Part shown: positions 1-25,718 of the stretch, one piece after another | Numbering within the stretch: the stretch's first letter is position 1 | Layout: each line of letters begins with the position of its first letter | IMG/VR virus record: IMGVR_UViG_3300044608_000519 | Coordinates: 1-25,718 of that record | Origin: a virus | DNA: 25,718 bases | Reading direction: 5' to 3' (one strand) | Notes under the pieces: generated by a model | Database searches by the model: none | Told to the model about the DNA's origin: nothing | The model's input: only the letters and a program-made list of their open reading frames with translations | Position numbers and translations under genes: made by a program

Positions 1-1553
1 CCAGTTGTATTTATATTATTATATCCATTGACAGATGTAGTTGCTGGAGTAATAGCATAAAATTGAAAAACAACGTTAGAAGATATTGTGCTTGATGTAA
101 ATAATTTTACTCTTTCAAGCTTTCCATTATACATGGCAACGCCAAATGGTGAATCATTGTTAAAATCACCGCTACTAACCACAGATGAACCATTTGTTCC
201 TATTGGATCTATATAGATATTAGAAGTTCCAGTCAATCTTGTTTGATAGACTTCAACAAATTGACCTTTGCAATAAGAAGAATTTGTAGTATATCGCCCA
301 TCTATATCAAAATCTCCAACAGTTGATAATTTAGCCACTACATTTGGACTTGTTCCAAAATAACCTCCTTTTATAAAAACAAAATCATCAGATCCTCCAA
401 AAGTAGTATCATTATAAATATTTCCAATTGACCATTTATCTGTATCTACTGCACTATCATATCTAGAAAAAGTTGCAAATGAATTTCTTGGACCAGTATC
501 TCCACCACCCAAAGCTTTATTTGCGGCTATTATGATCTCACATGTTTTTGCGGTTCCAGTGTTGGCAAAATGAGCTACTGTTTCAGCAGATATAGTGTTT
601 ACATCTAACTTATACTGTGGAGTGCTTATTCCAAGCCCTAATGAACCATCTCCAGCGTGACTATAAACAAGATTTGAAGTTGAGTCATCAAAAGATGGCC
701 CTAAATATGTTTTATTATTTATTACTCCAAAATATCCAGAATCTACTGTATTGCCCAATGCTAAAGTCGTATTATTCGTATTACCATCTAATCTTGTTAC
801 TATTCCAGAACCACTTACATTTAATGGAGCATATGGAGTAGTTATATTTATACCTACTTTAGGCAATAATAAATCATTATCAATATATATAGCATTATAT
901 CCCAGTCTAACATCCGCTAAGTTATTATAATTTACAGAAAAAATTTCATCAACAGCGCTTGTTTTTATTTCTCCATTATATGGATCTAATATAATTGAAT
1001 TACCAGAATTTTGAAATTCAGAAAATTCTCCACTTACTAAGAATTTTCTTGTTAAAGCTCCAGTAGTTCCATGAAACGCAAAATTTCCGCTTTGATCGAC
1101 AACCATTAAATTAGTAAAAGTGCTGCCATTATTTATTGACGATTCTAAATATAATTTTGTATCATTAGATTGTTTTGCGAATTGATAGTAAGTTGAAGGA
1201 TCAGTTATGCTGATACCAATTTTTCTAGCAGCACTTGGTGTGCTTAGTCTAATTTGACCAGATCCATTAGTAGCGCTTGTATTATCAACTACGTCTAAAG
1301 AAACAAATGGAGTTTTATCATTTATGCCAACAAATCCATTAGTACCACTCACAGTTAAACCAATAAGACCTGCGCTTTCAAATAAAGAAATACCGCTTGC
1401 ATTTTGCGCTGTAAAAGAATTAAAAGACTTTGCAAATTCAGATCTTTCGATCTTATTATTATTAGCGGATGTAGAATCTGAAACTAAAAAGATATCTGTA
1501 TCTACAACATTGCTTCCTAATTTTGCTGATAAGCTTGAAAGTGTTATTGACAT
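1..1553 (-). CDS. Tail fibre / virion surface protein, 3' end beyond window
   Basis: An open frame on the minus strand starts with ATG at 1551-1553 and stays open to the left edge (517 codons), so the C-terminus is missing. I read the frame directly near both ends and in the middle and saw no stop. The N-terminus, with a TDIFLVSDST stretch followed by NKIERSEF, resembles the capping or attachment ends of phage fibre proteins. Further in are at least three fibre-type motifs of the form VGI-x(4)-TP-x(3)-L-x-V, near residues 72-87, 229 and 306, as found in repetitive beta-structured tail fibres. Most of the rest is Asn/Ser/Thr/Gly-rich and predicted beta. It starts 3 bases after the stop of the tube-like gene upstream and is the last visible gene of the tape-measure operon, so it probably forms part of the tail tip. 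It has no Shine-Dalgarno sequence. The fibre assignment is fairly sure; ligand and exact location are unknown. Confidence 0.7.
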   Translation of the reverse strand, partial: MSITLSSLSAKLGSNVVDTDIFLVSDSTSANNNKIERSEFAKSFNSFTAQNASGISLFESAGLIGLTVSGTNGFVGINDKTPFVSLDVVDNTSATNGSGQIRLSTPSAARKIGISITDPSTYYQFAKQSNDTKLYLESSINNGSTFTNLMVVDQSGNFAFHGTTGALTRKFLVSGEFSEFQNSGNSIILDPYNGEIKTSAVDEIFSVNYNNLADVRLGYNAIYIDNDLLLPKVGINITTPYAPLNVSGSGIVTRLDGNTNNTTLALGNTVDSGYFGVINNKTYLGPSFDDSTSNLVYSHAGDGSLGLGISTPQYKLDVNTISAETVAHFANTGTAKTCEIIIAANKALGGGDTGPRNSFATFSRYDSAVDTDKWSIGNIYNDTTFGGSDDFVFIKGGYFGTSPNVVAKLSTVGDFDIDGRYTTNSSYCKGQFVEVYQTRLTGTSNIYIDPIGTNGSSVVSSGDFNNDSPFGVAMYNGKLERVKLFTSSTISSNVVFQFYAITPATTSVNGYNNINTT

Positions 1554-1556
1554 ATT

Positions 1557-2456
1557 TTAATTTAAATATCCTTTGTAATTAAGTTTTACACTTAAAATAT
1601 CATCCGCATTTGAACTAAATTCCTGAGTAACAAGTTTAAAATTATTAAATGATTGACTAAATATTGTTACACCAACTAATTGCCTAGCTACAATTAAATC
1701 TCCCAAACCAACATCCAGGTCTTGATTTAAAGCTACCGATAACTTTTGATCTTCAAAAACCATTCCTTTTATTAATAAAGAAAATGAAGAATCAGTATCA
1801 TTATTCAATTGTTCATATAATTTTTTTGCAGCATAATCATCTACCTCAAGATTAAAACTAACATTAATTTCAATAGGTAATTCAGATAAAACTTCATAAG
1901 GTATATAATTATTAGTACTTTGTAAAATATAAACTGGTTTTTTAGGACAATTTATAGAATAATCAAAACTAGTTATTCTATTTGAACTAGAACCACTGCA
2001 AGTTATTGTAATATCTTTAACTTGAGGAACCGTCATATATCTTGTTTGTCTAGTTCCATATGCAGAATAACCAGATCCTATATCTCCAAATACCTGTATA
2101 TTAGCAGAGGTTTGAGGAATATCTCCAACTGAACAAGATAAGCCAAAAGAATTTAAATAACCACTTTCAAAACCAATTGATTTATTATTGTAATTTATAC
2201 TACCAGCGAATGATGGCGCTTCTAAATTATTTTTTTGACCTGTATAGTTTAATAAAGGCTCATTATATAACAAATATTTATTTATATTAAATTCAGCAGT
2301 TGGTACATCAGCTATAACTTGTTTATTGTAACCATAGCCTATTGTATTTATTGGACCATAGTTAATACTATAAGATCCATCAACTGATATAACACCAGAT
2401 ATAGCTTGACCATCAAGATAAAATATGTTTTCGTAATTAAGTATTGCGTTTTTCAT
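1557..2456 (-). CDS. Tube-fold-like tail protein, candidate distal tail/tip ring protein
   Basis: This 299-aa protein lies immediately downstream of the tape measure (2-bp gap), where long-tailed phages usually encode the distal tail protein. It has two similar halves. Residues about 23-73 (DGSYSINY..., then DVPTAEFNINKYLLYNEP) parallel residues 59-107 of the putative tube protein at 13807-15051. Residues about 163-215 (SFDYSINCPKKPVY, then LPIEINVSF) parallel residues 276-330 of the same protein (SFQFTIPLSR, then VPINMDITIS). Tail tube, tube-initiator and distal tail proteins share one beta-sandwich tube fold, so this could be the ring that opens the tube at the tip. The similarity is by eye and weak in identity. 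Alternatives are a second tube subunit or a baseplate hub component. The ATG is preceded by ATA and no Shine-Dalgarno sequence. Confidence 0.5.
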   Translation of the reverse strand: MKNAILNYENIFYLDGQAISGVISVDGSYSINYGPINTIGYGYNKQVIADVPTAEFNINKYLLYNEPLLNYTGQKNNLEAPSFAGSINYNNKSIGFESGYLNSFGLSCSVGDIPQTSANIQVFGDIGSGYSAYGTRQTRYMTVPQVKDITITCSGSSSNRITSFDYSINCPKKPVYILQSTNNYIPYEVLSELPIEINVSFNLEVDDYAAKKLYEQLNNDTDSSFSLLIKGMVFEDQKLSVALNQDLDVGLGDLIVARQLVGVTIFSQSFNNFKLVTQEFSSNADDILSVKLNYKGYLN

Positions 2457-2458
2457 TA

Positions 2459-5400
2459 TTATGCTTTTCTAGTACCAGCCAATGAACCACCGAATCTTTG
2501 TTGATCGCGAATAACATCAAGAACTGCTCCATATATTCTATTATTAAGATTATTAGATAATTCAACATCTTGTTGTTTATAAGAAGTATTGTTCGCGCCC
2601 ATTTGAATATTACCATCTCTATTTACTGTGGTATTAAAATTAAATGAATTACTAGCATTACTATTATTAACAGTATTAGAATTATTAGCAACTGGGGACA
2701 TTCCACCAGCTTGCATTCCTGTACCATATTTTTTAACAATTGGTGAATTATACAATCCACCCTCCATATAACCGGGAATTGTATCAGATAAACGAGAACC
2801 AATTAAACCACCTGTTTGACGACCATATCCAGTAAAACCACTAAATCCTGTTCTAACAACTTGAGGCCCAATATAAACACCACTTGGACTTAATAAACCT
2901 TTATTCATAAATCCTGTAATAGAAGATGATTCTGCTGCTGTTAAAGGTGCGCCTTGTTGTAATTTTTGAGACAAATTTTGAGCTTTTCCAGCTTTCACGT
3001 TAGCCATTTTATTACTTATTCCCGCACCAATTCCAGCAACAGCAACTGCTGCTGCCAAACTACCAACCATTTGCGCGGTTTGAGCTTGTCTTGCTCGTTT
3101 TTTCTGACGAGCTTCTTCAGCTTTTCTAATCTCCTCATCACGCAATTCTTTATATAAAGAACTATTTTCAAGACCAAAAGTAGTCATACCATCTTCCATA
3201 GCTTTAACATTGCTTAATTCTGCGCTAAATGATCCACCACTTGCGAATCTTGGTGCAGCAGAAAAATTTAAAGTGTCAAGCGCGGCTGGTCCACCCATTG
3301 CCATAACCGCATTTCTATTTAATACATATTCACCATTCTCAAGCATCGCTGGATATTTATCTCCAGATCCAGTTCCTGAAACATACATACCCGATTGTGC
3401 GCGTACAACACCACCTTTTTGAGCCGTAAATAGACTTTCAATTCCTGATCCACTTATCAATTTTGAAACACCAACTTCCATTAATCTACTACTAATAATA
3501 TCTAAGAAATTAGCAGCAACACCTAAAAGAGCATCGCCTAAATTATCTGTTTCTTTTACTGCTGCTTTGATGGCATTTACCATTCCATCTCTAAAAAGCG
3601 CTGGAGTATCTCTAGCTAATCTATTTAAACCGGTATCAGCTTCATCTCTTAAAGCGTCAAAACCTTCTTTGAATCCATAAACTATAGAAGTTGATCTTTT
3701 AGCATTTCTCAATTCTTCGTTATTAAGGCGTTTTGTTATTTCTTCTTCTTTTAGTTTGCCATTAACAATATCGTTTTGAACAGTCTTTAATTTTTCTAAT
3801 GTTCTGACTCTTTCATTTTCTAATGTTGGATCGGCAAATGGACTTTGTTGTAATTGAGATATAGCTTGAGATAGTGTTTGACTATTTGTTATATCTATAG
3901 ATTTTATATTTCTAGCTTGCTCTCTTAAACCGATAGCTTGCATTGGACGACCCTCAAATTCAGATTGAGCGGCCATTTTTGTTAAATTAGTTTGTTGTTT
4001 TTCGATTAATGATTGATAATCAGACTGAGCAGACTTTGATCTACTAATTTCTAAATCAACAAGTTTTTTTGTTGTTGTTTCATTTCGTAATGCAATTTTA
4101 GATTCAGCTTTTCCTATAACTCCTCTGCCTAGAAAATTACCTTGATCGGCCATTTTTCTTTCGATAGCGTCTATTTCTAATTCAGAATTTGTTTTTCTAG
4201 TAGCCTCGATTCTTTCTTGATCGCCTAATAATTGAATTTGTTTTTGCAATAATGTTGCTTGAAACTCTGTAGTTTTTGCGCGTATTTGTTCTACACGACC
4301 TTGTAAATCTGTTAATTTTAATTGATTGACATTGCTTCTATTTTGTTTGTCTACTGATCTGTTAAATTCTTCATAGATTTTTTTTAAATCATTAATAATT
4401 GCGGGATCAAATGGGCTTGGCCCTGTAATCGAACTTTCTTGTAATATCGCTTGAAGACCTGAAAGATCTCCAGTTTGCGCTTTCTCTAATGCTGGTCTTA
4501 TCTTACTTTGAATAACTTCAGAACTAGGATTTAATTTTAAAAATTTTTCTTGATTTTCTTTTACGAAATTTAAATTTAATTCTGTTAATTTATCTTGACC
4601 TTCTGATATTGTTTTTGTTCTTTGAGTTTTTAATTTTTCTGTAGCTATAGATAAAGGACTAAGAATACCTTCTGCCAATGAAAATTTAAAATTATTTATT
4701 TCATCTAAAAGCTTTCTGCCAAAATCATCTTGTTCTAATTGCGCATTTGCTTCGCCTATTTGTTTTAAAATAGATGAACTTAAATCATTTCTTAGTTTTA
4801 ATAAATTACCTTCTTTTCTAGCATTTTCTATAATATTATTTATAAATTGATTTCCAGAAGATAACTCTTTTAAAATTTCCTCCTTATCTTTTCTAAGCAA
4901 GAGTTCAAGAATAGATTCTTGAAAAATTTTTATTTGTTCTGCCGTGCCTTTATTTCCAATTGTCGATTTAGCTATATTCTCAGCTAATCGTTTAGCAGCA
5001 TTTGAACTCGCTTCGGTAACAACTTCAATTTCTTCAGGGACCGTCTCTTGACCAGGAATTATTTCAGGCATTATTTTTTCTCTTTGTAATTTAAAGGATT
5101 GAAGTTGATCAAACAAATCTTTATTTAATCCTAAAGATTTTAATTCTTTAACTCTTTCTCCAATCTGAACTCCCCCTTGAGTTTTTCCACCTTTAACCCC
5201 AGAAGCAAAAGACAACGCAGCAGTTAATATATTTTTATCAGTTTCGTACTTACTCAATACAGAATTTAAAGCTTCTACTCCACCTTTTGTTTTGCTCAGT
5301 TCATCTGCTAATTTAATATCTGTAATTTGATTAAATGATTCTGATAAACTTTTACTAGCTAATTCTAATTTATCAGACGAAGCGCCAGAAGCTAAAAGTT

Positions 5401-8400
5401 TTGCATATTCTTGTTGAGCTTGAATATATTTTTGACCAGCAGAAATATTTTGTTGACTATTTTGTCTTTGATTATCAGCCATTTCAGCAAGATCTTCAGC
5501 ACTTAATTCTGCTGCATTTAAAGCAGAAACGAAACCAACTAAAGCTCCAGTAGCAGCACCAACTCCTGCACCTATTGGCCCAAAAGCTGCACCAATACCA
5601 GCACCTGTAGAAACAGCGCTCAATCCAGTGCTTAAACCCGACTGAAGAGATCTTTCAGTAGCTGTCATTTCAGTTCTCTTTTTATTACCGAAAACAGCTT
5701 GTTCCGCAAAACCTGCGATAGTAGGACCAAGAATTGCTATTGCCGTACTAGCTTTAGATAATCCTTCTGAAAGTTTATCGAATCTATTATTTCCTTTAGA
5801 ATCGCTTGTGTTTATTTGTTCATTATTTCTACCTTTTTTAAAAGTTTGTTCTCTTAAACTTTTTATCGCATCTATTCCAACACTTGATACTGATGAATCA
5901 ACTTCAGAAAACATTGATTTTATTTTATCAACTGTTGATCTATAAGTCTTCTTAACATCTCTTAAAGCTTCTTTAGCGTAATTTTCAATATAACTTTCTA
6001 CTTCAACAGCATTGGAGCTTGATTGAGTATTTTGAGTTTGATTTTTTTTACCTTGCTTTTTTGGAGCAAAATTTGGAATATATCCTTTATTCATCAATCC
6101 AGCATTCTTCTGTCCTCTCATTGAATCACTCAAAGCATTTCCTAAACCACCATGATCAGCAATTGCGGAACTAAATGTTGGCTGACTACTGTTTCTAATG
6201 TGTGGGAAAGGCTTGGTATCGAATATGGCTTTTTCTCCGCTCATGCTTTCTTCTAAGCCCATTACTGCTTGTTTATATGCAAAGTTGGGAATAAAGCCTT
6301 CACTCAAACCAAACATTCCTTGATCATTAGGATAAGTCTTAGCAAATTCTGTCGCTAATTTACTAAATACGTCTGGATTATTTAAATTTAAATTTCTTTT
6401 CTTTGCTGTTTCTATTAGCCAATTTTTCTGAAAAGAGTTTCTTCCTTTTATGGAATTAAAATTAGGAATAAAACCTGAAGCATGAGAATTAATCAATTCA
6501 ATTAATGCCATATCTAATTTTGCGGCATTGTATTTATGACTAGCTATTCCACTTTCAAAATCAGACATCGCAATTTCCTTACCATTGATTAAAAGCTTAG
6601 AACTCTTAGCCATCTTCGCCCAAGACAATTGAGGAAAAATAGCTTTTGCGGGAATAGATTTGCCGCTCGCATAATCCGCCAAAGCTTGTTCTTGTGGTAA
6701 TAATACAGATTTAATAGTACTGCCAGAACCAATTTTTTCAGCAATGTTTCCATATAATTGAGACCCTAATCCTTGACCTCTAAATTTTTTACCAACTTCA
6801 ACGCCTTCGATTTCATAATTATTTTTGCCTGTTTTTATTGCCGATATATTTCCTTTTCCTTTTATAGAGGAAGATATCATTGAAGCAAAATTAGGAATAA
6901 AACCTCCATATGTAGTATTTTTCTTAGCTTCGTATCTTCTTAATAAACCATCAGTAACTTTTGTAAGTTTTGCGCTTATTGATGGATCAACATTTGAATA
7001 CTTATCTTTAACAATTGATGCAGCGGCCATTTCAAATTCGCTGAAATTTGCACCAGCATTTCTACCAGTAGGATCAGTAAATTTTGGTCTATTTGAAACA
7101 GCAATCATTGAGCTAACTTTCTTAGCTAATACTGGATTTTCTTTTTCGAGATTTGCAAGTTTTTTATTCATGAATCCAGTGACTGACCCAGAAACGTTTT
7201 TGAAATCTTGTTTCAACTCTAACATGCTATATGAACCATCAGCAATTCTATATAATAAATCAAAATCATTCTCATTTGCTATATCGCTTACAGGTTTATT
7301 TTTAAATCCAACTTCTGATGGTCTTATTACTTTTTTTGAACCTAAAGCTATATTTAATGCAGATCTAACAAAGTCTTCATGCAAGTAAGAAAGCATGTTA
7401 GCATTTCCTTTTTTAGCGTATTCATGATCTGAACCTCTTCCATAAGTAGGAAAATCTCCCATCTTAAAAAGATCTGTATCACCAGTAGCATTTTTATATT
7501 TACTAGAATATTTTTTGAACCAAGGAATACTTGCAGTAGTCATTGGTGTAGCAAAATTAGGAATAAAACCAGAACCATATACTCTATCTTGAGCAAATTG
7601 CATCTTTATTTTTCTTCTTAAAATAGGATTAAAGTCCAATTCAGAAACTCCATTTAATAAAGTCTTTTTAGCTGTAGTGTTTAGACTAGAAATAGAAGAG
7701 GTTTCTATTTGTTTTGGAACATCTGAACCTTCACCAATAATTTCTGTGTATCTTGGACGAATAAATAAATCTCCTAAAACATCTGGTTGAGAAATGATAG
7801 AGGTTTTATCATCAATTTTTAATCTTTTTGTTTTTGATCCTTGTTTTGGTGAATAAGCGTAATAATTCTGACCTATATGATTAATAACTTTACTTATATT
7901 TTCTGCGCTGGTATGCCCTAAACCAGAGTGTGCATCAGCAAAAGTATTCGATTGATATAGTTTTGGATTAAAATTTTTATTTATTGGTTTTTCTAAAACC
8001 TCTTTAAAATCTATAGGTTTATTGCGAGAAGGAGGAACTTTAATATCAAATCCAACAGATTGTTCAAATGCCCTACCTACTGAAAATTGAGATGGACTTT
8101 TTTTAACAAAATTAGGTATAAATCCATTAAACATATATGGATCAACACCTGTTCTACTTATAGCATTTTGTCTATGTGCGCGACCAGCTTTTGATCCAGC
8201 AGGAGGATTAATAAAAGGTTGAGCAAAACCGGGAATATATTTAACATCTTCCGCAGTATTCATTACTCCACCAACAGGAGACGAAACAACTCTGCCGGGA
8301 GCGTAGCCACCAGCTTGTGCGCCAACTACCTCTGCCATTCTTGTTGCAGCGGGAATATATCCTCCTGCGCGAGTAACTTGTAATCCACCAGATCCTTTTA

Positions 8401-10003
8401 CTCTTACTCCTTGAGTAGCTAATTGAGCGGCTAATTGTTTAGCAAGTGTAGACTGCATTTGATATTCTGCTGTCTGTTGTCTGGCTATTTGAAGCAATAA
8501 TTGTGCTTGCGCTGCTTGGTTACCCATCATTCCAGCAAGAGCTTGTGATGCTGGTCCTTGTTGCTGCATGATTTGCAAAATAGATTGTTCAATATTTTTT
8601 CTATTTTGTGTTTCTGTAGTAATACCAGCAATCTGAGGCAAAGCTTGAGATAGATAAGTAAAAGAATTCTGTATTAACTTAAAAAGAGTAAAAAATGCAG
8701 CAATAGCACCGGGACCAGCTATTACATTTCTAATACCTTTTAATAAACCATTCGCAAAAGTAGAACCAACTCCTTCTCCTTCAAGAATTTCATTCATTGA
8801 TTCAACGAATGATTTTAATTGCTCAGTACCGTATTTAGCCAATGGCTCAAATGTTACTTTGCCAATATTATTTGCCAACTGTTGAGTAGAAGTAGCAGTT
8901 TGTTTTAGCAAAGCGTCGAGAGTTTGATTTAATTTAGCAGTCGCGATTTCTGCTTCATTTGTTGCTGATGCGCCTCTTTGTAAAGCACCAGCATATGTAC
9001 CCTGCGATTTATTTAAATCATTAACAATTGCTTTTAAGATGTTAACTTGATAAACACCCGCAACTTGTTCTGACAATTGCGCTCTTTGTGCATCAGCTAA
9101 ACCTCTGTAAGCTCCAGCAAAGTTTTGTAGTATTTGAACAGCAGGTAAAATATTTCCTTGGACATCTCTAACAGAGATATTAAAAGCTTCCAACTGATCT
9201 AAAGTATCAGTACGTTGTAAACGAGTGAAAATTGTTTTTAGTGCGTTACCGATTACCGCGCCACCTCTTGCTGTGCTTTGTTGAGCTGAAGTAACCAATG
9301 CATTCAATTGATCTAAGCTTACTCCTGCTTCTTGAGCCGCTTGGCCTGTACGAGATAATGCTTCAGCAAGATCACCAGCGCCAACAGCATAATCTTGTTC
9401 TACTGCAACTAGCTTATTTAATATTTGAGTTGTAGTAATTCCAGTTGCAGCAAAACCGTTTACAGTAGAAGTTAAAGCGTCAACTGCATTTGCAGTTCCA
9501 ATTCCTGCTAATCTTGTTAATGTAAGAGCGTCTTTTGTTCTTTGTAATGTTTCTTCAGCTTTTAAACCTTGACGAGAGAATTCAAGAGCAGCTTTAGAAG
9601 CGTCATCAAATGAAGAAGCTGTTTGTTTAGTTACATTAAATAAATCTGTACTAAATTTTTGTAACTGACTGGTGGTTAAGCCGAATACACGATTAATGTC
9701 AGCAAGATTTTTTTCTACTTCTATAGTTACATTTGCCAACTCTTTAAAACTGCGAATGACACCACCAAGTACAGCAGTAGAAGCTCCGAATGCAATAACG
9801 CGAGCATTAGAAGCGGCTAGTGCTGCTTCAAAGTCTTTAACATCGCCCGTCATTCTGCCAAGAGGCTGAGAGAAAGCTCGCTGATTAACTGTCAAATTAA
9901 GCTGGTTATTCTGAGCGAATCTTTGATTATACGCTTGAACACCAGCTTGAATAGAAGCGGTTAATGCTGCTTGATTGGCCGCGACATTAATTTGAACTGC
10001 CAT
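2459..10003 (-). CDS. Tail tape measure protein with embedded enzyme-like domains
   Basis: At 2514 aa this is the largest protein of the window; it sets tail length and is threaded inside the tube. Residues about 30-370 match the phage tail tape measure core of the TP901/PhageMin_Tail type: long Ala/Gln/Thr-rich helices with the typical TSSFDDASKAALEFSRQGL and ARGGAVIGNALKTIFTRL stretches. Hydrophobic segments lie near residues 430-445, 1415-1440 and 1460-1495. Residues about 1500-2100 are coiled-coil-rich. The C-terminal part has the common tape-measure motif GGVVRAQSGMYVSG...ENGEYVLNRNAV near 2205-2240. Residues about 627-1313 are unusual: six GFIPNF[A/V/N] motifs separate five inserts, one GNAT-like and one nuclease-like. 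At about 0.15 nm per residue the whole chain would imply a tail near 375 nm, less if the inserts are globular. No lysozyme or peptidase domain is evident. ATG start in an AAATATGG context; two candidate chaperone genes lie just upstream. Confidence 0.9.
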   Translation of the reverse strand: MAVQINVAANQAALTASIQAGVQAYNQRFAQNNQLNLTVNQRAFSQPLGRMTGDVKDFEAALAASNARVIAFGASTAVLGGVIRSFKELANVTIEVEKNLADINRVFGLTTSQLQKFSTDLFNVTKQTASSFDDASKAALEFSRQGLKAEETLQRTKDALTLTRLAGIGTANAVDALTSTVNGFAATGITTTQILNKLVAVEQDYAVGAGDLAEALSRTGQAAQEAGVSLDQLNALVTSAQQSTARGGAVIGNALKTIFTRLQRTDTLDQLEAFNISVRDVQGNILPAVQILQNFAGAYRGLADAQRAQLSEQVAGVYQVNILKAIVNDLNKSQGTYAGALQRGASATNEAEIATAKLNQTLDALLKQTATSTQQLANNIGKVTFEPLAKYGTEQLKSFVESMNEILEGEGVGSTFANGLLKGIRNVIAGPGAIAAFFTLFKLIQNSFTYLSQALPQIAGITTETQNRKNIEQSILQIMQQQGPASQALAGMMGNQAAQAQLLLQIARQQTAEYQMQSTLAKQLAAQLATQGVRVKGSGGLQVTRAGGYIPAATRMAEVVGAQAGGYAPGRVVSSPVGGVMNTAEDVKYIPGFAQPFINPPAGSKAGRAHRQNAISRTGVDPYMFNGFIPNFVKKSPSQFSVGRAFEQSVGFDIKVPPSRNKPIDFKEVLEKPINKNFNPKLYQSNTFADAHSGLGHTSAENISKVINHIGQNYYAYSPKQGSKTKRLKIDDKTSIISQPDVLGDLFIRPRYTEIIGEGSDVPKQIETSSISSLNTTAKKTLLNGVSELDFNPILRRKIKMQFAQDRVYGSGFIPNFATPMTTASIPWFKKYSSKYKNATGDTDLFKMGDFPTYGRGSDHEYAKKGNANMLSYLHEDFVRSALNIALGSKKVIRPSEVGFKNKPVSDIANENDFDLLYRIADGSYSMLELKQDFKNVSGSVTGFMNKKLANLEKENPVLAKKVSSMIAVSNRPKFTDPTGRNAGANFSEFEMAAASIVKDKYSNVDPSISAKLTKVTDGLLRRYEAKKNTTYGGFIPNFASMISSSIKGKGNISAIKTGKNNYEIEGVEVGKKFRGQGLGSQLYGNIAEKIGSGSTIKSVLLPQEQALADYASGKSIPAKAIFPQLSWAKMAKSSKLLINGKEIAMSDFESGIASHKYNAAKLDMALIELINSHASGFIPNFNSIKGRNSFQKNWLIETAKKRNLNLNNPDVFSKLATEFAKTYPNDQGMFGLSEGFIPNFAYKQAVMGLEESMSGEKAIFDTKPFPHIRNSSQPTFSSAIADHGGLGNALSDSMRGQKNAGLMNKGYIPNFAPKKQGKKNQTQNTQSSSNAVEVESYIENYAKEALRDVKKTYRSTVDKIKSMFSEVDSSVSSVGIDAIKSLREQTFKKGRNNEQINTSDSKGNNRFDKLSEGLSKASTAIAILGPTIAGFAEQAVFGNKKRTEMTATERSLQSGLSTGLSAVSTGAGIGAAFGPIGAGVGAATGALVGFVSALNAAELSAEDLAEMADNQRQNSQQNISAGQKYIQAQQEYAKLLASGASSDKLELASKSLSESFNQITDIKLADELSKTKGGVEALNSVLSKYETDKNILTAALSFASGVKGGKTQGGVQIGERVKELKSLGLNKDLFDQLQSFKLQREKIMPEIIPGQETVPEEIEVVTEASSNAAKRLAENIAKSTIGNKGTAEQIKIFQESILELLLRKDKEEILKELSSGNQFINNIIENARKEGNLLKLRNDLSSSILKQIGEANAQLEQDDFGRKLLDEINNFKFSLAEGILSPLSIATEKLKTQRTKTISEGQDKLTELNLNFVKENQEKFLKLNPSSEVIQSKIRPALEKAQTGDLSGLQAILQESSITGPSPFDPAIINDLKKIYEEFNRSVDKQNRSNVNQLKLTDLQGRVEQIRAKTTEFQATLLQKQIQLLGDQERIEATRKTNSELEIDAIERKMADQGNFLGRGVIGKAESKIALRNETTTKKLVDLEISRSKSAQSDYQSLIEKQQTNLTKMAAQSEFEGRPMQAIGLREQARNIKSIDITNSQTLSQAISQLQQSPFADPTLENERVRTLEKLKTVQNDIVNGKLKEEEITKRLNNEELRNAKRSTSIVYGFKEGFDALRDEADTGLNRLARDTPALFRDGMVNAIKAAVKETDNLGDALLGVAANFLDIISSRLMEVGVSKLISGSGIESLFTAQKGGVVRAQSGMYVSGTGSGDKYPAMLENGEYVLNRNAVMAMGGPAALDTLNFSAAPRFASGGSFSAELSNVKAMEDGMTTFGLENSSLYKELRDEEIRKAEEARQKKRARQAQTAQMVGSLAAAVAVAGIGAGISNKMANVKAGKAQNLSQKLQQGAPLTAAESSSITGFMNKGLLSPSGVYIGPQVVRTGFSGFTGYGRQTGGLIGSRLSDTIPGYMEGGLYNSPIVKKYGTGMQAGGMSPVANNSNTVNNSNASNSFNFNTTVNRDGNIQMGANNTSYKQQDVELSNNLNNRIYGAVLDVIRDQQRFGGSLAGTRKA
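6086..6454 (-). other. Tape-measure inserts 4 and 5 (residues ~1184-1306), small modules
   Basis: Two short segments are separated by the GFIPNFA at 6278-6298. The first (about 52 residues) is helical and basic, with NSFQKNWLIETAKKRN near its start. The second (about 64 residues) contains MSGEKAIFDTKPFPHIRNSS and then SAIADHGGLGNALSDSM. The His, Asp and Gly pattern is distinctive, but I cannot tie it to an enzyme family. They have no evident catalytic motif and may be recognition or cleavage tags. Confidence 0.3.
6476..6883 (-). other. Tape-measure insert 3 (residues ~1041-1176), GNAT acetyltransferase-like domain
   Basis: Between the third and fourth intact GFIPNF motifs is a 136-residue domain with a strand (NNYEIEGVEVG) running into FRGQGLGSQLYGNIAEKI. 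That is the R/Q-x-x-G-x-G/A acetyl-CoA pyrophosphate loop plus helix of GNAT enzymes (motif A, residues 1074-1080). A strand IKSVLLP and then QEQALADYASG follow, in the position where GNATs have the strand and helix of motif B. The length is close to a minimal GNAT fold. Known GNATs modify small molecules or protein amines; the substrate here cannot be inferred. I see no stop or break, so it is translated as part of the tape measure. Confidence 0.6.
6905..7549 (-). other. Tape-measure insert 2 (residues ~819-1033), PD-(D/E)XK nuclease-like
   Basis: Between the second and third intact GFIPNF motifs lies a 215-residue segment with a helix (LHEDFVRSALNIALG), then NENDFDLLYRIADGSYSMLELKQDF in two strand-like stretches. 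Aspartates at residues 913 and 915, followed by E929-L-K931, fit the spacing of a PD-(D/E)XK nuclease core (D, 10-20 residues, E-x-K). A helical Lys-rich region and a strand-like IAVSNRP follow. The call rests on motif spacing and predicted order only. Confidence 0.45.
7571..8104 (-). other. Tape-measure insert 1 (residues ~634-811), possible nuclease-like domain
   Basis: This segment lies between the first two intact GFIPNF motifs. It is mixed alpha/beta and charged, unlike the Ala/Gln-rich helices before it. It begins with SVGRAFEQSVGFDIK, followed by NKPIDF and then NTFADAHSGLGHTSAENI. An AFE helix followed by a short strand ending in ID could be the start of a restriction-endonuclease-like fold, but no convincing E-x-K follows. 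The domain is therefore unassigned, with nuclease-like only one option. Confidence 0.35.
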
Positions 10004-10031
10004 ATTTGTTATTTACACGTTAAAATAAGTA

Positions 10032-11027
10032 TTATCCGAATATTTTCATCATATCGTCCATGCTCAAAGAACCACCCTTCTTCTTTGCTTCATCAGCCAA
10101 AGAAAGAGTTTTTTGACCTTTTGTCTTTAATCCCACATATTCAAGATCTTCGCTAGTCGCACCAACTATTGAACTAGCTTGATTTTCTTTATTGTTTTTA
10201 TTTTCTATTACTTTCTTAGCGTTTTCATTTGCATTTACATAATCAATAATCTTATCAGGATCATTTTTAATATCTTGAGGCATTTTATCATTCTGCTGAA
10301 ATACGTTCTTGAAAAATCTAGAATAAATAAGTAATTTTACTTGATTGTAAGTCAGTTCGCACACTGATTTACCAAAGAATTCAGTAGGATTTTCAGCAAA
10401 TGGCATATATAAATTAAAAAAATCTTGTAAAACCAAATACTGAATCGTATTGTCATTTATATTTTTATATACTTCTGAGTATTGTTTTATAATACAAGTC
10501 AGCGTTTCTGAGTCGATATTATCAAATTGATCTTCTTCAAAAGCTGGTTTCGATAGGCTTTTATCTTTATAAAGACATTTCAAAATATAAAAATCATTAA
10601 CTCTTTCTTCAGCGTAGCTTTCGGCAGTGCGATTAAAAAAAGAAGCTTTAGTATTTTTAAGATCGTATAATCGTTTTTGTCCCGATTCTATATCTGTATT
10701 TACTCTTTGTATTTCTGATTTTAAATATAATACTTTCTTTTGCTTATTAAGATTATCAATAAAATCTTCTTCTTGTTTAATTAACGATTCTTGTTTTGTA
10801 GACCATTGTTTTTCTTCAATGAGGCGCTTTAAAGTTTCATCATTAGTAGGAACACCGCGACTTTTAGCTTCATCAAAATAATGATCATAGATCTGATCGA
10901 TATCGACCTGATCTTCCAAAGACAAATGCTTTAAATAAAAAAAATTCTCTAAAACTTTTATTTCAGAGAATCCATTTTTAATATCCCGAAAAGCTTTTTT
11001 ATACTTATTCTGTTGGGACTGTTCCAT
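10032..11027 (-). CDS. Candidate tail assembly chaperone 2 (coiled-coil protein before tape measure)
   Basis: This 331-aa, highly charged and mostly helical protein lies directly upstream of the tape measure (28-bp gap) and overlaps the preceding gene by 23 bases. The pair occupies the place of the two tail assembly chaperones (lambda G and GT type) that coat and fold the tape measure. A coiled coil is likely around residues 75-130. The Lys-rich tail ends in SLSMDDMMKIFG, a possible docking peptide. Unlike most of the window, its ATG has a plausible Shine-Dalgarno sequence (GGAG six bases upstream, inside the previous gene). An in-frame TAG lies directly before the ATG, so the start is well fixed and this is not an extension of the upstream frame. 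The role is inferred from position; I do not recognise the family. Confidence 0.45.
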   Translation of the reverse strand: MEQSQQNKYKKAFRDIKNGFSEIKVLENFFYLKHLSLEDQVDIDQIYDHYFDEAKSRGVPTNDETLKRLIEEKQWSTKQESLIKQEEDFIDNLNKQKKVLYLKSEIQRVNTDIESGQKRLYDLKNTKASFFNRTAESYAEERVNDFYILKCLYKDKSLSKPAFEEDQFDNIDSETLTCIIKQYSEVYKNINDNTIQYLVLQDFFNLYMPFAENPTEFFGKSVCELTYNQVKLLIYSRFFKNVFQQNDKMPQDIKNDPDKIIDYVNANENAKKVIENKNNKENQASSIVGATSEDLEYVGLKTKGQKTLSLADEAKKKGGSLSMDDMMKIFG

Positions 11028-11784
11028 CTATTTCTCCAATAATTCTATCGAACTCTTCCTTTTCTGTATTGCTAGTAAAGAACCAATAACTAATAATACT
11101 AGCTAGTTTGCTATAGCACTTTTCATAAATTTCATTTTTATTTTCTTCGTAATCAAACATCGCAGCTTCCTTGACATCGAACGTCTTGCCGGGAAATAGC
11201 CATTCAAATTCAGGATTCTTCTTGCTATTATCCTTAAATTGAGTAAGGTTCAGAACGTACCATAGAATCGCTCTATTCTGAGCTTTAATGTCTGCGGTAT
11301 GATTAAACAAAGTCATGTAACTAGTTTCTTTTTCAATTAACGTCTTACGACGCTGGAGAATTTCTGAAGTTACCTTTTCAATCTTTTGCTTGTAATCTTC
11401 ATCGCGTTCCGACTCTGGTTTTAGATTAAGAATAGTTAATCTGCTTTGCAAATCTCCAATTTCTCCAGCGGCAGAAACCATGATCTTAGCATCACTATCG
11501 CTAATTAAACCACCAGTATCGCTATATTTATTTAGTAACATCGCCTTTGTCAAAATCCCATTTCTGATACATCTGCTCATTTCAATACTGAATTCCATAT
11601 CAGCTTCCTGCATTTGTTTGCGATTTGGTTGAAGAATATTAATCTCAACAGGAATCTGCTTCTTTACTTTTTCTTTATAAGTTCTTGTTACCTGTTCTCC
11701 TTGTTCATTTGTTACTGTTTCAGTCTTATCTTCCTCGACCTCGGCATTTTTAAAAATATTGAAACTATATAGAGACTTTGACAT
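11005..11784 (-). CDS. Candidate tail assembly chaperone 1
   Basis: This 259-aa acidic, helical protein is the first gene of the left minus-strand operon. It starts at the AT-rich divergent spacer and ends inside the next gene. Residues about 50-95 contain PNRKQMQEADMEFSIEMSRC followed by GILTKAMLLNKYSDTGG. This reminds me of helical virion-assembly proteins in T4-like and related phages, but I cannot name a domain with certainty. The middle (about 100-150) is a likely coiled coil. Its position before the tape measure, with an overlapping partner, suggests a tail assembly chaperone. The start ATG is preceded by TAAATAAATT with no Shine-Dalgarno sequence. Confidence 0.45.
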   Translation of the reverse strand: MSKSLYSFNIFKNAEVEEDKTETVTNEQGEQVTRTYKEKVKKQIPVEINILQPNRKQMQEADMEFSIEMSRCIRNGILTKAMLLNKYSDTGGLISDSDAKIMVSAAGEIGDLQSRLTILNLKPESERDEDYKQKIEKVTSEILQRRKTLIEKETSYMTLFNHTADIKAQNRAILWYVLNLTQFKDNSKKNPEFEWLFPGKTFDVKEAAMFDYEENKNEIYEKCYSKLASIISYWFFTSNTEKEEFDRIIGEIDGTVPTE

Positions 11785-11839
11785 AATTTATTTATATTAA
11801 TATATATTCTATAGTTTTTCAACCAGTGTAAACGTATAT
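11785..11839. promoter_or_regulatory. Divergent AT-rich promoter region
   Basis: The 55-bp spacer between two divergent operons (genes at 11784 minus and 11840 plus) must hold the control signals for both unless they lie inside genes. It contains a perfect 12-bp palindrome, TATATTAATATA, at 11793-11804 that could serve as a -10-like element in both directions. It also contains a TATAAATA octamer on the minus strand at 11789-11796. I see no convincing -35 partner and no clear Bacteroidota TAnnTTTG box. Assignment rests on layout and base composition. Confidence 0.4.
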
Positions 11840-12295
11840 ATGGCTACGAATCTTATATCTGCTTCACAAAGAGTCGCACTCAATGCGACTATGGAGGATA
11901 TTCATGAGACATTTGCTCGCGAAATCACGGTTTTTAAGGAAGCTTCTCAGATTGTAATTATTACTGATCCTAACTTTAATCCATTATATAATACCGCTGG
12001 TCAAACCACTTCATATGTAAATACACCTGTTTACAAGACATTTAAAGTTAGAATTCAATATAATGACGATATTGGTAAAAAATATTGGAGCGAATCAGGT
12101 TTAGCTTCACAGATTAAATTAGAAGCAGTTGTTGGCTCTGTTAGAATTAAGATAAGAGCAGAAGATTATGAATATATAAAAGATGGTCGCCGCTTTGATT
12201 TAGACGGTAAGCGTTTCGTTTTAAATTCTACTTTTAGACCACATGGTTTATTCGACAATCAATTTTATACATTATACCTCAAGCCCGATCCATAA
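11840..12295 (+). CDS. Putative head-closure / head-tail connector protein
   Basis: This 151-aa protein is the first gene of the plus-strand operon. An N-terminal helix (ATMEDIHETFAREITVF) is followed by strand-rich sequence. It ends with EDYEYIKDGRRFDLDGKRFV and a final strand FYTLYLKPDP. A small beta-barrel with a DGKRF-type turn near the end is how head-closure (stopper) proteins such as the lambda FII, SPP1 gp16 and HK97 connector families look. It is followed by a tail-completion-sized gene and then the tube gene, the usual order of the head-tail interface. Start ATG in GTATATATGG with no Shine-Dalgarno sequence. The function is inferred from size, fold pattern and order. Confidence 0.45.
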   Translation: MATNLISASQRVALNATMEDIHETFAREITVFKEASQIVIITDPNFNPLYNTAGQTTSYVNTPVYKTFKVRIQYNDDIGKKYWSESGLASQIKLEAVVGSVRIKIRAEDYEYIKDGRRFDLDGKRFVLNSTFRPHGLFDNQFYTLYLKPDP

Positions 12296-12298
12296 GAT

Positions 12299-12889
12299 AT
12301 GAATCCCGAATGGATAAAAATGTTCCAAGATTTGCAAGTTGATAAAGCATATCAAAAAGAAATAAATAGAGTAATTGATCAACAATTTAATAAAATAAAA
12401 AATGAATTCATTAACGAATTCATGAATCATCCTATTACACAAGAAATCCAAGGCGGCATAAGCGCTACAAACTCATCAGGAACTCTTAATGGTATTACAA
12501 ATTTATATTCTTTTATAGGATTTGATGAAGGTACTGATCCCATCAGACCAATAGAAGAATTATTAAAAAAATCAAATTATAGAGTTTTGTTTAATAACAG
12601 ATCTGCCGACGCTACAGTTATTTTCGATATACCAACTGCCGCCCAAATATTTGAAATAACACCTATGCCTTGGGCAATTGGAAGAAGTTGGGCAAGAGGA
12701 ATAGAAACAGGTATTTCTGGTCTTGGATATTATCTTAAAAAAACTAAAAACAGTCGTTCTGGTTTGGGCGTACAATCCACAAGTCAACAAGTCAGATCTG
12801 GAGTTATGTTTAAAAATTCTAAATATATATCTGATTTAATTAATAGATTCAATAAAGAATTAAAAGAGTTAAATAAATTAAGCATATGA
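12299..12889 (+). CDS. Putative tail-completion / neck protein
   Basis: This 196-aa protein is encoded 3 bp after the connector-like gene, and its stop overlaps the next start (ATGA at 12886-12889), showing translational coupling. It has a helical N-terminus, then NHPITQEIQGG and GTLNGITNLYSFIGFDEG followed by DPIRPIEELL, and a helical, Arg/Lys-rich C-terminus. Position and length fit the tail-completion (HK97 gp10-like) or neck proteins between connector and tube. I do not see a definitive signature. A minor-tail or scaffold role is possible. Confidence 0.4.
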   Translation: MNPEWIKMFQDLQVDKAYQKEINRVIDQQFNKIKNEFINEFMNHPITQEIQGGISATNSSGTLNGITNLYSFIGFDEGTDPIRPIEELLKKSNYRVLFNNRSADATVIFDIPTAAQIFEITPMPWAIGRSWARGIETGISGLGYYLKKTKNSRSGLGVQSTSQQVRSGVMFKNSKYISDLINRFNKELKELNKLSI

Positions 12890-13746
12890 AACCCACTTTT
12901 TCACACAATGTAGTAAATAGTTTCTTTTTATGGTTCGATAATTTTTTAATGACCAAGGGAGACGCTTATAAAACATATACAACAAAACTATACAGCAATC
13001 CTGATTTCAGATTAGGCAATGGTAAAGTTGCTTATAGTTCTCCATATAAACAATGGGTATATGATAAAAGTATAACTGGTGCCACAATTCCAAGTGGATT
13101 TACAATCAATGGAAGCTTCGTGCCAACTGGAACAAGCGGAATGGCTATAGACTTTGATAATGGTCGTATAATTTTTAATAGCGGCGTTTCTACTAACTTA
13201 AATATTTCTGGAACATATTCTGTAAAAGAAATAAATAGTTATGTAACTGATCAACCTGAAGATAATTTAATCATCGAAGGAAAATATATTAATAACAGCA
13301 GATTCACTGTTGTTGAAACTGGTATTGCTCCTTATAACCCAGTAACTCCCTGCGTATTTGCTTCACTAGAAACTGCTCACAACACAGCTTTTGCATTTGG
13401 CGGCGAAGATGAAACTAAATGTATTTTTAAAGTTGTAGCTTTCTGTGAAAATTTATATCAATTAGATGGCGTATTAAGTATTTTTGGCGATTCTTATAAT
13501 GAAATTTTTAGCGTCATCCCAATGACCGCCCATCCTCTTGGAGAATTTAATGAAATAAAAACTGGTCTTTATCCTACTGGATATGATTATAACTCTGTAA
13601 AAAACATTTATGGTTCAGAAACTCTTTTTATATCGCATGTCGAAACATCAAAAATACGAGATAGCGTTTTAAAAGAATTGAATCCTATATTACACATAGG
13701 ATTTTTAGATTTTGAAATTAAAGCTTACAGATATCCTAGATTATAA
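12886..13746 (+). CDS. Virion structural protein of unknown role (possible tail terminator position)
   Basis: This 286-aa protein overlaps the preceding stop by four bases and precedes the putative tail tube gene by 60 bp. It is strand-rich with two parts. Residues about 1-120 contain AYKTYTTKLYSNPDFRLGNG and a Gly/Ser-rich stretch. Residues about 130-286 contain EDETKCIFKVVAFCENLYQL and LNPILHIGFLDFEIKAYRYP. Gene order would suit a tail terminator, which caps the tube at the head side, but the protein is longer than typical terminators (about 130-170 aa). I do not recognise the family. No signal peptide or membrane segment is seen. Confidence 0.45.
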   Translation: MKPTFSHNVVNSFFLWFDNFLMTKGDAYKTYTTKLYSNPDFRLGNGKVAYSSPYKQWVYDKSITGATIPSGFTINGSFVPTGTSGMAIDFDNGRIIFNSGVSTNLNISGTYSVKEINSYVTDQPEDNLIIEGKYINNSRFTVVETGIAPYNPVTPCVFASLETAHNTAFAFGGEDETKCIFKVVAFCENLYQLDGVLSIFGDSYNEIFSVIPMTAHPLGEFNEIKTGLYPTGYDYNSVKNIYGSETLFISHVETSKIRDSVLKELNPILHIGFLDFEIKAYRYPRL

Positions 13747-13806
13747 AAATTTCACAACAATCCGTATACACTGTAAAAACTAATAACATTTTAAACAAAT
13801 AAAAAT

Positions 13807-15051
13807 ATGGCAAGAAATCGTGTAATTTACCAAAGTCAAGCGCTTTTTATAGCTCCTAGCTCCACTGGATGTCAAGTATCTGGTGCAGGAACTACTGGTC
13901 CTACTTTTGGACCAAGCAGTTCATCTAATTTATTAGCTGGAACTAGTTTACTTAAAAAGCTAGATCGCGTTCAAAATTGTAATTTTAATTTTACAATTAA
14001 TCGTCAAGATATCAACGAGTTCGGTAAACTAGCTCGTATTGATTCTATCGTTATGGAATCTCCAACTGTTGGTTTAGATTTCAGTTATTATGTAACTGAT
14101 GGTCTAAATGAAAGATTGATGGGATTTAACATGTATTCTCCAAATGATACGACGAATACAGTTGAAGTTGCACAATCTATTTCTGGTCTTCTCGCAGATT
14201 TACAAGGAAATAATTATTATATTCTAACTGTACAAGAAGGCGAAGATGTAGTTGGAACAAGTAGTTCAACAACTCCAGCAAATTCAAATACAGTTGTTGG
14301 AATTGGTAATGGATTTATTAGCGAATATAGTTTTGATGCTTCAGTTGGCGCTATTCCAACCGCAAGCGTTACTGTTGAAGCTTTTAATATTAAAGCTGAC
14401 GCTCTTACTGGCAGCGCACTTGGTGTTATTACTGGAAATTCTCCAGCTATTGATATTACTGCAAGTCCAGCAGTTAAATTCGCTGGCACTGAAACGGCTT
14501 ATGGTCTTTCTGGAGCTTTTACAACTGGAGTTTCTAATATAACTGCATTGAGACCAGGAGATATCATTCTATCATTAAGCAATCCTGATGGTATGATTGA
14601 TGTAAGCGGCTCTAATTCAGCTCACATTCAGTCATTCCAATTCACAATTCCATTGAGCAGAACAATTTTACAACGTCTTGGAAACACATTCGGTTTCGCA
14701 AGAGTTATCGATGTTCCAATCAATATGGATATAACCATAAGCGCTATTGTTTCTGAATTGAAGACGATGAATCTTTTTGATGAACTATTTACAGGAACAA
14801 AGACTAATTTTACTATTCAATTGAACGATGCCAATGGAGCTGCAAAAGTTAAATATGGTATTTCTGGCGCACTTTTATCATCCGAAACTTATTCTGAAAA
14901 TCTTGGAGATAATCAAAGTGTTGACTTGACATTCAGTCTCCAACTTGGTGGTGCAAATGACACACAAAATGGTGTATTTATGTCAGGTTCTTATCCTGCT
15001 GATGCTATAGTTACTGGTTTCTATAAACTTGGTACTGGTAAACTAAGTTAA
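13807..15051 (+). CDS. Putative major tail tube protein
   Basis: This 414-aa protein is the last gene of the plus-strand operon. Two tube-fold-like modules can be seen. Residues about 59-107 contain NFNFTINRQDINEFGKLARI followed by ESPTVGLDFSYYVTDGLNE. Residues about 276-385 contain SFQFTIPLSRTILQRLGN, then VPINMDITISAIVSEL and LGDNQSVDLTFSLQLGG. Between them, residues about 140-270 are Ser/Thr/Ala/Gly-rich and could be a surface-exposed insertion. The arrangement and length suit a tube subunit with a decoration domain. The second tube-like protein at 1557-2456 has the same two-module plan. The gene has an A-rich leader (AAACAAATAAAAATATGG) of the kind used in Bacteroidota instead of a Shine-Dalgarno sequence, fitting strong expression. 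It ends just before a strong terminator. Confidence 0.6.
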   Translation: MARNRVIYQSQALFIAPSSTGCQVSGAGTTGPTFGPSSSSNLLAGTSLLKKLDRVQNCNFNFTINRQDINEFGKLARIDSIVMESPTVGLDFSYYVTDGLNERLMGFNMYSPNDTTNTVEVAQSISGLLADLQGNNYYILTVQEGEDVVGTSSSTTPANSNTVVGIGNGFISEYSFDASVGAIPTASVTVEAFNIKADALTGSALGVITGNSPAIDITASPAVKFAGTETAYGLSGAFTTGVSNITALRPGDIILSLSNPDGMIDVSGSNSAHIQSFQFTIPLSRTILQRLGNTFGFARVIDVPINMDITISAIVSELKTMNLFDELFTGTKTNFTIQLNDANGAAKVKYGISGALLSSETYSENLGDNQSVDLTFSLQLGGANDTQNGVFMSGSYPADAIVTGFYKLGTGKLS

Positions 15052-15066
15052 TAAAAGTTAATAAAA

Positions 15067-15100
15067 AACCCCCAGTCGCAAGGCTGGGGGTTCTTTTTTA
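15067..15100. terminator. Bidirectional intrinsic terminator
   Basis: A hairpin with the stem AACCCCCAG / CTGGGGGTT (15067-15075 with 15084-15092), extended by a T-G and a C-G pair around a GCAA tetraloop (15078-15081), is followed by a T-run on the plus strand (15094-15099). On the minus strand the mirrored A-run at 15063-15068 gives the T-run. It lies between the converging genes ending at 15051 and 15102, so it can stop transcription from both sides. Confidence 0.92.
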
Positions 15101-15101
15101 C

Positions 15102-15614
15102 TTATGGATTTCCATAACCATAAGGATAATAAAAATATCCTGAACCAGTAAATATTGGAGAACCATCTTCACCAGCTACTTGAACAGGTTTTGCATTATA
15201 TATGTTATAACTTGCAACTAACTTCTCCATTTCGTCTCTAGCGTCAGTTGCTAATCCACGATATGTTTTGGCTAATTCATTTTTATTTGTGCGTGTGATC
15301 ATAGTATCTCCTTCACGCAATGTCACGAAATCTACTGAACTATCAACACCTCTCAGAACTTGACGAGTTTTTTTGGTATAAAACTCATATAAGTACATTT
15401 GTTTATATATAGATCTTTCTTCTTGTTGAAAAAATCCAGTAGGAAAAAAGTTACCACTTTCAACATAAAATTCACTATATATTTTTGTATTTAATAAACC
15501 AACGTTGTTGGCAAGCCAACCTGAAATATAATAAAATTGAGCATAACCACTGTCATAGTCAAATTCATTTGCGAATATTTCATCAGCTAAATCATGCACA
15601 CTATAAGCTACCAT
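15102..15614 (-). CDS. Small virion-associated protein, unknown
   Basis: This 170-aa protein is the last gene of the right minus-strand block, ending at the shared terminator. It is rich in aromatic residues: the N-terminal half has ADEIFANEFDYDSGYAQFYY, the middle is helical (KQMYLYEFYTKKTRQVL and ATDARDEMEKLVASYN), and the C-terminus is Gly/Tyr-rich (GYFYYPYGYGNP). Its start has TAATATAAATATATGG upstream with no Shine-Dalgarno sequence. A 40-bp gap separates it from the Phage_tail_APC-like gene. It could be a fibre-attachment or connector protein; no family is recognised. Confidence 0.5.
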   Translation of the reverse strand: MVAYSVHDLADEIFANEFDYDSGYAQFYYISGWLANNVGLLNTKIYSEFYVESGNFFPTGFFQQEERSIYKQMYLYEFYTKKTRQVLRGVDSSVDFVTLREGDTMITRTNKNELAKTYRGLATDARDEMEKLVASYNIYNAKPVQVAGEDGSPIFTGSGYFYYPYGYGNP

Positions 15615-15654
15615 ATATTTATATTACACTTTTTATAAATAATAAGAACTTAAA

Positions 15655-16191
15655 TTAACCATTAAAGCTTGGCATTGGAGGAAATGACGGTAAAGAAATA
15701 TTAGAAGCTGAAGTTGGAATCGTGGGCCAAACAGCTTGAGTGATATCAGGTACGTCAAGCATACTTCTTAACTGTTGTCTAAAAGTTTTAAAATCATTTT
15801 TAGCAACATCAGAGATTGGCGCATCACTTAATTGCGTAAAATCAGTCAACAAAAGATACTGATCTCTTGTCATTCTTATACTAGATTTGATTCTATTGAT
15901 TCTTATTTCTTCTTCTGATGGTGTAACGTCAACTACAGTATAATTTTCTTGGCATGTTTTATTTTGTGTGTTTAGTGTCCATGATGTTTCTATTTTTTGA
16001 TGAATATTAATTGTTGGAAGCGGATCGCTATTTACAACCCAAAATCCTTCGTTGTTTCCAGACCATGATAAATCAGCTAATTTATCATCAGGTAACACAA
16101 AAATATTAGATATGTTTTTATAACTTGTAGGAAGCGGCGCTGGTGTAGAAACTATTTCGTTATTTACTACTAAAACGTATTTTTTATCCAT
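15655..16191 (-). CDS. Phage_tail_APC-like tail fibre assembly chaperone
   Basis: The 178-aa protein has a strand-rich first half (VLVVNNEIVSTPAPLP) and a C-terminal segment near residues 100-160 with RDQYLLLTDFTQLSDAPIS, then FRQQLR and finally AVWPTIP. This matches the pattern of the phage tail assembly chaperone family (Phage_tail_APC: a D-W/F-T-Q-L-x-D-x-P motif, then a Y/F-R-x-x-L-R helix, then W-P). The protein probably helps fibres fold or attach. Its location just downstream of the fibre genes agrees. The tail is Pro/Ser-rich. It starts one base after the stop of the preceding gene. Confidence 0.65.
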   Translation of the reverse strand: MDKKYVLVVNNEIVSTPAPLPTSYKNISNIFVLPDDKLADLSWSGNNEGFWVVNSDPLPTINIHQKIETSWTLNTQNKTCQENYTVVDVTPSEEEIRINRIKSSIRMTRDQYLLLTDFTQLSDAPISDVAKNDFKTFRQQLRSMLDVPDITQAVWPTIPTSASNISLPSFPPMPSFNG

Positions 16192-16192
16192 A

Positions 16193-16792
16193 TTATTTTA
16201 TATATGTTATTTGTGGATTGATAAAGTTATTTAATAATGATTGTTTAAAATCTAATAGATTAGGAGCCATTGTTGTTCCTGCTTGGATATTAGCGCGAAT
16301 GTTACCTTGGTTAATTCCAGTCTGTGCGCTCGCCATATCTTCAAAAGCTTGACGAGTTAAACGGCATTCCCAATAACGAGATTCGGCGGCTTCAATTTCG
16401 TCATATGTATAAATTTTGGGTAAACTATTTATTAATTGAACAATAGTTTTAATTTCTCGTTCTCTGAAGATCATATTTTCTTCCAACTGTCTCATAAAAT
16501 ATTGTTTCTTCATAGCTTCAAGAGTGTCAACTTCGTCGTTCTTGGCAAGTAATCTCTTTATTTCTATTTTCATTTTTTCTATTTCAAATATATCACCAAT
16601 AAATCCGTCGCGCATTGATTTAAGCTCCATCATCAATTGTAGAAACTTTCTTTCTGGCAAATCATGCTCTTGCATAACGAATCTCTCTAATTGGAAAGAA
16701 GTACGACCAGCAGTATATTTAGAAAAATCTATTTTACCAAGATCAAATTTATCGGTGAACTCTTTTAACTTAATGTCTAGAATATTATCCAT
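16193..16792 (-). CDS. Helical/coiled-coil protein of fibre operon, unknown
   Basis: This 199-aa protein is almost wholly helical. Residues about 45-110 are charged and heptad-like (KFLQLMMELKSMRD and FEIEKMKIEIKRLLAKNDEV), and residues about 115-150 contain LPKIYTYDEIEAAESRYWEC followed by RLTRQAFEDM. The C-terminus is uncharged. I recall similar proteins next to fibre genes in environmental phage contigs, but no function has stuck. It could be a fibre trimerisation or assembly factor. Gaps to its neighbours are 5 and 1 bases, so it is co-transcribed and probably translationally coupled. Confidence 0.5.
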   Translation of the reverse strand: MDNILDIKLKEFTDKFDLGKIDFSKYTAGRTSFQLERFVMQEHDLPERKFLQLMMELKSMRDGFIGDIFEIEKMKIEIKRLLAKNDEVDTLEAMKKQYFMRQLEENMIFREREIKTIVQLINSLPKIYTYDEIEAAESRYWECRLTRQAFEDMASAQTGINQGNIRANIQAGTTMAPNLLDFKQSLLNNFINPQITYIK

Positions 16793-16797
16793 ATATA

Positions 16798-17757
16798 TTA
16801 TGCGCCACTATTACTAGTTATCCACCCAGAATTTGTATCACCTGTAGTATAACTATTGTTAGTCCAAGTTTCTGTAGAAAAAGTAAGTTTATGATAAACT
16901 CTATTTAATGTAAAATTTCTATATCCAGTCCATACATATCCAACAGTTGCTGTTGCGCTCGCTACTCCTTGAAATAATTGTAAACTACCTTCTGGACTAT
17001 TTGTTCCTGTAGATTTAGTTTCGGTTGCAAAAGTTAATTTAATATTACTTGCGTTTGTTACCGTTGCTCCATTGGCTCTATATCCCCAAAGAGAATTTGA
17101 AAAAGCATATCCTTGAGCCATATTAGATGACTCAGTTATACTTGTGTTTGATGCTGTATCTGTATTCATTGCATACTTGTATATCGTATTTGTGCTTCCA
17201 TTTCCTGTAGTATAACCACCTAAAATATATGCATTATTACTTTCATACATTCCAACACTAACATGTCGAGCGGCTGTAATTGCTGTAGCATTAGTAGCTG
17301 TATCGTTTGATGTTGTTATGTAAGTTGTGTCAGTTCTATATTGACCAAGTGAATCACTATAGCCGCCCATCATATATATACGCGACTTAGTAAGATGTGG
17401 CAAATTATTTGTCGCGCCTCTTCTTTCTACAGTAAAAGATACAACAGCAGTGCTTTGAGAATCACTTGCAGCAAGTATTTTATTTTTGGTTGTAATAAGA
17501 CCAGATTGAAAACCGTTTATATGATAAATATTTGTAGAACTAAAACCTCCTGCTCCTTGAGATATTCTTGGACCAGTATTCGCATTTCTTGTGGACTCAC
17601 TATCTGTACTAAAAGATATTGTTCTATTATATCCGACACCACTGTTTCCTCCTGTCACATCTCCAAATAAAAAATATGCAGATCCAAAACCAGTAACTTG
17701 AGTACTAGCTCCTATTGGAATAGTTTGAGCTTTAGTTGGTCCAAGAAATTTAATCAT
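16798..17757 (-). CDS. Kelch-like beta-propeller virion protein, candidate receptor-binding component
   Basis: This 319-aa protein shows about six related segments of 40-50 residues: a hydrophobic strand ending in an aromatic-Gly(-Gly) pair, a Gly/Ser/Asn loop, and a strand with T/S-D-T/S-x-T/S. Examples are SRIYMMGGYSDSLGQYRTDT, NNAYILGGYTTGNGSTNTIY and VGYVWTGYRNFTLNRVYHKL followed by TFSTET. This is the pattern of kelch-type repeats, so a six-bladed propeller is plausible. Propellers in phage fibres usually bind surface glycans or proteins. The gene follows the giant fibre by 6 bp. No Shine-Dalgarno sequence (ATAATAATATATG). Confidence 0.5.
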   Translation of the reverse strand: MIKFLGPTKAQTIPIGASTQVTGFGSAYFLFGDVTGGNSGVGYNRTISFSTDSESTRNANTGPRISQGAGGFSSTNIYHINGFQSGLITTKNKILAASDSQSTAVVSFTVERRGATNNLPHLTKSRIYMMGGYSDSLGQYRTDTTYITTSNDTATNATAITAARHVSVGMYESNNAYILGGYTTGNGSTNTIYKYAMNTDTASNTSITESSNMAQGYAFSNSLWGYRANGATVTNASNIKLTFATETKSTGTNSPEGSLQLFQGVASATATVGYVWTGYRNFTLNRVYHKLTFSTETWTNNSYTTGDTNSGWITSNSGA

Positions 17758-17763
17758 ATATTA

Positions 17764-20700
17764 TTATAGATTTTGACCTACAATGATTGCATAAATATTA
17801 GTGCCGCCATCATAAGTAACAAATTGATAAATATCGCGTTTAGAACTTGCGGTTGTAAGAGTTGGGGCTGTACCTCCAGGCCATTTTACTGCGGCTGGCC
17901 AAGTTATTGAATAACCAACACCACCGCCAACTGTTACAATTGTCCACATATGAACAATACCGCTTGCTTGAATATTTGATAAAGTTAATGTTGTTATTGT
18001 TGCGGCGAGAGTTAATTCTGTTACGTTATATTGAGTATTAATTGTTGTTGAAGCTGTTGCAGATACAGCTACTCTTTCACCAAAAGTATTTCTTGTTCTT
18101 ACTAATAATAAATTACTAGTAGAATTTGGATCTAAATAATAACCAGTATCATTGTTATCATAAAATATTGGCGCTCTCATATCAGCACTAGCAATTGCAA
18201 CGCCACTTTGATTTACAGTAAATACATTAGATCCTCCTGAATTTCTATAAATAAGCAAATCAGCAGCTTGAATGTACCAATGATTTGAATGATATTGTAT
18301 TTTACCTGAAAATTCTCCATCCCAAGTTGAAGAATCAGATCTCCATGAACCAACTGTTCTCAATGATGTTGTTGAATTAGGATCAAGATAATAGCCAGTA
18401 TTATTACTATCGTAGAAAATTGGCGCTCTAAAAGAAGAAGCGACCCAATTATTTCCAGACATGTCTAATTCCCAACGATTTGCGGATGCGCTCCAGCCAC
18501 CAATACGCATTATATTGTCTGGATCTAATCCCATATTAACAGCATAATATCCTCCACGATGGAATGACATACCTGCTGCACCAGCGTCATTTGAAAATGC
18601 TTGCAAAGCGTAATTGCTATTAGCTCCAACTGTAGATGTAGAGCCTTTATCAGATCTAAAATAATTTACGCCAGTTAATGTATTAGTAGTTCCAGTATAA
18701 ACACCATTTGTAACAGTAGCAGCGTTGCCATCAATGCTTATTCCTGTTAATGTTTGACTTGCGGATGATCTATTAATTGCAACTGATGTTGTACCAATAA
18801 ACATCGTTTGATTAGTTGCGGCAGCACCTAACTCAGCAAGACTCCAAGAAACGCTTGCGCTACCATCTACTGATTTACCTGTTGAACCAATGGTTATTGT
18901 TCTTGCTGTACCCCAAGTAGCGGTGGTGATCGCAGCAGAACCATTAAAAGATGTTCCATTAATATTTCTTGCAGTTTGCAAAGTTGTGGCTGTAGTTGAA
19001 TTTCCGCTTAAAGCAGCAGTAATTGTACCTGCTGAAAAATTACCAGAACTATCTCTTAAAACAATTGTATTTACTGTATTAGCTGTAGCAGAAGCATATC
19101 CATCCAATAAATCTGCATCTAATCCTGAACCAGCACCATCATTGTTATTATGCCAAAATCTATTCCAAGTTCCAGCGGTGCCATTTGTGGTCGTTCTAGT
19201 ATAAATATCTCCTAGATTTCCACCAGTCATTCTTATAGCTAGAGTATTACTATAATAAGTGACAGGATCGCCATGACCCATACGAATAGCATTATACCAC
19301 TCTCCATCTGGATTTAATGTTGTATTGCCAGAAACTTGCCAATATTGCAATTTATTGCCACCTACATTCCCCGTATTAGAATCAACGCTTCCAGAACCTC
19401 CGCTTACACTTCCAGTAATAGTATTAGCTACAGTTAAACCAACAATATTACTTGTGCTATTTGGATCAACATAATAAGCTGTATTATTAATATCATAAAA
19501 CGATTGAGCGTAAATAGTATTTACAACTCTTACATTGCTGTCAAGACTTCCAACTGAAAAGATTTCTGTTCCATTACCAAAAGCATTATTGTAAAATCGT
19601 ACGCCACCATAATTAGGATAGGCTCCTATTCTTATTCCAGTGTGCCAGTTTAATGCAAGCTTAGAATAATTCCCTCCGACATTCTCCATTGTGGTAAATA
19701 TTCTATAATATCCGCTATTTTCATCTCCACCAAATGTTATACCATTACCAAACCCTTCACCCGCAGCAGAACTATATGGCGTTGAGCCAGTAGCGCCGAA
19801 ATTTATTCTAGTAAATGTTTTTGCTCCTCCTATTGATTGATCTCCTGTAGTATAAACACCATTTGTAACAGTAGCAGAATTACCAGTACAAGAACCAGCA
19901 GTAGCTACTGTTTGAGATCCAATATTACCACTATGAATCATCTCTACCCAACTTCTTAAATTTGGCCAAGCGCTTCTCCAAAAAAATCTATTATCAGCTT
20001 CTCCAGCACAAAGCATCTGGAAACCATATGCTTGTGAATTATTTACATGATTATAATGGAAACCCTGAAGTCCTACATAATGAGTTGAACCCCCTGGAGC
20101 ATTTGCTGGGCTGCTCCAACTATCAATAAAACCAGAACCCCAATTAGAAAACATGACATTACAATCAACAGTACCATAACCCATTGTACCATTACGATAT
20201 AATGATGAACCATTATATCTATTAACATAAGGTGAATTGACATGCATTGAATTCATGTCATTATAAGACATAGTAAGAGTACTAAACTTGTTTAAGTTAG
20301 AAGTACCTGCGGGATCTAGATAAAAAGCTGTATCGTCACTATCGTAGAAAATTGGCGCACGAACATCAGATCTTACCGTTAATCCACCAAATAAATGATT
20401 AGCAACAGTTGAAACTGTTGCACTAGTTGCTGCTCCTTGATTTCCTCTTACTTCTTGACCACTAGCAATTTCTATAGAATTAGCGGGTGTTGTTAATTGC
20501 TCAGTAAGAGAAGAATAATATATAGTTGGAGATCCAAGTTTACTTATAACTTTCCAAGTTTTATAAGATGACCATTCTGCTGCGGTTAACAACCAAACAT
20601 CATTGTTATTATCAACACGAATCAGTATTTGCATACTGTCTCCATTTAGTTTTTCTAACTTAACACTAAATGTTTGACTATTAAATGCAGAAACAGAAAG

Positions 20701-23700
20701 TAGAGCGAGACCGAAAGGATTATAATTTACATCTGTTTTGTATGTTATTAATATGGCTGCATGTGTATTGCCACCACCAACATTTGCAATTTTTGTCCAA
20801 TAAAAACTCATTGCACTTCCACTCCAGTAATAAGTATTACCAGAACCACCGGGAAGATTTTCTCTATTAGTTATACTTACTAAATTACTTCCACTATTCG
20901 GATCTACATAGTAACTAGTATCATTACTATCATAGAATATTTGCGCTCTCATTGACGATCCATCAGCCAATGAATAATCTCCACCGACAACTCTTAATCT
21001 CCAATTACCATCTTGATTTAAAATTCCTACATGATTATTGGTATCTGCATAAAAATATCCACGAACTGTTCCGTTGTGTCCTCCAGTTCTTAACCTTATT
21101 CCTTGTGCGCTTGCAGAACTTGCAATATTCCAATAATTAGCGCTATCAGAATAAAAATGTTGTCCAGTTGTTTCATTGTATAAACCATTACCACTACTAT
21201 TATTTCTGAACCAACCACCAGTATAATATTGCGCTGCTGTTATATTACCGGCTGCGGTAATGGCATTCAAGTTGCTTGTGCTAGCGGGATCACAATAATA
21301 ACCTGTATTGTCCCAATCATAAAAAAGTGTTCCACGAATATCGCCTGGAGTTCTAAAACTTCCTCCTCCCCACGCGCCTTTGAACACGCCATTTTGTAGT
21401 ATTAATAATCCGTGATCTGCTAAATTTGCAGCGACACCACCAAAATTGGGATGCGACCAAGCTAGTCCATATAAAGTGCCAACTCCTGTTCCATCTGCGG
21501 TTAATTTATAAGAGTTACCCATTGCAAATACACCTTGCAATCTAGTAGCAGAATATAAACCAACTACAGTATTTCCATAATTGTCATCTATATAAAAATC
21601 ACCATTTGCTCTTGTTGCTTTTGTTGCGAGAGTTGTTGTTGCTGAATTTCCATCGATACTAACTCCAGTAAGAGTTTGAGAAGCTGATGATCTATTGATA
21701 GCAACAGACGTTGTACCAATGAACATTGTTTGATTAGTTGCTGCCGCACCTAATTCAGCAAGGTTCCAAGAAACGTTTGCGCTACCATCTACGGATTTAC
21801 CTGTGGAACCGATAGTCAATGTTCTTGCTGTACCCCAAGTTGCAGTGGTAATGGCAGCAGAACCGTTGAAAGAGGTTCCATTGATGTTTCTAGCTGTTTG
21901 TAGTATTGTCGCTGTTGCCGCATTACCAGTACATGAAGCAGAGCTTCCACCAGCATTACCTGTGATGCTTCCAGTTATTGTATTTACTACGGTTAAACCA
22001 ACTAAATTACTAGTACTCGCAGCATCAATATAATAAGAAGTATTATCACTATCATAAAAAATAGGCGCTCTAAAACTATATCCAGATTGAATATAACCAC
22101 TTGAATACGCAATCATATTTGTTATTTGTGTACCTCCTGCTTTTGTCCAAAAATGTAAATTACCAGTAGCCCAACCATTTGCAGTACCCGCTGTCTTTTG
22201 AGCGGCCAAACCTGCAATACTTACCGTATTTCCAGCACCAGCGGCTTCTCTACTACCCATCGATAATTTTGTCCAAGTGTTATTTGTGCCATTTAAATTG
22301 TAAATAAATAATCCTACAGGAGCTTGATCAATTGCTCCAGTAGCTGAATTATCTTTTCTTATTATTAATGGAGGAGATTGCAAATAACTACTACTAGCAT
22401 CAACATAAGAATCATACATCTGAACATTGTTGCTAGAAGTTAATCCGCCAATACCCATCGAAGAAATTAACGAAAAACTAGCAGGATCAATATAATAAGT
22501 AGTATCACCACTGTCGTAAAAAATAGGCGCACGAAAATCACTTGATGCAAATCCAGTTCCACCGACATGTAAACTAAAAGAAGCGTAATTATCACCACCA
22601 GTTGTTGTTCTTATATTACCAGAAGAATCTATAGTAAACACTCCAGAATCACTATTGTTTCTGAATATAAAATTATTAGCTGTTTTTACATATGTAGTGC
22701 CGCTGCTTTCAAAATAAAATCTTCCTTTGCCTTCTACTGATGTATGCCAAACTCCTGTAGCAGCATTCATATTATTCAAAGTAGATAAACTCAAAGCATT
22801 TATAACAGAAGTGCCTGCTGCATTTATGTAAAAAGCGGTATTATCTGAATCGTAGTATATTGGCGAACGAATATCTGTTGATGCAGTGACCACACCAGTG
22901 CCAGTATTAATAGAAAATACTGAAGATCCATAATAATTAGAAAAACTTGGATCTTGAGCGTTACCTTCCCAAATTTGCCTCTTGAAAGTAAAAGTAGTTG
23001 GTCCAGAGTTTGCACCATACAACATTATTTCTTGCAAATTATCACCAGCACCAATTGGCATAATGCCGCCAGATTCACTACCATTACCGAAACCAAGACC
23101 ATAAGGAGCAGGACGATCTCCAGTTGTTCTATACATTGCTGGAGGACAGAATCCTCTTATTTCTAAGAATGTAGGACCACTTGGAGAAACTAATCCTGTG
23201 ACTGTTTCTATATCTACATTTGACGAATTTTTTGATCTACGAGATCCAACTGTATAAGCCAATGTTCCAAAAGTCATTGTTCCTGCAACAGTAAGATTAT
23301 TTAAATTACTAGTGCTTGCTGGATCGCAATAATAAGCAGTATTTCCTGCGTCATAAAATGTATTAGCATATAAAGATCCTGTACTAGATTGTATGTATAC
23401 TGATGCACAAGAATAAGCTAATGTTGTTGAAGTTCCAGCGCCCCAAAGAACTGGGTATGCTGTAGAGTCGGTTCTACTTGGCGAATAAGTTACTGTACCT
23501 GAATTACCATCAATATTTATACCAGTTAAACTTTGAGAAGCAGATCCTCTATTTAAAGCTATTGCAGTTGTTCCTATATAAACCGTACTATTTCCTAAAA
23601 CACCTGATGGAATCGTTCCGCTAAGATTTCCTGCTGTTAAAGTAGATGCTGTTGTTAATGCGGTATTTCCACCAACAGTCAAAGCATTTAAAACAGATGT

Positions 23701-24915
23701 ACCAGCGGCATCAATATAATATGCAGTATTGTTAGAGTCGTAAAAAATAGGAGCGCGAACTGAACCGTTTGCATAAACAATTCCTGAACCTACACTTCCT
23801 ACTCCATAACCAGTTCCTAAACTTAATCCTACTCCAATATTATTATTGAAAGTGAAATTACCCCAACCATCGGATCTAAATAAACCTTCTTGAGTAACAT
23901 CGGTTCTTGTGGTTCTTATTATAGATCCTTCGTTATCCTTAACATAGTAAACATAATTTCCAGCACTATCTGCGCCTAATTTTATATTACCACGAACATC
24001 TAATACCTGAGTAGGACTTACAGTACCTATACCAACATTACCACTAGAAAGAATACTAAATCTATCAAGAAAACTACCACCATGATTAAATGTATAATGT
24101 AAACCAGAAGTATTTGTAGCGCCAGTCTGAACAAATTTTATATCAAGCATTGCATTTGCAGTTCCACCGTTTGGATTTACTCTAAATCCTAAAACAGCCA
24201 TTGCATTTGTTGTCGAACTTTCGTTAACAATAGATAGCATTCTATCTGTATCACCAACATCAGTATTAGCTGCGAAAGTACTATTATCTGTAAATCCAAC
24301 AGTTAAACCAGAAGTCGATCTAGAAGCCGCACCACCAATTCTTGTACTAGCTGCTACTATTAATGCATTTAAATTACTAGTACTTGCGGCATCTAAATAA
24401 TAACCAGTATTATCACTATCATAAAAGATTGGTGATCTAAAAGATCCTGGCTCTAATGTATAATTACTATATTTTGATAATTCACCAGTCGTAGCTCCAC
24501 CACCAAAAATTCTTGTTAACGCAGAAGTGCTTCCTGAATTACCATAACCTATATACATACCATCTGTAGTAGCATTATTACGCATAACTCTCATGTTAGC
24601 GTATACATCGCTACTTGCTGTATCAAACGCACTAAATATTCTTAAACTAGATAAATTAGAAACACTGTTTGGATTAACATAATAAGCAGTGTCGTTGGAA
24701 TCATAAAAAATAGGAGCGCGAAAATCAGAACCCGCTGACACAGTTCCATTATCATAAAAGACAGTATTGTTGGCGTCATTGGCATTTCTTATGACAAAGA
24801 CAGTGCTACCATTTGTAGTTAATGCTTTTATATCTAATCTGAACCCAGGATTGATATTTCCTATACCGACGTTGCCGCTTGAATTTTTAAATGTTGGATA
24901 ATATGTAATAGGCAT
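17764..24915 (-). CDS. Giant tail fibre protein with FYDS/YY repeats
   Basis: This 2383-aa protein starts with YPTFKNSSGNVGIGNINPGF, a fibre VGIG-type motif. It then carries 13 copies of a 23-residue module (consensus RAPIFYDSNNTAYYVDPNST with SNL after it), spaced 252-1083 bp apart. The sequences between modules differ and are Gly/Asn/Ser/Thr-rich and beta. Two 84-residue blocks are near duplicates. The C-terminus (AVKWPGGTAPTL, then KRDIYQFVTYDGGTNIYAII) looks like a small beta tip domain; I see no S74 peptidase chaperone at the end. The protein would form a very long trimeric fibre for host adsorption. No membrane segments or signal peptide. It begins 4 bases after the upstream fibre stop, in an AACAATATG context. 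Confidence 0.85.
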   Translation of the reverse strand: MPITYYPTFKNSSGNVGIGNINPGFRLDIKALTTNGSTVFVIRNANDANNTVFYDNGTVSAGSDFRAPIFYDSNDTAYYVNPNSVSNLSSLRIFSAFDTASSDVYANMRVMRNNATTDGMYIGYGNSGSTSALTRIFGGGATTGELSKYSNYTLEPGSFRSPIFYDSDNTGYYLDAASTSNLNALIVAASTRIGGAASRSTSGLTVGFTDNSTFAANTDVGDTDRMLSIVNESSTTNAMAVLGFRVNPNGGTANAMLDIKFVQTGATNTSGLHYTFNHGGSFLDRFSILSSGNVGIGTVSPTQVLDVRGNIKLGADSAGNYVYYVKDNEGSIIRTTRTDVTQEGLFRSDGWGNFTFNNNIGVGLSLGTGYGVGSVGSGIVYANGSVRAPIFYDSNNTAYYIDAAGTSVLNALTVGGNTALTTASTLTAGNLSGTIPSGVLGNSTVYIGTTAIALNRGSASQSLTGINIDGNSGTVTYSPSRTDSTAYPVLWGAGTSTTLAYSCASVYIQSSTGSLYANTFYDAGNTAYYCDPASTSNLNNLTVAGTMTFGTLAYTVGSRRSKNSSNVDIETVTGLVSPSGPTFLEIRGFCPPAMYRTTGDRPAPYGLGFGNGSESGGIMPIGAGDNLQEIMLYGANSGPTTFTFKRQIWEGNAQDPSFSNYYGSSVFSINTGTGVVTASTDIRSPIYYDSDNTAFYINAAGTSVINALSLSTLNNMNAATGVWHTSVEGKGRFYFESSGTTYVKTANNFIFRNNSDSGVFTIDSSGNIRTTTGGDNYASFSLHVGGTGFASSDFRAPIFYDSGDTTYYIDPASFSLISSMGIGGLTSSNNVQMYDSYVDASSSYLQSPPLIIRKDNSATGAIDQAPVGLFIYNLNGTNNTWTKLSMGSREAAGAGNTVSIAGLAAQKTAGTANGWATGNLHFWTKAGGTQITNMIAYSSGYIQSGYSFRAPIFYDSDNTSYYIDAASTSNLVGLTVVNTITGSITGNAGGSSASCTGNAATATILQTARNINGTSFNGSAAITTATWGTARTLTIGSTGKSVDGSANVSWNLAELGAAATNQTMFIGTTSVAINRSSASQTLTGVSIDGNSATTTLATKATRANGDFYIDDNYGNTVVGLYSATRLQGVFAMGNSYKLTADGTGVGTLYGLAWSHPNFGGVAANLADHGLLILQNGVFKGAWGGGSFRTPGDIRGTLFYDWDNTGYYCDPASTSNLNAITAAGNITAAQYYTGGWFRNNSSGNGLYNETTGQHFYSDSANYWNIASSASAQGIRLRTGGHNGTVRGYFYADTNNHVGILNQDGNWRLRVVGGDYSLADGSSMRAQIFYDSNDTSYYVDPNSGSNLVSITNRENLPGGSGNTYYWSGSAMSFYWTKIANVGGGNTHAAILITYKTDVNYNPFGLALLSVSAFNSQTFSVKLEKLNGDSMQILIRVDNNNDVWLLTAAEWSSYKTWKVISKLGSPTIYYSSLTEQLTTPANSIEIASGQEVRGNQGAATSATVSTVANHLFGGLTVRSDVRAPIFYDSDDTAFYLDPAGTSNLNKFSTLTMSYNDMNSMHVNSPYVNRYNGSSLYRNGTMGYGTVDCNVMFSNWGSGFIDSWSSPANAPGGSTHYVGLQGFHYNHVNNSQAYGFQMLCAGEADNRFFWRSAWPNLRSWVEMIHSGNIGSQTVATAGSCTGNSATVTNGVYTTGDQSIGGAKTFTRINFGATGSTPYSSAAGEGFGNGITFGGDENSGYYRIFTTMENVGGNYSKLALNWHTGIRIGAYPNYGGVRFYNNAFGNGTEIFSVGSLDSNVRVVNTIYAQSFYDINNTAYYVDPNSTSNIVGLTVANTITGSVSGGSGSVDSNTGNVGGNKLQYWQVSGNTTLNPDGEWYNAIRMGHGDPVTYYSNTLAIRMTGGNLGDIYTRTTTNGTAGTWNRFWHNNNDGAGSGLDADLLDGYASATANTVNTIVLRDSSGNFSAGTITAALSGNSTTATTLQTARNINGTSFNGSAAITTATWGTARTITIGSTGKSVDGSASVSWSLAELGAAATNQTMFIGTTSVAINRSSASQTLTGISIDGNAATVTNGVYTGTTNTLTGVNYFRSDKGSTSTVGANSNYALQAFSNDAGAAGMSFHRGGYYAVNMGLDPDNIMRIGGWSASANRWELDMSGNNWVASSFRAPIFYDSNNTGYYLDPNSTTSLRTVGSWRSDSSTWDGEFSGKIQYHSNHWYIQAADLLIYRNSGGSNVFTVNQSGVAIASADMRAPIFYDNNDTGYYLDPNSTSNLLLVRTRNTFGERVAVSATASTTINTQYNVTELTLAATITTLTLSNIQASGIVHMWTIVTVGGGVGYSITWPAAVKWPGGTAPTLTTASSKRDIYQFVTYDGGTNIYAIIVGQNL
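18724..18975 (-). repeat. 84-residue fibre block, copy B
   Basis: This is the second copy of the block at 21646-21897. Only four residues differ (L/I, N/S, N/S, V/I). A shorter relative, YIGTTAIALNRGSASQSLTG followed by INIDGN, lies at 23503-23580 in the same gene. Confidence 0.88.
21646..21897 (-). repeat. 84-residue fibre block, copy A
   Basis: This block encodes TARNINGTSFNGSAAITTAT and continues to QTLTGVSIDGN. It pairs with copy B at 18724-18975: 80 of 84 residues are identical by my count, while about 43 of 252 bases differ. Confidence 0.88.
23503..23580 (-). repeat. Partial third copy of the IGTT-x-AINR fibre block
   Basis: This 26-residue segment (YIGTTAIALNRGSASQSLTG then INIDGN) matches the C-terminal third of the 84-residue blocks at 18724 and 21646. 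It lacks their N-terminal TARNINGTSF part. Confidence 0.75.
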
Positions 24916-24919
24916 ATTG

Positions 24920-25718
24920 TTAATATCTCTTTATGACTCTTACTGAAAAATTTGAGTTTGTATTATAATTATAAATTTTTAATCTTATTTGATAGCTACT
25001 TGCAGTAGCGTTTGGACATGTATCTGATTCGGTTGAACCAGTTAAGAAAAATGCATCGATTACGTTTCCTGAACTACTTGATCCAGAAACATATATGTCT
25101 CTAGCAAGCGGAGCATTTTGTACTGTATAAATATAATTAGTTACTACTGAACCATTCCAGCCAACACCATTATATATATAAATATGTATTGGATCTTTGT
25201 ATAAACCAGATCCTCCATGATTAGGATTAACAAATCCAATCACTTCTAATACTGTAAAATTATCAGCAGTTATTCCAGTATCTATAGTTGCACCACTAGT
25301 AGTAAATACTTTGCCATATACACCTTCGGTTTGTATATCGCCAACTACATCTAGTTTTCTAGCTGGAGTTGCTGTACCAATACCAACATTAGTTCCATTA
25401 TCAAAAACAGTACTATTACCAACTGTAGAAGATGAATTAAATTTAACTAAATAATTTGTTGTGCCTGAAACTGAAACGCTGGCTCCTGAAGATCCGCTAG
25501 TTCCAGTTGATCCGCTAGTTCCACTTGATCCGCTTGTCCCAGAAGAACCGCTGGTGCCTGAAGAAGCAGAGCTTCCAGAAGATCCGCTAGATCCACTTGA
25601 TCCGCTTGTCCCAGAAGAACCGCTGGTGCCTGAAGAAGCAGAGCTTCCAGAAGATCCGCTAGATCCACTTGATCCGCTTGTCCCAGAAGAACCGCTGGTG
25701 CCTGAAGAAGCAGAGCTT
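24920..25718 (-). CDS. Gly-Ser-Ser/Thr repeat (collagen-like) tail fibre, N-terminus beyond window
   Basis: An open minus-strand frame runs from the right edge to a TAA at 24920-24922 (266 codons seen). A GTG at 25241 lies within this frame and is not a true start, because the frame continues upstream without a stop. Order from the N-terminal side: about 75 residues of Gly-Ser-Ser / Gly-Thr-Ser triplets; then NYLVKFNSSSTVGNSTVFDN, leading into the fibre motif GTNVGIGTATPARKLDVVGD; then a C-terminal beta domain of about 125 residues (GGSGLYKDPIHIYIYNGVGW and DTCPNATASSYQIRLKIYNY). Such triplet repeats plus a VGIG motif are seen in phage fibre shafts. With no proline in the triplets, a classical collagen triple helix is uncertain. 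It precedes the giant fibre by 4 bases, so the two are co-transcribed. Confidence 0.8.
   Translation of the reverse strand, partial: SSASSGTSGSSGTSGSSGSSGSSGSSASSGTSGSSGTSGSSGSSGSSGSSASSGTSGSSGTSGSSGTSGSTGTSGSSGASVSVSGTTNYLVKFNSSSTVGNSTVFDNGTNVGIGTATPARKLDVVGDIQTEGVYGKVFTTSGATIDTGITADNFTVLEVIGFVNPNHGGSGLYKDPIHIYIYNGVGWNGSVVTNYIYTVQNAPLARDIYVSGSSSSGNVIDAFFLTGSTESDTCPNATASSYQIRLKIYNYNTNSNFSVRVIKRY
25527..25718 (-). repeat. 72-bp perfect tandem repeat, 2.67 copies to the edge
   Basis: Copies at 25527-25598 and 25599-25670 are identical, and 25671-25718 is the first 48 bp of a third. Each unit encodes 24 residues: eight triplets, seven starting with Gly and one with Ala (ASS). Shorter imperfect GSS/GTS triplets flank it at 25484-25526. 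The array continues beyond the window, so its copy number is unknown. Confidence 0.95.

What the first reader, a model, noticed from the sequence alone, without database searches (positions are those of the whole stretch)
6065..8125. Tape measure carries a modular cassette bounded by repeated GFIPNF[A/V/N] motifs
Six copies of a seven-residue motif, plus degenerate forms upstream, punctuate residues 589-1313 of the tape measure and separate five compact segments that differ in composition from the flanking helical ruler. The intervals of 178, 215, 136, 52 and 64 residues look like domain sizes. Synonymous differences between copies show the motif is kept at protein level. One reading is a cargo rack: enzyme domains held inside the tail by a common linker, anchor or processing motif and delivered to the cell with the DNA. 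Tape measures are known to carry lytic domains, but a motif-delimited series of non-lytic enzyme-like domains is not a described system as far as I know.
Basis: partly seen in the sequence, partly recalled or inferred. Interest (0 to 1): 0.88.

Follow-up and report, generated by a model that had tools for sequence, protein, structure and literature searches.

The report
Swappable enzyme cassette in phage ruler
A protein that normally just sets the length of a virus tail also carries a row of interchangeable enzyme-like parts, joined by one repeated short motif and swapped between related viruses exactly at that motif, which suggests that these viruses carry a customisable set of enzymes in the tail and inject it with their DNA.

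Summary
The 2514-aa tape measure protein (TMP; window 2459-10003, minus strand) has six G[FY]IPNF motifs at residues 627-1307. The same motif was found in hundreds of uncultivated viral contigs. Of 154 motif ORFs with an intact N-terminus, 147 match this TMP family. The 661 unique inter-motif segments fall into 125 sequence families. Close relatives are 90-98% identical up to a motif and then carry an unrelated domain: seven families follow the same upstream sequence after motif 1. DNA identity switches within about 15 nt of the motif. Motif codon usage equals background, so selection acts on the protein. The cassette varies in length while the ruler stays within 1.5% among near relatives. A PD-(D/E)XK nuclease-like segment is in 94 of 100 complete cassettes. 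Other slots hold GNAT, staphylococcal-nuclease, GHKL-ATPase and nucleotidyltransferase domains, plus P-loop-, HAD-, kinase- and ART-like ones. The window carries two nuclease-like domains (one lacking the catalytic lysine), a GNAT and two small segments. Best explanation: a TMP-borne polyvalent effector array delivered with the DNA, with the motif as linker and recombination seam. Delivery, enzyme activity and the motif's biochemical role are inferred. The AlphaFold models failed.

The parts
2459..10003 (-). Tape measure protein, 2514 aa
   Evidence: PF10145 E=9.1e-27; phrog_4211 E=4.8e-46
9056..9634 (-). PhageMin_Tail domain, residues 124-316
   Evidence: Pfam match
8126..8362 (-). Leader segment with degenerate motif (GYIPAA, residue about 548) up to motif 1
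   Evidence: Relatives have GYIPNA or GHIPAF at the same place
8105..8125 (-). Motif copy 1, GFIPNFV, residue 627
7571..8125 (-). Segment 1 (185 aa): PD-(D/E)XK-like, FE..IDF..DAH, catalytic lysine replaced by H or Y
   Evidence: hhalign 94.8% to a family with DAK that links to the main nuclease-like family
7550..7570 (-). Motif copy 2, GFIPNFA, residue 812
6905..7570 (-). Segment 2 (222 aa): PD-(D/E)XK-like nuclease; E876, D915, E929-x-K931
   Evidence: E, D and K invariant in 18 homologues down to 28% identity, acidic residue two before K
6884..6904 (-). Motif copy 3, GFIPNFA, residue 1034
6476..6904 (-). Segment 3 (143 aa): short GNAT acetyltransferase domain, loop RGQGLG
   Evidence: PF00583 E=0.002; BLASTP E=1e-12 to the L080 segment that passes the PF00583 cut-off
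6455..6475 (-). Motif copy 4, GFIPNFN, residue 1177
6299..6475 (-). Segment 4 (59 aa): small, probably helical, optional segment
   Evidence: Present in L003, L009, L019, absent in L006 and L018; helices in the only part of the weak model with pLDDT near 70
6278..6298 (-). Motif copy 5, GFIPNFA, residue 1236
6086..6298 (-). Segment 5 (71 aa): conserved terminal segment, last before the ruler
   Evidence: Last segment in 37 of 39 members of its family
6065..6085 (-). Motif copy 6, GYIPNFA, residue 1307
2462..6085 (-). C-terminal ruler part, residues 1307-2514
   Evidence: Length 1203-1221 aa in near relatives while the cassette varies from 477 to 680 aa

Best explanation
The tape measure protein doubles as a polyvalent effector carrier. 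Between its N-terminal domain and its C-terminal ruler it holds a tandem array of independently exchangeable globular modules. The core module is a PD-(D/E)XK-like nuclease; optional extras include GNAT, SNase, nucleotidyltransferase, P-loop, HAD-, kinase- and ART-like domains. Modules are joined by an Ala/Ser-rich GFIPNFA linker. Recombination between genomes at this linker swaps, adds or deletes whole modules in frame, so the payload evolves fast while N-terminus and ruler stay intact. The TMP is packed in the tail lumen and leaves ahead of the genome, so the modules reach the host cell first, where they would cut host or competitor DNA and modify host proteins. Shown here: TMP identity, motif-bounded modularity, seam position, protein-level conservation of the motif, the enzyme family of some modules, and cassette length varying independently of ruler length. 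Inferred: packing in the tail, delivery, enzymatic activity and targets.
For: TMP identity of motif ORFs 147/154; 125 segment families between motifs; most segments either 90-97% identical or unrelated between relatives with 93-98% identical flanks; DNA identity switches at the motif; seven families behind the same upstream sequence; motif codon usage equals background; catalytic-type residues conserved in nuclease-like segments; Pfam matches to GNAT, SNase, nucleotidyltransferase and GHKL ATPase; nuclease-like module in 94 of 100 complete cassettes; ruler length constant while the cassette varies.
Against: No direct evidence of packing or delivery. No confident structure. Segment 1 lacks the catalytic lysine. 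57 of 100 cassettes carry no extra module, only leader, nuclease-like and terminal segments, so a structural role of the core segment is possible. Several labels (HAD, kinase, ART) rest on short motifs.
Confidence: 0.66

Rival explanations
1. The motif is a specific processing site: a phage or host protease cuts the TMP at GFIPNFA so that modules are released as separate proteins, in the virion or on entry. This adds to the best explanation rather than replacing it.
For: Small residues at -3 to -1 and a strict core; strong conservation of a linker is more than flexibility needs; polyvalent proteins are thought to be processed by metallopeptidases (PMC5512222); one cassette family carries an HExxH-like HELFH stretch (L080, one search set).
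Against: No protease is identified in the window; zincin-like modules are rare in the set; no proteomics.
Confidence: 0.25
2. The modules are structural: folded beads, plugs or channel parts of the tail lumen that are needed for assembly or DNA passage, and their enzyme-like folds are relics.
For: Segment 1 lost the nuclease lysine; the nuclease-like core segment is nearly universal and often the only module; the motif could bind tube or chaperone.
Against: Catalytic-type E, D and K are kept in the core families at about 20% identity; rapid swapping between unrelated enzyme families is not expected of a structural part; cassette length does not follow ruler length.
Confidence: 0.2
3. The motif is only a recombination seam: short shared DNA that lets modules be exchanged, with no role as protein.
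For: Exchanges resolve within about 15 nt of the motif.
Against: Codon choice within the motif equals background, so the DNA itself is not held constant; synonymous differences between copies in the window.
Confidence: 0.08
4. The nuclease-like segments are selfish, homing-type elements that promote their own exchange between TMP genes.
For: Nuclease genes often lie at boundaries of genetic exchange in phages (title and abstract of PMC10448857); nuclease-like segments are near universal here.
Against: They are in-frame parts of a long protein without splicing domains, the swapped modules are often not nucleases, and several nuclease families alternate in one slot.
Confidence: 0.05
5. Artefact of assembly or chimaeric contigs.
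For: Nearly all sequences are metagenomic.
Against: The same junctions and families recur in contigs from many independent metagenomes and in MAG contigs; shuffled expectation is zero.
Confidence: 0.01

Closest known systems
Polyvalent proteins of phages and conjugative elements (Iyer et al. 2017, PMC5512222)
   Same: Many disparate domains in one polypeptide thought to be injected with DNA; their catalogue includes ARTs, kinases, GNATs, nucleases and metallopeptidases.
   Different: That paper does not mention tape measures (0 occurrences). Here the carrier is the TMP, and one short motif bounds every module and is the exchange seam.
Sle1-type effectors of contractile injection systems (PMC13277306)
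   Same: TMP-related modular effector with exchangeable functional domains, packaged inside a tail-like particle.
   Different: Bacterial injection system, swappable C-terminal domain; here a phage TMP with up to seven or more serial internal modules and a motif seam.
Tape measure proteins with lytic domains
   Same: Enzyme domain inside a TMP (general knowledge; Rpf- or lysozyme-like domains in siphophages).
   Different: Modules here are non-lytic, serial, motif-delimited and rapidly exchanged.
Polymorphic toxins (PMC3482391)
   Same: Toxin or effector domains exchanged by recombination onto a conserved carrier.
   Different: Those exchange C-terminal toxin domains (abstract). Here modules are internal and serial; immunity genes were not looked for.
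Domain shuffling in phage proteins (Smug et al. 2023, PMC10684548)
   Same: Mosaic signal in TMPs at sequence level.
   Different: Those authors could not confirm genuine recent mosaicism in TMPs; here near-identical backbones with swapped modules show it directly.

Membership tests
Tape measure protein | TMP domain or profile match | tested here: met
   PF10145 E=9.1e-27 and nine PHROG TMP families at E<1e-11
Tape measure protein | Long protein beside tail genes | tested here: met
   2514 aa; weak tail-tube match in the next gene 1557-2456 (PF18906 E=5e-4, below its cut-off) and fibre-like ORFs nearby
Tape measure protein | Determines tail length | not testable with these tools
   Needs virions
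Polyvalent protein | Several domains of disparate activity in one polypeptide | tested here: met
   Window: nuclease-like plus GNAT. Relatives: more kinds
Polyvalent protein | Delivered into the host with the DNA | not testable with these tools
   Inferred from the carrier being a TMP
Polyvalent protein | Shares the domain families catalogued for that class | tested here: inconclusive
   GNAT shared; no direct profile comparison with the published domains was made
PD-(D/E)XK nuclease (segment 2) | E, D and (D/E)xK conserved in order | tested here: met
   E65, D104, K120 of the segment invariant in 18 sequences, acidic at 118
PD-(D/E)XK nuclease (segment 2) | Restriction-endonuclease-like fold | tested here: inconclusive
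   Model pLDDT 47, no PDB match
PD-(D/E)XK nuclease (segment 1) | Catalytic lysine | tested here: not met
   DAH or DAY in its family; so only called nuclease-like
GNAT acetyltransferase (segment 3) | GNAT profile and acetyl-CoA loop | tested here: inconclusive
   Loop RGQGLG present; homologue L080 above the PF00583 cut-off; the window itself at E=0.002, 18.7 against a cut-off of 20.7 bits

The most novel reading that the evidence does not exclude
A widespread lineage of uncultivated phages uses its tape measure protein as a programmable injection cartridge: GFIPNFA is a dedicated signal (cleavage, anchoring or unfolding and refolding) that lets unrelated enzyme modules be loaded in series and released individually in the host, with module choice turning over by recombination at the same signal.
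Probability: 0.3. Interest if true: 0.93.

Novelty: new variant of a known kind. Interest (0 to 1): 0.83.

Why it matters
It gives a concrete, testable case of a tape measure protein as carrier of a modular effector payload. It also provides the kind of recent, motif-seamed TMP mosaicism that a systematic survey (PMC10684548) could not confirm. The motif is a handle for finding many unknown virion-borne nucleases and host-modifying enzymes in environmental phages. No cassette homologue was found in 50,697 phage genome records by three tblastn queries, so this biology seems to lie in uncultivated viruses.

Tried and rejected
AlphaFold2 on segments 1-2 (pLDDT 47) and segments 3-5 (pLDDT 39) was too weak to give folds; Foldseek of the first gave nothing with E<=0.001. 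hmmsearch of segment profiles against the PDB gave only a P-loop link; the main nuclease-like family's matches to lectins and albumin are weak and look spurious, and the HAD-like and kinase-like profiles had no significant match, so those labels rest on motifs only. One mixed alignment of the whole cassette misplaced modules and was not used for folding. Phage-record searches with cassette regions: none. Double-motif pattern in genome contigs: none; a profile of the terminal segment found seven MAG contigs. Scans for relatives of the GNAT and of segment 1 gave few extra loci. Literature searches for the motif or for TMP payloads found no description (one search was too broad to be of use). Rejected: chance repeat; assembly chimaera; motif as DNA-only seam. 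One continuous helical ruler is disfavoured by the module swaps but was not excluded by a confident structure.

Full report
1. Observation. The minus-strand ORF at 2459-10003 encodes 2514 aa and is a tape measure protein (PF10145 E=9.1e-27; phrog_4211 E=4.8e-46). G[FY]IPNF occurs at residues 627, 812, 1034, 1177, 1236 and 1307. The copies use different synonymous codons.

2. How general it is. A scan of viral contigs with the whole TMP gave 21 loci. Of 154 long motif ORFs with an intact N-terminus, 147 match an HMM of this TMP's N-terminal part. Two of the seven exceptions look like terminase genes with a chance match (my reading of their sequence); the others carry one or two motifs near the C-terminus. 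In the first motif set, exact GFIPNF occurred 303 times against 0.0 in shuffled sequences.

3. Modularity. Splitting at the motif gave 661 unique segments in 125 sequence families. Against the window, L006, L003, L018, L009 and L004 have 93-98% identical N-terminal flanks, and most of their segments are either 90-97% identical or unrelated (L004 segment 1, 63%, is a diverged homologue). L006 lacks segments 3 and 4 cleanly. L018 has a 96% identical GNAT segment but unrelated segments 1 and 2. L003 replaces the GNAT by an ART-like segment plus an 85-aa segment. At DNA level, identity falls from about 14/15 to about 5/15 within about one 15-nt bin of the motif at each changed junction. Behind upstream sequence at least 90% identical to the window's, seven different families follow motif 1; some of these are remotely related to each other by profile. 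The start of the ruler is exchanged at the last motif as well.

4. The motif. From 377 unique contexts the consensus is [A][AS]x-G-[FY]-[IV]-P-N-F-A. P is invariant, G, N and F nearly so, and A or S is at -2 in 309 of 377. Codon usage in the motif is close to that of the ORFs. It is therefore conserved as protein, not as a DNA repeat, although its DNA is where exchanges resolve. In the AlphaFold model the motif residues have very low pLDDT, compatible with a flexible linker, but the whole model is weak.

5. Architecture. Of 100 complete cassettes, 94 hold at least one member of a nuclease-like superfamily. The commonest form is leader - nuclease - terminal segment (33), then nuclease - terminal (14) and nuclease - nuclease - terminal (10). 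Up to five extra modules, from 52 families in all, are added. The largest nuclease-like family has invariant G, F, E, D and K in the pattern GxxFE..D..(D/E)xK over 38 sequences at mostly 20-25% identity. The window's segment 2 has E, D and K invariant over 18 homologues. The window's segment 1 is linked by profile to a DAK family (94.8%), which is linked to the large family (90.9%), but it has H or Y in place of K, so it may be inactive. The direct profile link of segment 2 to the large family is short (44 columns), so segment 2 is counted in the superfamily by its own signature.

6. Other modules. SNase (2e-9), GNAT (6.7e-8), HIGH nucleotidyltransferase-associated (6e-8) and GHKL ATPase (3.8e-5) are Pfam matches (SNase and one GNAT are above curated cut-offs, the nucleotidyltransferase). 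PHROG matches include polynucleotide kinase, cytidyltransferase and endonuclease. A P-loop family matches a PDB phosphate-loop protein at 5e-7. HAD-like (DWDGT, invariant D15, D17 and T19), kinase-like and ART-like labels rest on sequence motifs, and for the ARTs also on a profile link between two families (95.9%). The window's GNAT is weak by itself (E=0.002) but clearly homologous to the stronger L080 GNAT.

7. Length. The N-terminal part is about 540-550 or 625-630 aa in most complete ORFs. The cassette ranges widely (mostly about 200 to 1000 aa) without significant correlation to ruler length (Spearman 0.18, p=0.15; a few rows with stray C-terminal motifs included, sequences not corrected for relatedness). 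In the window, L004, L006, L008 and L009 the ruler is 1203-1221 aa while the cassette is 477-680 aa; some other relatives have longer or shorter rulers. So the cassette is most simply read as not part of the length measure.

8. Mechanism. A TMP sits in the tail lumen and leaves before the DNA (general knowledge). Variable, catalytically conserved enzyme modules in that position are best read as a payload that acts at the start of infection. The near-universal nuclease-like module suggests that cutting host or competing DNA is the core job, with optional host-modifying enzymes. Delivery and activity are inferred.

9. Known relatives. It works like a polyvalent protein (PMC5512222) and like Sle1-type TMP-derived effectors of bacterial injection systems (PMC13277306), but differs from both in being a motif-seamed serial array inside a phage tape measure. 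A survey of phage protein mosaicism reported that it could not confirm genuine recent mosaicism in TMPs (PMC10684548). No paper found in the held open-access library describes this system; subscription papers and preprints were not covered.

10. Verdict. Observation confirmed. Cargo interpretation partly supported: modularity is established, enzyme content is supported to different degrees for different modules, delivery and motif function are not shown. New variant of a known kind; high interest.

Noticed in passing
window 17764-24915 (-): Giant 2383-aa fibre-like ORF with many repeats of the type FYDSNNTAYYVDPNSTSNL (visible in the translation).
   Followed up: no
window 16798-17757 (-): Kelch-repeat-like protein (PF24681 E=1.7e-6, below its cut-off) among the fibre genes.
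   Followed up: no
window 15655-16191 (-): Phage_tail_APC match above its cut-off (PF16778 E=4.3e-8) near the fibre genes, far from the TMP.
   Followed up: no
window 2459-6085 (-), start of the ruler: The first part of the ruler after the last motif is itself exchanged between close relatives, so ruler types may also be swapped at the motif.
   Followed up: partly
L336 (+), ORF of 4202 aa from about base 3587; L337: Very long TMP with nine motifs on contigs binned in a Halobacteriovorax MAG; most of its segments were not compared with the families.
   Followed up: partly
L044:5042-6769 (-): 576-aa inter-motif segment that reads like a GHKL/HSP90-type ATPase (RESLQNA, DVGTGM, GLSGFGMG); probably the HATPase_c match.
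   Followed up: partly
L080:428-1411 (-): Segment with HELFH (zincin-like HExxH), followed by a DWDGT (HAD-like) stretch behind a variant motif RFLPNFA.
   Followed up: no
L067:4163-6166 (-): 668-aa segment combining a P-loop-like stretch and a HIGH-type nucleotidyltransferase-associated match (PF16581 E=1.4e-7).
   Followed up: no
L165:3714-9170 (+), also L198, L216, L240: A different long ORF of about 1820-1830 aa carries one GFVPNFA near its C-terminus and does not match this TMP family.
   Followed up: no

Follow-up and report, generated by a model that had tools for sequence, protein, structure and literature searches.

Why should a phage tape measure protein (TMP), which is usually regarded as a ruler and a conduit for DNA, hold within it what looks like an acetyltransferase? 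The question arises from a preliminary description of a single viral record of 25,718 bases (the whole stretch of DNA analysed here, referred to as the window), in which a GNAT-like domain was placed inside a tape measure at 6476–6883. The answer that seems to us reasonably likely is that the TMP acts as a carrier of folded enzyme modules that can be exchanged, that lie between GFIPNF separators, and that are injected at infection.

By its N-terminal profile, the ORF concerned is a TP901-type TMP. It encodes 2514 aa on the minus strand (2459–10003), and its conserved N-terminal domain (residues 81–409; 8777–9763, minus strand) is matched by TIGR01760 with E = 2.9e-32 and 112.1 bits, the cut-off being 28.8. 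The protein is also matched by PhageMin_Tail (E = 9.1e-27) and by ten tape-measure PHROG families. The N-terminal domains of the TMPs form one family; when 24 were aligned, the remaining 23 were 38–83% identical to that of the window. The array of modules lies after this domain and before an extended C-terminal region that contains hydrophobic segments (residues 1421, 1477, and 2312). Just upstream of the TMP, also on the minus strand, are two ORFs (10032–11027 and 11005–11784) that overlap by 23 nt in different frames and occupy the usual position of the tail assembly chaperones, with no convincing family match. The same strand also encodes a tail fibre of 2383 aa (17764–24915; phrog_9017, E = 2.4e-10), in which the repeat IFYD-x-x-x-T-x-[YF]Y-x-[DN] occurs in eight copies, and a tail fibre assembly protein (15655–16191; phrog_4912, E = 2.1e-11).

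The stretch 6476–6883 corresponds to TMP residues 1041–1176 and contains FRGQGLGSQLYGNIAEKI. Pfam, the PDB profiles, and the predicted fold all bore out a GNAT-like domain at this place. The limits first given to it cover the same stretch, the module being slightly wider (module 3, residues 1040–1176; 6476–6886, minus strand) and bounded by the GFIPNF motifs at 6458–6475 and 6887–6904. Searched alone, the stretch scored 23.4 bits with PF00583 (Acetyltransf_1), above the cut-off of 20.7, as it also did when the viral record was searched (23.8 bits); on the complete TMP the score was 18.7 bits, below the cut-off, and the other GNAT models scored below their own cut-offs. A profile built from five homologues retrieved 20 PDB sequences at E ≤ 1, 17 of which are acetyltransferases by name, the other three being YjdJ, a "transcriptional regulator," and a designed binder. 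With eight homologues there were 12 matches (best E = 3.9e-4), all of them named acetyltransferases except RibT. The expected R/Q-x-x-G-x-G/A acetyl-CoA loop is found as RGQGLG at residues 1075–1080 (6764–6781, minus strand); among nine aligned sequences, R-G-x-G is invariant and the final position is G, A, or S.

The AF2 model of the domain, built with nine sequences (pLDDT 76.5, pTM 0.60), predicts three strands, the RGQGLG loop, a helix (46–58), a strand (63–68), another helix, and later strands. The central GNAT fold (strands 2–4, helix 3, and strand 5 onward) is present in the model. In a Foldseek search against the PDB, the best 50 rows were all acetyltransferase or GNAT-like, with a best E of only 1.4e-3, and against viral structures the first rows were again mostly named acetyltransferases. 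VIA-align likewise returned GNAT entries, with a top Z of 8.6 over 100 residues (1y9w, rmsd 3.7), most VIA rows having a Z below 8, a range that the tool flags for common arrangements. The third VIA row is AcrVA5 (6iuf_B), with 93 of 95 residues aligned (Z 7.9, rmsd 3.4, 18% identity). AcrVA5 aligns from its start and most full-length GNAT entries from about residue 31–45 of their chain. Because most ordinary GNATs align only from there, the module looks like a minimal GNAT, apparently without the N-terminal strand 1 and helices 1–2 that are usual. Profiles and model together support the reading of residues 1034–1182 as a GNAT acetyltransferase-like domain of small size in which the acetyl-CoA-loop signature is intact.

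Stepwise collection of homologues of the GNAT module in IMG/VR gave 10 loci on 10 contigs, and in each of the 10 a long ORF contains the domain, which fits precisely between two FIPNF-type motifs. Two are identical to the window module, two are 96–97% identical, and six are distant (31–36% over the matched segment). Between the window and L171 or L170, dS in the module is 0.29 or 0.26 and dN is 0.017 or 0.014, respectively (dN/dS of about 0.06), which indicates strong purifying selection on the GNAT protein.

The motifs that bound the GNAT module belong to a series. The window TMP has six copies of G[FY]IPNF, all on the minus strand, at residues 627 (8108–8125), 812 (7553–7570), 1034 (6887–6904), 1177 (6458–6475), 1236 (6281–6298), and 1307 (6068–6085), the last being a GYIPNF, recognized by the motif, with which the array ends. 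The other five were recognized both by the motif and by the DNA pattern; back-translated GFIPNF has five exact DNA matches in the window, all within the TMP ORF, where 0.00 were expected. Between the separators, on the same strand, are module 1 (residues 633–811; 7571–8107; cluster C2/D7), module 2 (residues 818–1033; 6905–7552), the GNAT module, a small module 4 (residues 1183–1235; 6299–6457; cluster C9), and a terminal module 5 (residues 1242–1306; 6086–6280) common to many arrays (34 members in cluster C1 and at least 39 in D1).

Over at least 428 contexts, the consensus of the separator is [AS]-x-G-[FY]-[IV]-P-N-F-A; since these contexts were picked by a regular expression, only the flanking positions give free evidence. 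Codon use at the separator is close to that of the whole ORF, save that CCT and ATT are moderately favoured, and it therefore seems to be the protein motif that is kept, rather than a DNA word. Conservation at the DNA level was also considered, and with so mild a codon bias a constraint at the protein level was preferred. In two relatives (L041:11614–12840 and L023:10415–11395), fused modules have decayed motifs (GFIPHF, GCIPNF) between them, and are perhaps arrays in the course of losing a separator.

A motif conserved as protein, with near-background codons, is also what a protease or binding site would look like. Proteases might accordingly free the modules while the tail is assembled, and the modules might then act in the cell that produces the phage, in late host control or superinfection exclusion, instead of in the next host; some phage tape measures are processed, as is well established. 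We regard this as unlikely, since ordinary genes could express such enzymes and their fusion to a tail protein would then bring no advantage. Delivery into the next cell is the reading we prefer.

Enzyme signatures are not confined to the GNAT module. In the window, module 2 is a putative PD-(D/E)XK nuclease, assigned from its conserved residues: in its family (D3), E, D, and the lysine of (E/D)xK are found in 26 of the 26 sequences listed and are also invariant in 20 aligned sequences. In D2, the largest family of long modules, E, D, K, and two glycines are the only fixed positions (37 of 37 among the matches listed). We take the E..D..(E/D)-x-K of both families to be the PD-(D/E)XK nuclease pattern. 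Nuclease-like clusters are connected by hhalign (probability 94 for D2–D6, 98 for D2–D39, 94 for D6–D16, and 91 for D16–D30), and modules of D2, D3, D6, or D10 occur in 59 of 73 arrays among the matches listed. A8 and A13, the profiles of the two nuclease-like families, retrieved no relatives from the PDB, and the AF2 model of the D3 module (pLDDT 56.9) gave only unrelated Foldseek rows.

In the relatives, other enzyme types were assigned by profile. A thermonuclease-like module, with the conserved residues KDGD..R..DA-x-E, matched the PDB at E = 1.5e-8 over 117 positions, and the profile of a P-loop module did so with a best E of 7.7e-7. In L094, a single TMP module (4883–6148, minus strand) joins a start that is P-loop-like by eye to a nucleotidyltransferase-associated region, in which the Pfam model HIGH_NTase1_ass scored above its cut-off (E = 3.4e-8). 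The variety of enzymes thus comprises, in the window, a supported GNAT and a nuclease by motif and, in the relatives, thermonuclease-like, P-loop, and nucleotidyltransferase modules by profile. The ADP-ribosyltransferase, kinase, HAD, and peptidase identities are presumptive, being given by motif without profile support: R..S-x-S..E is invariant in the four sequences of the ADP-ribosyltransferase-like family, and the ADP-ribosyltransferase-like, kinase-like, and HAD-like family profiles found no related sequence in the PDB. The majority of the modules had no Pfam match above cut-off.

Further GNAT candidates were rejected. Cluster D21 (e.g., L030:8365–8871) looked right by eye as a second GNAT family, had no Pfam match to a GNAT model and no match in the PDB, and was connected to the GNAT family by hhalign with a probability of 0.2, so that this identity was given up. 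In L023 module 4 and L041 module 2, the second halves (KGKGNASNLYGDI) gave E ≥ 0.37 against the window GNAT; a profile into which they were mixed performed poorly, and they too were discarded.

These signatures bear on whether the modules, the GNAT included, could be catalytically dead folds that serve as spacers or plugs of the tail tube, in an array that adjusts packing or the length of the tail. It is well established that the length of the TMP and that of the tail go together, and the total length of these TMPs varies widely with the number of modules. We nevertheless consider this reading quite improbable: the conserved residues are the ones that active sites would be expected to have (R-x-x-G-x-[G/A/S], E..D..(E/D)xK, KDGD..R..DA-x-E, and the P-loop), and a spacer has no need of unrelated folds bearing catalytic signatures. 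Active enzyme cargo remains the preferred reading of the array.

How widespread such arrays are was assessed with two sets of loci. The first was gathered with the TMP N-terminus as the sole query, the array being unseen, so that the choice of its 43 loci is independent of the motif. In 42 of 44 TMPs (the 43 loci and the window) modules could be cut out by the motifs, and the other two are truncated; this set yielded 170 modules (128 distinct) in 28 clusters. The second set, which is biased by its query, came from a search of viral contigs with the GFIPNFA DNA pattern and holds at least 119 stretches. Combined, the two sets contain at least 137 distinct ORFs with two or more motifs, and at least 377 distinct modules in at least 86 clusters. 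With the GNAT loci added, at least 109 distinct arrays contain no fewer than three motifs; the N-terminus is present in at least 73 of these, and in most of the 73 two to five modules have a length of 60 aa or more.

Among 50,697 records of phage isolates, tblastn found no match to residues 600–1320 (E ≤ 1) or to the L110 array (E ≤ 0.01), and the TMP N-terminus of L154 had distant matches only, such as YomI of SP-beta at about 31%. In metagenome-assembled genomes (MAGs), the TMP N-terminus was found at nine loci, five of them with the motif and three others short or fragmentary. By their titles, five of the nine MAGs are Flavobacteriaceae or Flavobacteriales, and Neomarinimicrobiota, Halobacteriovorax, Verrucomicrobiales, and Proteobacteria are represented by one each, the binning of phage contigs into MAGs being a weak guide to the host. 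The remaining locus, from a flavobacterial MAG, is a natural array-free relative (L183:9001–10194), a homologous TMP of 1449 aa without any separator. Our impression is that the array-bearing phages are mostly aquatic.

Modules are gained, lost, and exchanged between phages at the GFIPNF boundaries. The DNA of the window and that of L003 are 93.5% identical up to and through the motif at residue 1034, and L003 resumes at the window's motif at residue 1236; exactly two modules are missing, the GNAT and the next one being simply absent. In the comparison with L019, the GNAT module alone aligns (93.3%), ending at both motifs, and the first two modules of L019 have no DNA similarity to the window or only a local one. 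Over 666 pairs, among the matches listed, a motif centre lies no more than 30 nt away from 1448 of 1512 ends of homology inside arrays, compared with 240 of 1512 positions drawn at random. When a single end was kept for each query and 30-nt bin, the figures, again among the matches listed, are 286 of 329 for the observed ends and 51 for random positions. Part of this clustering arises because otherwise unrelated neighbours share the motif; the counts indicate that homology starts and stops at the motifs. The 23 closest relatives (among the matches listed) have 18 different module orders. In 5 of 267 module pairs, the similarity of the module exceeds that of the N-terminus by over 20 points; L010 and L035, for example, share a module that is 91% identical, while their N-termini are 64% identical.

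Coincidence of the break-points with the motif would also be expected if the motifs were mere recombination hot spots, at which selfish coding cassettes insert harmlessly into a tolerant region and serve only themselves. Nucleases can drive their own spread, as is well established for homing endonucleases, and nuclease-like modules are those present in 59 of the 73 arrays among the matches listed. That the array consists of such passengers is nonetheless very improbable in our judgement: GNAT, P-loop, thermonuclease-like, and nucleotidyltransferase-like modules are unable to home alone, the near-background codons show that no DNA word is strongly kept at the motif, and the GNAT is under strong purifying selection. 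Modules that serve the phage as injected cargo remain the preferred reading.

The delivery of the modules into the cell is probable from what is known of TMP biology. The TMP, present in few copies, would fill the tail tube and be driven out into the cell before the DNA, and the modules would travel with it. In the siphophage JBD30, according to the accessible part of a structural paper, the TMP is a trimer that fills the channel with a density about 20 Å wide, has its C-terminus at the tip, and is expelled to form a conduit (PMC11445458). A channel density of this width, seen for one siphophage, would be too narrow for folded domains, and the modules are therefore probably threaded unfolded. 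They may then refold, or be cut free at or near the GFIPNF motifs, and be active once inside. For a virion with about three copies of the TMP, enzymes would be better cargo than stoichiometric inhibitors, which would explain why the recognizable cargo consists of enzymes.

Soon after infection begins, the GNAT might acetylate a protein of the host, most likely one involved in defence or transcription, the target being a guess; it may resemble AcrVA5 or the phage GNATs modifying host RNA polymerase that are mentioned in the accessible part of PMC7824862. A role as a virion-carried enzyme able to act at infection, which the preliminary description had put forward, would fit. Between phages, modules would be swapped by recombination at or near the DNA coding for the motif. 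A bolder version, to which we give an even chance, is that the tape measure is an open cargo train, in which GFIPNF-flanked enzymes are inserted, recombined at the separator, threaded, and released as a mixture for anti-defence and takeover; if true, such a TMP would be the phage counterpart of polymorphic toxin systems. Many uncultured phages seem to use the TMP as a chassis for protein delivery, with a standard joint provided by nature. The array makes the threading of enzymes through a tail directly testable, its catalogue of unassigned modules is likely to be rich in anti-defence activities, and the rule that recombination breaks at the separator is a guide for finding more arrays.

In the literature searched, which included few subscription papers and no preprints, no description was found of GFIPNFA or GFIPNF arrays or of enzyme cargo modules in tape measures. 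Several known systems are related in part. SP-beta YomI, annotated as a tape measure or transglycosylase, has an enzyme inside a tape measure and a distantly homologous N-terminal domain; TMPs of its type, however, hold envelope-degrading domains, whereas a diverse series of intracellular-type enzymes is found here. AcrVA5 (6iuf), which according to the accessible part of PMC9114340 acetylates Cas12a and is a weapon of mobile elements against it, is a minimal GNAT, as the window module seems to be, with 93 of 95 residues aligned, but it is a free-standing protein and, at 18% identity, resembles the window GNAT at the level of the fold only. The Sle1-type effectors of actinobacterial contractile injection systems are likewise tape-measure-related, have a variable domain, and are packaged in a tail-like particle; as far as the accessible part of that paper goes (PMC13277306), they belong to a bacterial system and have a single variable C-terminal domain, in contrast to the several internal modules of a phage protein. 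Closest in content are the polyvalent proteins, large phage proteins of several domains for which injection along with the DNA has been proposed and which unite GNAT, ADP-ribosyltransferase, kinase, peptidase, and nucleic-acid enzymes (Iyer et al. 2017; PMC5512222). The accessible text of that paper does not contain the term "tape measure," and judged against it our system differs in having the tape measure as its carrier, one repeated separator, and a clean exchange of modules. Within the same limits, injected phage GNATs and ADP-ribosyltransferases were already known from polyvalent proteins, and what is new is a tape measure as the carrier, with a dedicated separator.
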